Below, piece by piece: positions 1 to 52,356 of a stretch of 52,356 bases of DNA. The stretch lies in NCBI GenBank assembly GCA_021789895.1, contig JAJYIU010000027.1, forward strand, positions 1 through 52,356, in the 5' to 3' direction. This DNA comes from Acidobacteriota bacterium (lineage in GTDB: Bacteria; Acidobacteriota; Terriglobia; Terriglobales; SCQP01). The position numbers and the translations under genes are program-made. The notes beneath the pieces are model-generated. The model was given only the letters and a program-made list of their open reading frames with translations, did no database searches and was not told the origin of the DNA. Positions within the stretch are counted from its first letter, which is position 1; the number at the start of each line of letters is the position of its first letter.

Positions 1-126
1 GGCGACAACGTCAACCTGACGGTGGAGTTGATCACCCCGGTGGCGATGGAAAAAGGTCTGCGCTTCGCCATCCGCGAGGGCGGCCATACCGTCGGCGCCG
101 GCGCCATCAGCGAAATCCTGGAGTAA
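1..126 (+). CDS. tuf: Elongation factor Tu, C-terminal end (partial)
   Basis: Frame 1 reads the last 41 residues of EF-Tu and ends at TAA (124-126). The segment includes the domain-3 signature [19 protein letters not shown] and the terminal [19 protein letters not shown], which are very conserved in the family. EF-Tu is the GTPase that delivers aminoacyl-tRNA to the ribosome. The rest of the gene lies left of the window. It sits 25 nt upstream of rpsJ, the usual str-S10 junction in bacteria. Confidence 0.97.
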
Positions 127-151
127 GGCGGAGAAAGCGAGAACACACGCC

Positions 152-475
<324 letters not shown>

Positions 476-499
476 CCGGCTAGGGAAGAGGCGCAGCTT

Positions 500-1207
500 A
501 TGGTGCAGGGCATTCTGGGAAAGAAAATCGGGATGGCGGAGGCGTGGCGCGACGGCGAGCGCGCTCCGGTCACCCTCATCCAGGCCGGGCCGTGCGTGGT
601 CACCCAGCGCAAGACCCTGGCGCGCGACGGCTACGAGTCCGCCCAGGTGGGCTTGATCGAGTTTCTCAAGCCCTCGCGGCTGAACCGGCCGCAGCGGACG
701 CGGCTGGAAAAACACAACCTGCCGCCCTGCCGCTGGCTGCGCGAGCTGCCGCTCGCCGCCGGCAGCCAGGCCAAGCCCGGCGATCAGGTGCTGGTGGATA
801 TCTTCCGCGAACGCGAGTACGTGGATGTGGTCGGCGTGAGCAAGGGCCGCGGCTTTGCCGGCTTCGTCAAGCGCCACCATTTCGGCGGCGGCGCCGCCTC
901 CCACGGCTCCATGTTTCACCGCGCCCCGGGCTCGATTGGCGCCTCCGCCTTCCCCTCGCGGGTGTTGAAGGGCATGCGTGCCGCCGGCCATATGGGCGTT
1001 AGCCAGGTCACCGTGCGCAACCTGGAAGTGGTCACCGTGGATCAGGACAACAACCTGCTGGCGGTCCTGGGCGCGGTCCCCGGCCCCAACGGCGGCTATG
1101 TGGTGGTGCGCAAGGCGGTGCATCCGCCGCGCCAGCGCCGCGGCCATGCTGGCGAGGGCACGGTGGACCCGTTGAAGGCCTCCAAGAAGCGCGCGGGAAA
1201 GAAATAA
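500..1207 (+). CDS. rplC: 50S ribosomal protein L3
   Basis: This 235-residue protein begins [13 protein letters not shown], the typical L3 N-terminus. It has the central signature [23 protein letters not shown], the loop that reaches toward the peptidyl-transferase centre, followed by [21 protein letters not shown]3 initiates assembly of the 50S subunit on 23S domain VI. The C-terminus has a short Arg/Lys-rich tail. It is followed 10 nt later by rplD. Confidence 0.97.
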
Positions 1208-1217
1208 AGGACACGGT

Positions 1218-1874
1218 ATGGCATCCTTGCCGGTTCGCAATCTGGAAAATGAGTCGGTCGGCACGCTGGAGCTGCGCGACGATGTCTTCGCCGCGCCGGT
1301 CAATGCCGATCTGCTTTGGGAAGCGGTGCGGCACTATACCGCCGCCCAGCGCCGCGGCACCCACAAGACCAAGGGGCGCGGCGAAGTCGCCGGCAGCGGC
1401 CGCAAGCTGTGGAAGCAGAAGGGCACCGGGCGGGCGCGGATCGGCTCGGTGCGCAGCCCGCTCTGGCGCCACGGCGGCACCGTGCATGGGCCGCAGCCGC
1501 GCAGCTATGCCTGGGTGATGCCGCGCAAGAAATTGCAGGCGGCGCTGCGCTCCGCCCTGGCCGCGCGTTATCAGGACGGCGCCTTCATTGTGGTGGACGC
1601 CTTCGCGCTCGCCGAAGCCAAGACCCGCCGCCTGCGCCAGGCGCTGGACAAGCTCGAAGCCGGCGGCGCGGCCCTGCTGGTCGAGGCCCAGGCCGCGGCC
1701 GAAACCCTCGCCCGCAGCGCCCGCAACCTGGCCGGCGTGGAATTGCTCGCCGCCCCCGCCGTTCACCCCTGGCATCTGCTGCGCTATCCGCGCATCGTCT
1801 GCACCCGCGCCGCGCTCGAGCGGCTGCAGGCGGCGGCGCGCCCGGCGGGCAAGCGCGATGGAGCCGTGGCATGA
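1218..1874 (+). CDS. rplD: 50S ribosomal protein L4
   Basis: This 218-residue protein carries the conserved extended loop that lines the exit tunnel ([20 protein letters not shown], then TGRARIGS). In Gammaproteobacteria L4 autoregulates the S10 operon, but no leader of that type can be judged here. The stop codon overlaps the rplW start by 4 nt (ATGA at 1871-1874), implying translational coupling. Confidence 0.96.
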
Positions 1875-2164
1875 AAAACCGCTACCAGATCATCCGCCGT
1901 CCGGTCATCACCGAAAAAGGCCTGGCGGTGAAGGAAAACCTCCGCACCCTGGTCTTCGAGGTCGAGCCCCGCGCCACCAAAAACGAAATTCGCGCCGCCG
2001 TCGAGAGCATCTTCAAGGTGCGCGTCGAAGCCGTGCGCACCGCTGGCTTTGCCGGCAAGGAACGCCGCCGCGGCCGCTTTATCGGCCATCGCTCGGATTG
2101 GAAAAAAGCCTATGTCAAGCTGCGCGCGGGCGAAAAAATGCCCGAGTACGCCGAAAACGTTTAA
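1871..2164 (+). CDS. rplW: 50S ribosomal protein L23
   Basis: This 97-residue protein starts [17 protein letters not shown], the L23 N-terminal signature (PVITEK). L23 borders the tunnel exit and docks trigger factor and SRP. The ATG at 1871 overlaps the rplD stop and gives the family's normal length. A longer upstream reading in this frame is only the shifted frame of rplD. Confidence 0.96.
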   Translation: MKNRYQIIRRPVITEKGLAVKENLRTLVFEVEPRATKNEIRAAVESIFKVRVEAVRTAGFAGKERRRGRFIGHRSDWKKAYVKLRAGEKMPEYAENV

Positions 2165-2189
2165 GCTTCGACGCGACTAAGGACCTGCT

Positions 2190-3020
2190 ATGGCGATCAA
2201 AACTTTTCGTCCCACCACCGCCGCCCGCCGCTTCCAGTCGGTGGTGACGGACGCCGATCTCAGCCGCCGGCGCCCCTACAAGCCGCTGCTCGAGCCGCTG
2301 CGCAAAACCGGCGGGCGGCGCAACCGCGGCGACCTGACCAGTTGGCACCGCGGCGGCGGCCATAAACGGCTCTATCGCCAGATCGATTTCCGCCGCGACA
2401 AGCCCGGCGTGCGCGCCGTGGTCGAGGCGATCGAATACGATCCCAACCGCAGCGCCCGCATCGCGCTGCTGAAATACCAGGATGGCGAGCGCCGCTATAT
2501 CCTGCAGCCGGTCGGCTTGCAGGTGGGCATGAGCGTCGCCAGCGGACCGGAAGCCGATATCCTGGTGGGCAATGCCCTGCCGCTGAAAAACATCCCGCCC
2601 GGCACCAACCTGCACAATATCGAGTTGCGCCCCGGCAAAGGCGGCCAGATGGCGCGCTCCGCCGGCTCCTCCGCCCAACTGCTCTCCAAGGAAGGCGAAT
2701 ACGCCCTGCTCAAGCTGCCTTCGGGCGAGGTGCGCAAGGTGCTGGTCGAGTGCATGGCCACCATTGGCGTGGTCGGCAACGTGGATCATGAAAACATCTC
2801 GCTCGGCAAGGCGGGGCGGAAGCGCTGGCTGGGACGGCGCCCGGTCAACCGCGGCGTCAGCATGAACCCGGTGGACCACCCCCATGGCGGCGGCGAGGGC
2901 AAAACCTCCGGCGGCCGCAACCCGGTCACCCCCTGGGGCCAGCCCACGCGCGGCTTCAAGACCCGCAACGCCAAGCGCACCGATCGCTTTATCGTCACCC
3001 GCCGCAAAGCCAGAAAGTGA
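2190..3020 (+). CDS. rplB: 50S ribosomal protein L2
   Basis: This 276-residue protein has the L2 landmarks: [21 protein letters not shown] near the N-terminus, the SH3-like middle, and the near-invariant [13 protein letters not shown] loop whose His lies near the peptidyl-transferase centre. L2 is needed for subunit association and peptide-bond formation. Length is normal. The ATG at 2190 is 25 nt past rplW. Confidence 0.98.
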
Positions 3021-3027
3021 TTGCCCT

Positions 3028-3321
3028 ATGCCCCGTTCGGTGAAAAAAGGACCCTTCGTGGATGCGCCGCTGCTGCGCCGTATTCAGGAAATGAACCAGC
3101 GCAACGAAAAAAAGGTCCATAAAACCTGGTCGCGGCGCTCTACCATCACGCCCGAGTTCATCGGCCATACCGTCGCGGTGCATAACGGCAAGAAGTTCAT
3201 CCCCGTCTATATCACCGAAAACATGGTGGGCCACAAGCTGGGGGAATTTTCCCCGACCCGCACTTTTAAGGGCCATTCGGTGAAGGCGGCGGCGGAAAAA
3301 ACCGCCGCGCCGGCCCAGTAG
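3028..3321 (+). CDS. rpsS: 30S ribosomal protein S19
   Basis: This 97-residue protein starts [19 protein letters not shown] and contains [21 protein letters not shown], both diagnostic for S19. S19 is part of the 30S head and contacts S13 and the A-site finger. The start at 3028 is chosen because it gives the family N-terminus. The same frame is open further upstream, within rplB. Confidence 0.96.
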
Positions 3322-3333
3322 GAACGTTTGCCT

Positions 3334-3918
3334 ATGGAAGCGAAAGCCCTGGCCCGATTCGTTCGAGTTTCGCCGCAGAAAGCGCGGCTGGTGGTGGATC
3401 AGATCCGCGGCCGCCGCGCCGCCGAAGCGCTCGATCTGCTGCGCTTCACCCGCAAGCGCATCGCCGACGATGTGGCCAAGCTGCTGCGCTCGGCCATCGC
3501 CAATGCCACCGACCGCGCCGAGCATCTCGACGTGGATCAGCTTTGGGTGCTGCAGGCCTACGTCAACGACGGGCCCCGCGCCAAGCGCATCCGGCCCGCG
3601 CCCATGGGCCGCGCCTATCATTACCAGCGCCGCAGCGCGCATATCGGCATCCACGTCGGCGAGCGCGCGTCGGCTTCCGTGGCCGCGGTCGTGGCCCCCG
3701 AGGCCGCTCCGGCCCCCGCGTCCGGCGCCCCGCGTCCCGCCGCCCCGCGCCGCCCGGCGGCGAAAAAACCGGCCGGCCGCAAGCCGGCGCGCACCAAGCC
3801 TGCCGGCGGGAAGCCGGCCAAGAAAACCGGGCGCGCCCCGGCCGGCGACGCCAAGCGCTCCACCGCCGCCCGCGGCCGCGGCCCCCGCGGCGGCAGCAAG
3901 GGCCGCAGCTCGGAGTAG
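3334..3918 (+). CDS. rplV: 50S ribosomal protein L22 with long basic tail
   Basis: Residues 1-112 are a normal L22 ([15 protein letters not shown], then the tunnel beta-hairpin region [13 protein letters not shown]). After about residue 115 there is an added tail of roughly 80 residues made almost only of Ala, Pro, Lys, Arg and Gly, giving 194 residues against the usual 110-120. The tail has no recognisable domain and is probably disordered and RNA-binding. ATG 3334 is preferred over TTG 3328, because it gives the conserved start. Confidence 0.95.
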
Positions 3919-3934
3919 CGGCAGAAAGGTTTTT

Positions 3935-4585
3935 ATGGGTCAGAAAGTTCACCCTTACGGCTTCCGCCTCGGCTACATCAAGCCCTGGAAAAGCCAGTGG
4001 TTTGCCACCCGCGATTACAGCAAGCTGCTGTTCGAGGATATCCGCCTGCGCGACCAGCTCAAGGGACGCCTGCGCGCCGCCGGCGTGTCCTCCATCGAGG
4101 TCAGCCGCCCGGGCAACAAGCTGCGCGTCATCCTGCACACCTCGCGCCCGGGCATCGTCATCGGCCGCAAGGGCGCCGAAATTGAAAAGCTTAAGGCCGA
4201 GCTGCAGAAGCAGACCCAGCGCGAAGTGCAGATCGACATCCAGGAAGTGCACAAGCCCGAGCTCGACGCCACCCTGGTGGCCGAATCCATCGCCCTGCAG
4301 TTGGAAAAACGCGTCGCCTTCCGCCGCGCCATGCGCAAGGCGGTGGACAGCGCCATGCGCTTCGGCTGCAAGGGCATCAAGGTGCGGGTTTCCGGCCGCT
4401 TGAACGGCGCCGAAATCGCCCGCTCGGAATGGTACCTGCAAGGCCGGCTGCCGCTGCATACCCTGCGCGCCGATATTGATTACGGCGTCGCCGAGGCGCG
4501 CACCACCTACGGCGTGATCGGAGTCAAGGCCTGGATTTACCGCGGCGAAGTGCTCGGCGCCCGCCGCCCCGCCGCCCAGGCGTGA
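3935..4585 (+). CDS. rpsC: 30S ribosomal protein S3
   Basis: This 216-residue protein starts [18 protein letters not shown], with a KH domain ([17 protein letters not shown]) and the C-terminal S3 domain ([20 protein letters not shown]). S3 forms part of the mRNA entry helicase with S4 and S5. Length is normal. An AGAAAGG element lies just before the start at 3935. Confidence 0.97.
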
Positions 4586-4601
4586 GGAGAAAAACGCAGC
4601 C

Positions 4602-5030
4602 ATGCTGATGCCGAAAAAAGTGAAGTTCCGCAAGCAGCAGCGCGGGCGCCGCGCCGGCAAGGCCTGGACCGGCTCCCAGCTCGCCTTCGGCGACTATGGC
4701 CTCAAGGTCTCCGAGTGCGGTTGGATCACCGACCGCCAGATCGAGGCCAGCCGCGTCGCCATGACCCGCTTCGTCAAGCGCGGCGGCAAGATCTGGGTGC
4801 GCGTCTTCCCCGACAAGCCGGTCACCAAAAAACCGGCCGAAACCCGCATGGGCAAGGGCAAGGGCGCCCCCGACCACTGGGTCGCGGTGGTCAAGCCGGG
4901 CCGGATTTTGTTCGAGATGGAAGGCGTGCCGCGCGCCCAGGCGCAGGAAGCCATGCGCCTGGCGGCGCACAAATTGTCGCTGCGGACGTTGTTTGTCAGC
5001 CGTGAGGAATCGGCCGGAGGCGTGGCATGA
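4602..5030 (+). CDS. rplP: 50S ribosomal protein L16
   Basis: This 142-residue protein ([15 protein letters not shown]) has the L16 core, including [28 protein letters not shown]16 sits near the A-site tRNA elbow and is added late in 50S assembly. A GAGGAG-like element precedes the start. The stop overlaps rpmC by 4 nt (ATGA at 5027-5030). Confidence 0.97.
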
Positions 5031-5239
5031 GCAAGGCCGCGGAAAAATTTCATCAGATGGGGCCCGACGAGCTGCGCGCTCAGGAACAGGACCTGCGCGA
5101 CCAGTTGTTCCGGCTGAAGTTTCAACTGGCCATGGGCCAAAGCGAAAGCGTCAAAAAATTGCGGCAACTGCGGCGCGACGTGGCGCGGGTGAAAACCGAG
5201 CTGCGCGCGCGCGCCGCCCAGGAAGGCAGGCAGCCATGA
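5027..5239 (+). CDS. rpmC: 50S ribosomal protein L29
   Basis: This small helical protein of 70 residues contains [20 protein letters not shown], the typical L29 hairpin, which binds next to L23 at the tunnel exit. Both ends overlap neighbours by 4 nt (ATGA with rplP and with rpsQ), so translation of L16, L29 and S17 is likely coupled. Confidence 0.95.
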
Positions 5240-5607
5240 GCACTCCCAGCGCCGGCCGGCGCAATGAAAAAATCGGCGAAGTGACCTCCACCCGGATGGC
5301 CAAAACCATCGTCGTGCGCGTCACCTTGCGCTCCGCCCATGCCCTCTATGGCCGCGGCGTGACCCGCCATCACAGCTTTTACGCCCACGATGCCGAAGGC
5401 AAGGCCAAGCCCGGCGACATCGTGCGCATCGTCGAAACCCGCCCGCTCAGCCGGCTGAAGCGCTGGCGCCTGGTGGAAATCGTGCGCGCCGCCGCCCAAT
5501 TGCCCACCCGCGAGCAGATCGCGCAGGCGCTGGGCGAGGCCGAGTTGCAGCGCGACACCCGCCGCCCCGCCCCCGCCCCCCAGCCGCCGCAGGAGGTTCA
5601 GTCATGA
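5236..5607 (+). CDS. rpsQ: 30S ribosomal protein S17, extended C-terminus
   Basis: The OB-fold core ([20 protein letters not shown], then [22 protein letters not shown]) is a clear S17. The protein has 123 residues against about 80-90 for most S17, because of a C-terminal extension (about residues 88-123) ending in a Pro/Ala/Gln-rich stretch. The stop overlaps the rplN start (ATGA at 5604-5607). Confidence 0.95.
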
Positions 5608-5972
5608 TCGGCATGCGCACCGAATTGCAGGTCGCCGACAACAGTGGCGCCCGCCGCCTGCAGGTGATTTTGCCCATCGGCGGCCACACCGGGCTGCGCG
5701 CCGGCCTCGGCGATGTGGTCACCGCCGCGGTCAAGGAAGCCGCCCCCGACGGGCAGGTGAAAAAAGGCAAGGTGGTGCGGGTGGTGATCGTCCGCGCCCG
5801 CAAGGAACACCGCCGCAAAGACGGCACCTACATCCGCTTCGATCAGAACGCCGGCGTGCTCATCAACGAGGCCGGCGAGCCGGTGGGCACGCGCGTCTTC
5901 GGGCCGGTGGCGCGCGAGCTGCGCGACAAGCGCTTTGTCAAAATCCTCTCGCTGGCGCCCGAGGTGCTGTGA
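5604..5972 (+). CDS. rplN: 50S ribosomal protein L14
   Basis: This 122-residue protein contains the L14 signatures [16 protein letters not shown] and [16 protein letters not shown]14 forms the inter-subunit bridge with 16S helix 14. Length and position (after S17, before L24) are canonical. Confidence 0.97.
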
Positions 5973-5996
5973 TCGCCGGGAAGGAAATGGGAAATT

Positions 5997-6317
5997 ATGC
6001 CGGGAGTTGATATTCGCAAAAACGATCTGGTCAAGATCATCAGCGGCCGCGACCGCGGCAAGCAGGGCAAGGTGCTGCGCGTCTTCCCGCGCGAGGGCCG
6101 GCTGCTGGTCGAGCGGGTGATGATGGTGAAACGCCACACCCGCCCCAACCCCAACCGCCAGGTCAAAGGCGGCATTGCCGAGCACGAGGCCCCGATTCGC
6201 ATCTCCAATGTGATGCTGATCTGCCCCCAGTGCGGGCCGACCCGCGTGGGCCACGCCGCCGGCGGCGAAGGCCGCCATCCGCGCATCTGCCGCAAGTGCA
6301 AGCGTACGTTTGAGTGA
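5997..6317 (+). CDS. rplX: 50S ribosomal protein L24
   Basis: This 106-residue protein starts with a KOW motif ([21 protein letters not shown]) and has a C-terminal four-Cys cluster (ICPQCG, then CRKCKRTF), the zinc-type L24 form. L24 is an early 50S assembly initiator. GGAAGGAAATGGG precedes the ATG at 5997. Confidence 0.96.
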
Positions 6318-6325
6318 GGAACCCC

Positions 6326-6871
6326 ATGCCCGCACGGTTGCGTGAAAAATACCAGCAAGAAATCCTGCCCGCGCTGCAGCGCGAGTTGCAGCTCGGCAAT
6401 TCCATGGCGGTGCCGCGCTTGGAAAAAATCGTCATCAACATCGGCATGGGCGAGGCCTCGCAGAACGCCAAGCTGCTGGAAAGCGCCCAGTCGGAGTTGG
6501 CCGCCATCACCGGCCAGAAGCCGGTCGTCACCCGCGCCAAAAAGAGTATCGCCGCCTTCAAGCTGCGCGAAGGCATGCCCATCGGCGTCTGCGTCACCCT
6601 GCGCGGCGACCGCATGTACGAATTTCTCGACCGCCTGCTGAACGTCGCCCTGCCCCGGGTGCGCGACTTCCGCGGGGTCTCGCCGCGCTCCTTCGACGGC
6701 CGCGGCGGCTACACCCTGGGGCTGCGCGAGCAGCTCCTGTTTCCCGAAGTGGATTACGCCAAGGTGGAAAAGGTCAAGGGCATGAATGTTACCCTGGTCA
6801 CCACCGCCCGCAATCACGACGCCGCCCGCGCGCTGCTGCGGCACCTGGGCGTGCCCTTCCGCGCCGCTTGA
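6326..6871 (+). CDS. rplE: 50S ribosomal protein L5
   Basis: This 181-residue protein contains [39 protein letters not shown] and [20 protein letters not shown], all L5 hallmarks. L5 binds 5S rRNA in the central protuberance. ATG 6326 is chosen over the in-frame GTG 6314 because a GAGG element lies 6 nt upstream and the N-terminus then matches the family. Confidence 0.97.
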
Positions 6872-6885
6872 TTGGAGAAAAGTTC

Positions 6886-7071
6886 ATGGCTACTCGCGCT
6901 CGTGTCGCCAAAACCCGCAAACAGTTGAAATACGCCATTCGCCAGCGCCATCGTTGCCAGCGCTGTGGCCGCCCCCGCGGCTTCCTCCGCCGCTTCGGCC
7001 TCTGCCGCCTGTGTTTCCGGCAATTGGCGCTGCGCGGTGAAATCGCCGGCGTGATCAAGGCCAGTTGGTAA
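6886..7071 (+). CDS. rpsN: 30S ribosomal protein S14, zinc-binding type
   Basis: This 61-residue S14 has two CxxC pairs (CQRCGRPRG and CRLCFRQLA), so it is the short zinc-binding form rather than the 100-residue zinc-free form. S14 is a late-assembling 30S head protein. The ATG at 6886 follows GGAGAAA; an in-frame TTG at 6868 is less likely. Confidence 0.97.
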
Positions 7072-7098
7072 GCTCCCGGCCGAAGGAGAACGGTTGCT

Positions 7099-7506
7099 AT
7101 GAGTTTGAGTGATCCCATCGCCGACCTGCTCACCCGCATTCGCAATGCCGCCCGCGCGCATCAGGCCAAGGTCGAGGTGCCGCATTCCCGCCTCAAGCTG
7201 GAAATCGTGCGCATTCTCAAGGATGAGGGCTACATCGCCGGCTACAAGTTGGTGGAAGAACAAGGCCGGCCCTGGAGCAAATTGCTGCGCATCTCGCTGC
7301 GCTACGGCGCCGATGATCAGCCCGTCATCACCAATCTGCAGCGGGTCTCGTCCCCCGGCCGCCGCGTCTATGTCGGGCGGCATCGCATCCGCCCGGTGTT
7401 GGGCGGCCTTGGCGTCAATATCCTCAGCACCCCGCAGGGGGTGATGACCGGCCGCCAGGCGCGCCAGCAGGGCATCGGCGGCGAGGTGCTGTGCGAGGTC
7501 TGGTAA
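7099..7506 (+). CDS. rpsH: 30S ribosomal protein S8
   Basis: This 135-residue protein has the N-terminal [17 protein letters not shown] and the C-terminal [21 protein letters not shown] signatures of S8. S8 is a primary 16S binder and the classical autoregulator of the spc operon in E. coli. A GAAGGAGAA element precedes the ATG. Confidence 0.97.
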
Positions 7507-7540
7507 GTCCTCGCCCGCCAACTACGGAGAACGGATTTTT

Positions 7541-8080
7541 ATGTCGCGTATCGGTCGCAAGCCCATCCCGCTGCCGGCGGGGGTGAAAGTTGAGCTCCAG
7601 CCGCAATCGGTGCAGGTGCAGGGCCCCAAGGGCACCCTCCGGGTGCCCTTGCCCGCCCTCATCCGCCTGCGCCGGGAAGAGAGCCACCTGCTCGCCCTGC
7701 GCGAGCGCCCCCAGGACGCCGCCCTGCATGGGCTGGTGCGCAGCCTGGTCGCCAACGCCGTGACCGGCGTCACCCAGGGCTTCCGCAAGGAGCTCGATAT
7801 CGTCGGCGTCGGCTTTCGCGCCGAGCTGAAGGGCAAGAACATGCTCGTGCTCTCGCTCGGCTTCAGCCATCCCATCGAGTTCCCCATCCCGCCCGGTATC
7901 GAGGTGACGGTGGATGCCCGCCAGACCCATCTCACCGTCAGCGGCGCCGACCGCCAGAAAGTCGGCCAACTCGCCGCCAACCTGCGTGCCCTGCGCCCGC
8001 CCGATCCGTACAAGAACAAGGGCGTGCGCTACACCGGCGAGCGGCTGAAAAAGAAAGTGGGCAAGACCGGCGCCAAGTAA
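7541..8080 (+). CDS. rplF: 50S ribosomal protein L6
   Basis: This 179-residue protein starts [15 protein letters not shown], has two homologous L6 domains, and contains [20 protein letters not shown] and [15 protein letters not shown]6 lies at the base of the L7/L12 stalk near the sarcin-ricin loop. Length and position are normal. Confidence 0.97.
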
Positions 8081-8100
8081 GGCGCCTGCGAGGAGAGGCC

Positions 8101-8451
8101 ATGAGCCAATCGGCATCCAAAAATCAACGGCGGCTCGCCCGCCAGCGCCGCGCCCGCCGCCGCCTGCGCGGTTCGGCGGCGCGGCCGCGCCTGAACGTCT
8201 TCCGTTCCCTCAACCATATCTATGCCCAGTTGGTGGACGACGACGCCAACCAGGTGCTGGCCGCCGCCAGCAGTCTCAAGCTGGCCACCGGCGGCAACCG
8301 CGCCGCGGCGCGCGAAGTCGGGCTGGCCCTCGCCCGCCTCGCCCGCGAGCGCGGCATCGAGTCGGTTGTCTTCGACCGCGGCGGCTATCCTTACCATGGC
8401 CGGGTGCAGGCCCTGGCCGAAGCCTGCCGCGAATCCGGATTGAAATTCTAA
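8101..8451 (+). CDS. rplR: 50S ribosomal protein L18
   Basis: This 116-residue protein has a basic N-terminal arm followed by [20 protein letters not shown] and the C-terminal [21 protein letters not shown]18 binds 5S rRNA with L5. A GAGGAGAGG element lies 3-10 nt before the ATG at 8101. Confidence 0.96.
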
Positions 8452-8472
8452 GCGCCGCGAGGAAACCATCCC

Positions 8473-8982
8473 ATGCCCGCCATCCGTCAACGGCTCGATC
8501 CCAATCAGTATCAGCTCAAAGACCAGGTGGTCTCCATCAACCGCGTCACCAAGGTGGTCAAGGGAGGCAAAAACCTCTCTTTCAGCGCCCTGGTCGTCGT
8601 CGGCGATCCCTCCGCCGCCGTGGTCGGCTTCGGCAGCGGCAAGGCCAAGGAAGTCCCTCAGGCCATTCGCAAGGGCATTGAAGCCGCGAAAAAAAACCTG
8701 GTCCGCATCCAGCGCTCGGAAACCTCCATCCCTCACATGGCGCTGGGCCGCTATGGCAGCGGCCGCGTGCTGCTCAAGCCCGCCGCGGTCGGCACCGGCG
8801 TCATCGCCGGCGGCGCCGTCCGCGCGGTGATGGAGTCGGCCGGCATTTCCAATGTCTTGACCAAAAGCCTGGGCACCACCAACCCCCATAACGTCATCAA
8901 GGCCACCTTCGCCGCGCTGACCCAGTTGCGCGATAAGCAGGCGGTGGCCGAGCGCCGCGGCCGCCCGGCCGAGGAGATCTGA
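8473..8982 (+). CDS. rpsE: 30S ribosomal protein S5
   Basis: This 169-residue protein contains the dsRBD-like half ([36 protein letters not shown]) and the C-terminal half ([19 protein letters not shown]). S5 contributes to decoding fidelity and the mRNA entry helicase. It ends 1 nt before the rpmD start. Confidence 0.97.
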
Positions 8983-8983
8983 T

Positions 8984-9220
8984 ATGCCATCGGCGAATTC
9001 CCCGCGGCTTCGCATCCAGTACTACCGCAGCGCCATCGGCCGTTCCTGGCGCCAGAAGCAGGTGGTGCGCGGCCTCGGTTTGACCAAGCTCAATCAGGTC
9101 GTCGAACGCCCCGATAATGCCGGCATCCGCGGCATGGTCGCCAAAATTCCCCATCTGGTGCGCATCCTGGAGCCGGCGCCCGCCGCCGCCCCGCCCCGCC
9201 CCGCCGCGAGGAAATCATGA
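8984..9220 (+). CDS. rpmD: 50S ribosomal protein L30
   Basis: This small protein of 78 residues has a clear L30 core (YYRSAIGRSWRQKQVVRGLG, then LNQVVERPDNAGIRGMVAKI) and a short Pro/Ala-rich tail. L30 sits between S5 and L15 in nearly all bacteria that keep it. It overlaps the rplO start by 4 nt (ATGA at 9217-9220). Confidence 0.94.
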   Translation: MPSANSPRLRIQYYRSAIGRSWRQKQVVRGLGLTKLNQVVERPDNAGIRGMVAKIPHLVRILEPAPAAAPPRPAARKS

Positions 9221-9657
9221 ATCTCAGCCATATTCGCAAACCCCAGGGCGCCACCCGCCCGCGCAAGCGCGTCGGCCGCGGCATGGGTTCCGGCCACGGC
9301 AAAACCTCCACCCGCGGGCATAAAGGCCAGCGCTCCCGCTCCGGCCACCGCCTGCTGCGCGGCTTTGAAGGCGGCCAGATGCCCATCCATCGCCGCCTGC
9401 CCAAACGCGGGTTTAGAAACCTCTTTCGCAAGCGCTATGCGACCGTCAACCTCGAGCGCCTCGCCGCGCTCGACGTCGCAGTCGTCACGCCCGCGCTCTT
9501 GCTCGAACGCAAAGTCATTCGCCATCTCCTGGACGGCGTCAAAGTGCTCGGCTCTGGCGAGCTCAAGCGCCCCTTGCGCGTCAGCGCCCACGGCTTTAGC
9601 CGCGGCGCCCGCGAAAAAATCGAGTCGGCCGGAGGTTCCGTCGAGCTGCTGGCCTGA
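9217..9657 (+). CDS. rplO: 50S ribosomal protein L15
   Basis: This 146-residue protein has a glycine-rich basic N-terminus (RVGRGMGSGHGKTSTRGHKG) and the signature GFEGGQMPIHRRLPKRGF. L15 is a late 50S assembly protein. It is followed by secY after 19 nt. Confidence 0.96.
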   Translation: MNLSHIRKPQGATRPRKRVGRGMGSGHGKTSTRGHKGQRSRSGHRLLRGFEGGQMPIHRRLPKRGFRNLFRKRYATVNLERLAALDVAVVTPALLLERKVIRHLLDGVKVLGSGELKRPLRVSAHGFSRGAREKIESAGGSVELLA

Positions 9658-9676
9658 ATCCTAAAATCGGGTTTTT

Positions 9677-11077
9677 ATGTTTGAATCGATCTCCAATATC
9701 GGACGTGTCACCGACCTGCGCAAACGGGTGCTGTTCACGCTGTTTATTCTGTTCGTTTACCGCATCGGCTCCCATGTCCCCACCCCCGGCATCAATACCT
9801 CCCTGCTGAAGCAATGGTTTACCCAGCATTCCGGCACCCTGCTCGGCTACCTGGATATGTTCAGCGGAGGCAACTTCAGCCAGATGACGGTCTTCGCCTT
9901 GGGCATCATGCCCTACATCACCGCCTCCATCATCCTTGAGCTGATGACGGTGGTGTGGCCCTATCTGGAAAAACTCCAGAAAGAAGGCGAGCTGGGACGG
10001 CGCAAAATCACCCAGTACACCCGCTATCTGACCATCATCCTTTCCATCTTCCAGAGCCTGGGCATCGCCTTCACGCTGATGAAAAGCAGCAACGGCTTCG
10101 TCATTCACCCCGGCCTGGGCTTCATCCTCATGACCGTGCTGACGCTGACCACCGGCTCCGCCTTCGTCATGTGGCTGGGCGAGCAGATTACCGAGCGCGG
10201 CATCGGCAATGGCATGTCGCTGATCATCTTCGCCGGCATCGTCGTCGGCCTGCCTCGCGCCGTCACCGATTTGTGGAACAAGGCGCAGACCTCCGCCTGG
10301 GGACCGCTCACCATCCCCGCCATGATCGTGCTGCTCGCGGTCATGGTCGCCGTCATCGCCTTCATCGTCTTTGTCGAGCGCAGCGAGCGCCGCGTCCCGG
10401 TGCAATATGCCAAGCGCGTGGTCGGCCGCAAGCTGATGGGCGGCCAGTCCACCCATTTGCCCATCCGGGTCAACAGCGGCGGCGTGATGCCGGTCATCTT
10501 TGCCGCCTCCATCCTGACCTTCCCCCAAACCCTCAGCCTGCTCCCGGCGGTGAAAAATAGCCCCTTTTTCGGCCCCTTTTTCGCCTCCCTCGGCTACGGA
10601 CGGCCGCTCTACTCGCTGATTTACGTGATCAGTATCATTTTCTTCGCCTACTTTTACGTCTCCATCATCTTCAACCCCACCCAGGTCGCCGATGATATGC
10701 GTAAGTACGGCGGCTTTATCCCCGGCATCCGCCCCGGCAAGCGCACCGCCGAATATTTGAACGATATCCTGACCCGCATCACCCTGGTCGGCGGCATCTA
10801 CCTGGTGCTGGTGTCTTTATTGCCGCAATTCCTGATTACCGGCTTGCAACTGCAGCATTTGCCCGCCTTTCTGGGCGGCAACCTGTTTGCCAATCTGCCC
10901 GTCTGGATGCTCAACGGGCTGGGCGTCAACTTTTACTTTGGAGGCACTTCGCTGCTGATTGTGGTGGGCGTCGCCATGGATACGGTGCAGCAGGTGGAAG
11001 CGCAATTGATTATGCGCCATTATGAAGGGTTCACCGCGCGCAGCCGGATTCGTGGACGGCGCTCCAATTGGTCTTGA
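9677..11077 (+). CDS. secY: Preprotein translocase channel subunit SecY
   Basis: This 466-residue integral membrane protein forms the SecYEG channel that exports and inserts proteins. The N-terminus RKRVLFTLFILFVYRIGSHV and the loop PTPGIN are typical, and about ten hydrophobic segments are visible. SecY signatures are present in FSGGNFSQMTVFALGIMPYI and GIRPGKRTAEYL. Its place after rplO is canonical. Confidence 0.97.
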   Translation: MFESISNIGRVTDLRKRVLFTLFILFVYRIGSHVPTPGINTSLLKQWFTQHSGTLLGYLDMFSGGNFSQMTVFALGIMPYITASIILELMTVVWPYLEKLQKEGELGRRKITQYTRYLTIILSIFQSLGIAFTLMKSSNGFVIHPGLGFILMTVLTLTTGSAFVMWLGEQITERGIGNGMSLIIFAGIVVGLPRAVTDLWNKAQTSAWGPLTIPAMIVLLAVMVAVIAFIVFVERSERRVPVQYAKRVVGRKLMGGQSTHLPIRVNSGGVMPVIFAASILTFPQTLSLLPAVKNSPFFGPFFASLGYGRPLYSLIYVISIIFFAYFYVSIIFNPTQVADDMRKYGGFIPGIRPGKRTAEYLNDILTRITLVGGIYLVLVSLLPQFLITGLQLQHLPAFLGGNLFANLPVWMLNGLGVNFYFGGTSLLIVVGVAMDTVQQVEAQLIMRHYEGFTARSRIRGRRSNWS

Positions 11078-11138
11078 ATCCGGCCGTTTCCCGCAGCCTG
11101 GTCGCTCGCCCCGGCCGGCCGCGGCCGCAGCCACCAGC

Positions 11139-11858
11139 ATGCCCACTCCTTCTTCCATCCAGGATGTCTCGCCGGCCCGGATTGCCATCGGCCCGGTGAT
11201 CCTGTTGGGAGTCCCGGGCGCCGGCAAAGGCACCCAGGCCAAACGCATGATTGAACGTTATCGCATCCCGCATGTCTCCACCGGCGATATCTTCCGCGAA
11301 TCCATCCAGGCGGATACGCCGCTCGGCCGCCAGACCCGGAGCTATCTGGAAAGCGGCGAGCTGGTGCCGGATGCGCTGGTCTGCGCTACCGTTGCCGAGC
11401 GCCTGGCCAGGCCGGATTGCCGCGACGGCTTCGTGCTCGATGGCTTCCCCCGCACCCTGCCGCAAACCCAGTGGCTCTACCGCTTTCTTGAGGGCGAAAG
11501 CCCCGAGCCGCGCCGCGGGCCGATTGTGATCTACTTGCGCGTCAGCTATAATGAATTATATCGGCGGCTTAGCGGCCGCCGGTATTGTCCGGTCTGCGGT
11601 CGGATTTATAATCTGTTTACCCAGCCGCCGCGCCAGCCAGGCCATTGCGACCTGGAGGGAGCGGAGTTGTTGCAGCGCAAAGACGATCAGCCGGATGTGG
11701 TGCGGGAGCGGCTCGCCGCCTACGAGCGGCAAACCCTTCCGCTGTTGCAGGAGTTTCGGCAACGAGGACATTGTTTCGAGCTGCCCGGCGGTGACTCCGT
11801 GGATCGTGTCAGCCAGGAGATTTTCGCCATTTTGGATGCCCGCCGGGAAGGCGCATGA
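11139..11858 (+). CDS. adk: Adenylate kinase
   Basis: This enzyme interconverts ATP + AMP and 2 ADP. The P-loop is GVPGAGKGTQAKR, followed by HVSTGDIFRE and the DGFPRTLPQ motif of the AMP site. The LID (YCPVCGRIYN...PGHCDLEG) has three Cys that may bind zinc. The frame is open upstream to 11022. ATG 11139 is taken as the start (239 residues) although no good Shine-Dalgarno precedes it; the N-terminal 15-20 residues before the beta strand are not conserved. The stop overlaps map by 4 nt. Confidence 0.95.
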   Translation: MPTPSSIQDVSPARIAIGPVILLGVPGAGKGTQAKRMIERYRIPHVSTGDIFRESIQADTPLGRQTRSYLESGELVPDALVCATVAERLARPDCRDGFVLDGFPRTLPQTQWLYRFLEGESPEPRRGPIVIYLRVSYNELYRRLSGRRYCPVCGRIYNLFTQPPRQPGHCDLEGAELLQRKDDQPDVVRERLAAYERQTLPLLQEFRQRGHCFELPGGDSVDRVSQEIFAILDARREGA

Positions 11859-12613
11859 GTATGTGTAAAACCCCCGCCGAATTGGAAAAAATGCGCCGCA
11901 GCGGGCTGGCCGTGCACCGCATCCTGCAGGCGGTGGCCGCCGGCGTGCAGCCGGGGGCGTCCACCTGGGATCTGGAAACGCTGGCCGAAGCCGCTATCCG
12001 CCGCGAACAGGCGGTGTCGGCCTTTCGCGGCTATCGCGGCTATCCCTGCGTGCTCTGCGCCTCGGTCAATGATGAAATCGTGCATGGCATCCCCAGCCGC
12101 AAAAAACTGCTGCGCGAGGGCGACGTGGTTTCGCTCGACTGCGGCGTGCTGCTGGATGGCTATTACGGCGACAGCGCCTTGACCGTCCCGGTGGGCGATC
12201 CGGCCCGGCTGCCGCCGCCGGTGCAGCGCTTGCTCGCCGCCACTCGATCGGCGCTGGCGGCGGGCATCGAATCGGCGCGGGTCGGCAATTTTTTGGGCGA
12301 CATCTCCTTCGCCGTGCAGCGCAAGGTGGAGGAGGAAGGTTTTAGCGTGGTGCGCGAGTTCGTCGGCCACGGCATCGGCACCCATCTGCATGAAGAGCCG
12401 CAAGTGCCCAATTACGGCCAGCCCGGCGCCGGCCGGCGGCTGCGCGAAGGCATGGTGTTGTGCATCGAGCCGATGGTCAACCAGGGCTCGGCGCAGGTGC
12501 GCTTGCTCGATGACGGCTGGACGGCGGTTACCGCCGACGGCGCCTGTTCGGCCCACTTCGAGCATACCGTCGCCATTACCCGCGACGGCCCCTGGGTCTT
12601 GAGCCAGGCCTGA
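11855..12613 (+). CDS. map: Type I methionine aminopeptidase
   Basis: This enzyme removes the N-terminal Met from nascent proteins. All five metal ligands can be seen: Asp in SLDCGVLLDGYYGDSA (two), His in GHGIGTHLHEEP, Glu in CIEPMV and Glu in FEHTVAI. The protein is 252 residues, the short type Ia form without an N-terminal zinc domain. The ATG at 11855 overlaps the adk stop. Confidence 0.97.
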   Translation: MSMCKTPAELEKMRRSGLAVHRILQAVAAGVQPGASTWDLETLAEAAIRREQAVSAFRGYRGYPCVLCASVNDEIVHGIPSRKKLLREGDVVSLDCGVLLDGYYGDSALTVPVGDPARLPPPVQRLLAATRSALAAGIESARVGNFLGDISFAVQRKVEEEGFSVVREFVGHGIGTHLHEEPQVPNYGQPGAGRRLREGMVLCIEPMVNQGSAQVRLLDDGWTAVTADGACSAHFEHTVAITRDGPWVLSQA

Positions 12614-12649
12614 GCCGCGCGCCGGTGGAAAAGTTTAGGATTTCAGTCC

Positions 12650-12682
12650 AAGGAGACTTCAAAGCCAGATGGCTTTCGCATG
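12650..12682 (+). promoter_or_regulatory. infA ribosome-binding site with hairpin between SD and start
   Basis: AAGGAG (12650-12655) is 24 nt from the infA ATG (12680), too far for normal use. Between them AAAGCC-AGAT-GGCTTT (12661-12676) forms a 6-bp hairpin with a 4-nt loop. If it folds, only ACTTC plus CGC (8 nt) remain between SD and ATG, an ideal spacing. A second reading is a tiny ORF, ATG 12669 encoding MAFA, whose TGA overlaps the infA ATG. Confidence 0.55.
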
Positions 12683-12898
12683 AGCAAGGAAGACGCGATT
12701 GAAATGCTGGGCACGGTGCTGGAACCGCTGCCCAATGCCATGTTCCGGGTCGAACTGGAAAACAAGCATCAGGTGCTGGCCCACGTCAGCGGCAAAATGC
12801 GGAAAAATTTCATCCGCATCCTGCCCGGCGATCGGGTGGCGATTGAACTTTCGCCCTATGACCTGACCCGCGGCCGCATCGTCTATCGCTACAAATAG
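12680..12898 (+). CDS. infA: Translation initiation factor IF-1
   Basis: This 72-residue S1-type OB-fold protein starts [20 protein letters not shown] and ends [12 protein letters not shown], typical of IF-1. IF-1 blocks the A site during initiation and assists IF-2 and IF-3. It lies between map and rpmJ as in many bacteria. Its ribosome-binding site is unusual (see the 12650-12682 entry). Confidence 0.96.
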
Positions 12899-12918
12899 TC
12901 TTCCCGGGGGAAGAACAC

Positions 12919-13032
12919 ATGAAGGTTCGAGCTTCGGTCAAGAAAATTTGCGACAAGTGCAAGATCGTGCATCGCCGCGGAGTGGTGCGCGTGATCTGCG
13001 AAAATCCCAAACACAAGCAGCGCCAGGGATGA
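12919..13032 (+). CDS. rpmJ: 50S ribosomal protein L36
   Basis: This 37-residue protein reads [20 protein letters not shown] and ends [11 protein letters not shown]. The CxxC...C...H zinc ligands are complete, so it is the zinc-type L36. The order infA-rpmJ-rpsM is the standard start of the alpha operon. Confidence 0.95.
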
Positions 13033-13062
13033 GCGCGGCCGCTTGTCAGGAGATGAGAGCTT

Positions 13063-13449
13063 ATGGCACGTATCGCCGGTGTTGATCTGCCCCCGCGCAA
13101 GCGGGCGGCCATCGCGCTGACCTACATCTACGGCATCGGGCGCGCCCGCGCCCTCTCGCTTTTGGCCAAGGCCCAATTGGACCCGGCCAAAAAGGTGCAG
13201 GATTGGAGCGAAGAAGAAGTCACCCGCGTCCGCCAGGCGATCGAATCCGAGGGCGGCGTCGAAGGCGACCTGCGCAAGGACATCGCCCTCAACGTCAAGC
13301 GCCTGATCGAGATCGGCGCCTATCGCGGCCAGCGCCACCGCCGCAATTTGCCGGTGCGCGGCCAGCGCACCCATACCAACGCGCGCACCCGCAAGGGCCC
13401 GCGGCGCGGCACCGTCGCCAACCGCAAAAAGGCGTCCGCCAAAACCTGA
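13063..13449 (+). CDS. rpsM: 30S ribosomal protein S13
   Basis: This 128-residue protein starts [20 protein letters not shown], has the helix-two-turn-helix region ([14 protein letters not shown]), and ends with the basic [19 protein letters not shown] tail that contacts tRNA. S13 forms bridges B1a and B1b to the 50S. An AGGAGATGAG element precedes the start. Confidence 0.97.
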
Positions 13450-13472
13450 TCCCGGAAGGATAAACACTCGTC

Positions 13473-13904
13473 ATGGCCAAACCAGCCGCTGCCGCCCCGG
13501 GCAAACCTGCCAAGCCCGCCGGCAAGAAGAAAACCTTCAAAAAACGCGAAAAGCGCCATATCCCCACCGGGGTGGTCTACATTCAGGCCACGTTCAACAA
13601 CACCCTGGTCACCATCAGCGACCCCGACGGCCGCGTGGTGGCCTGGTCGAGCGCCGGGTCGTTGGGGTTCCGCGGCTCGCGCAAAGGCACCCCGTTTGCC
13701 GCCGGCCAGGCGGCGCTGCGCGCCGCGGCGCAGGCGCGCGAAGCCGGCATGCGCCAGGTCGAAGTCCGGGTCAAGGGCCCCGGCTCCGGCCGCGAAACCG
13801 CCGTCCGCTCGCTGGCCACCGCCGGCCTGGAAGTGCGCGCCATCAAGGACGTGACCCCGGTGCCGCATAACGGCTGCCGCCCGCCCAAACGCCGCCGCGT
13901 CTGA
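13473..13904 (+). CDS. rpsK: 30S ribosomal protein S11
   Basis: This 143-residue protein has a Lys/Ala/Pro-rich N-terminal extension of about 25 residues followed by a typical S11 core ([20 protein letters not shown], ending [15 protein letters not shown]). S11 is on the 30S platform near the Shine-Dalgarno helix. A GGAAGGA element lies just before the start. Confidence 0.97.
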
Positions 13905-13922
13905 ATTGAGGAAGGAGAGATT

Positions 13923-14552
13923 GTGGCTCGTTATACCGGTCCCGTTTGTCGCCTCTGCCGGCGTGAAGGCATGAAACTGTTTTTGAAGGGCGAAAAGTGC
14001 TTTACCAGCAAATGCCCGGTCGAGAAACGCGCGTTTCCTCCCGGTCAGCATGGCAAGGACCGCCGCCCCAAAATCGTCGGCTACGGCCTGCAGTTGCGCG
14101 AAAAGCAGAAAGCCCGCCGCATTTACGGCGTGCTCGAAGCCCAGTTCCGCAACTACTTCGAGCGCGCCGCGCGCAAGCCCGGCGTCACCGGCGACCTGCT
14201 GCTGCGCCAGCTCGAAACCCGGCTGGACAACGTCGTCTATCGCCTCGGCTTCGCCACCTCCCGCGCCCAGGCGCGCCAACTGGTGCGCCACGGCCATATC
14301 CTGGTCGGCGGCAGGAAGGTCAACGTGCCCAGCTATCAGGTGCGGCAGGGACAGCAGGTCGGCGTGCGCGAGGCCAGCCGCAACCTTTACCCGGTGCAGC
14401 ACGCCCGGGAAATGGCCGCGCATCAGGCGCTGCCCACCTGGCTGGAAGTGGATCGCGAGCAGTTCCAGGGACGCATCCTCAGCCTCCCCGGACGCGAAGA
14501 AGCCGGCCTGCCGGTGCAGGAACAGATGATCGTCGAGTTGTACAGCAAATAA
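13923..14552 (+). CDS. rpsD: 30S ribosomal protein S4
   Basis: This 209-residue protein with a GTG start has a four-Cys zinc site (C9, C12, then Cys in GEKCFTSKC), the S4 RNA-binding domain ([20 protein letters not shown], then [19 protein letters not shown]) and a normal length. S4 nucleates 30S assembly and is the classical alpha-operon autoregulator in E. coli. GAAGGAGAGA precedes the GTG at 13923. Confidence 0.97.
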
Positions 14553-14628
14553 TCGCGGCGGCGGGCGCCGCCGGCGCTCGTGCCCGGGGCCCGCGTCCGC
14601 CATGCAACTGGGAGGTTGCAAGACAGTT

Positions 14629-15621
14629 ATGCTCTGGAAAGGTTTTCAAAAGCCCAAGCATCTCGCCCTCGATGCCGAGACCGCTACGCCGAACTTCGCC
14701 CGCTTCACCGCGCAGCCCTATGAGCGCGGCTTCGGCCATACCATCGGCAATGCGCTGCGGCGCGTGCTGCTCTCCTCGATCGAAGGCGGAGCCATCACCG
14801 CGGTGCGCATCGAAGGCGTGCTGCACGAGTTCCAATCCATCCCCGGCGTGGTGGAAGATGCGACCGACATCATCCTCAACCTGAAGCAGATCCCCTTCCG
14901 CCTGCACGTGGACGGGCCCAAGCACGTCTATCTGCGCGCCGACCGCCCCGGCCCGGTCACCGCCGCCGCCATCGAAACCGACGGCGACGTGGAAGTGCTC
15001 GACCCCAGCCTCCCCATCGCCACCATCAGCGAGGGCGGCAAGCTGGATATGGAGTTGCGCCTGAAAGTCGGCCGCGGCTATGTCGCCGCCGACCGCAACT
15101 ACGACGAAGACCTCTCGCTCGGCTTCATCCCCATCGACAGCGTGCATTCGCCGGTGCGCAAGGTCAACTATGCGGTCGAAGCGGCTCGCCTCGGCCAGAC
15201 CACCGATTACGACAAGCTCACGCTCGAGGTGACCACCAATGGCGCCGTCACGCCCGCCGACGCGCTCGGCTTCGCCGCCAAGCTGCTCAAAGACCACCTC
15301 GCCATCTTCATCAACTTCGAAGAAGCGCTGGCCGCCGGCGAGCTGGCCGAGCCGCGCGCCGGTCAGTTGCATAATGAAAACCTCAACCGCTCGGTCGAAG
15401 AGCTCGAGCTTTCCGTCCGCTCCTACAACTGCCTCAAGAACGCCAATATCCAGACCATCGGCGAGCTGGTGCAGAAGACCGAAAGCGAAATGCTCAAAAC
15501 CAAAAACTTCGGCCGCAAATCGCTCAACGAGATCAAGGAAATCCTGCACACCATGGGCCTCGGCCTGGGCATGAAAATTGACGAGCAGGGCAACCCGGTC
15601 GCCGGCTCCGAGCAGGCGTAA
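14629..15621 (+). CDS. rpoA: RNA polymerase alpha subunit
   Basis: This 330-residue protein has an N-terminal dimerisation domain ([34 protein letters not shown]) and a C-terminal domain with the helix-hairpin-helix [20 protein letters not shown] that contacts UP elements and activators. The start [10 protein letters not shown] (14629) is preferred to ATG 14602 because it is the usual RpoA N-terminus in related bacteria; GGGAGG lies at 14609-14614, rather distant. Confidence 0.96.
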
Positions 15622-15644
15622 GCCGATCGAAGGACGTTTTTCCG

Positions 15645-16139
15645 ATGCGCCATCGCAATTCTGGCTATAAATTAGGCCGCAATACCTCGCATCGCCGCGC
15701 CTTGCTGCGCAACCTGGTCACCTCGCTGGTGCTGGAAGAACGGATCGAAACCACCGTTCCCAAGGCCAAGGCGATGCGCCCCTGGGCCGAGCGCATGATC
15801 AGCCTCGGCAAGCGTGGCGACGTGCATGCCCGCCGCCAGGCCGCCGCCTGGCTGCTATCGCCCGCCGCCGTGGGCAAGCTCTTCGACAACCTTTCCGCCC
15901 GCTTCGGCGACCGCGCCGGCGGCTACACCCGCATCGTCAAAACCGGCTTCCGCGCCGGCGATAACGCCGAGCTGGCGCTGATCGAGTATCTCGGCAGCGA
16001 GGCGGTGCAGCAGCAAAAGAAAGAGCGCCGCGCCGAGCGCGCCGAAAAACGCGCCACCGCCGCCCGCAAAGCCGCCGAAGAGGAAGCCAAGGCCGCCGGC
16101 GCTCCCCCGCCGGAAGAAAAAGAACCGGAAAAAGAATAA
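15645..16139 (+). CDS. rplQ: 50S ribosomal protein L17, extended charged tail
   Basis: Residues 1-118 are a normal L17 ([20 protein letters not shown], then [21 protein letters not shown]). A further tail of about 45 residues, very rich in Lys, Glu, Ala and Arg, brings it to 164 residues against about 120. L17 is at the tunnel exit. It is the last gene of the ribosomal supercluster; the next gene points the opposite way and belongs to the Argonaute cassette. Confidence 0.96.
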
Positions 16140-16218
16140 GTGAAATGCAGCTTCCTATGGCAGGCGTCCGACAGGTTGAGGAACCTTCCAGTAAGAGTCG
16201 TTCGCAGCGCTTTCGTGT

Positions 16219-17655
16219 TCACATAAACAGGCGAAATTCGTATGGCCTTGGGAGGATTGTGGGCATTCGCTTAACGGTCCGGGCAAGTATGCTCGCATAG
16301 CTCAATGTGACTGGCAGGCGGTCATATAGGGAATCATTATTCCAATTCATCTTTGAAAGACTCAAAACGGCCTGTACTTGCTCGTGCCACCCGCCGTGGC
16401 CCGCAAATCTTCTGAGCACAAGCGGATGTGGAATTCCTTTTCCCTCTTTGTAAAAGTTGCCTTGTCCCCCTGCGGCCGGCACAGCGCCTTGGGACCAGAG
16501 AAGGGCCTCGCGCTCGCCGAGCTGGAGATAAGAACCTCTGTTGCATGGGTAGGCCGAGGGGATGCCACTCTTTGTAGCCGGACTGTGCGGTGCCTGAATC
16601 AGGATCCCCCGCCATAGGGTTTCCTGTTGGATCTGGTACAGGTGAATTCCCTCAGACGATGACCAGGCATCGAAGCAGCCATCAACTTCGTCAGGCTTAA
16701 ACTCGGTCGTCTTATGGATTATTACTTGCTTTGGGTTCCTGCCGCCGTGCCTCCGTTGGTACAAGGCTAGGCTCCTTGCCATCACTCTCCGCATTTCGGA
16801 GCGGCTGAGAAACGGCTCGTCCTTGAATACGCGTACATCGTCAGTTTCGTAGGCGACAAATTCGAGACCGGCTCCATCAGAGTCAAAGACTTGGCTGCAA
16901 CACGTTACAAAGGTTACCCGTCCTTTCTCACCGTACCTCAGTGCGTAGCTCAGGCCGACATACGCGGCGTCGGGCTCACTGTCTGCCAGTTTCCACGGCA
17001 CTCCGCCTGCTTTGCAGTAGAGGGCAATTCCGAGACGCCACATGACGCTCGCACGGCATGTGTAGCTTAGCGCTCTCCCTTCCTGCACGATCTGTGTAGG
17101 AATCCCCCTTGAAGCGTTGATTGCCTTTATATAATCGTGTAGGTCAAAGTCATCGTCTTCGCCATGGAATGCACGCTCCCATCTGTCCGGGAGGAAAATC
17201 AGTACAACGTCGAATTCGTTTCGCACTGCCGTTAGTCTGTTCATTGTTGTAGTGAGGATATCTGCCAGGCGTAGATGCGGGCGCTGCGCGCCGAGGACTT
17301 CGTGCTCAACGGAAGACGGTAGTTCTATGATTGCGTCGTCGGATGCTGCCTCCAACCGGAGGCCGAAAACGCGTGCGAAGCCGGGGAATTCGATCAGGTA
17401 GTTCCGGCGCTCGCGCGGTGTGTGTCTCTGTTCAAACTCCCGTAGTAGGTTCCGGATACGGCTTCTGAAGCCGGCTGGGAAGATAACGGCAACCTTTATG
17501 GGGTCTAGTACCGGATTCATTAATGATCGGCTATAAGGGCCGAACCGCAGTAAGCCGGCCAAAGGATGTGTGTCGCGATCTTGTTTCCTGTCTGGGTGGA
17601 AGAGCAGCGCTGGCTCTGAGATAGACCTGTGGCCGGGAAGAACAAAAGGCTTCAT
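16219..17655 (-). CDS. Short prokaryotic Argonaute (MID-PIWI, catalytically dead)
   Basis: This 478-residue protein fits a short pAgo with only MID and PIWI domains. The MID 5'-end pocket is suggested by IPTQIVQEGRAL (185-196) and ALYCKAGGVPW (211-221), the Ago-wide K-x-GG-x-P/N motif. In PIWI, the segment that normally holds the first catalytic Asp reads AYVGLSYAL, with Ser236 instead, so no slicing is expected. IIHK (312-315) and the end of the protein (PYEFRLFM) are typical of the group. Such proteins bind guide RNA, recognise invader DNA and activate an APAZ-linked effector. The ATG at 17655 overlaps the SIR2-APAZ stop (ATGA), implying 1:1 coupled synthesis of a heterodimer. Base composition is clearly lower in GC than the ribosomal genes, consistent with transfer. 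Confidence 0.9.
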   Translation of the reverse strand: MKPFVLPGHRSISEPALLFHPDRKQDRDTHPLAGLLRFGPYSRSLMNPVLDPIKVAVIFPAGFRSRIRNLLREFEQRHTPRERRNYLIEFPGFARVFGLRLEAASDDAIIELPSSVEHEVLGAQRPHLRLADILTTTMNRLTAVRNEFDVVLIFLPDRWERAFHGEDDDFDLHDYIKAINASRGIPTQIVQEGRALSYTCRASVMWRLGIALYCKAGGVPWKLADSEPDAAYVGLSYALRYGEKGRVTFVTCCSQVFDSDGAGLEFVAYETDDVRVFKDEPFLSRSEMRRVMARSLALYQRRHGGRNPKQVIIHKTTEFKPDEVDGCFDAWSSSEGIHLYQIQQETLWRGILIQAPHSPATKSGIPSAYPCNRGSYLQLGEREALLWSQGAVPAAGGQGNFYKEGKGIPHPLVLRRFAGHGGWHEQVQAVLSLSKMNWNNDSLYDRLPVTLSYASILARTVKRMPTILPRPYEFRLFM

Positions 17656-19385
17656 ACTGTCGTGCTCCGCCTGCTAAACGCCGTAGTGTTGTCCACTGTG
17701 AAGTGTGCATCGATTCCGTCGGCGATCCCAAAAGAGGCCACGTCAAGTGCGGTTCGGCCCGCCATTATTAACGCAATCCATGCTTCCATGAGCCGGTTCC
17801 ACTGTCGGTTGTACCGCACGGCCGTCCTTTCCCGCACGAACTCGATGGCGATGTCACGCTCTTCATTGTTGTTATCCGAATCGGCGAAGAAGACCGTTGG
17901 CTCAATCAAAAGCCAGAGGCGGCCGAGCTGGTAGTCGAGCTTGATGCGGAGTACCTCGGACCAGGGGATCTGCGTATTTGGCACCACGCCAGTCAGTGAA
18001 CCCGCCCGGTCTTGAAGTGCTGCAACGAGGTGGGCGGGCGCCCGGGAGAAATCGGCATGCAATACATCGCCGTGGCGACTGTGTCGTACGCGGAATGGAC
18101 CAGCATTTTCTATCGCTCGGGCGAAGCTATCTCGGAGGAGGCCTAGTTCTCCAGACTCGAAACGGAGCCTCGTGGTCTCGATGGAGTGGCAGTCAAAATC
18201 GGTAATCCGAAAAGGCGAGAACACCCGTCGGATTTCCTCGTCGCCACCGAAGGCAAGAACTCCGGCTCGCGTCCGTGCTGCGACAACCTGGGCTCGCGCT
18301 TTCTCTATCGCTTCGCGCACGTCCTTTGTGCCTCCAATTTGGCAGACCACTCGTCTGCAAATCGTCGGCCATGTTGTTACGGGGAGGGCGTTGAGTCTGA
18401 TCACCGGCCAATCCCGGCCAGGAGGGTGCAGGGGTACTCCGCTGATGCGGGCAGCATGGCGGTTGAGTTTCGCCTCAATTTCGGGGGGGATATTCCCGAG
18501 CTGCTTGAGGAGGTCTCCTAGCAATTCATCGAAAGTCTGAACTTCGAGCATCTCCGCTCGGACGCCCCTGCTGGAGGCCTTCTCGATTAACTTCGTGACT
18601 GCTGGCAGGGGCTTAGAGTCGGATCGCCAGAACCAAAATAGGCCTCCCGGAAAGGCTTGGTCGGCCTCAACAGCCTCCTGTAGTGTACTGAGGACGCTCT
18701 CATCTCTGCCGCTATATCCGGCGACGATCAGACCGTACCTGCGCGTTGACTCGAGGAGGGCTTGCCGGATTTCGGCATCTTGGGACCGGAGTTCCTCCGG
18801 GGTGTTCTTAAGCTTCTGAGATTGGAAATCGCCGTGCATCTTGGCGATAAGCGGCCAGCGTTCTTCATTTAATGCCTCCATTGTGGCGGACGGATTATCA
18901 AGCGTAGCCACAACGATGCCCGACGTTCCTTCGAATATCTGGACGGCTGCATCCTCGATGAGCTTGTCGAAATTGACAGTCCAAATTAACCTTGCAAGGC
19001 CTACCTTCATCAGGGCGGCAAGCGCGAGATGCCCATAGCTTGGGTTGGCTCCCTTTAGAAGACCATCTAGGAACATCCGGCGGTCGCCCGGATCACGATA
19101 GGCGGCCTCGAAGTAGGCCGCGTACTCCTCGGGGGTGCCCTCTCGCGGAAATATCCCCACACTGCTGAAATAGTCGTTCAGTCGGCGTTGAACGTTGACG
19201 CTCGACAAGTCGTCACAGCTTTTGGGAGACACACGCTGCGCGGCACAGAAAAGTGCTTTTTTGAACTGCCAAATCAAATTTTCCGCAGTTGGGATGCCCG
19301 CGGATGCGGACGCTCCTGCACCCAGCAGCCACATCAAGTTTGGTGCCCTTATCGGGTAAATTCTCAGGAATTCGTCAATCGTCAT
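17652..19385 (-). CDS. SIR2-APAZ effector of a short-Argonaute (SPARSA-type) system
   Basis: The 577-residue product has an N-terminal sirtuin-like domain with the NAD+ motifs complete: WLLGAGASASAGIPTA (19-34), TVNFDKLIED with N138 and D140, and KMHGDF with the catalytic H184; GYSGRDESV follows. From about residue 330 to the end lies a region fitting APAZ (the N-domain-like partner of short pAgo), which lacks enzymatic motifs. In characterised SPARSA systems target recognition by the pAgo-APAZ complex turns the SIR2 domain into an NAD+ hydrolase and kills the infected or plasmid-bearing cell. ATG 19385 is taken as start; an in-frame GTG at 19424 would add 13 residues and overlap the helicase gene by 23 nt. 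The downstream ATGA overlap with the pAgo gene supports one complex. Confidence 0.9.
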   Translation of the reverse strand: MTIDEFLRIYPIRAPNLMWLLGAGASASAGIPTAENLIWQFKKALFCAAQRVSPKSCDDLSSVNVQRRLNDYFSSVGIFPREGTPEEYAAYFEAAYRDPGDRRMFLDGLLKGANPSYGHLALAALMKVGLARLIWTVNFDKLIEDAAVQIFEGTSGIVVATLDNPSATMEALNEERWPLIAKMHGDFQSQKLKNTPEELRSQDAEIRQALLESTRRYGLIVAGYSGRDESVLSTLQEAVEADQAFPGGLFWFWRSDSKPLPAVTKLIEKASSRGVRAEMLEVQTFDELLGDLLKQLGNIPPEIEAKLNRHAARISGVPLHPPGRDWPVIRLNALPVTTWPTICRRVVCQIGGTKDVREAIEKARAQVVAARTRAGVLAFGGDEEIRRVFSPFRITDFDCHSIETTRLRFESGELGLLRDSFARAIENAGPFRVRHSRHGDVLHADFSRAPAHLVAALQDRAGSLTGVVPNTQIPWSEVLRIKLDYQLGRLWLLIEPTVFFADSDNNNEERDIAIEFVRERTAVRYNRQWNRLMEAWIALIMAGRTALDVASFGIADGIDAHFTVDNTTAFSRRSTTV

Positions 19386-19401
19386 AGGGATCGAGAGTGC
19401 G

Positions 19402-21927
19402 TCATGGTTTTCCGCCTGCAACACTAAACTTTGTCAGGTAGCGGTCTATCAATTGGCGCGGAGTAAGATCGTGCTGCTTCAGTAGGCCCTTACAGAGATG
19501 GAGCCGAGCTTGTGTCGTTCCCGTAGCCAGACATACTTCGGTAAGCACGGCTCTCAGGGCACCCACGAGCTGACCCAGTTTGTCGAGAGTCAAGACGTAG
19601 GTGTTCTCGGCCATCGCTGGCTTGGTGGCTTTGTCAGTGGGGTGGATTTGTACCCGGATGCACCGTCGGCTCGGGTATTGCTGCCTATACCATTCTTCCG
19701 AGACGAGCAGTTGCCCGTGGTCTTGCTTCCCCAAAATGCTGCCCCCTTTCTTCTTTCCCTTACTTTCAATAACGAAGCCGAAGTCGTCATCTGGCAACCA
19801 TAGGACATCGGGGCCAAGGCCATACTCCTGTTCAGGCCGCTCGCTGTAGAAGCCCAAGAATGCGCCCAGTCGCTTGAGGCCTTCTTCCAGCTGGTTGCTT
19901 GAGGCGGCGGGGGTGAGCCAGCTTGCCGCTGTCTCGAAGTCTTGCACGTGCCCGGTGGGCAAGGCAAACTTGGCAATCTGGGTGATTATGTTTTCGGCTT
20001 GGTTTCCAACCGAAGCTGTGGGCGTGTATAGATCCGCCATCCCGCGCGGTGCCCAGAGCATTGGATTTGCCCTGAACGCTTGCTTCTGGAGGTCTTCCGA
20101 GCCGGGAAGGTCGTGTGCGTAGTGGCGGGCGCGGGCTGCAAGCTGAAGAAACCAACCCCGGAGTCTCTTGTCGGCGTGGTGCTGGTTGGCGAAGGACAAC
20201 GCAATCTGAGCTGCGTCGTAGAACTGCCTTGCGACAAGGCTGCGCGTGTACTCCCGCTCGGCAGAGGCAGCCTGTATTGCAGCGCGGTCTACCGCCGGGG
20301 TTTCGGCGCGGTCTGCGAGCGTCTCGGCATGATACCTGGTCCAGGCTGGGTCACGCTGGAGGCACTGCTGGGCAGTCGCCTCTAGTTCAGTGGCTTGGGA
20401 AAGGCTCTTGCTGATTTCGTGACCGATCAAGACCTGGGCGCGGGTACTCGGCGTCATCAGGTTGAGACTGTCTGAGCGGGTTATCCAGGAAACCAGGTCC
20501 GCCCCAACGATGATGACGACACAGTAGTCACCTGCGCCACGTGTTGCCCTCCCCATGCCCTGTTCCACTTTCTGAGCTAGGCTTACGTTCAGCGAGCTGC
20601 TAGCCCTGAGCACTTCGGCGCGGAAAAGTTCGTAGCTGTTCGCCCCTTTCGGAAGGCCATCGATGATTAGGAGGCGGCACGCGTCTCCAGCGAGGTCGAT
20701 TCCATCATACCGGTTCGCAAAAACGTATGGGCCACGACTCGTGCGGGCCGTCAGTTGACCGACTGCTTGATCCACCTTGCTCTGCATCATGAGTTGGGCG
20801 GTTCCCTTCCAGCGATCAGCGGCCTTCTCGGAGGCCACGAGAACCACGACTCCTGCGTGCTTGGACACGGAAGCGGCCAGCTTGCGGGCGGGCATGAGGT
20901 CATTTGTTTGGCCAACCTTAGTCAGAGCTGGGACCAGAACCATGCGCTCCCCTATTCCAGCCAATGTCTCGGGGATGATGGGCTCTTGGATCGAGTCGGA
21001 GTTGGCGTCGAAGGTTTTGATAATCGAGCTATCATCGGCGATGGTCGCGGACATGTAGACTCGGCGGCAACAGTCATCGAAGGTGGGCAGAAGGTGGACC
21101 AAGGGCTGGATAGGAGTGATGGAGAGCTCACGGGCGCTAATCAGTGCGTGGCAGCACTCGAAATTGTTACGCAGTAAAGGGAATTCGTATTTGAATGTCT
21201 CCGAATGATCCCTGGCAATTAACTGGCGCACGCTATCCGCTTTTGCCGACCAAGCGGTATATGGGACCTCAAGTATTTCCGCATCCTCCCGCTCCACGAT
21301 ATCGTCGAAGGATCCAAGTTTTCCGATCTCGTCGAAGTCGCCACGAAATCGGGTTGTGATTTCCGTATAGAGTTCGGGCTGATCGGATCGCGTTATTGCG
21401 ATGGAAAAAGCATCTCGAACGACCGAGAATGCAGCGTGAGCATCATCGCAGATTATTCCTCCAACTATGATCGGTTCCGCTCCACTCCCTAGCACGCCGA
21501 ATTTACTGCGCCCGTGAAACACCGCGTTGTACGTGGCCACGAGGATGGCGGTTCCGTTCAGGAATTCGGGGGGAAGCTCCCCGGGGCCGGCCTCGTATGC
21601 CACCGTTCCGAGACCGATTTCCTGCGCCTTGTCGACCGCTTGGCGGACGAGTTGGTTGTTGGGGCAGAGGTAGAGGACAGGCTTTTTCAGTTCGTTGATC
21701 AGGGCTTGCCCGATCAAGAGTCCGACGAGGGTCTTTCCGCCACCTGTGTTCAGTTTTATCACCAGATCGTTCTCAGTGCGGCGCTTCGCCCACAGCCTTA
21801 ACGCCTCGCTCTGCGATTCCCATAAGTCGTTTATATGCTGTGGTTTAGGGAGGCGCTGAAATATCTTGATGGGGTCGGTGGGTACAGACTGATTTCGGGA
21901 AGAGTTTAGCTTGCCAAAATCGACCAT
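19402..21927 (-). CDS. SF2 helicase with C-terminal PD-(D/E)xK-like nuclease motif, first gene of the pAgo operon
   Basis: The 841-residue product has superfamily 2 motifs in order: Q-like WESQSEAL, Walker A NTGGGKT (60-66), Ia YLCPNNQLV, Walker B in DDAH form (ICDDAHA, 159-165), motif III SAT (293-295) and motif VI EQGMGRATR (455-463). A helical, TPR-like region follows (about 540-640). The C-terminus reads GPDVLW, then FVIESKG: Asp707, Glu721 and Lys723 fit the PD-(D/E)xK nuclease core, with downstream Gln (QDHGQL). So it is probably a helicase-nuclease. The ATG at 21927 has GGGAGG 8 nt upstream and is preferred to 21957. It is transcribed first, directly ahead of SIR2-APAZ. Known SPARSA systems that I recall are two-gene, so its role (supplying guides or targets, unwinding, or a second effector) is inference. 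Confidence 0.85.
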   Translation of the reverse strand: MVDFGKLNSSRNQSVPTDPIKIFQRLPKPQHINDLWESQSEALRLWAKRRTENDLVIKLNTGGGKTLVGLLIGQALINELKKPVLYLCPNNQLVRQAVDKAQEIGLGTVAYEAGPGELPPEFLNGTAILVATYNAVFHGRSKFGVLGSGAEPIIVGGIICDDAHAAFSVVRDAFSIAITRSDQPELYTEITTRFRGDFDEIGKLGSFDDIVEREDAEILEVPYTAWSAKADSVRQLIARDHSETFKYEFPLLRNNFECCHALISARELSITPIQPLVHLLPTFDDCCRRVYMSATIADDSSIIKTFDANSDSIQEPIIPETLAGIGERMVLVPALTKVGQTNDLMPARKLAASVSKHAGVVVLVASEKAADRWKGTAQLMMQSKVDQAVGQLTARTSRGPYVFANRYDGIDLAGDACRLLIIDGLPKGANSYELFRAEVLRASSSLNVSLAQKVEQGMGRATRGAGDYCVVIIVGADLVSWITRSDSLNLMTPSTRAQVLIGHEISKSLSQATELEATAQQCLQRDPAWTRYHAETLADRAETPAVDRAAIQAASAEREYTRSLVARQFYDAAQIALSFANQHHADKRLRGWFLQLAARARHYAHDLPGSEDLQKQAFRANPMLWAPRGMADLYTPTASVGNQAENIITQIAKFALPTGHVQDFETAASWLTPAASSNQLEEGLKRLGAFLGFYSERPEQEYGLGPDVLWLPDDDFGFVIESKGKKKGGSILGKQDHGQLLVSEEWYRQQYPSRRCIRVQIHPTDKATKPAMAENTYVLTLDKLGQLVGALRAVLTEVCLATGTTQARLHLCKGLLKQHDLTPRQLIDRYLTKFSVAGGKP

Positions 21928-21970
21928 GCAAACGTCCTCCCAAGCGGGGCTGACCAAATAAAGGGTGGTC

Positions 21971-21991
21971 GCTCGCCTAATGGAATGAGGC
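21971..21991. promoter_or_regulatory. Inverted repeat in the 5' leader of the pAgo operon
   Basis: TCGCCT (21971-21976) and AGGCGA (21986-21991) are perfect 6-bp arms with a 9-nt loop. The repeat lies between the predicted transcription start (about 22008) and the helicase start codon (21927), so it may be an operator or an mRNA hairpin. Function is unknown. Confidence 0.35.
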
Positions 21992-22014
21992 GATTATTAG
22001 AGAAAACAAACCGG

Positions 22015-22043
22015 ATTTTACCATGCTCCGGGAGGGGTGTCAC
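22015..22043 (-). promoter_or_regulatory. Sigma70-like promoter of the helicase/SIR2-APAZ/pAgo operon
   Basis: Read on the minus strand: -35 GTGACA (22043-22038, 5/6 match), a 17-nt spacer, then -10 TAAAAT (22020-22015, 5/6 match). Transcription would begin near 22008, giving a leader of about 80 nt before the helicase start. No other promoter-like pair this good was seen in the 340-nt gap. Confidence 0.6.
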
Positions 22044-22051
22044 GGCCGGTG

Positions 22052-22086
22052 TAAAAATCCTCAAAGCGCTGGTTAAAAATTCCTCA
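22052..22086. repeat. Two near-identical 12-13 nt direct repeats upstream of the pAgo promoter
   Basis: TAAAAATCCTCA (22052-22063) and TAAAAATTCCTCA (22074-22086) repeat at a 22-nt spacing, about two helical turns, on one face of the DNA just upstream of the -35 box. This arrangement suits a dimeric regulator, but no regulator gene is adjacent. The gap 21928-22269 otherwise holds only the promoter, the inverted repeat and a GC-rich hairpin. Confidence 0.4.
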
Positions 22087-22101
22087 CCCCTGCGATTCCC
22101 C

Positions 22102-22127
22102 GCGGCCGGCTGCCCCTAGCCGGCCGC
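22102..22127. terminator. GC-rich hairpin, possible terminator
   Basis: GCGGCCGGCT (22102-22111) and AGCCGGCCGC (22118-22127) form a perfect 10-bp stem with a 6-nt loop. It lies 143 nt past the stop of the AsmA-like gene, whose transcript runs on the minus strand. No T-run follows on either strand, so it may be a Rho-dependent or insulating hairpin rather than a classical terminator. Confidence 0.45.
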
Positions 22128-22269
22128 TTGGCGTTCAATCCCGTTTTAAATGGCGAGTTCCTACTCGCAATGTGTCCGGTTTCGGCCGGGCCCTTGCGCT
22201 CGCGTCAGCGACTAAACTTCGGGTACCCACGCAGTGTGTGGGTGGCGGCCGTGCCGCTGTCCATCGCCA

Positions 22270-23937
22270 TCAGTGTTTCAACAACTTTTTGAGCGCGCCT
22301 AGCGGATTGGATTTTTTCCCGCCTGGCGCCAGCGCATTCACGTCCGCGCGGATTTGCGGATGGCTGGCATTGCCGGTAACGAGCAGCGGAACCCCTTCGC
22401 TGGCCACCGTGTGCAGCAGGCTGCCGGCAAAACCGCCCAGCCGCGTGGCCGCCTGGTTCGCTGCCACGGCGAGCTTGGCGAGGAGATGAAAATGCAGCCC
22501 CCCGGCCGAGGTCAGGCTGCCGTTGCCCGTCATCGTCCCGATCGCCGGCAGATCGGCAAACAGCCCGGTCAGTTGGGTGGTCGCCAAATTCGTTTGCAGT
22601 TGGGCTCGCAGCGCCCGGATTTCAGTGGCGGCGCTCATGCTGCGCAGCAGTTGCAAGCCTTGAATCTGCGATCCCAGGTCGAAGCCCGCCAGGCGCGTGT
22701 TGGCCAGTGCGATCGGTCCCGAAATGATCGGCGCCGTCGTCGTACCCCGGATCGCCAGGTTGGCATTCAGCGTGCCGCCCTGCAGCCTCGAGCCGCTTGG
22801 CAGGCGGATCCCGAACGCCGGCAGAAAAGCTTCCAGCGCTTCGATCGGCACATTCGGCGCGGCCAGATTCAACCCCAGCTCGTAGGCCTGCCCTCCACCC
22901 CGCAGGCTGCCGGTCACCAGCGCATTCACCCCGCCTGCGTGTACCGCCAACTGTTGCACTTGAATCGTCGCCGGCGCTGCCGCGCTCGCGGCCGGCAGGT
23001 TTTCGCTCGCCTGAAAGTCAATCTGCAGCGGCTGGGGCGCCGGGCTGCCTCCCGGCGAGAAGCGCCAGTCGGCCGCGCTCACCCGTCCGCTGCCGGTCAA
23101 TCGCTTGCCATCCGAATGCGCCCGCGCCGTGGCGTCGGCAAGCATGGCAATCCCTTCGCTCGCCGGCAATACGCCCGCCTTCACCGGATCGAAATGCTGT
23201 ATGGACAAGCGCGCGTCCAGCGGCGTGGCGATCGTATTCTGCCGGTTCAGCGGGCCGGCGCGGCCGGTCAGCCGCACGCGGCCGCGGCCGGGCAAATCGG
23301 CCGAGAGCGAAAATGGCATCGCCTGCTGGTAGGAAAGGTTGTGGATAACAATGTTCACGTTCCGGTAAACGAACGGCTCGCCGGCGGCGGGGATAGAAGA
23401 GACCATCACCGTCCCGTTCTGGATATGCAAAGCGCCAATGACCGCATTCGAAACGCTGCCGGCTGGATCGCCGGAAGCCGGTGCCCCGGAGCTGCCGGCC
23501 TGGCCCAGGGTGGAAAAATTCCATATCCCCCGCCGGTTCGAGATCAGCCGGATCACCGGCGATTCGGCCACGAAGCTTTGGACGTTCAACCGCCGCCGCA
23601 ACAGCAGATCGCCCACCGAGACGCGGATTTTGAGTGCCTGGGCTTGAAGAAACGGCCCGGTTTGGAAAGCCGGATTGTCGGCCACGCGGATGGTATTGGC
23701 CGTCAGGCTGCCTGTTAAGAGCGAAAAGCTCAAATGGCCGAGCGTGACCTTCCGTCCCACGGCGCTCGAGATTTCCCGCTCCAGCAGCGGCCGGAAGGTG
23801 TCCGCATTGACAAAAAATGGCGTGATCACGATGATCGCCGCCAGCGCCACCACAATCGCCGCCAGCAGCTTCACCCAGCGCTTGCCTCGCCGCCGCCGCC
23901 CCCCCGCTCCCTGCTTGCCGCCATCTATGGTGTTCAT
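22270..23937 (-). CDS. AsmA-family protein
   Basis: This 555-residue protein has a basic N-terminus, one membrane segment (about 24-44, LLAAIVVALAAIIVITPFF) and then a long periplasmic part with the AsmA-like pattern: FRPLLEREISSAVGRKVTLG, SLLTGSLTANTIRVADNPAF, RGIWNFSTLG. AsmA-like proteins are bridge-type lipid-transfer or outer-membrane biogenesis factors. The C-terminal 130 residues are a second beta-rich AsmA repeat (LANTRLAGFDLGSQIQGLQL). It is host-like in GC and separates the two lower-GC accessory blocks. Confidence 0.85.
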   Translation of the reverse strand: MNTIDGGKQGAGGRRRRGKRWVKLLAAIVVALAAIIVITPFFVNADTFRPLLEREISSAVGRKVTLGHLSFSLLTGSLTANTIRVADNPAFQTGPFLQAQALKIRVSVGDLLLRRRLNVQSFVAESPVIRLISNRRGIWNFSTLGQAGSSGAPASGDPAGSVSNAVIGALHIQNGTVMVSSIPAAGEPFVYRNVNIVIHNLSYQQAMPFSLSADLPGRGRVRLTGRAGPLNRQNTIATPLDARLSIQHFDPVKAGVLPASEGIAMLADATARAHSDGKRLTGSGRVSAADWRFSPGGSPAPQPLQIDFQASENLPAASAAAPATIQVQQLAVHAGGVNALVTGSLRGGGQAYELGLNLAAPNVPIEALEAFLPAFGIRLPSGSRLQGGTLNANLAIRGTTTAPIISGPIALANTRLAGFDLGSQIQGLQLLRSMSAATEIRALRAQLQTNLATTQLTGLFADLPAIGTMTGNGSLTSAGGLHFHLLAKLAVAANQAATRLGGFAGSLLHTVASEGVPLLVTGNASHPQIRADVNALAPGGKKSNPLGALKKLLKH

Positions 23938-24000
23938 TTTTATCGCTCCTCTCTGGATATATATATATAGCTCTTGCGAAGCGGCGAAAGAAGTATATGC

Positions 24001-24663
24001 TCAGCGGAAAAGCTGAAGCTGAGGAAGACGGTAGGGTCGGATCATGCCGTCTTCCATTGGACGGGGTGAGGTCTTCTTCTTTTCAGCGCCATTCGATCGG
24101 GATGGCACTTCATCGCCCCATTGCGTCCAGCCGGGCCGCACCTCGCGCGCAAAAAGTTCAAGGAATGGGCCGGGACTGCAAAGTTCGATCATGTCGTAAA
24201 GCTCTTGAGGCTTTTGCGAGTGCTTTTCTTTCTGGGTAGCGATCAGGTTTACCATCCGGCGCCCGGTTTTTTCGGTCCGTAATTTACCGCGGGTTCCAAA
24301 TAGCGCCAGTTCGGTGACATTCCGGTAATAGAACCCGACTCCCCTCCCGTCGGGGCCGCCGTCCTTTCGGATCTTCAGCCATACGATATTCGTCTTGTAT
24401 TCGAAGCCCCATGCTTCCATTACGCGGAGCCCCCAGGCTAAAAGGGCATTGGGACACCAGAGGTAGAGGTGGGCTTTATCCGCGGTGATTTTCGATATCG
24501 GTAGTGCGCAGATTTCTTCGATTCGCATCGTTTTATAGCGATGCAGGCGTTTATGCTCGGGTGCCATTTTCCCCGTGCGGTTCTGAAATTGCCAGGGAGG
24601 GTCCGCTAGAATCGTGCCAAATCGCTTCGTATATTGAAGTAAGGATTCAGGCGAAAAGTTCAT
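24001..24663 (-). CDS. MT-A70 family adenine-specific DNA methyltransferase
   Basis: This 220-residue protein contains the catalytic DPPW (21-24, in TILADPPWQFQNRTG), then HLYLWCPNALLAWGLRVMEAWGFEYKTNIVWLK and the C-terminal SQKPQELYDMIELCSPGPFLELFAR-like region carrying the SAM-binding part, all typical of bacterial MT-A70 enzymes that form N6-methyladenine. It lies 36 nt downstream of a BglII/BstYI-type restriction gene on the same strand, so it is probably the modification half of a type II system. No strong Shine-Dalgarno precedes ATG 24663. The start is supported by length and by the short N-terminus before DPPW. Confidence 0.88.
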   Translation of the reverse strand: MNFSPESLLQYTKRFGTILADPPWQFQNRTGKMAPEHKRLHRYKTMRIEEICALPISKITADKAHLYLWCPNALLAWGLRVMEAWGFEYKTNIVWLKIRKDGGPDGRGVGFYYRNVTELALFGTRGKLRTEKTGRRMVNLIATQKEKHSQKPQELYDMIELCSPGPFLELFAREVRPGWTQWGDEVPSRSNGAEKKKTSPRPMEDGMIRPYRLPQLQLFR

Positions 24664-24699
24664 TGACTAAACTTTAACGTAGAGCCGGGATCTGTCAAC

Positions 24700-25290
24700 T
24701 CAAGATTTCGGGTCGTATTTCTTCTTGGTGATGCCGAACGCGAGAACAGGGCATCCTCCAGATGCCTGATTGTGCATTTTGGGGATGAGCTTCGACATGT
24801 GTGTGGTGGCTTGACCGGCTGCGGTTCTCTTTCCCACTTCGAGAAACAGATCTTGTAATTCGTCCGCCCGCGTAATGATGATCCCGACGCTCAGAACGTT
24901 GAGTTCGAAAAGAAGGCGGAATGTCGTAAGATCCCGGTCAAAAAAGGGATCCTTGTTGTTCCATTCGGTCTCGATGGCAATGCGGTTTTTGAAATAATCC
25001 ACATGGTGGGTGGGGGCGAGCGTTTCTCGGCCGTCGGCGGTGACTTTGATGTCAAATTTCTTTTCGATCCAGCCGCGTTCGAAGAAAAGAGTGTCTATAG
25101 ATTCGGCGATCGGCGACTTTCGTCCGCCTGGCTTGGCAACGTCGCTTTTCCGGAGCTTGAATGCCCGCAGGACTTCAATCAAGTCCTTCCATTGCTCGGG
25201 AAAATCGGTTTTGAGAATCGAGCATGCATGGCGCCGTTCTTCAACTTGATAGGCCTCTTGAATGTCCTTCGGTAGAAGATTTTTGCCCAA
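24700..25290 (-). CDS. BglII/BstYI-like type II restriction endonuclease
   Basis: The 196-residue product has the family's active-site pattern: HHVDYFKNRIAIETEWNNKD, where Asp98, Glu107 and Glu109 line up with D-(8)-E-x-Q of BglII and BstYI, followed by PFFDRDLTTFRLLFEL and VGIIITRADELQ. Enzymes of this family cut AGATCT or RGATCY; the specificity here is a guess. The start is set at TTG 25290 because AGGAG (25300-25296, minus strand) is 5 nt upstream. The reading frame is open to 25488 but that part has no homology I recognise and would lack an RBS. The partner methyltransferase follows at once. A GGATCT site, which such an enzyme might recognise, sits at 24688-24693 between the two genes. 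Confidence 0.82.
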   Translation of the reverse strand: MGKNLLPKDIQEAYQVEERRHACSILKTDFPEQWKDLIEVLRAFKLRKSDVAKPGGRKSPIAESIDTLFFERGWIEKKFDIKVTADGRETLAPTHHVDYFKNRIAIETEWNNKDPFFDRDLTTFRLLFELNVLSVGIIITRADELQDLFLEVGKRTAAGQATTHMSKLIPKMHNQASGGCPVLAFGITKKKYDPKS

Positions 25291-25671
25291 AGCGGCTCCT
25301 GAACTTAAAAGCGGCCGTGCTGCTCTTTTTCTGGATTTTAAATAGACAGATTTATGGCATTGATTTGGCTCTGTCAAGCGAAATTGAAAACGTGGAACGT
25401 TGCATCCATCCGCTTCCTGCTCCCGTTGATTGCGAGGCCATCGCGTCTTTATGCATGCGTTTCTTGGTCCCTGAGAGCCGAAATCCATTGCAGTTCATTC
25501 TCCGAAGCAAGGCCCTCCGGCGGTTGCGCGCCTCCGAGCCAGGTGTGGCGCGCGTTGGGGGTCCCCGGCCCGCGGCGTTCTTCAAAATAAGATTCGTTGG
25601 CTCGGTCCCGGCTCGAGTGGGCGGAAGCCGCGCTTACAGCTTTCTTCACTGATCCTTGAAAATTAACGATA

Positions 25672-25691
25672 ACTGCGTCAAATAACGCAGT
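25672..25691. repeat. 7-bp perfect inverted repeat
   Basis: ACTGCGT (25672-25678) and ACGCAGT (25685-25691) are separated by CAAATA. On the minus strand it lies about 380 nt upstream of the restriction gene. It could be a hairpin or an operator; nothing more can be said from sequence. Confidence 0.4.
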
Positions 25692-25786
25692 CGGCAATGG
25701 ATTTCCCTGGCTGTTTACCTGGTGTGTCAAGGCCGCCCGGCCGCTCTGTGATAGCAGGCTGTAGGTAAGCTGTAGGCAAATTATAA

Positions 25787-25844
25787 ATTGGTGTCAGCCG
25801 TAAATATATGATGCTATTATGTTTAAGTGGTGGCTGACACCAAT
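25787..25844. repeat. 13-bp perfect inverted repeat with 32-nt AT-rich centre
   Basis: ATTGGTGTCAGCC (25787-25799) and GGCTGACACCAAT (25832-25844) are exact reverse complements. The size and AT-rich centre fit a MITE or REP-like element more than a terminator. A further CCAATTTTT follows the right arm. Copies elsewhere in the genome would decide it. Confidence 0.55.
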
Positions 25845-25879
25845 GTAACCAATTTTTCGTACATTTTTGTGCGACGGAC

Positions 25880-27802
25880 TCATTCGGCAGATATGGTTTG
25901 TAGGATGGAAATCTTGCTACCGTCTTCTTTCCTATGAATTTCAAAAATCATACCCGATAGCGCCAGAGAACCTCTTAATCGTCGGAGTTCGCGTCCCAAA
26001 AACGATGCCGTGCGAATGCCGGCCTTACGTCCCACGAGTTGGTGTAGCTCCTGCACCGAACCCTGCCAGCGCGGATGCCGGCCGAGCAGTTCGCGCAGGG
26101 CGGCGGCGAGCGGCTCTTCCTCCAGGGCCAGCTCGGATTTCCGGTGCTGTTCCAGCGCCAGTGCGGCATCGAAGTCCGAGGCCGGGCGATGCAGCGCATG
26201 CGCCACCGCCGTGCCCCAGTTGACGAAGTCGGCCATCCGCCAGACGAAGCTTTCCACCGAGGCCGGGTTGAAGCGGGCCAGGGTGCGGCAAACCAGGTCG
26301 AGCATGGCGCCCAATAAATAAGGATGCAACTGGTAGAACCGCATCCAGAAGCCGGCCTCCGGTCTCCAGCCGCCCTGCGGCGCCGTCAGTGGCACGACCA
26401 GCGAGCGGTCGAGCCAGTCGGCGGCGCGGCTGGGCAGCTCGAGCGAAGTGGTCAGTATCGGCAAGCGGTAGGGAAAGACCCGCTGGCTGCTGTCCGAATG
26501 CATCCGGATCGCGCCGTCCCCGGTCACCGCCCGGCAAAACAGGTTGGCATAGCGCGGCGCGATCGCGCCCAGGTTGTCGAAGACCGGCAGCGCGTGCGCC
26601 GCCAGCGTCGCGGCCAGGTGAACTTCGCCGTCGAGCGCGAGGAATTCCTGCCGGCTGGGATCTACCAGCCGGCGTATGACGCGCGCAAGCGTGGACTTGC
26701 CCGAGCCGGCGGGACCGATCATGCAAAGGATGGGCCGGGGAAAGCCGGGATCGTACGCGGCCGTCATCCAGGCCAGCAACAGCAGCCAGTCGGCGTCGCT
26801 CAGCGCCGGCATAAAGCAGCGCAGCAGGCCCAGGCCGCCGGTCGTGGATTCGTCCGCCTGCGCCGGGCGTGAATTTCCCGCTTCCGGATTCACAGCCGCC
26901 GCCGGCGCCGCCGCGGTTCCATCCGCAACTGCCGCGGCGGCTCCGCTTCCGGCCTGCTCTTTATTGGGCGGCGTCTCGATCCCCGCCGGCCACCGCCGCG
27001 GCTCCGGCAGCGCGAGCTGGTGCGCGTGCGGACGAAAATAGACGGGCGGATTGGCTTCGAGCTTCCAGCCGCCCGGCGACAGCCGCAGGGCGCGACCGGT
27101 GCCGTCGGCCAGGTCGAGCCAGAGGTCGTTGCGAACGGCCACGCGCACCGGCATCCGCCGTACGCTGTCGAATTCCACCGCTTCGGCCGCGAGCGCGTCC
27201 AACGCTCGGCGCAGAAGCGGCTCGGCGGGATACTCTCCCGTCGCCTGGCGATAGAGCCGCATCAGCAGCCGGCGCGCCTCGGAAAACGGCACGATCGGAT
27301 GCGCCTGGCTCGCGGCCTCATTGAGCGCTCCACGACCTTGCGCGGTTTCGTTGCGCGCTTCGCTGCGCTGCGCTTCACCCGGCGCTCCGCTGTGCGCTTG
27401 GCTGGACGCTTCGCTTTGCTCCGCTTGCAATACAGCCGGCAGCGCCAGGCGGAGATAGATTTGCCCGTTCTCGTCGTGAAAGGCAAACGTCTCGCCCAGC
27501 AGCGCCAGCATGGCGCTGATTGAGTTGCCGGGCGCGGGCGTCGGCGCGGGTTCGCGCTGCGATAAATCCCGGTAAAGCGCGGACATCGCGAATTGCTCCA
27601 GCAGCGCCTCCTGCGCTGGATTGGGCGTGCCGTCGGGCTCGCACTCGCCGTCAAAGCCGGGGTTGCCGGGCGAGACGAACAGCTCGGGGTCGTCGAGCCA
27701 GGGCATATTCGGATGCTTGCGCCGAAGTTCCGGTGCTTTCCTCGAGGCAAGCTCAGCGGCCGCATCCACCGTGGCGGGGTCGGGTTGGTTTTGTTCAGGC
27801 AT
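25880..27802 (-). CDS. D5/SF3-like ATPase (mobile-element replication type)
   Basis: This 640-residue protein has a Pro/Ala-rich N-terminal half without recognisable domains and a C-terminal ATPase: Walker A ILCMIGPAGSGKSTLARVIR, Walker B-like ALPVFDNLGAI, then NLFCRAVTGDGAIRMHSDS, PYRLPILTTSLEL and DWLDRSLVVPL (Arg finger region). This order is that of D5-like phage/plasmid helicases found in integrative elements, usually next to a primase, which is absent here. ATG 27802 (MPEQNQPD) has AGGAG 7 nt upstream; the frame is open to 27949. Low-complexity EAQRSEARNE repeats at about residues 130-165 are probably disordered. GC is like the host, so if transferred it has ameliorated. Confidence 0.75.
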   Translation of the reverse strand: MPEQNQPDPATVDAAAELASRKAPELRRKHPNMPWLDDPELFVSPGNPGFDGECEPDGTPNPAQEALLEQFAMSALYRDLSQREPAPTPAPGNSISAMLALLGETFAFHDENGQIYLRLALPAVLQAEQSEASSQAHSGAPGEAQRSEARNETAQGRGALNEAASQAHPIVPFSEARRLLMRLYRQATGEYPAEPLLRRALDALAAEAVEFDSVRRMPVRVAVRNDLWLDLADGTGRALRLSPGGWKLEANPPVYFRPHAHQLALPEPRRWPAGIETPPNKEQAGSGAAAAVADGTAAAPAAAVNPEAGNSRPAQADESTTGGLGLLRCFMPALSDADWLLLLAWMTAAYDPGFPRPILCMIGPAGSGKSTLARVIRRLVDPSRQEFLALDGEVHLAATLAAHALPVFDNLGAIAPRYANLFCRAVTGDGAIRMHSDSSQRVFPYRLPILTTSLELPSRAADWLDRSLVVPLTAPQGGWRPEAGFWMRFYQLHPYLLGAMLDLVCRTLARFNPASVESFVWRMADFVNWGTAVAHALHRPASDFDAALALEQHRKSELALEEEPLAAALRELLGRHPRWQGSVQELHQLVGRKAGIRTASFLGRELRRLRGSLALSGMIFEIHRKEDGSKISILQTISAE

Positions 27803-28118
27803 GGGATAACTCCTCGGCAAACGGCATTCGCAGACGATTGATAGCACCGGAGATTGAAAGATCTGGTAAACCGCCCGGCGGGGCGCATGACGGCGCGCAA
27901 CTTTGTCCGGAAGCGATTGATTACAAAGGTAATAAATATGGGCAACCATAGGCGGAAAAAGCAGGCCATCCTCTCCAAAACCGGAGCAAAATCGCTTTGT
28001 GCCGTATGGGGCTCAACCCGCGCGCCCGCGAAACAGCGGGCGCAGGCGCCGGGCGTCGGTCGCCGGCAATCGGCGGCAGGAATGCGATGCCCTGCCAGCT
28101 ACGCTGCCGCCGCTGGGC
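27803..28118. other. Divergent intergenic region between ATPase and antitoxin genes
   Basis: This 316-nt gap should hold the promoters of the D5-like ATPase (minus) and the antitoxin-toxin pair (plus). AAAGG (27925-27929) with ATG 8 nt later (27938) makes a convincing start for a peptide beginning MGNHRRKKQAILSKTG, but that frame runs out of phase with the antitoxin. It may be a short leader ORF, or the true antitoxin N-terminus separated by a frameshift. No tRNA or att site was seen. Confidence 0.45.
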
Positions 28119-28577
28119 ATGGAGTACGGCTTTGCGCTCCAGCCCCCGCCCGATCTTTCCCGTCGCGAGGTGCGCGAGCGGCTGGGCGGCGCGGCCGTCG
28201 CGGCGTTTTTCCGGCTGGCCGCCATCTGGGGCGTCTCCGATGGCGATGCGCGGCAACTGCTGGGCGGCATCTCGAATGGCGCCTACTATGCGCTGAAAGC
28301 CGGCGCGGCCCGCGAGCGGCAGCGCGGCGCCGGCTTGGAATTGCGCGGCAAAGCCATCCTCGAGCAAGACAAGCTGACCCGCATCTCGCTGCTGGTGGGT
28401 ATTTTTTGTTCCCTCAACCGGCTCTATAGCCCGGCGCTGGCCGATGCCTGGGTCAAGCTGGAAAATGTCAATGCCATCTTCGACGGCATGGCGCCGCTCG
28501 GCTACATGCGGCGCGGCGGCGTGCCGGCCATGCTGCAGGTGCGCCAGTTGCTGCAGGCGCGGGAAGAAGGAATGTAA
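28119..28577 (+). CDS. MbcA/ParS (DUF2384)-type antitoxin
   Basis: The 152-residue product has an N-terminal helical part resembling the Xre-like domain of these antitoxins (RLAAIWGVSDGDARQLLGGI) and the C-terminal toxin-binding domain LTRISLLVGIFCSLNRLYSP, then WVKLENVNAIFDGMAPLGYM, typical of MbcA/ParS proteins. It precedes a RES toxin gene by 32 nt. The start is uncertain: ATG 28119 gives a normal length, the same frame is open to ATG 27999, and a better RBS at 27925 belongs to another frame. Such antitoxins bind their own promoter and mask the toxin's NAD+ site. Confidence 0.78.
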   Translation: MEYGFALQPPPDLSRREVRERLGGAAVAAFFRLAAIWGVSDGDARQLLGGISNGAYYALKAGAARERQRGAGLELRGKAILEQDKLTRISLLVGIFCSLNRLYSPALADAWVKLENVNAIFDGMAPLGYMRRGGVPAMLQVRQLLQAREEGM

Positions 28578-28609
28578 GCGGCTGATCCGCTTTAGATGAA
28601 GCTTTCGTC

Positions 28610-29332
28610 ATGATTATGTCCGCTGCCATCCACGCCGGGAGCACCCTGCGGCTGCGCCCGCGCCGGCCGGAGGCGGAGCCGGCTGGCTTCGAGGGTATGG
28701 CCCGGCTGTGCGCGCATGCGGACCAGGCGCGGGCGCTGTATGAATTGGCCGGCGCCACGGATGCGGCCCGGCTGGGCGAAGCCAACCTCCTTCCCGGCAT
28801 CTCGGTCCACGAGCTGCTCTTCGGAGTTCCTTATGCCCGGACGGTGAATGCCGCCTTTTGCGCCAGCCCGCCGGGCGGCAGCCGTTTCAGCGGGCCGTTG
28901 CGCGGCGCCTGGTATGCCGCGCTCGATGCTGCAACGGCGGCGCGGGAGGCGGCCTTTCATAAGGCGCGCGAGCTGCGCGAAATTGCCTGGAAAAAGCCGG
29001 AAAGCTTTGCCTTCGAAGTCTGGCTGGCCGATTTTGATGCCGATTTCATGGATTTGCGCGCCGCCGGATTGCGCGCGCGCGCGCTCGATCCGCTCGGGTA
29101 CCGTTATTCCCAGGCGCTGGCGCGGCAGTGCCTCGAGGCCGGGGCCGCCGGCATCGTCTATCCCAGCGTGCGCGGCAGCGGCGGCATGCTGGCCTGCTTC
29201 CGTCCGGCGCTGATCGGAGCCCTCCGCCCGGGCGCGGCGGTGCGCGTCGCTTTCACCGGCGCCTTCGCCGCGCCCGAATTTGAGTGGTTGGAAAGCGGGG
29301 AGAAGTTAGCGCCCGGGCCGCCTGCAGTATGA
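28610..29332 (+). CDS. RES-domain toxin (NAD+ phosphorylase type)
   Basis: The 240-residue product carries the RES triad context: Arg in SRFSGPLRGAWYAA (about 91-104), Glu in AAREAAFHK (about 110-118) and Ser in IVYPSVRGSGG, with the C-terminal ACFRPALIGALRPG. RES toxins degrade NAD+ (phosphorolysis in MbcT) and cause growth arrest. The gene follows the antitoxin by 32 nt, the usual Xre-RES order. GC matches the host. The N-terminal 65 residues before SVHELLF are somewhat longer than in many RES proteins. Confidence 0.8.
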   Translation: MIMSAAIHAGSTLRLRPRRPEAEPAGFEGMARLCAHADQARALYELAGATDAARLGEANLLPGISVHELLFGVPYARTVNAAFCASPPGGSRFSGPLRGAWYAALDAATAAREAAFHKARELREIAWKKPESFAFEVWLADFDADFMDLRAAGLRARALDPLGYRYSQALARQCLEAGAAGIVYPSVRGSGGMLACFRPALIGALRPGAAVRVAFTGAFAAPEFEWLESGEKLAPGPPAV

Positions 29333-29399
29333 TTTCTGCCCGCCGTCTATTTCTTTCTTCTGCTATGCTTGCGCTTTTGACTGGAAAGGTTGAACGATC

Positions 29400-30920
29400 A
29401 TGCGCCTTCGCAAACTTTGCCCCCTGGCGACGCTCGCCGCGTTTTTCTTCTCCGCCCCGCTCTGGAGCGCCCGGCCGGCGCCGCCGGCGAAATCGCCCGC
29501 GCCGCATGAGCGCGCGGTGAAAACCCAGGCGGTGGCCTCGATTGGCGGGAAAAATATCCCCTATACCGCGACCGCCGGCACGATTCTGCTCTATGGGCCC
29601 AAGCACAAGCCTACCGCCAGCGTCTTCTTTATCGCCTACACCGAAGACGGCGCGAATCCCGGCCGGCGCCCGCTGACCTTTGCCTACAACGGCGGCCCCG
29701 GCGGCGCTTCGGCGCTGGTGGACGTAGGCGGTTTCGGCCCCCGCCGCATCGTCTGGCCGGGCGTGAACCAGATCGCCCAGGAACTGCCGCCGTATCAGAT
29801 CGTCAACAACCCGGACAGCATTTTTTCCGCCACCGACCTGGTCTTCATTGACGCCGTCGGCACCGGCTACAGCCGCATCCTCCCCGCCGGCAATCCCAAA
29901 ATGTTTTATGGCGTGACGCAGGATGGCGAGGCATTCACGCAGTTCATTGAGCGCTACGTCAGCGAAAACCGGCGCTGGAACTCGCCCAAGTTTCTGCTGG
30001 GCGAAAGCTATGGCACCACCCGCAACGCGGTCACCGCCAACGACCTGGTGCGCGACGGCGTCTATCTGAACGGCGTGATCATGTGCTCGACCGTGCTGCA
30101 GTTCCCCACCATCTGGGGCGCTCCTGGCGACGATCTGCCGTTCGATCTTTATCTGCCCTCCTACGCCGCCGCCGCCTATGAGCACAACCGCCTGCAGCCC
30201 CGTCCGGCCTCCTTGCAGGCGGCCATCGCCGCCGCCGAAAACTACGCCGCCGGCGACTACTGGCTGGCGCTCTACCAGGGCGACCGGCTCTCCGCCGCGC
30301 GCAAGCAGGCGGTCGCCCGCCGGCTGTCGCAGTTGACCGGCATCCCCGTCTCGCTCTGGCTGAAAGCGAACCTGCGCCTGCCGCTCTCGGTCTTCATGCG
30401 CCGCCTGCTGGGCCCCAACGGCCCCATGATCGGGCGCTACGATGCCCGCTTCATGACGCCGGAGATGAACCCCTTGATGCCGTTCTCGACCGGCGGCGCC
30501 AGCGGCGCCTCGACCACCAAAATCTGGGGCGCGCTCACCGCCAGCTTCAACAACTATCTGGAAAACACCCTGCATTACACCAGCACGCGGCCCTATACCC
30601 AGCTCTCGTTCCAGGTCAACCGCGCCTGGCAATTCAACTATCCCGGCCGGATGGGCGATACGGTGGCGCCGGCGCTGGCGCGCGCCATGAACAACGATCC
30701 CGGCATGCAGTTGATGATGAACAACGGCGATTACGACCTGGCCACGCCCTTTTACGCCACCCAGTACAGCATTACGCACATGGGCCTGGTGAAGAGCCTG
30801 GCGAAAAATGTGCACTGGTACTACTACCCGGTCGGCCACATGCTCTATGTCAATCCCCAGGCGATGCCCATGCTGGCGAAAAATATTGACGCCTTCATCG
30901 CCGCCGCCGATCGTAAATAG
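29400..30920 (+). CDS. Secreted S10-family serine carboxypeptidase
   Basis: This 506-residue protein has a signal peptide (MRLRKLCPLATLAAFFFSAPLWSA, likely cut near residue 25). The catalytic triad is visible: Ser in LLGESYGTTRN, Asp in NNGDYDLATPF and His in PVGHMLYVNP; the oxyanion/NGGPG motif FAYNGGPGGASAL is intact. Peptidase S10 proteins are alpha/beta hydrolases acting in the periplasm or outside the cell at acid pH and are common in acidobacteria. GGAAAGG lies 10 nt before ATG 29400. It stands alone. Confidence 0.92.
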   Translation: MRLRKLCPLATLAAFFFSAPLWSARPAPPAKSPAPHERAVKTQAVASIGGKNIPYTATAGTILLYGPKHKPTASVFFIAYTEDGANPGRRPLTFAYNGGPGGASALVDVGGFGPRRIVWPGVNQIAQELPPYQIVNNPDSIFSATDLVFIDAVGTGYSRILPAGNPKMFYGVTQDGEAFTQFIERYVSENRRWNSPKFLLGESYGTTRNAVTANDLVRDGVYLNGVIMCSTVLQFPTIWGAPGDDLPFDLYLPSYAAAAYEHNRLQPRPASLQAAIAAAENYAAGDYWLALYQGDRLSAARKQAVARRLSQLTGIPVSLWLKANLRLPLSVFMRRLLGPNGPMIGRYDARFMTPEMNPLMPFSTGGASGASTTKIWGALTASFNNYLENTLHYTSTRPYTQLSFQVNRAWQFNYPGRMGDTVAPALARAMNNDPGMQLMMNNGDYDLATPFYATQYSITHMGLVKSLAKNVHWYYYPVGHMLYVNPQAMPMLAKNIDAFIAAADRK

Positions 30921-31033
30921 CCGCGTTGGTGTTTTTTTTATGAAGCATGGCGGCTTGTTTGTCCGTCTCTGTACGCCGATTTGCCGGGTAATGAAGCAAG
31001 CTTGTGAGGCAAGCAAGTTTGTAAATTGTAGGA

Positions 31034-32764
31034 TTATTTTGTTCGTTCCGCGGCGATCTGGCGGAGATGGCTTTTATATGTAGCGAGTCCGGGTTCATCG
31101 CGCAATCGCTCGGCAATTTCGATGGCCTTGCGCAGCCAGCGTTCGGCATCGTCCAACTGTCCGCGCGATTTATAGATCTGGCTGAGATTGTTATAGGGAA
31201 TAGCTAATTTGGGCTCGTCGCGCAAACGCTCTGCAATTTCGATGGCTTTGCGCAGCCAGCGTTCAGCTTCGTCCAGTTGCCCGCGTGATTTATAGATCTG
31301 GCTGAGATTGTTGTAATCAATGGCTAATTTGGGCTCGTCGCGCAAGCGCTCGTCTATGTCGATCGCCTTGCGCAGCCAGCGTTCAGCATCGTCCAACTGC
31401 CCGCGCGATTGATAGATCTGGCTGAGATTGTTATAGCGAATAGCTAATTTGGGCTCGTCGCGCAAGCGCTCGTCTATGTCGATCGCCTTGCGCAGCCAGC
31501 GTTCGGCTTCGTCCAACTGCCCGCGTGATTTATAGATCAGGCTGAGATTGTTGTAATCAATGGCTAGATTGGGCTCGTCGCGCAAGCGCTCGTCTATGTC
31601 GATCGCCTTGCGTAGCCAGCGTTCGGCTTCATCCAATTGTCCGCGCGATTGATAGATCTGGCTGAGATTGTTGTAATCAATGGCTAGATTGGGCTCGTCG
31701 CGCAAGCGCTCGTCAATTTCGATGGCCTTGCGCAGCCAGTGTTCGGCTTCGTCCAACTGCCTGCGCGATTGATAGATCTGGCTGAGATTGTTGTAATCAG
31801 TTGCGAGTGCGGGTTCATTATGCAATCGCTCGTCAATTTCGATGGAATCTTTTACATGCTGTTCTGCTGCATCCAGTTGTCCGGTTGTATCGAAAATCCT
31901 GCCAATCAGCCGGTGGGCTGCCGCGCTGCGGTTCTGTAGGTTCAGGCGTTTGAAGATTTCAAGGGCCTCGTTGGATGATGTCAGCGCATCCTGAAGATCT
32001 CTGCGTCGAAATTGGGCGAGGCCAATGTCCAGCAGTAGATCGGCGATTGCTTTATCGTCGGGTGGTGTTTTGGCGCGATAAACGGCAAGCTGGGCGAATT
32101 TTTCATTCAGCTCGCTGGTTGACGTCATAGGTCCGGGCGGCGATGGCGTTTCAAGGCGCTCCGCCATTGTCCCATCGCGGTGGATTTCCACAAAATCTAT
32201 GGTCCTGCTCCGAAACGACCAGAAGTCGGGTGCATGGCGGCTCAAATAGCTTATGGTTTCGCGTTCAATCCAAAATATGACGCAGATTTTCTGATCGTGA
32301 AATATCTCTCGCTGATAATTTAGCAGCCGTACGGCGGGCGCAATCGTGTCCGGCTTCGTTCGCTGTGAAGCAATTAATTCGCTTAAGCCTCGGATGGAAA
32401 AAACGGTTTGGGCGCTTGGGCTGGATTCTTTAAAAGGTTGAAGCGGATCGTCAATATGGTCGTCATACGCCGGCGCGTTATCACCGGCCGTGCGTAGCGC
32501 AAGAACGGCGCGTTTGAGCATGATCCCGTCGGGCGCCAGCGCATTTTCGATCTCTGATTCGAGAGCGTCTATCTTTCGTTGATCGTTGGCAATGCAGAAA
32601 TATAGGCAGCCTTGCTGGTGCAGTGCCCGCATGGCGCCAATGAGCGGCGCCAGCTTCGCCCGGTCGTTTTCGTCGAATGCCCTGGTGGATGCCGCTTGTT
32701 CACCGGGATTTTCGCTTTTACTGCGTGGATCCGATGAGCGCTTCGACAATCGGGTTAATTCCAT
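31034..32764 (-). CDS. TPR protein with homogenised repeats (partner of the adjacent ATPase)
   Basis: The 576-residue product has an N-terminal domain (about 35-195) with HDQKICVIFWIERETISYL followed by SRHAPDFWSFRSRTIDFVEI; the APDFW-x-F/W-R pattern is one I recognise from the N-terminal region of bacterial STAND/TPR proteins. Then comes a linker with divergent TPRs (about 210-330) and six 40-residue units of the YNNLSQIYxSRGQLDEAERW type, kinesin-light-chain-like. The units are almost identical to one another, including at DNA level. It overlaps the ATPase gene upstream by 47 nt, implying a two-protein module. No transmembrane segment is seen. Function is unknown; by analogy the repeats sense a ligand. 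Lower GC than the host genes suggests transfer. Confidence 0.75.
   Translation of the reverse strand: MELTRLSKRSSDPRSKSENPGEQAASTRAFDENDRAKLAPLIGAMRALHQQGCLYFCIANDQRKIDALESEIENALAPDGIMLKRAVLALRTAGDNAPAYDDHIDDPLQPFKESSPSAQTVFSIRGLSELIASQRTKPDTIAPAVRLLNYQREIFHDQKICVIFWIERETISYLSRHAPDFWSFRSRTIDFVEIHRDGTMAERLETPSPPGPMTSTSELNEKFAQLAVYRAKTPPDDKAIADLLLDIGLAQFRRRDLQDALTSSNEALEIFKRLNLQNRSAAAHRLIGRIFDTTGQLDAAEQHVKDSIEIDERLHNEPALATDYNNLSQIYQSRRQLDEAEHWLRKAIEIDERLRDEPNLAIDYNNLSQIYQSRGQLDEAERWLRKAIDIDERLRDEPNLAIDYNNLSLIYKSRGQLDEAERWLRKAIDIDERLRDEPKLAIRYNNLSQIYQSRGQLDDAERWLRKAIDIDERLRDEPKLAIDYNNLSQIYKSRGQLDEAERWLRKAIEIAERLRDEPKLAIPYNNLSQIYKSRGQLDDAERWLRKAIEIAERLRDEPGLATYKSHLRQIAAERTK
31097..31808 (-). repeat. 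Six tandem 120-bp units encoding 40-aa TPRs
   Basis: The period is exactly 120 bp, visible as the phrase TTCGATGGCCTTGCGCAGCC or close variants recurring at the same offset every 120 bases on the plus strand. Most copies differ by only a few bases, including synonymous sites, which points to recent duplication or gene conversion. The repeats stay in frame, so copy-number change would lengthen or shorten the protein without inactivating it. Confidence 0.9.
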
Positions 32765-33956
32765 ACCAATTCTCGCCGTTGGAATACATCAGGATAAAGA
32801 GCTGGTGCAGCAGTTTTAATAGGGGCTCGCGATTTTTCCAGCGAAGTTCGTTGGTGGCTCGTACTCGCTTGAGTATTTCAATGTCTTCGTCTTCGGTAAG
32901 GGTATAGCTGTATTCGGTTCGTAATTGGCCGATGGTTCGCTGGATTTGATTCATGGCGATCGAGTTTGCGCTGTTCGCCCGAGCTTCCGTGGCCGCGCCT
33001 TGAATAATGCGGATCAGTTCGCGAACTACTCCGCCGCTCATTTCTACTGCATGGTTTAAAGCATCATCTTGAATGAGAGCGTGATCGAGCCGGCGCAGCG
33101 CAATATCGCGCATGAGCTCCCAGGGCTTGGGTTTGCGATCGCCCGCTTTAGTTTTTACTTCTAGATTAGGCAATGCGAATTCCGGATGGAACATTTCGCG
33201 TACGATGTTATAACGGCCGGAGTATAAGAGAGCCGAGGGCACGGTAAAGATAATCGTGCATGCCGGTTGAACCATAATCGGGCCTTTGGTATCGAATAAA
33301 TCAATCGCTTGGTCCACCGTCGGTTTGTCCAGATCTTCAATGATTAGCAGAACTTCCCGCCCGATATGGGAAGTCTCGATGGCGCGAATTAATTCGTTAA
33401 TGTATAGGATAAGTTGTGGGACGCGAGGTTCAAAGCGGAGTCGAAATTCGCGCTTTTCTTCAAAACCGGTTTTGAGCATGCCGGTGGCATTTAGAAACCA
33501 GGTCTTGATGCCACCTTGAGTGCCGGCTTCCGCTGCCTTGGATTTCGTCGTGCTTGTCGTAATTTCCGCCGCCCATGTATCGAGATGTTTACTAAGATCT
33601 GGATTAAGTTCGGTTATTTTAATCGCTTCTTCATATATTCGATGGCCGATGGCCACCAATAGGTCTGTATAAGCCAAATCCGCGACATTCAGTTCGTCTT
33701 TTATTGAAAATTGAATGACAAAGAATTTATCTTGAATTTCCGGTTCCGCCGCCAGTTTGTTCAGGGCGGATGATTTCCCCGCGCCTCGAAAGCCATGAAA
33801 AAGAATCTTGGAATCGGCTCGATCGTTCAACAGGTATGCCTTTATACGGTTATGGGGGTTGTCGGGTCGTTCTACATACCAATCCGATGTCGAAGGAAGC
33901 GGTTCCATCGGATTGAAATTAATGATGACTTCGTCTAAGGAATTTGCTCTGGGCAA
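32718..33956 (-). CDS. P-loop ATPase, STAND/KAP-like, partner of the TPR protein
   Basis: This protein of up to 412 residues has Walker A HGFRGAGKSSALNKL, Walker B VLLIIEDLDKP (hydrophobic strand then EDLD), sensor-like ACTIIFTVPSALLYS and a C-terminal winged-helix-like stretch (SGGVVRELIRIIQGA). No TM segments are evident, which argues against a membrane KAP NTPase. The first codon is uncertain: TTG 33956 gives NSLDEVIINFNP before ATG 33908 (MEPLPSTSDWYV), and neither has a clear Shine-Dalgarno. The gene overlaps the TPR gene by 47 nt. Together they resemble a STAND receptor split into NTPase and repeat-sensor chains. No effector domain is recognised. Confidence 0.7.
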   Translation of the reverse strand: MPRANSLDEVIINFNPMEPLPSTSDWYVERPDNPHNRIKAYLLNDRADSKILFHGFRGAGKSSALNKLAAEPEIQDKFFVIQFSIKDELNVADLAYTDLLVAIGHRIYEEAIKITELNPDLSKHLDTWAAEITTSTTKSKAAEAGTQGGIKTWFLNATGMLKTGFEEKREFRLRFEPRVPQLILYINELIRAIETSHIGREVLLIIEDLDKPTVDQAIDLFDTKGPIMVQPACTIIFTVPSALLYSGRYNIVREMFHPEFALPNLEVKTKAGDRKPKPWELMRDIALRRLDHALIQDDALNHAVEMSGGVVRELIRIIQGAATEARANSANSIAMNQIQRTIGQLRTEYSYTLTEDEDIEILKRVRATNELRWKNREPLLKLLHQLFILMYSNGENWYGINPIVEALIGSTQ

Positions 33957-34161
33957 AATGGCGTCGCGCCTCTGAAAACAGCATACTACGATCTGGAAAG
34001 TGCATAATTGTAATTTATTGATGACCGCAAATTGGTCATTACGCTCTCCGTAGCGCGCGTATAGAAACGGTCGGCGTGCCTGGAAATTGCCGGAAAGTCT
34101 CCTGCGATGTGCCTGCCGGCCGATTTGGATTCTGAGTGCGTAGTCTGTCGCCTGATCGTGC
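33957..34161. other. Intergenic leader of the ATPase-TPR module
   Basis: This gap lies between the ATPase start and the end of murB (both minus strand). It contains an inverted repeat ATGACC/GGTCAT (34021-34039) next to an AT-rich stretch (TTACAATTATG on the minus strand), where the promoter of the ATPase gene may lie; -35 and -10 boxes are not convincing. Confidence 0.3.
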
Positions 34162-35241
34162 TTAAGTAGCGCCGCTCCCTTCGCCCAATTCGTTTTCGAA
34201 TCCCATCCGCACCGGCTCCATCCGCAGCTCCACGCCCAGGCGGTCGCGCACGCGCGCGGTAATTTCTCCGGCCAGTTGCAGCAGCTCCGCCGCGGTGGCG
34301 TCGCCGTAGTTCACTAGCGCCAGCGCGTGCCGGCTGGAGATGCCCACCCGCCCGCGCCGATAGCCTTTTCCCAGACCGGAGCGCTCGATCAGCCACGCCG
34401 CCGGCAGCTTCACCGCCGCGCCCGCCGGCGCGCCTGCGGCCTCCACGGCAAAGCGCGGCGGACGGGCGCCGGCGCGCTCCGCCACCGCTTCGTATTCCGC
34501 CTCGCTGACTACCGGGTTTTTGAAAAACGAGCCGGCGGTGCGGCGTTCCGGGTCGCCCGGCTCGATCACCATCCCCTTCCCGCGGCGGATCGCCAGCACC
34601 GCCGCACGGATTTCGGCCGGGCTTGCCCGCTCGCCCAGCTTGGCGCGCAGCTCGGCATAGCGCAGCGGAGCGGGCCGGCGGGACAATCGCCAGCGCGTTT
34701 GCGTGATCAGAAACCGCCCCGCATCGGGGCCGTTGAAACGGCTGCGGCGGTAGGCGAAGGCGCACTCCTCGCGGCGGAATTCCACCCGGCGCCCGGTGGC
34801 CATCTCGAGCGCCCGCAGGCTGACCAGGGTTTCCGCAATCTCTTGTCCGTAGGCGCCGACGTTCTGCACCGGGGTAGCGCCCGCGCTGCCCGGAATGCCG
34901 CTCAGGCATTCCATCCCCGAAAGTTCGCGTTCGGCCGTCCAGGCGGCCAGTTGGTCCCAGCTTTCCGCCGCCCCGACCACCAGTTCCAGCGCCTCGGCGG
35001 CATCTTGCAGCACCTGCCGGCCGCGCATTGCCGGCATCAGGGTCAGGCCTGGAAGGCCGGCATCGGCAATGACGACGTTGCTGCCGCCGCCCAGCACCCA
35101 AATTGGCAACTGCCGCGCCCGCGCCCAGTCGAGCGCTTCGCCGGCGGCGGCTTCGTCCCCGGCGCGGCAGAGATAGCGCGCCGGGCCGCCCACGCCCAGC
35201 GTAGTGAATGGCGCCAGCGGAATATTTTTTTCAAGTGTCAT
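34162..35241 (-). CDS. murB: UDP-N-acetylenolpyruvoylglucosamine reductase MurB
   Basis: This enzyme reduces the enolpyruvyl group of UDP-GlcNAc-enolpyruvate with NADPH, the second committed step of peptidoglycan precursor synthesis. FAD-binding motifs are present: PLAPFTTLGVGGPARYL, VLGGGSNVVIAD and SGIPGSAGATPVQNVGAYGQ. The catalytic Ser lies in RTAGSFFKNPVVS. ATG 35241 (MTLEKNIPL, 359 residues) is chosen; the frame extends to 35307 without family similarity. The length and the YRRSRFNGPDAGRF segment suggest the longer, type I-like form. Confidence 0.93.
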   Translation of the reverse strand: MTLEKNIPLAPFTTLGVGGPARYLCRAGDEAAAGEALDWARARQLPIWVLGGGSNVVIADAGLPGLTLMPAMRGRQVLQDAAEALELVVGAAESWDQLAAWTAERELSGMECLSGIPGSAGATPVQNVGAYGQEIAETLVSLRALEMATGRRVEFRREECAFAYRRSRFNGPDAGRFLITQTRWRLSRRPAPLRYAELRAKLGERASPAEIRAAVLAIRRGKGMVIEPGDPERRTAGSFFKNPVVSEAEYEAVAERAGARPPRFAVEAAGAPAGAAVKLPAAWLIERSGLGKGYRRGRVGISSRHALALVNYGDATAAELLQLAGEITARVRDRLGVELRMEPVRMGFENELGEGSGAT

Positions 35242-35291
35242 CTTCCGCAGCATACCAGCCGCCGCCGGATGGATAAAATAATGAGTCACCC

Positions 35292-36902
35292 GTGCCGGCC
35301 TCATCACGCGAACCCGAAACCAGCCTGCTGCTCCACAACGGCCGCGTACTACTCCGCGGTGGGGCCGCCGCCGAAGCCGTCGCCATCCATCGCGGCCGCT
35401 TTCTCGCTGTTGGCAGTGTGGCGGCGCTGCGCCGACGCCTCGCCCGCGCCGCCTCCAACTGGCAGGAATTCGACCTGCGCCGGCGTTGGCTGGTGCCCGG
35501 CTTCGTGGACGCCCACATGCATCCGCTGTTCGGCGCCGTTTTCCAGGAGGCCGGCATTGCGCTGCGCGACCGCGCGGGCAATTTCCTCGATCGTGCCGCC
35601 ACCGTGGCCGCCGCCGTGCGCCGCGCCTGCGCCGCCGAACGCGGGGAAAGCGACTGGCTGACCGGGTATGGCTGGAGCCCGGCGCTGGCGCAAGCCCCGG
35701 AGTTCAACCGCCGCCTGCTCGACCGGGTTTGTCCTGAGCGTCCGGTCTTCCTGCTGAGCCTGGATGCGCATTTCGCCCTGGTCAACACCCGCGGCTGGCG
35801 CCGCCTGGCGCCGCTGCCTTTTCCGGCCGGCAGCGGCCAGGTGGTGCGCGATTCCCGCGGTGAGCCCACCGGCCTGCTGCTCGAAACGCCGCAATTCATC
35901 GCCGCCTTGAAGGTCCTGGGCCAGATGCGTTACGAGCGCATTGCGCGCGCCTTCGAGGCCTTTCAGGAACAAGCCCTGGCCGCCGGCTTGACCGCGATTG
36001 CCGATGTGATTGCCGACCTCGGAGTGCTGCGGCATTATCTGCGCCTCTATCGCCAGCGGCGGCTGAAGTTGCGGCTCTTCGCCAGCCCCTATGGCCCGCT
36101 GCAGACGGAAGCGGCCATGCGCCGGCTTTTGCGCCGCGCCGGCGCCGACGCCAACCGCCTGGGCCTGGGCCCGGAAAAATACCTGCTCGATGGCACCCCC
36201 GGCAACCATAATGCCGCCTGGTTCCAGGCCTATGCGGATGATCCCTCCACTTCCGGCTTTCTCACTCTCTCTCCGGATGAGCTGCAGGCCGTGGTGGCGC
36301 GAGCGCGCCGCGCCGGCCGCGACCTGGCCTTGCATGCCGCCGGCGATCTGAGCGTGCATCTGGCGCTCGATGCGATCGAATACGCCCCCGGCCCGCGGCG
36401 CTCGCGGATTCGGATCGAGCATTTCGACAATCTCAACCCCGGCGACCGCGCCCGCTTGCCCCGCCTGGCGCGGCAGGGGCTGATGGCCAGCATTCAGCCC
36501 ACTCATTTTGCCGAGGTCTATTGCCGCGTAATTCGCCAGGTCATCGGCGCGGAGCGCATGCGGATGGAATATCCGCTCGCTTCGCTTTGGCGCGCGGGCA
36601 TTCCGGTGGCGCTGAATTCCGATTGGCCGGCGGCGATGACCTTCAAGCCGCTGGAAATCATGCAGGCGGCGCTCGATCATGGCCGCGAGCGTCTGAGCCC
36701 GCGCCAGGCGTTGGATGCCTACACCCGGCTCGGTGCCTACGCGCTGCGGCGGGAATCCATTTTGGGCGAGATCGCCCCGGGGTATCAGGCCGATGCGGTG
36801 CTGCTCTCAGGCAACCCGCTGGGCCGGCGCCCGGTGCGGCTGCAGGTGCTCGGCGCCATGATCGCCGGCACGCCGCAATTTGGCCCCTGGCGCCAGCGCT
36901 GA
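35292..36902 (+). CDS. Amidohydrolase family protein (YtcJ-like)
   Basis: This 536-residue metal-dependent hydrolase has FVDAHMHPLF with the HxH metal ligands, DLALHAAGDLSVHLALDAI, RIRIEHFDNL and the late ALNSDWPAAMTFKPLEIM segment, as in YtcJ-type amidohydrolases. The substrate is unknown. Its start lies 50 bp from the murB start, divergently oriented, so they may share a control region. Strong high-GC codon bias creates a long antisense reading frame that I do not consider real. Confidence 0.85.
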   Translation: MPASSREPETSLLLHNGRVLLRGGAAAEAVAIHRGRFLAVGSVAALRRRLARAASNWQEFDLRRRWLVPGFVDAHMHPLFGAVFQEAGIALRDRAGNFLDRAATVAAAVRRACAAERGESDWLTGYGWSPALAQAPEFNRRLLDRVCPERPVFLLSLDAHFALVNTRGWRRLAPLPFPAGSGQVVRDSRGEPTGLLLETPQFIAALKVLGQMRYERIARAFEAFQEQALAAGLTAIADVIADLGVLRHYLRLYRQRRLKLRLFASPYGPLQTEAAMRRLLRRAGADANRLGLGPEKYLLDGTPGNHNAAWFQAYADDPSTSGFLTLSPDELQAVVARARRAGRDLALHAAGDLSVHLALDAIEYAPGPRRSRIRIEHFDNLNPGDRARLPRLARQGLMASIQPTHFAEVYCRVIRQVIGAERMRMEYPLASLWRAGIPVALNSDWPAAMTFKPLEIMQAALDHGRERLSPRQALDAYTRLGAYALRRESILGEIAPGYQADAVLLSGNPLGRRPVRLQVLGAMIAGTPQFGPWRQR

Positions 36903-37057
36903 AACCGGGCGTAGTCAGGCGTATCCTCAGCCCCGGCGCCGGGTTGCCTGGCGGCGTTGCCGCCGGGAACGCCGCCTGCGCCGCCGGAATCTAATTTAAG
37001 TTCATCTTGCTCGGGGGCGGACGGCATTCGGCTTTGCTTCCAGCGTCTGAACTTACT

Positions 37058-38017
37058 ATGGCACTGGCGCCAACTTCCAGCCTGGAACTCGCGCAGATGC
37101 CGGTTTTGCGCAGCCGCTTGCGCTTGTTGCCCACCCAGGTGGCATTTGCGGGCTGGACCCTGTGGTATGCCGCTTTATGCCTGGTGCATCCCGCCGGCGC
37201 CCCCTTTTGGCCCTGGCTGCCGTTGAACCTCGGGCTGCTGGGGTTGTTGCTGCCGCTCGGCTTCCATTTGCGCGCTCAACCCGCCGGCTCGGGCCGCGGG
37301 TCATTCTTTCTCTATTTTTTTCTCCAGCTCTTCCTGGTGCTGCCGCTGGTCTATGAAGAATCGGGCGCGTTTCGCCAGCACCTGGTCTCCGCCGTTCCGG
37401 TGGAGCACTGGCTTTCCGGCCTCGACCGCTCCATCTTCGGGCTGGTTTGGAGGCAGCGCCTGCCCCCGTTTCCCGGAGCTTGGAGCAGCTTCTGGGAAGC
37501 CGTTTACCTGTTCAACTATGTGCTGCTGTTCATTGGCTTGCTGCTGGCCGTCTGGCCGGCGCTGCAGCGGCGAAATGCCATCTCCGCCGTCAATCCGCCC
37601 GCGCGTGACCTGCTGCGGGCGGAAACTATCGTCGGCGCGATGCTGTCGGGGCTGATCGTTTGCTATTGCTTTTTCCCGCTGCTGCCGGGCATCACCCCGC
37701 GCCTGTTTTATCCCCAGTTGCGCCAGCCGGGGGATGGCTGGCTGCATAACCTGAACTGGTGGCTGCTGGCGCGGTTTTCCATTCCCTATGGCATCTTTCC
37801 CAGCGCCCATGTCGCCGGGCCGATGGCCCTGGGTTGCGCTTTGACCGCCCGCCGGCGGGTGGTGGGGATTTTCTTCCTGCTCGGCGGCGGGCTGATCGCC
37901 GCCGCCACCGTGCTCGGCGACTATCACTTCCTGGTGGATGCGGCCGCCGGCGTATTGATCGGAATCGTCGCCTGGGCCTGGGTCGAATGGCAGCTTGCGC
38001 CCGCCCGCGCGCTTTAG
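37058..38017 (+). CDS. PAP2-superfamily membrane phosphatase / inositolphosphoceramide synthase-like
   Basis: This 319-residue protein has about six to seven hydrophobic helices. The C-terminal motifs FPSAHVAGPMALGCAL and LGDYHFLVDAAAGVLIG match the PAP2 signature (PSxH and the later H-x3-D). Members dephosphorylate or transfer lipid phosphates in the membrane. ATG 37058 is taken; a TTG at 37007 is also possible. Neither start has a strong RBS. The substrate cannot be told. Confidence 0.8.
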   Translation: MALAPTSSLELAQMPVLRSRLRLLPTQVAFAGWTLWYAALCLVHPAGAPFWPWLPLNLGLLGLLLPLGFHLRAQPAGSGRGSFFLYFFLQLFLVLPLVYEESGAFRQHLVSAVPVEHWLSGLDRSIFGLVWRQRLPPFPGAWSSFWEAVYLFNYVLLFIGLLLAVWPALQRRNAISAVNPPARDLLRAETIVGAMLSGLIVCYCFFPLLPGITPRLFYPQLRQPGDGWLHNLNWWLLARFSIPYGIFPSAHVAGPMALGCALTARRRVVGIFFLLGGGLIAAATVLGDYHFLVDAAAGVLIGIVAWAWVEWQLAPARAL

Positions 38018-38547
38018 CGCTCTCCCGGCCGGGTCGGCTCCATCTCGAGCGCGTTATTGAAGCGGTTGAAATAGTTGAACAGGCCGATGACGGCGGTTAA
38101 TTCGACGATTTGCCCCTCGTCAAAATGCCGCCGCAGCCCGGCATCGAGCGCGTCGTCCATGGCCAGGGCGCCGCCGGTCATGCGCTCCGCCAGGCGCAGG
38201 CCCCACTTCACGGCTTCCTCAAAATTCGCTTGTTCGAACCCGGGCAGCGCCGCCAGCTCCGCGTCTGTCCATCCTAGCCGCCTTGCCAAGGCGGTATGCG
38301 AAGCCAGTCAATAATCGCAGTGGTTGATCTGCGAGACCCGCACCGCCAGCAATTCTTTCAGTTTGGGGGCGACGGTTCCGGTCTGCATCACGCAATCGAA
38401 ATGGGACAACATCGTGCGCAGCAGTTGCGGACGATGCGCCATCACGCGAAACATGTTGGGCACGTTGCCGCGCCGCTGGTACCAGTCGTCGTAAAGGCCC
38501 TTCAACTCCGCCGGGGCTTCCCGATACCCGATCCGGGTAATGCGCAT
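38014..38547 (-). CDS. AhpD-like (carboxymuconolactone decarboxylase fold) protein, candidate selenoprotein with CxxU
   Basis: An AhpD-type frame runs from ATG 38547 to TGA 38016-38014, interrupted only by TGA at 38310-38308. The TGA falls exactly in the redox motif: INHCDY-TGA-LASHT, i.e. C77-x-x-U80-x-x-x-H84 with upstream E65, the same E...CxxC...H pattern as AhpD. Both sides are in one frame and continue the family without gap (177 residues, normal length), so a frameshift is excluded. A hairpin fitting a bacterial SECIS follows. Selenoprotein AhpD-like proteins are known in other bacteria. The alternative is a Cys-to-stop nonsense mutation making two fragments. The enzyme would be a thiol/selenol peroxidase or disulfide reductase. 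It ends just before the PAP2 gene, tail to tail, overlapping by 4 nt. Confidence 0.75.
38271..38310 (-). promoter_or_regulatory. Candidate bacterial SECIS hairpin after the in-frame TGA
   Basis: On the minus strand, 13 nt after the TGA (38310-38308), CCGCCTT-GGC-AAGGCGG forms a perfect 7-bp stem (38294-38278) with a 3-nt loop. The loop begins 20 nt after the TGA and its first base is G. Published bSECIS rules ask for a loop about 16-37 nt downstream with a G in the first two loop positions, so both conditions are met. Confidence 0.65.
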
Positions 38548-38559
38548 GGGTTCTCCTTT

Positions 38560-39675
38560 TTACTCGTAAGCCAGCGCCGCAATCGGATCCTGGGTGGCGG
38601 CTTTATATGCGGGATAGCTGGCGCCGATCAGGCTGCCGGCGACGGCGATTGCGGCCGCGCGCCCCGCCCAGCCCCAGGTCAGCTCGATGGTCAGCGCGGG
38701 ATAGGCATGCCGCAGCACCGCGCCGATGATCCATGCCAGGCCCCAGCCCGCCAGGATGCCCAGCGCCGCCAGCGCCGCGCCTTCGCGCAGTATCGCCTGC
38801 ACGATGTAGGGCCGCGAGGCCCCGAGCGATTTCAAAATGCCGATTTCGCGCGTGCGTTCCAGAATGGTCGTGTACATCGAGAGGAAAATCACCAGAAAGC
38901 CGATGATGACGCCGATGCCGATCATGGAATGCTGAAACAGCGGCAGGCCGGGCATGTTGGCCGAGGTGAAGAGCGAGAGATATTGCTGCATCGGCTGGAT
39001 GGTATAGCCGGGTAGCAGTTTCTCCAGCCGGTCCACCATGGCCTGCGCCTGCTCCGGGTGCGCGAGCTTGAGATAGAACACCGCCGCCTTTTCCGGCGCG
39101 CCGACCAGGGAGTCCAACTCGGCAAGCGAGATGTAAATGCGCGACCCTTTGCCGTGCTCGTAAATGCCGCTGAGCTGAAAACGGTGGCCGAGCAGGGTCA
39201 GCCATTGCCCGGCTTGCAGGTGATGGGCGCGGGCGTAGATGTCGTCCACAATCACCTGGTCGGGACGGTGGAAGGGGCGGCCGTGGAGGAACTGAAAGCC
39301 GCCGCTGACCGCGTCGAAGCTGCCCAGCTCGATGCCGCCCACGGTGGATAGGGATTTGCCGTTGATCTGCATCGCCACCGGGGCCACCGCCGTCACCCCC
39401 GGCTGCTTTTTTAGCAGCGCGGCCAGCTTCAGCGGCATGGTGTTGCCGCCCAGCGCGAAAAACATCGAGGAGCTCGAAGGCCGGATGACGACATCGGCGC
39501 CCACGCCGGCCATGCGGGTGCGATTGTCGCGCACCATGCCGTTGGTCAAGCCGACGATCAACAGGATCAAGGCGACTTCCACCGCAATCGCAATGATGGC
39601 CACCAGGCTGCGCACCGGACGGCGGCGCAGGTTGGATGCCACCATCCGGTTCATCATGCCTTCAGTGATGCCCAT
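38560..39675 (-). CDS. ABC transporter permease, FtsX/MacB-like
   Basis: This 371-residue protein has an N-terminal membrane segment (about 22-44), a large periplasmic domain (about 50-250) of the MacB core type, and three C-terminal TM segments, with SMYTTILERTREIGILKSLG, the conserved FtsX-family coupling motif. The MGITEGMMNRMVASNLRRRP start suits the family. Its ATPase partner is not in the window. It overlaps by 14 nt with the lipoprotein-like gene upstream, so the two probably act together in lipid, lipoprotein or drug export. Confidence 0.88.
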   Translation of the reverse strand: MGITEGMMNRMVASNLRRRPVRSLVAIIAIAVEVALILLIVGLTNGMVRDNRTRMAGVGADVVIRPSSSSMFFALGGNTMPLKLAALLKKQPGVTAVAPVAMQINGKSLSTVGGIELGSFDAVSGGFQFLHGRPFHRPDQVIVDDIYARAHHLQAGQWLTLLGHRFQLSGIYEHGKGSRIYISLAELDSLVGAPEKAAVFYLKLAHPEQAQAMVDRLEKLLPGYTIQPMQQYLSLFTSANMPGLPLFQHSMIGIGVIIGFLVIFLSMYTTILERTREIGILKSLGASRPYIVQAILREGAALAALGILAGWGLAWIIGAVLRHAYPALTIELTWGWAGRAAAIAVAGSLIGASYPAYKAATQDPIAALAYE

Positions 39676-40675
39676 GCGCGCGGCTCCTGGAGCCCATCTC
39701 TCCCTGCGATTCTTCGGCCGGAACCCGCGGCTGCTCGAAGCTGAGCCGGATCAGCTTGGTGCCCGGCGGCTGCGGCAACAGGAATTTATTCGGCGCGATG
39801 GGCTGGTTGAGTTGGGGGTGATGAAACTTCAATTGGATCGAGTATTCTTCGATCGGCCGGATGATCAAAATCTGCTGCGGCATCCATACGCCCTGCGTCA
39901 GGTGATAGCGGCTGTAGCTGACCCGCGTCGCGGGAAAGCCGTTGTTATCGTAAATGATCTGCTCCAGCGGCAGCAGGTTGTAGCGGCTGAAGATCACCCG
40001 CCGCGCCAGGCGGTCCACCCGGTTTTGCCCCGGCTCGAACACCAGCAGTTCGTATTCGGCGGCGGATTCCGCGCGGTCGTTCATCATCGCGACCTGCTGC
40101 GTGCTGCGGACCGGATTGATCAGCAGGCTTTCCAGAATCACCTGCGGGCGCAGCCGTTCCAGCGGGTTCTTCAGGCCCGGCGGGACGACGTTGTTCAAGC
40201 CGGTGTAAAACTTGCCTTTTTCCGGGATATAGAGCTCGAACTGGTTGCCCGTGGACGCCATGTCGAAAATCGTGCCCAGGATCGACAAGGTGCCGATCAG
40301 CCGGATGTTGTTGGGCTTGCTGATAATCAGATAAGCCGTCACCTGGCGGTATTTGGTGATGATGCCGGATTTGGGGCCGCCGGTGGATACGCGCAACTCG
40401 ACCTTGGCGTTCAACGTGCGGATGGCATCGGCTTCCTTTTGCAGAATCGAGAGCAGCTCCGGCGCATTGGCGTTCAGCATCGCCGGATGCGGCGCCAGTT
40501 TTTTGACGTGCCGGGTGACCCAGAGAATGCCGCAGCCCGAACCGGTCCAGGCCAGCAGCGCCAAGCTGGCCGCTAACACGATCGCATGCAAGGCCTTATA
40601 GCGGGCTTGGCGAACGCGCGCCCGCGCCGGGGCAATGTTCAAATGGGGGCGTTCGCAACCGGGCATTATGACCAT
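39662..40675 (-). CDS. Exported LolA/DUF4292-like outer-membrane lipoprotein candidate
   Basis: This 337-residue protein has an N-terminal hydrophobic stretch (LHAIVLAASLALLAWTGSGCG, Cys at about residue 48), probably a lipobox with a long basic n-region. The mature part repeats beta strands of a LolA-like half-barrel (SIVDLELxV-type pattern, e.g. TLNAKVELRV, GIITKYRQVTAYLIISKP, GNQFELYIPEKGKFY). It is coupled by overlap to the FtsX-like permease. The start may be internal. A role in lipoprotein or lipid handling is inferred from fold and context only. Confidence 0.6.
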   Translation of the reverse strand: MVIMPGCERPHLNIAPARARVRQARYKALHAIVLAASLALLAWTGSGCGILWVTRHVKKLAPHPAMLNANAPELLSILQKEADAIRTLNAKVELRVSTGGPKSGIITKYRQVTAYLIISKPNNIRLIGTLSILGTIFDMASTGNQFELYIPEKGKFYTGLNNVVPPGLKNPLERLRPQVILESLLINPVRSTQQVAMMNDRAESAAEYELLVFEPGQNRVDRLARRVIFSRYNLLPLEQIIYDNNGFPATRVSYSRYHLTQGVWMPQQILIIRPIEEYSIQLKFHHPQLNQPIAPNKFLLPQPPGTKLIRLSFEQPRVPAEESQGEMGSRSRAHGHH

Positions 40676-40897
40676 TAAATTTTGGATGAGTTAATTCTTC
40701 AGTATATCTCAAGCGGAAGATGAATCCACTTGGCGGCTAAGGGCAGTTTTTCAGGCGGACGCCGCCGGCCGGTAGTGGATGACCAAGGCGAAAATTTCTT
40801 GTAACATTGGTCTTGCCTGCCGGCTCCAAATGAGCAGGGCTTATGGCCGGTCTATGGCCATAAACACGTTTCCAATTCCGTCCAAACGAGGAGTCTT

Positions 40898-41209
40898 ATG
40901 AAAAATCTGGTTCGCGTTCTCGGGCTGGTGTTTGCCCTGGCGCTGGTCGGCTTGGCCGCCAAGGCGCACAAACTGACCGGCAAGGTGGGCGATTCCATGT
41001 GCGGCGCCAAGAACACTTCGACCACCTGCGTTTCCAAGTGCATCAAAAAAGGGATGAAAGCGGTGCTGGTGCGCGGGCATCGCGTGTACACCTTCGCCAA
41101 CTCCAGCGAGCTGAACAGCTACGCCGGCAAGCGCGTGACGGTGACCTATACGGTTGCCCGGCAGAATCATAAAATCGTGCGCACCATCGAGTCGGTCAAA
41201 GCCAGCTAA
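40898..41209 (+). CDS. Small secreted protein, acidobacteria-type
   Basis: This 103-residue protein has a signal peptide (MKNLVRVLGLVFALALVGLA, cut near AKA-H) and a short mature part with VGDSMCGAKNTSTTCVSKCI (three Cys), then VYTFANSSELNSYAGKRVTV. I recognise the DSMCGAKH...KYAGKxVTVTG pattern as recurring in acidobacterial genomes but know no function. GAGGAG lies 4 nt before the ATG. Confidence 0.7.
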   Translation: MKNLVRVLGLVFALALVGLAAKAHKLTGKVGDSMCGAKNTSTTCVSKCIKKGMKAVLVRGHRVYTFANSSELNSYAGKRVTVTYTVARQNHKIVRTIESVKAS

Positions 41210-41226
41210 ACCGTTTCGCGGCCTTC

Positions 41227-41257
41227 GCTGACCGGGGTCGGTACCGCCCCGGTCAGC
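41227..41257 (+). terminator. 11-bp GC-rich hairpin
   Basis: GCTGACCGGGG (41227-41237) and CCCCGGTCAGC (41247-41257) pair perfectly around a 9-nt loop. It follows the secreted-protein gene by 17 nt. No T-run follows, so it is a terminator-like hairpin without the classical tail. Confidence 0.55.
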
Positions 41258-41290
41258 CGCCCGTGAACCCTCTCGAAAAGGTAACCTCCC

Positions 41291-42109
41291 CTGCCGCCAG
41301 ATCGGACCGCAGTCCACACGGACTCCCCGCCCCGCCATTACGCTCTCATCACCGGCGCCAGCCATGGCATCGGAGAAGTATTTGCCCGCCGCCTCGCCGC
41401 GGAAGGACATCCGCTCGTTTTGACCGCGCGCTCGCTCGACCGCCTGGAACGGCTGCGGTCGGAACTGGCCCATCCCCGGCTGGACGTGCGCATCGTTGCC
41501 GCCGACCTCGCCGCGGGCGGGGCCGCGCAAATCCTTCGTGCCGTGGCCGGCGGGGAAATTGAAGTCGGCCTGCTGATCAACAATGCGGGTTTCGGCGCCG
41601 GCGGCGATTTCACCGCCGCCCGCCTCGACCGCCAGTTGTCGCTGTTGGATGTCAATTTGCGCGCCCTGGTCGAATTGACGCACCCGATTCTCGGTGCGAT
41701 GCGCCGCCGCGGCAGCGGCGCGATTATCAATGTCGCTTCGGTGGCGGGCTTTCAGCCCGCTCCCTATTCCGCCTGTTATGCCGCCTCCAAGGCCTTCGTG
41801 CTGAGCTTCTCGCTGGCGTTGTGGCGGGAAAACCGCGACACCGGCGTGCAGGTGATGGCGCTCTGCCCGGGCTACACCGATACCCATTTTTTCGCCGCCG
41901 CCGGCGTGCCAAAGCCGCGCCGGGTCTATATGCAAACGCCGGATGCGGTGGTGGCAGCCGCGCTGCGCGGCTTGCGCCGCCGCCAGCCGCTGGTGATTCC
42001 CGGCTGGCCCAATCGCCTGGTTGTTGCGGCCACCCGCCTGCTTCCCCGCCGCTGGGTCCTCAACGCCGCCGCCCGATTGTTCCGCGTGCGGCGGGAATTG
42101 TCCGGCTGA
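41291..42109 (+). CDS. SDR-family oxidoreductase with non-standard start
   Basis: NAD(P)-dependent short-chain dehydrogenase: TGASHGIGE (TGxxxGIG, dinucleotide site), NNAGFG, catalytic Ser in VASVAGFQPAPYSACYAASK with Y-x-x-x-K. The Rossmann start HYALITGASHGIG is read only if translation begins upstream of 41336, but there is no ATG, GTG or TTG between the in-frame TAA at 41282-41284 and that point. CTG 41291 (AAAAGG 9 nt before it) is the only usable start; TTG 41420 would remove the cofactor site. Alternatives are a small frameshift near 41.3 kb, where the GTG at 41263 opens in another frame, or a sequencing error. About 272 residues from CTG. Confidence 0.75.
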   Translation: MPPDRTAVHTDSPPRHYALITGASHGIGEVFARRLAAEGHPLVLTARSLDRLERLRSELAHPRLDVRIVAADLAAGGAAQILRAVAGGEIEVGLLINNAGFGAGGDFTAARLDRQLSLLDVNLRALVELTHPILGAMRRRGSGAIINVASVAGFQPAPYSACYAASKAFVLSFSLALWRENRDTGVQVMALCPGYTDTHFFAAAGVPKPRRVYMQTPDAVVAAALRGLRRRQPLVIPGWPNRLVVAATRLLPRRWVLNAAARLFRVRRELSG

Positions 42110-42125
42110 ATCTCGCAGCAGTGGG

Positions 42126-42851
42126 TTACGCGACCGGCGCGTGCGGTGTTGCCCCCGCGTGCGGCTTGGCCTTCGTCCCGGATTTGGGATGATGGATCGG
42201 ACGCCGGCGCTGAATGTGCCGCCGGATCGGCCGGCGGTGGCGCACGGTCCGCCGCGGCGGGTGGTTGGCATTATTGATGATGATCCGGCGGGGGCGGCGC
42301 CGCGCAGCCGCGGCCGCAGCTTCCCGCGCCTGCTGCATCTCGAGCAAAGTGCGTTGTTGTAAAACGGCGGTGGCCTGGATGTAATCGGCCAGTTGCCCCA
42401 GCCGCGTTTCCAGGCGCTGCGTGTCGGATTCGAGCAGCGCCGCCTGCGGCTTGCGGCCGTGCTGCCGGCTGGTGGACGCGACCTGGCGCGCCACCTGGGC
42501 AACCGATTCCAGATCGCGGTACAGCCGGAAAGCGGCTGCCAGATCGCGCGGCTGGCGTTCGGCGGCCTGCAACAAACCGGGGACGGCTTCCTGCAGGTTG
42601 CGCTCGATGGCGGCCTGGGCGTCCTGATAGATTTGCCGGGCGCGATGGCTGGCATGCAGGTGCTGCGGCGGATTCGCCTGCAGCGACCGTTGCAGGCGCT
42701 GCAGCGAAGTCGTCAGTGCGGCATAGGCGTAGTCCGGCGGCGCCGCGGCCGCCGGCGCGGCTGCGGCTGGCGCCGACTGCCCCGCGCCCGCCAGGGCCAG
42801 GCACAGTCCGGCCAGGATTGTACGCATCGTTTGCAGCAGGTGTTTCGGCAT
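42126..42851 (-). CDS. Secreted Ala/Arg-rich protein of unknown function
   Basis: This 241-residue protein has a signal peptide (TILAGLCLALAGAGQSAPA, about residues 11-29), a helical middle (about 40-190) with probable coiled coil (LQRLQRSLQANPPQ, EAVPGLLQAAERQPRDLAAA) and a basic Arg/His/Pro-rich C-terminus. No known domain is recognised. ATG 42851 is the natural start. It lies convergent to the SDR gene. Confidence 0.6.
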   Translation of the reverse strand: MPKHLLQTMRTILAGLCLALAGAGQSAPAAAAPAAAAPPDYAYAALTTSLQRLQRSLQANPPQHLHASHRARQIYQDAQAAIERNLQEAVPGLLQAAERQPRDLAAAFRLYRDLESVAQVARQVASTSRQHGRKPQAALLESDTQRLETRLGQLADYIQATAVLQQRTLLEMQQAREAAAAAARRRPRRIIINNANHPPRRTVRHRRPIRRHIQRRRPIHHPKSGTKAKPHAGATPHAPVA

Positions 42852-42977
42852 GGCCTGATTGCGGCTTCAGGCCGGGCTCGATGCGAGCCGGTGAGCCATA
42901 AGCACTTAGATGCAATCGCGCCGCTTCCGGTCTATACGCCGCCTGTTCAGACGCCGCCCCTTCCAGCCGTCCAGCGG

Positions 42978-44102
42978 TTAGGCCAGGCCATCGAGAACTT
43001 TCTGATACATCGCTTCGTAGCGGGGAATAATTGCGCTCGCGCAAAAGCGCTCTTCCACCTGCGCCCGGGCCGCTTCCCCCATCTGCCGCAAGCGCTCCGG
43101 CGAGAGGAGCAATTCCAGCGCCGCTTCCGCCATCGCGGCGGTCTCGCCGACCTGGAACAGGCGCCCCGTGCGCCCGTCTTCGATCACTTCCGGCAGGCCG
43201 CCGACGCGGGTCGCAATCGCCGGAACCTGGTGGGCCATGGCCTCCAGCGCGGCCAGGCCGAAGGATTCCAGCTCGCTCGGCAGCAGCAGCAGATCGCTGA
43301 TCGAAAGATATTCTTCGATGCGCTCCTGCTTGCCTAAAAAATAAACCCGCTCGCCGACGCCCAACTGCCGGCTTAAGTGCTCGGCCGCGGCGCGGTCCGG
43401 ACCGTCGCCGATCATCAACAGCCGGCTGGGGTGTGCGGCCGTGATGCGCGCGAAGATCTGGATGGCGTCTTCGACCCGTTTGACCGGGCGGAAATTCGAC
43501 AGGTGCGCCAGCACGGCTTCCTGGTCCTGGGCAAATCGCCGCCGCAGCTCCGGCAGCGGCCGCCGCCGGTAGCGCTCGCAATTGACGAAATTGGGAATCA
43601 CCTCGATGGCGCGCTGCAGATCGAATTCGCGCAGGGTGCGCTCGCGTAGATATTGCGAGATCGCGGTCACGCCATCGCTGGCCGCGATGGAAAAGCGCGT
43701 AATCGGCAGATATGAGCGGTCGGCGCCCACCAGCGTGATGTCGGTGCCATGCAGAGTGGTGATGAAGGGCAGCCGGCGGCCGGCAATCGCCTGCGCCAGG
43801 TAGGCGCTGACGGAATGGGGAATGGCATAGTGCACGTGCAACAGGTCGAGGCGGGCGCTCTCCGCCAGTTCGGCCATCTTGCTGGCCAGCGCCAGCGCAT
43901 AGGGCGGGAAATCAAACAGCGGATAGTTGCTGACCGAGACTTCATGAAAAAAAATACGGGGTTGGGCCATGTCCAGCCGGATCGGCTGCGCATAGCTGAT
44001 GAAGTGCAGTTCATGGCCGCGTTCGGCCAGTTCCTTGCCCAGTTCCGTGGCGACAATGCCGCTGCCGCCGTAGGTGGGATAGCAAGTGACTCCAATCCGC
44101 AT
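42978..44102 (-). CDS. bshA: N-acetyl-alpha-D-glucosaminyl L-malate synthase BshA
   Basis: GT4-type glycosyltransferase that makes GlcNAc-malate, the first step of bacillithiol synthesis. Conserved BshA start MRIGVTCYPTYGGSGIVATEL, then LDLLHVHYAIPHSVSAYLA, and the GT-B C-terminal half with LLPSELESFGLAALEAMAHQ. ATG 44102 is chosen; an open stretch to 44165 is not conserved. The protein is 374 residues, normal. bshB and bshC are not in the window. Confidence 0.9.
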   Translation of the reverse strand: MRIGVTCYPTYGGSGIVATELGKELAERGHELHFISYAQPIRLDMAQPRIFFHEVSVSNYPLFDFPPYALALASKMAELAESARLDLLHVHYAIPHSVSAYLAQAIAGRRLPFITTLHGTDITLVGADRSYLPITRFSIAASDGVTAISQYLRERTLREFDLQRAIEVIPNFVNCERYRRRPLPELRRRFAQDQEAVLAHLSNFRPVKRVEDAIQIFARITAAHPSRLLMIGDGPDRAAAEHLSRQLGVGERVYFLGKQERIEEYLSISDLLLLPSELESFGLAALEAMAHQVPAIATRVGGLPEVIEDGRTGRLFQVGETAAMAEAALELLLSPERLRQMGEAARAQVEERFCASAIIPRYEAMYQKVLDGLA

Positions 44103-44165
44103 CACTAAAAAGCTTACCTCGCCCCCGCCCGCCACGGCGGAAGGCCGGCGCGGACCGGCCGCCAC

Positions 44166-44212
44166 AAAAAAAAAGAAAGCCGGCCCGATTCCCCCCGGAA
44201 AGGCCGGCTTTC
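44166..44212 (-). terminator. Intrinsic terminator on the minus strand
   Basis: GGCCGGCTTTC and GAAAGCCGGCC (44212-44202 and 44185-44175 on the plus scale) form an 11-bp stem with a 16-nt loop, followed on the minus strand by an uninterrupted run of T (44174-44166). It would end transcription coming from dedA before bshA, so bshA probably has its own promoter. Confidence 0.85.
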
Positions 44213-44394
44213 ATTTTGCCCGATCAATGCTGACCGGTATTTGCATTGGATAGCTGCAATTGGCCCGCCAAACCATGTCGGCCGGTTCGAAAAATGTAAG
44301 TTATAGAATTTACGATCTTTAATCAAATGGCTGGAGTTGGCTCAATAAGCAAGTTCTGCGCGGGGCCTGGCACAAAAGTATCCAATTGCGGTGC
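44213..44394. other. Short intergenic region after dedA, nothing recognised
   Basis: The 182-nt gap downstream of dedA (minus strand) holds AT-richer sequence before the terminator but no gene, RNA or repeat that I can identify. Confidence 0.4.
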
Positions 44395-45027
44395 TTAGCG
44401 GGACGCGAGGCCGTCGTGGCGCTCATGCAGGTGCTTGTACACCCAGAGTCCCAGCAGGACGGCAAGCGCGGCGGCGATGAGCAGGTCGAAGCGGTGAAAA
44501 TAGGTGGCGAGCGACGGCCAATGCTCGCCCAGTTTCAGGCCGGCCCAGGCCAAAGCCCAGCACCAGGGCAGTGAGCCGGCAGCGGTATAGAGTAGAAAAC
44601 GGCCCAGCGGCATGCGCGCGATGCCGGCGGGCAGGGAGATGAAGGTCCGCACGACCGGCAACACCCGGCTGACCAGCACGGTGAGGCTGCCCTGGCGTTG
44701 GAACCAGCGTTCGCCGCGCGCCAGATCGCGCGGGGAAAGCAGAATCCAGCGTCCATAGCGTTCCGCCGCCGGACGCCCGCCCAGTATGCCGACGCCATAA
44801 GCCAGCACGGAACCGAGCACGCAGCCGGCGGTCGCCACCCAGGCCACCGGCCAGAGCTGAAAACGCCCCTGCAAGACCAGAAATCCGGAAAACGGAAGGA
44901 TGACTTCCGAAGGGATAGGAATGCAGGCGGATTCGAAGGTCATCAGCGCCAGCACGCCCCAATACCCCCAGCTGGAGATCAGAGATGTAATCGCATGGCC
45001 CAGCGTCCCCAGCGGGTGCAGTGACAT
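44395..45027 (-). CDS. DedA-family membrane protein
   Basis: This 210-residue protein has four to five hydrophobic segments and the DedA pattern FESACIPIPSEVILPFSGFL, then GSVLAYGVGILGG and RVLPVVRTFISLPAGIARMP. DedA proteins are VTT-fold transporters or scramblases implicated in lipid-carrier recycling and envelope stress. It ends 182 nt before the terminator at 44212. An ATG at 45027 with the natural N-terminus MSLHPLGTLGHAI is used. Confidence 0.88.
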   Translation of the reverse strand: MSLHPLGTLGHAITSLISSWGYWGVLALMTFESACIPIPSEVILPFSGFLVLQGRFQLWPVAWVATAGCVLGSVLAYGVGILGGRPAAERYGRWILLSPRDLARGERWFQRQGSLTVLVSRVLPVVRTFISLPAGIARMPLGRFLLYTAAGSLPWCWALAWAGLKLGEHWPSLATYFHRFDLLIAAALAVLLGLWVYKHLHERHDGLASR

Positions 45028-45264
45028 ATAGCTGCCATTTTACCGGAATGCGCAGCCGCGCCCCGGAACGGTTTGCCGCCGCTTAATCTGGTGTAGTCTG
45101 AGCTAGAGGGGGGCTAGAAGTGGCTTCATAGATCAGGTAAAGCAGCGGGTAAAGGAAGGCTGCGGCTCTAAGCGAACAAACCCCACGGTTTTTGCGGCGC
45201 GGCGAGCGGGAAACGAGCGGAGGCAAAGCCGCGGAGATTTTGACCATGGCGCCAACGATGTTTT

Positions 45265-47385
45265 ATGAAAACCACCTCTAAAATCCTGCGTCGAGTGCTG
45301 CTGTTGGGGCTGGCCGCGTTGGGCTGGCCGGCGATGATGACGGCGCAGCAGGCGAAGCCGGCAATGGCGTCGCCGCCGGCCGCGGCCCAACCTGCGCCGG
45401 CGGCCGCTTCGGATCCGGCAGCGGCTTATTACCATTACATGCTGGGGCGCTGGTATGAAGATCGCGCCGGCATGCTCGGCGGCCCCGAGAACGTGCGCAT
45501 GGCGATCGAACAATTCCGCGAAGCCATGCATGCCGATCCGGGCTCGGCCTATCTGCCCGCGCAGATGGCGAGCCTGCTCTTCCGCGCCGGGCGCACCGGA
45601 GACGCCATCCGGCTGGCGCGCAGCGTCGTGCGCAGCCATCCGAAGAATCTTGAAGCGCACGAGCTGCTCGGCTGGCTCTACACCCGCCTGCTGGGCAACG
45701 AACACGATCGCTCCACCCATGCGCTGCTCGATCTCGCGATCGAGCAATACCAGATCATGGTGCGGCTGCGTCCGGGCGATGTGAAGAACCACTACCGCCT
45801 GTCGGAGCTTTACCTGGCTAATCATCAGCTTCCCCAAGCCGCGGCGGAACTGCATGCCACCTTGCGCCTCCGGCCCGGATATTCCAAAGCCGTCACCCGC
45901 CTGATCGAGCTTTACGGGCAGGAGGACCAACTCGACACCGCGCGCGCGGTGCTGCAGAAAGTGCCCGCCGGGGCGCGCACCGCGCCGATGCTGGCTGCCA
46001 TCGCGCGCGCCGAGGGGGATCATCAACATCCCCATGCGGCCATGCGCGACTGGCGCGCAGCGCTGCAACTGGACGACTCGAATCGCGAGTATCACAGCGC
46101 GCTGGCCGGCCTGCTGGCGCATTTTGGCTCCGCGCGCGAGGCGATTGGGCAATACCGCTGGCTGGCCCGGAACAATCCGCAGGACGCCCGTGCCTGGCTG
46201 CAACTGACCGCGTTATATGAAAAAGAAGGCGAGTTTCCCCGCGCCGACGCCGCCCTCCGCCAGGCGGCGCAACTGCTGCCCGACAGCCCCGCGGAAATCG
46301 GCTACTACCAGGCCATCTTGAACGAGGCTGAGGGCAAATTTGCCCAAGCCATCGCGGTGCTGCAGCATTGGCTGCACCAGACGGCGCAGCCTAACGGATA
46401 TTCCGGCGAAGCGGCTTTCGACCGCAGCGCCTTTCTGCAGGAGCTGGGACGGCTGGAGCGCTCCCAGGGCAACCTGCCGGCGGCCTTGGACGCATTTCAC
46501 CAGATGCAGGCGCTGGGACCCAATGCCGACCGCCATGCCTGGATGGAGCTGGCCGAGACCTATCGCCGGCAGCATCAATATGCGCAAGCGCTGAACGCCG
46601 CCCGTCAGGGGCTGGCGCACTATCCCAACAGCCAGGCGCTGCGCATCAGCGCTTCCCTGCTGCAAGCCGAGACCGGAGCGGTGGAAACGGGGCTGGCCAC
46701 GCTGCAGCCGCTGCTCACGCTCAATCCCAACGATCCGGAAATCCTGCTGGTTTCCGCCCAGATCAATCAGGCGGGCAAGCGCTGGCCGGCCGCGATCGGC
46801 GACGCCCGGCGCGCGGCGCGCCTGGCCACCAGCAATCAGACCCGCAGTGAGGCGGCGCTGGTGCTGGCGGACATCTGCAATCAGCGGCGGCAGTTCAAGC
46901 GCGCCGACGGCTATTACCGCCGGGCGCTGGCGCTGAGCCCCCGCAGCCCGATGGTGCTCAACGATTACGGCTACATGCTGGCCGACCGGGGCGTGGATTT
47001 ACGCCGCGCGCTGGCCTATATCCAGCAGGCCGTCCACCTTTCCGCCCACAACGGCGCCTACCTCGACAGCCTCGGCTGGGTGCAGTTCAAGCTGCATCTC
47101 TGGCCCGAGGCGGCCGCCAATCTGCGCCAGGCGAACCAATTGCAGTACCAGGACCCGACCGTGCTCGGCCACCTGGGATTTTTTTATCTGAGCACCGGCC
47201 ACGCCCGGCTGGCGGTCGAGTACTTGTCGCAGGCGGTGGAAGCCTGGCGCACCGCAGCCCCCGGCGATTTTGATTCGCGCCAGGCGGCCCGCACCCGCCA
47301 ATGGCTGCGCCGCGCCCGCAAAGAGCTCTCGCGGCGGCTGAAAGCCGGCCCCACCCCTCCCTCCCATACCCTGCCGAAAACATGA
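45265..47385 (+). CDS. Exported TPR-repeat protein
   Basis: This 706-residue protein has a signal peptide (KILRRVLLLGLAALGWPAMM, about 6-25) and about a dozen TPR units (e.g. AQMASLLFRAGRTGDAIRLA, LSELYLANHQLPQAAAELHA, LTALYEKEGEFPRADAALR). The last third has the YGYMLADRGVDLRRALAYIQ type of TPR found in acidobacterial secretion and adaptor proteins. The repeats are normal, divergent TPRs, unlike the homogenised ones at 31.1-31.8 kb. The role is unknown, perhaps a scaffold in the cell envelope. Confidence 0.85.
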   Translation: MKTTSKILRRVLLLGLAALGWPAMMTAQQAKPAMASPPAAAQPAPAAASDPAAAYYHYMLGRWYEDRAGMLGGPENVRMAIEQFREAMHADPGSAYLPAQMASLLFRAGRTGDAIRLARSVVRSHPKNLEAHELLGWLYTRLLGNEHDRSTHALLDLAIEQYQIMVRLRPGDVKNHYRLSELYLANHQLPQAAAELHATLRLRPGYSKAVTRLIELYGQEDQLDTARAVLQKVPAGARTAPMLAAIARAEGDHQHPHAAMRDWRAALQLDDSNREYHSALAGLLAHFGSAREAIGQYRWLARNNPQDARAWLQLTALYEKEGEFPRADAALRQAAQLLPDSPAEIGYYQAILNEAEGKFAQAIAVLQHWLHQTAQPNGYSGEAAFDRSAFLQELGRLERSQGNLPAALDAFHQMQALGPNADRHAWMELAETYRRQHQYAQALNAARQGLAHYPNSQALRISASLLQAETGAVETGLATLQPLLTLNPNDPEILLVSAQINQAGKRWPAAIGDARRAARLATSNQTRSEAALVLADICNQRRQFKRADGYYRRALALSPRSPMVLNDYGYMLADRGVDLRRALAYIQQAVHLSAHNGAYLDSLGWVQFKLHLWPEAAANLRQANQLQYQDPTVLGHLGFFYLSTGHARLAVEYLSQAVEAWRTAAPGDFDSRQAARTRQWLRRARKELSRRLKAGPTPPSHTLPKT

Positions 47386-47411
47386 ATTCGCCCCGGTTTT
47401 TCCGCTATAAT
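47383..47411 (+). promoter_or_regulatory. Likely greA promoter
   Basis: A perfect -10 TATAAT (47406-47411) lies 47 nt before the greA ATG. The region 17 nt upstream (TGAATT) is a poor -35. So it may be a weak or extended promoter overlapping the end of the TPR gene. Confidence 0.45.
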
Positions 47412-47458
47412 CGGCTAGTCGCCGCGTGCCCTTGCGCGGCTTTCTTTTCCGCGCCATC

Positions 47459-47962
47459 ATGTCTGTCAAAATCAAGGAAAAATTAGAACGCGAAGTGCAG
47501 CAGCTCGAGCACGAACTCACGGTGGAGCTTCCGGCCGAGCTCAAGCGCGCCGTGGCGCTCGGAGATCTGAGCGAGAACGCCGAATATCATATGGCCAAGC
47601 AGCGGCAGGAATACGTGGCCGCGCGGCTGAAGCAGTTGAAGAAGCGCCTCTCCGATCTCAGCCTGATCAATCTCAACAACATTCCCCACGACCGCGCCGC
47701 CTACGGCTCGGTGTTGAAGCTGCGCGATGTGGATAAGGACGAAACTGTCGAATACCGGCTGGTTTCCAGCGAAGAGGCCGACGTGCCGCGCGGCCTGATT
47801 TCCACTTCTTCCCCCATCGGCCGCGGCCTGATGGGCAAGCAGGTGGGCGACAGCGTTCGCATCCAAACCCCGAAGGGAGCGCGCGAGTTCGAAGTGCAAT
47901 CCGTGCAGACCCTGCACGATCAGGACGAGGAGCCGGGCGAGGAAGCCGCGCCGCCCGCCTGA
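47459..47962 (+). CDS. greA: Transcription elongation factor GreA/GreB
   Basis: This 167-residue protein has the N-terminal coiled coil (KIKEKLEREVQQLEHEL, GDLSENAEYHMAKQRQ with the catalytic acidic tip) and the C-terminal FKBP-like domain (GLISTSSPIGRGLMGKQVGD). It stimulates RNA cleavage in backtracked polymerase. ATG 47459 is used; a GTG-like in-frame start upstream gives an unconserved MPLRGFLFRA. It is followed 7 nt later by the phosphatidyltransferase gene. Confidence 0.93.
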   Translation: MSVKIKEKLEREVQQLEHELTVELPAELKRAVALGDLSENAEYHMAKQRQEYVAARLKQLKKRLSDLSLINLNNIPHDRAAYGSVLKLRDVDKDETVEYRLVSSEEADVPRGLISTSSPIGRGLMGKQVGDSVRIQTPKGAREFEVQSVQTLHDQDEEPGEEAAPPA

Positions 47963-47969
47963 GCCGCCT

Positions 47970-48632
47970 GTGACCTACACCAGCGCCATTGGACACGGCT
48001 GTAAATGGATCCTCGACCGGCTGGTGCGCGCCTTGGCGCTGGCCCGCATCCACCCCAACGTCCTTACCTTTATCGGCCTGATGATCAACATCGTCGCCGC
48101 GGTGTTGTTCGGCAACGGCGCCTTTTTCGCCGCCGGCCTGGTGATCCTGGCCGCCGGCATCTTCGACATGGTGGACGGGCGCGTGGCCCGCGTCACCAAT
48201 ACTGTCAGCCATTTCGGCGCCTTCTTCGATTCCGTCGTGGACCGCTATTCGGATCTGGCGCTGTATTTCGGATTGCTGGTTTACTACGCCCGCATCAACC
48301 GCTTCTTCTACGTCGTGCTGACGGCCATCGTCATGACCGGCTCGGTGATGGTCAGCTACGCGCGGGCGCGGGCGGAGTCGGAAATTCCCACCTGCAAGGT
48401 AGGCTTCATGGAGCGCCCGGAGCGGATCGTGCTGGTGATTCTGGGCGCGTTATTCAATCGCATGGCGCCGGTGCTGTGGGTGATTGCCGTGCTCTCCAAC
48501 ATCACCGTCGTGCACCGCATCGTGTACACGCTGCGCGAGACCCGCAAACTGGATCTGGCGATCGCGCCGGCCGCGGGCGCGGCCACGCCGGCCGCCCCCG
48601 ATCCCGGCCTGCTCGAGCGCACCGCGCGCTGA
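47970..48632 (+). CDS. CDP-alcohol phosphatidyltransferase
   Basis: This 220-residue membrane protein with a GTG start has the diagnostic motif D-x2-D-G-x2-A-R-x8-G-x3-D-x3-D (FDMVDGRVARVTNTVSHFGAF followed by FDSVVDRYSD). About six TM segments. Such enzymes swap an alcohol for CMP on CDP-diacylglycerol and make phospholipid headgroups, for example phosphatidylglycerophosphate or phosphatidylinositol phosphate. The acceptor cannot be told. It is separated from greA by only 7 nt. Confidence 0.88.
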   Translation: MTYTSAIGHGCKWILDRLVRALALARIHPNVLTFIGLMINIVAAVLFGNGAFFAAGLVILAAGIFDMVDGRVARVTNTVSHFGAFFDSVVDRYSDLALYFGLLVYYARINRFFYVVLTAIVMTGSVMVSYARARAESEIPTCKVGFMERPERIVLVILGALFNRMAPVLWVIAVLSNITVVHRIVYTLRETRKLDLAIAPAAGAATPAAPDPGLLERTAR

Positions 48633-48645
48633 AATCAGCTTGAAT

Positions 48646-51477
48646 TTATAGTGCGCTCAGGCTGGCTTCGATTTTTTCGAGCTGCAGGCGGCGCTCGCCC
48701 AGTTGTGCGCGGGTTTGTTCCACGATATCCGGCCGGGCATTTTGGACGAAGCTGGGGTTGGCAAGCTGGTGCTCGAGACTGGCGACGCCGCGGGCGAGGC
48801 GTTCGCGTTCTTTTTCCAGGCGCTGGCGCTCGGCGGCGATGTCCACGAAAGCGTCGATATCCAGTTGCGCGTCGAAATCCGGGCTGGCGAGATGGCCGAG
48901 GCGCCGGTGGCCGTGGCCGGTGGCTGCAGCCAGCCATTCAATTTCTCCCGCACCGGCTAAGCAGCGAAGCGCCAGTTGAGCAAACGCCGGCTCCAGGACG
49001 GCCAGGGCCGGAGCCTGCAGGTGCAGGCGCGGCCGGGCGGCGGCGGGAAGGCGCAATTCGGCGCGCAGGCTGCGGATGCGGGCGATGAGGTCCTGCAAAG
49101 TCTCCGTGGCGGCGATGACGCCGGCGGCGGCGGCCAGCGCTTGCGAGAGATCCGGGCTGAATGCCGGCCAGGCGGCCAGCGCCAGGGTGGGCGCCGGCGC
49201 GGCCTCGCCCCATAGCGCTCGCCAGAGCTCTTCGGTGAGGAAGGGCATGAACGGGTGCAGCAGGCGCAGCCAGGCTTCAAAGGCGCCGGCGAGCAGGTCG
49301 GCGGTGAAGCGCGCGATCTTCCTGCGCGCCTCATCTTGCGGGTCGTTTTTCCAATCTTGAAAGCGCAGCTTGGCGAACTCGATCTGCCAGTCGCAAAACT
49401 CGTTCCAGACGAAGCGATAGACGGTTTGCGCGGCTTCATGAAACTCGAAACGCTGCAGGTGGCCGTGAATTTTATCCCGGGTGCCAGCCAGACGGCTGAG
49501 CAGCCAGGATGATTCGGGGGCATATTGCCGTTCCTGGTCGGCGTAGAGCAGGAAAGAATACTCGGAGAATTCACGCTGGCGGGCGCGCCAGGTCTCGGCG
49601 CTCCAGATGCCGGCCTGCTCGAGCTCGTTGAGCGCGCCGAAAAGGAAGCGGGCGGCATTCCAGATTTTGTTGGCGAAAGCGGCATAGCCGGCCATGCGCT
49701 CTTCGCTTAAGGCGATATCGGTGCCGGGGGCGGCCATCGAGGCGAGGGTGAAGCGCACGGCGTCGGTGCCGTATTTTTCCGTCATCGCCAGCGGATCGAT
49801 GACGTTGCCCTTGGTCTTCGACATCTTCTGCTTTTCCGCGTCGCGCACCAGCGCATGGATATAGACCTGGCGGAAGGGAACGGCATTTTCAAGAGAGTCT
49901 GAAGGCGGGGAAGAAGGCGTATGTTTCGGGTCAAAATGGCAGCCCATCATAATCATGCGGGCGACCCAGAAAAAGAGGATATCGAAGCCGGTGACCAGCA
50001 AGGAAGTGGGATAGAAGGCTGTTAAATCCGCGGTTTGATCGGGCCAGCCGAGAGTGGAAAAAGGCCAGAGCGCGGAGCTGAACCAGGTATCGAGCACATC
50101 CGCATCCTGGCGCACGGAGCCGCCGCATTGCGGGCAGGCGGGCGGCGCCTCGCGCTGCACGATGGGATTTTGATTCTGCGGATCGCAGGCGTCGCAGTAC
50201 CAGGCCGGAATGCGGTGTCCCCACCAGAGCTGGCGCGAGATGCACCAGTCGTGGATGTTGTGCATCCAGCCGAGATAAATGGCGGCGTAATTTTCCGGAA
50301 CAAACTGGATATGGCCTTTTTCGACCGCTTGAATCGCGAGATTTGCCAGGCTGCCGGGATCTTCCACCGATCCGACTTTCACAAACCACTGGATGGAAAG
50401 CCGGGGCTCGACCGGAGTGCGGCAGCGCTGGCAGAGGGCGGCGGCCAGGCGGTAGTCTTCAGTTTTTTCCAGCAGCCCGGCGGTTTCGAGATCGGCGAGG
50501 ATGCGCTGGCGGGCCAGCGCGCGGTCGAGCCCGGCGTAGGCGCCGGCATGGGAGTTGAGCACGCCGGCTTCGTCCATGATCTCAATTTCTTCCAGCCCAT
50601 GCCGCCGCCCGGCGGTGAAGTCGTTGGCGTCGTGCGCGGGGGTGATTTTCACCACGCCCGAGCCAAACTCGGGCTGGGCGATCTCGTCGGCGAGCACGGG
50701 CACGTCGCGCGCGCTCAGCGGCACGCGCACCCGGCGGCCGGTCCAGTCGGCATAGCGCGCGTCGCGCGGGTGGACGGCGACGGCGGTATCGCCGGGAATG
50801 GTTTCCGGACGGGTGGTGGCGACTACCAGCGCGCGCGCGGAATCTTCGGCGTCGAGATAGCGGACCCAATAGAGCCGGCCTGGCGAGTCTTCGTGGATGA
50901 CCTCGAGGTCGCTGAGCGCGGTGAGGCAGCGCGGGCACCAGTTGACCATGTAGCGGCCGCGATAGATGCGACGCTCATCCCAGAGCCGGACGAAGACTTC
51001 GCGCACCGCGCGGGACAAGCCCGGATCGAGAGTGAAGCGTTCGCGGCCCCAGTCGCAGGAGGCGCCCAGGCGGATCATCTGTTTTTTGATCGTGCCGCCG
51101 TACTGCTCTTTCCATTCCCAGACTTTTTGCTCAAACGCCTCGCGCCCCAGCTCGCGCCGCGTCCGCCCCTGCCGGGCCAGCTCGCGCTCGACCACCATCT
51201 GGGTGGCAATGCCGGCGTGGTCGGTGCCGGGCAGCCAGAGCACGTTTTCGCCGCGCATGCGATGCCAGCGCGCCAGAATGTCAATCAGGGTGTGCTCGAG
51301 CATGTGGCCCATGTGCAGCGCGCCGGTGACGTTGGGCGGGGGAATCACCAGCGACCAGCGGGGGCGCGGGTCGGCGGCATCGCTGCGGGCGTGAAACCAG
51401 TCGCGGCTATGCCAGCGCTCCGCCAGCGGCGGTTCGATGGCGGCGGGGGCGTAAGTTTTATCGAGTGCGGGCAGCAT
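48646..51477 (-). CDS. valS: Valyl-tRNA synthetase
   Basis: This 943-residue class I synthetase has PPNVTGALHMGHML (HIGH motif), KMSKTKGNV (KMSKS), the editing domain (SGVVKITPAHDANDF) and a zinc-finger-like C-x2-C-x(n)-C-x2-C in the catalytic insert (YCDACDPQNQ, CPQCGGS). The C-terminus is the long coiled coil typical of ValRS (RQRLEKERERLARGVASLEH). ATG 51477 is used. It points away from the 16S rRNA gene. Confidence 0.97.
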   Translation of the reverse strand: MLPALDKTYAPAAIEPPLAERWHSRDWFHARSDAADPRPRWSLVIPPPNVTGALHMGHMLEHTLIDILARWHRMRGENVLWLPGTDHAGIATQMVVERELARQGRTRRELGREAFEQKVWEWKEQYGGTIKKQMIRLGASCDWGRERFTLDPGLSRAVREVFVRLWDERRIYRGRYMVNWCPRCLTALSDLEVIHEDSPGRLYWVRYLDAEDSARALVVATTRPETIPGDTAVAVHPRDARYADWTGRRVRVPLSARDVPVLADEIAQPEFGSGVVKITPAHDANDFTAGRRHGLEEIEIMDEAGVLNSHAGAYAGLDRALARQRILADLETAGLLEKTEDYRLAAALCQRCRTPVEPRLSIQWFVKVGSVEDPGSLANLAIQAVEKGHIQFVPENYAAIYLGWMHNIHDWCISRQLWWGHRIPAWYCDACDPQNQNPIVQREAPPACPQCGGSVRQDADVLDTWFSSALWPFSTLGWPDQTADLTAFYPTSLLVTGFDILFFWVARMIMMGCHFDPKHTPSSPPSDSLENAVPFRQVYIHALVRDAEKQKMSKTKGNVIDPLAMTEKYGTDAVRFTLASMAAPGTDIALSEERMAGYAAFANKIWNAARFLFGALNELEQAGIWSAETWRARQREFSEYSFLLYADQERQYAPESSWLLSRLAGTRDKIHGHLQRFEFHEAAQTVYRFVWNEFCDWQIEFAKLRFQDWKNDPQDEARRKIARFTADLLAGAFEAWLRLLHPFMPFLTEELWRALWGEAAPAPTLALAAWPAFSPDLSQALAAAAGVIAATETLQDLIARIRSLRAELRLPAAARPRLHLQAPALAVLEPAFAQLALRCLAGAGEIEWLAAATGHGHRRLGHLASPDFDAQLDIDAFVDIAAERQRLEKERERLARGVASLEHQLANPSFVQNARPDIVEQTRAQLGERRLQLEKIEASLSAL

Positions 51478-51965
51478 GAAAAGCGCGCCGGCGCCGGGCT
51501 TCGCCGCGCCATGGCGAAATCAAAATCAATGCTACACGAAGTCGCGCCGGCGTTGATTTCACCGCCGCAGTTGACAGCCGCCGCCGGTGCGAGTAGGATT
51601 AAATAAGCTTCGAGCCGTGCGAAACGCCGGCGCGAGATTCCCCAACTGCCAAGCCCAGCGCCGTGGATCAAACCAGAGGCGCGGGAGTGTGGCAGGGATG
51701 GGAAAGAAGCAGCCTGGGGTTGACGGTGAAAAGGACTCTGGGTTAAGATGGGAAGGTTTCGAGGACGGAGTTTGGATTTTACAAAAAATCCGGCTTCGGG
51801 TTGGCCCCAGAAGGGGCACCGGTCGCGGCGCTCGCCGCAATCGGGATCGCTGTTTGACAACTTGGGATTGAACACGCCAGAAATCAATAATCCTTTATAG
51901 GGTTTCGAGGCCAGAGCGACACTCGACAATTTCCACCTTCGCCCGCAAGGGCGGGGGGAAAGGTT
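51478..51965. other. 488-nt gap before 16S rRNA (valS start to rRNA leader), no gene recognised
   Basis: The gap should hold the divergent promoters of valS and the rRNA operon. TTGACA at 51854-51859 is a consensus -35, but no convincing -10 follows at 16-18 nt, so it stays tentative. CGCCC-GCAA-GGGCG (51940-51953) forms a small hairpin just before a T6 run (51964-51969) near the 16S start; it may be part of the leader or of RNase III processing. No tRNA was seen. Confidence 0.4.

Positions 51966-52356
<391 letters not shown>

Follow-up and report, generated by a model that had tools for sequence, protein, structure and literature searches.

Does the TGA in the middle of an AhpD-like reading frame of an Acidobacteriota contig break an ordinary CxxC gene into two pieces, or is it read as selenocysteine (Sec)? 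The question arose from a sequence-only reading of a 52,356-nucleotide stretch of DNA, referred to here as the window, which proposed a selenoprotein gene. Its boundaries were the same as those in Table 1; its strand, which that reading did not give, is minus. When TGA is translated as U, the minus strand yields a single frame of 177 codons, whose only internal TGA is codon 80. As proposed, this codon stands where CxxC has its second Cys, within the motif N-H-C-D-Y-U-L-A-S-H (CDYU, that is, CxxU). Both flanks are in phase and retain family similarity, again in line with the proposal, with 70% identity to homolog L022 over residues 1-177. The codon-position pattern, with the third position being the most variable, is alike upstream and downstream of the UGA.

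Table 1. Positions of the predicted selenoprotein gene, its elements and neighbors in the window, and of selD elsewhere in the same genome.
Feature	Position	Strand	Remarks
Predicted AhpD-like (peroxidase-related, CMD superfamily) selenoprotein gene	38014..38547	-	177 aa including Sec80; ATG 38547-38545; stop TAA 38016-38014
UGA codon 80, predicted to be read as Sec	38308..38310	-	C77-D78-Y79-U80; next nucleotide C (UGAC); TCA on the plus strand
Putative bSECIS hairpin	38278..38294	-	7-bp stem 38294-38288/38284-38278; GGC apical loop 38287-38285; within codons 85-90 (T-A-L-A-R-R)
Shine-Dalgarno-like AAGGAG	38553..38558	-	5 nt before the ATG; read from sequence
MacB/FtsX-like ABC permease gene, directly upstream	38560..39675	-	Pfam MacB_PCD and FtsX; 12 nt before the selenoprotein ATG
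PAP2-superfamily phosphatase gene	37007..38017	+	Pfam PAP2_3; convergent, overlaps the last 4 nt of the selenoprotein gene; context only
selD (L018)	own genome C6:135309-136229	-	in-frame TGA at the active-site position

In a scan of the species genomes in GTDB, 80 homologous loci with 52-70% identity were obtained, all of them titled as Acidobacteria and kin. The sequence-only reading had suggested comparing homologs for Cys or Sec at position 80, and the outcome is unambiguous: the codon is TGA in 21 loci, TGC in 53 and TGT in six, and no other codon occurs. Within the window's own family an ortholog is present in 10 of 14 genomes, and all ten orthologs have the TGA form. In a phylum sample of 396 genomes, matches at E <= 1e-40 were obtained in 29 (the window's own included), about two thirds of which have TGA at this codon.

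Downstream of the UGA lies a hairpin with the sequence CCGCCUU-GGC-AAGGCGG. Its stem begins 13 nt and its apical loop 20 nt after the UGA, and the loop starts with G. Published rules for bacterial SECIS (bSECIS) elements give a stem of 4-16 bp, a loop of 3-9 nt, a G in the first two loop positions and a spacing of 16-37 nt (PMC13188914). The agreement with these rules claimed by the sequence-only reading is borne out (7 bp, GGC loop, 20 nt), and the hairpin also covaries. Folded as a single sequence of 58 nt, the region is unremarkable (z = -1.6; 13 of 200 shuffles as good). All seven pairs are formed in each of the 22 TGA genes (the window gene included), compared to at most four of seven in all 59 Cys genes. 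Among 36 distinct TGA sequences, distant ones included, 99.6% of cells are paired in the true register versus 33-56% in slid controls, and double-sided (compensatory) changes are seen at six of the seven pairs. Double-change cells number 33, against a shuffled mean of 7.0, and none of 500 shuffles scored as high. The GGC loop is invariant in the TGA sequences compared. Codon choice within the hairpin is similarly constrained: Leu87 is TTG and Ala88 is GCA in all 22 Sec genes, although these codons are little used in the window (0.12 of its Leu and 0.11 of its Ala codons, respectively), whereas the Cys genes use seven different codons at position 87 and five at position 88. On this comparative test, which is far beyond chance, we take the hairpin to be real. 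A covariance-model search of the own genome produced no convincing match for a second gene with a similar SECIS (best other hit 17.1 bits, E 0.24).

The same genome contains all four components that the sequence-only reading had proposed to look for, namely selA, selB, selC (tRNA-Sec) and selD. The tRNA-Sec scores 66.8 bits, over the Rfam cut-off, and is called by ARAGORN as tRNA-SeC with anticodon tca; selB is over its cut-off, with the C-terminal part in the same frame; selA scores 511 bits and selD 357 bits. The selD gene has an in-frame TGA at its active site (AAG-U-AGKL), and its product is probably a selenoprotein itself. Co-occurrence follows the codon: selA is found in 21 of 21 genomes with the TGA form versus six of 19 with the Cys form (Fisher p about 2e-6, which is indicative because the genomes are related), and a clear tRNA-Sec (>57 bits) in 18 of 21 versus six of 19. 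No convincing tRNA-Sec was found in the draft assemblies of three TGA genomes (G004, G009 and G026); selA is present in all three.

These observations allow us to weigh other readings of the UGA. An ordinary CxxC gene split in two by a nonsense mutation, pseudogenization or a sequencing error would, if one genome alone were considered, appear as two adjoining fragments, and the source assembly (3.75 Mb, 95.5% complete) is a draft in 79 contigs. However, TGA occupies this codon in 21 other assemblies of the first search as well as in 19 loci from across the phylum, evolution is of the coding type on both sides of the UGA, and the covarying hairpin follows TGA forms only. A pseudogene or sequencing error is ruled out by the conserved TGA together with this hairpin, and we leave the broken-gene explanation practically no probability. 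Because some 40 other genes have the same TGA, it is now very unlikely that TGC or TGT is the true read at codon 80. UGA could also be decoded as some other amino acid, without Sec, through genome-wide reassignment or leaky readthrough. UGAC is a weak stop, and C follows the TGA in all 22 close Sec genes. Yet TGA terminates eight of the 16 long frames in the window and therefore looks like a normal stop, which led us to reject genome-wide reassignment; moreover, the TGA genes are accompanied by selA and a bSECIS-type hairpin, and the replacement at codon 80 is always Cys. Decoding without Sec is thus highly improbable. As far as comparative sequence data can tell, it is almost certain that this gene for an AhpD-fold redox protein has its UGA recoded as selenocysteine.

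The predicted protein matches the Pfam CMD model (PF02627) over residues 40-104, a region spanning the Sec codon, with 60.4 bits (cut-off 23, E 1.8e-16), and TIGR00778 (ahpD_dom) with 60.5 bits, above the cut-off of 27.8. An AlphaFold model, in which Cys was placed at position 80, has a pLDDT of 93.6 and aligns over its full length, across 173-174 residues, with peroxidase-related proteins of Deinococcus and Silicibacter (Z 22.7 to 6k40, 22.5 to 2pfx and about 22 to 2oyo); identity in the structural alignments is 26-29%. The model also resembles the debrominase Bmp8 (6ohi, 6ohj; Z 20.2), the Pseudomonas aeruginosa PA0269/AhpD-like structures (2o4d, 2ijc, 7xw1; Z 19.2-19.6) and human Sestrin2 (Z about 15). 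A proton relay has been described for PA0269 and Mycobacterium tuberculosis AhpD, consisting in PA0269 of Glu36, Cys48, Tyr50, Cys51 and His55 (PMC3141380). All five positions are present in the window protein, with the same spacing, as Glu65, Cys77, Tyr79, Sec80 and His84; PA0269 differs in having Cys where the window protein has Sec and in its shorter chain. Judging by this model, the protein has an AhpD-like, peroxidase-related fold with Sec at the second Cys.

By analogy with AhpD, peroxide or disulfide reduction is the probable reaction of the Sec protein. SelB carrying Sec-tRNA-Sec would bind the hairpin downstream of the UGA and deliver Sec, so that a 177-aa enzyme instead of a 79-aa fragment would be made. 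Sec80 would replace the second Cys of CxxC within the AhpD-type proton relay, and its selenolate would attack a peroxide or a disulfide. A Se-S bond between Sec80 and Cys77 would then form, and a cellular thiol reductant would reset the enzyme. The reaction is uncertain, since the peroxidase activity of PA0269 is merely weak (PMC3141380) and related folds, such as that of Bmp8, carry out other redox chemistry.

A Sec enzyme with a different reaction, for example reductive dehalogenation or thioredoxin-like disulfide oxidoreduction without peroxidase activity, is possible but rather unlikely. Apart from the shared fold of Bmp8, this option draws on 43 Cys orthologs that lack the first Cys, which implies that some family members can do without a two-thiol cycle. 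Against it, structures annotated as peroxidase-related or AhpD have higher Z scores, but by a small margin, and no neighboring gene names a substrate. A different view would see the UGA mainly as a selenium-dependent switch, where at low selenium the 79-aa product or the loss of product matters and the permease operon is co-regulated. The selenoprotein gene lies 12 nt downstream of the MacB-like permease gene, and the two are probably on one transcript; Sec recoding is also generally incomplete (30-40% in a system cited in PMC4513850). Only the closest relative, L022 (78.7% identity), has retained the operon order, however, while the Sec codon is conserved far more widely, and it is in every case the catalytic Cys that is replaced, pointing to catalysis. 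We consider a primary role as a switch improbable. The permease gene was not seen beside the selenoprotein gene at the other loci compared, and a conserved MacB-like permease operon was rejected as a functional clue on the same grounds.

AhpD-like selenoproteins do exist elsewhere, as the sequence-only reading had stated: CxxU forms were reported in 2005 (Sargasso Sea) and 2008 (GOS), and a 2026 review places them under TIGR01926 and PF02627 (PMC13188914). The window protein shares with the TIGR01926-type selenoproteins the CxxU motif with Sec at the second Cys, the domain, and a bSECIS just past the UGA, but its score of 73.3 bits is below the TIGR01926 cut-off of 81.8. All 30 aligned family members match this model at E <= 0.001, which is an E-value threshold and not the curated cut-off. 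The best NCBIfam profile is NF053654 (E 3.2e-21), also named for a (seleno)protein (YciW-related), yet the window protein, at 75.9 bits, stays far under its cut-off of 310 and is not a member of that equivalog. The main texts of the literature searched contained no mention of AhpD-like selenoproteins tied to Acidobacteriota. Thus, what is new here is not the AhpD-like CxxU selenoprotein as such, but an Acidobacteriota subfamily that apparently has no name yet.

Relationships between Sec and Cys forms were analyzed in trees from which the columns of the motif and the hairpin had been left out. The Sec/Cys label changes twice in the close set and four times in the phylum-wide set, where the own CxxC paralog served as the outgroup; this outgroup has a very long branch, so that the root is not firm and the Sec-to-Cys polarity rests on nesting. 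Cys forms are nested inside Sec forms, and Sec-to-Cys losses are for that reason the simpler reading. From these sequences, Sec looks ancestral in the Acidobacteriota subfamily, with Cys having replaced it about three times. One clade of 43 Cys genes (for example L037, L042 and L050) has lost the first Cys, having mostly TPYC, and has kept the Cys at the Sec position; loss of the partner Cys suggests a changed catalytic cycle. Taken as a whole, it is somewhat more probable than its opposite that these AhpD-like selenoproteins form a subfamily spanning the Acidobacteriota and not yet described, that Sec is its ancestral state, that in most of the roughly three Cys replacements the Sec machinery and the hairpin were lost too, and that one Cys clade then lost the partner Cys.

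The AhpD-like Acidobacteriota selenoprotein adds no new mechanism. Its practical consequence is that standard gene callers stop at the UGA, and a catalytic enzyme is consequently missing from the annotation of many Acidobacteriota genomes. Sec and Cys orthologs, with or without the hairpin, form a clean natural series that should be useful for studying why bacteria keep or drop selenocysteine in one and the same enzyme.

Several minor observations were made along the way. Codon 79 (38311-38313, minus strand), immediately before the UGA, is the Tyr codon TAT in 22 of 22 close Sec genes, and Tyr codons elsewhere in these genes comprise 24 TAT versus 44 TAC; as a context signal TAT was rejected, because phylum-wide it precedes the UGA in just 10 of 19 cases. 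An amidohydrolase gene and the PAP2 gene (together 35292-38017, plus strand) adjoin the selenoprotein gene in L022, L026 and L074 as well, a local synteny without an evident functional link. Finally, genomes of the window's family contain further AhpD-like paralogs with 26-40% identity and one in-frame TGA each (for example, G436:C19:174187-174681, G443:C31:12453-12953 and G440:C55:47118-47576), and it may be common in this family for one genome to encode several AhpD-type selenoproteins.
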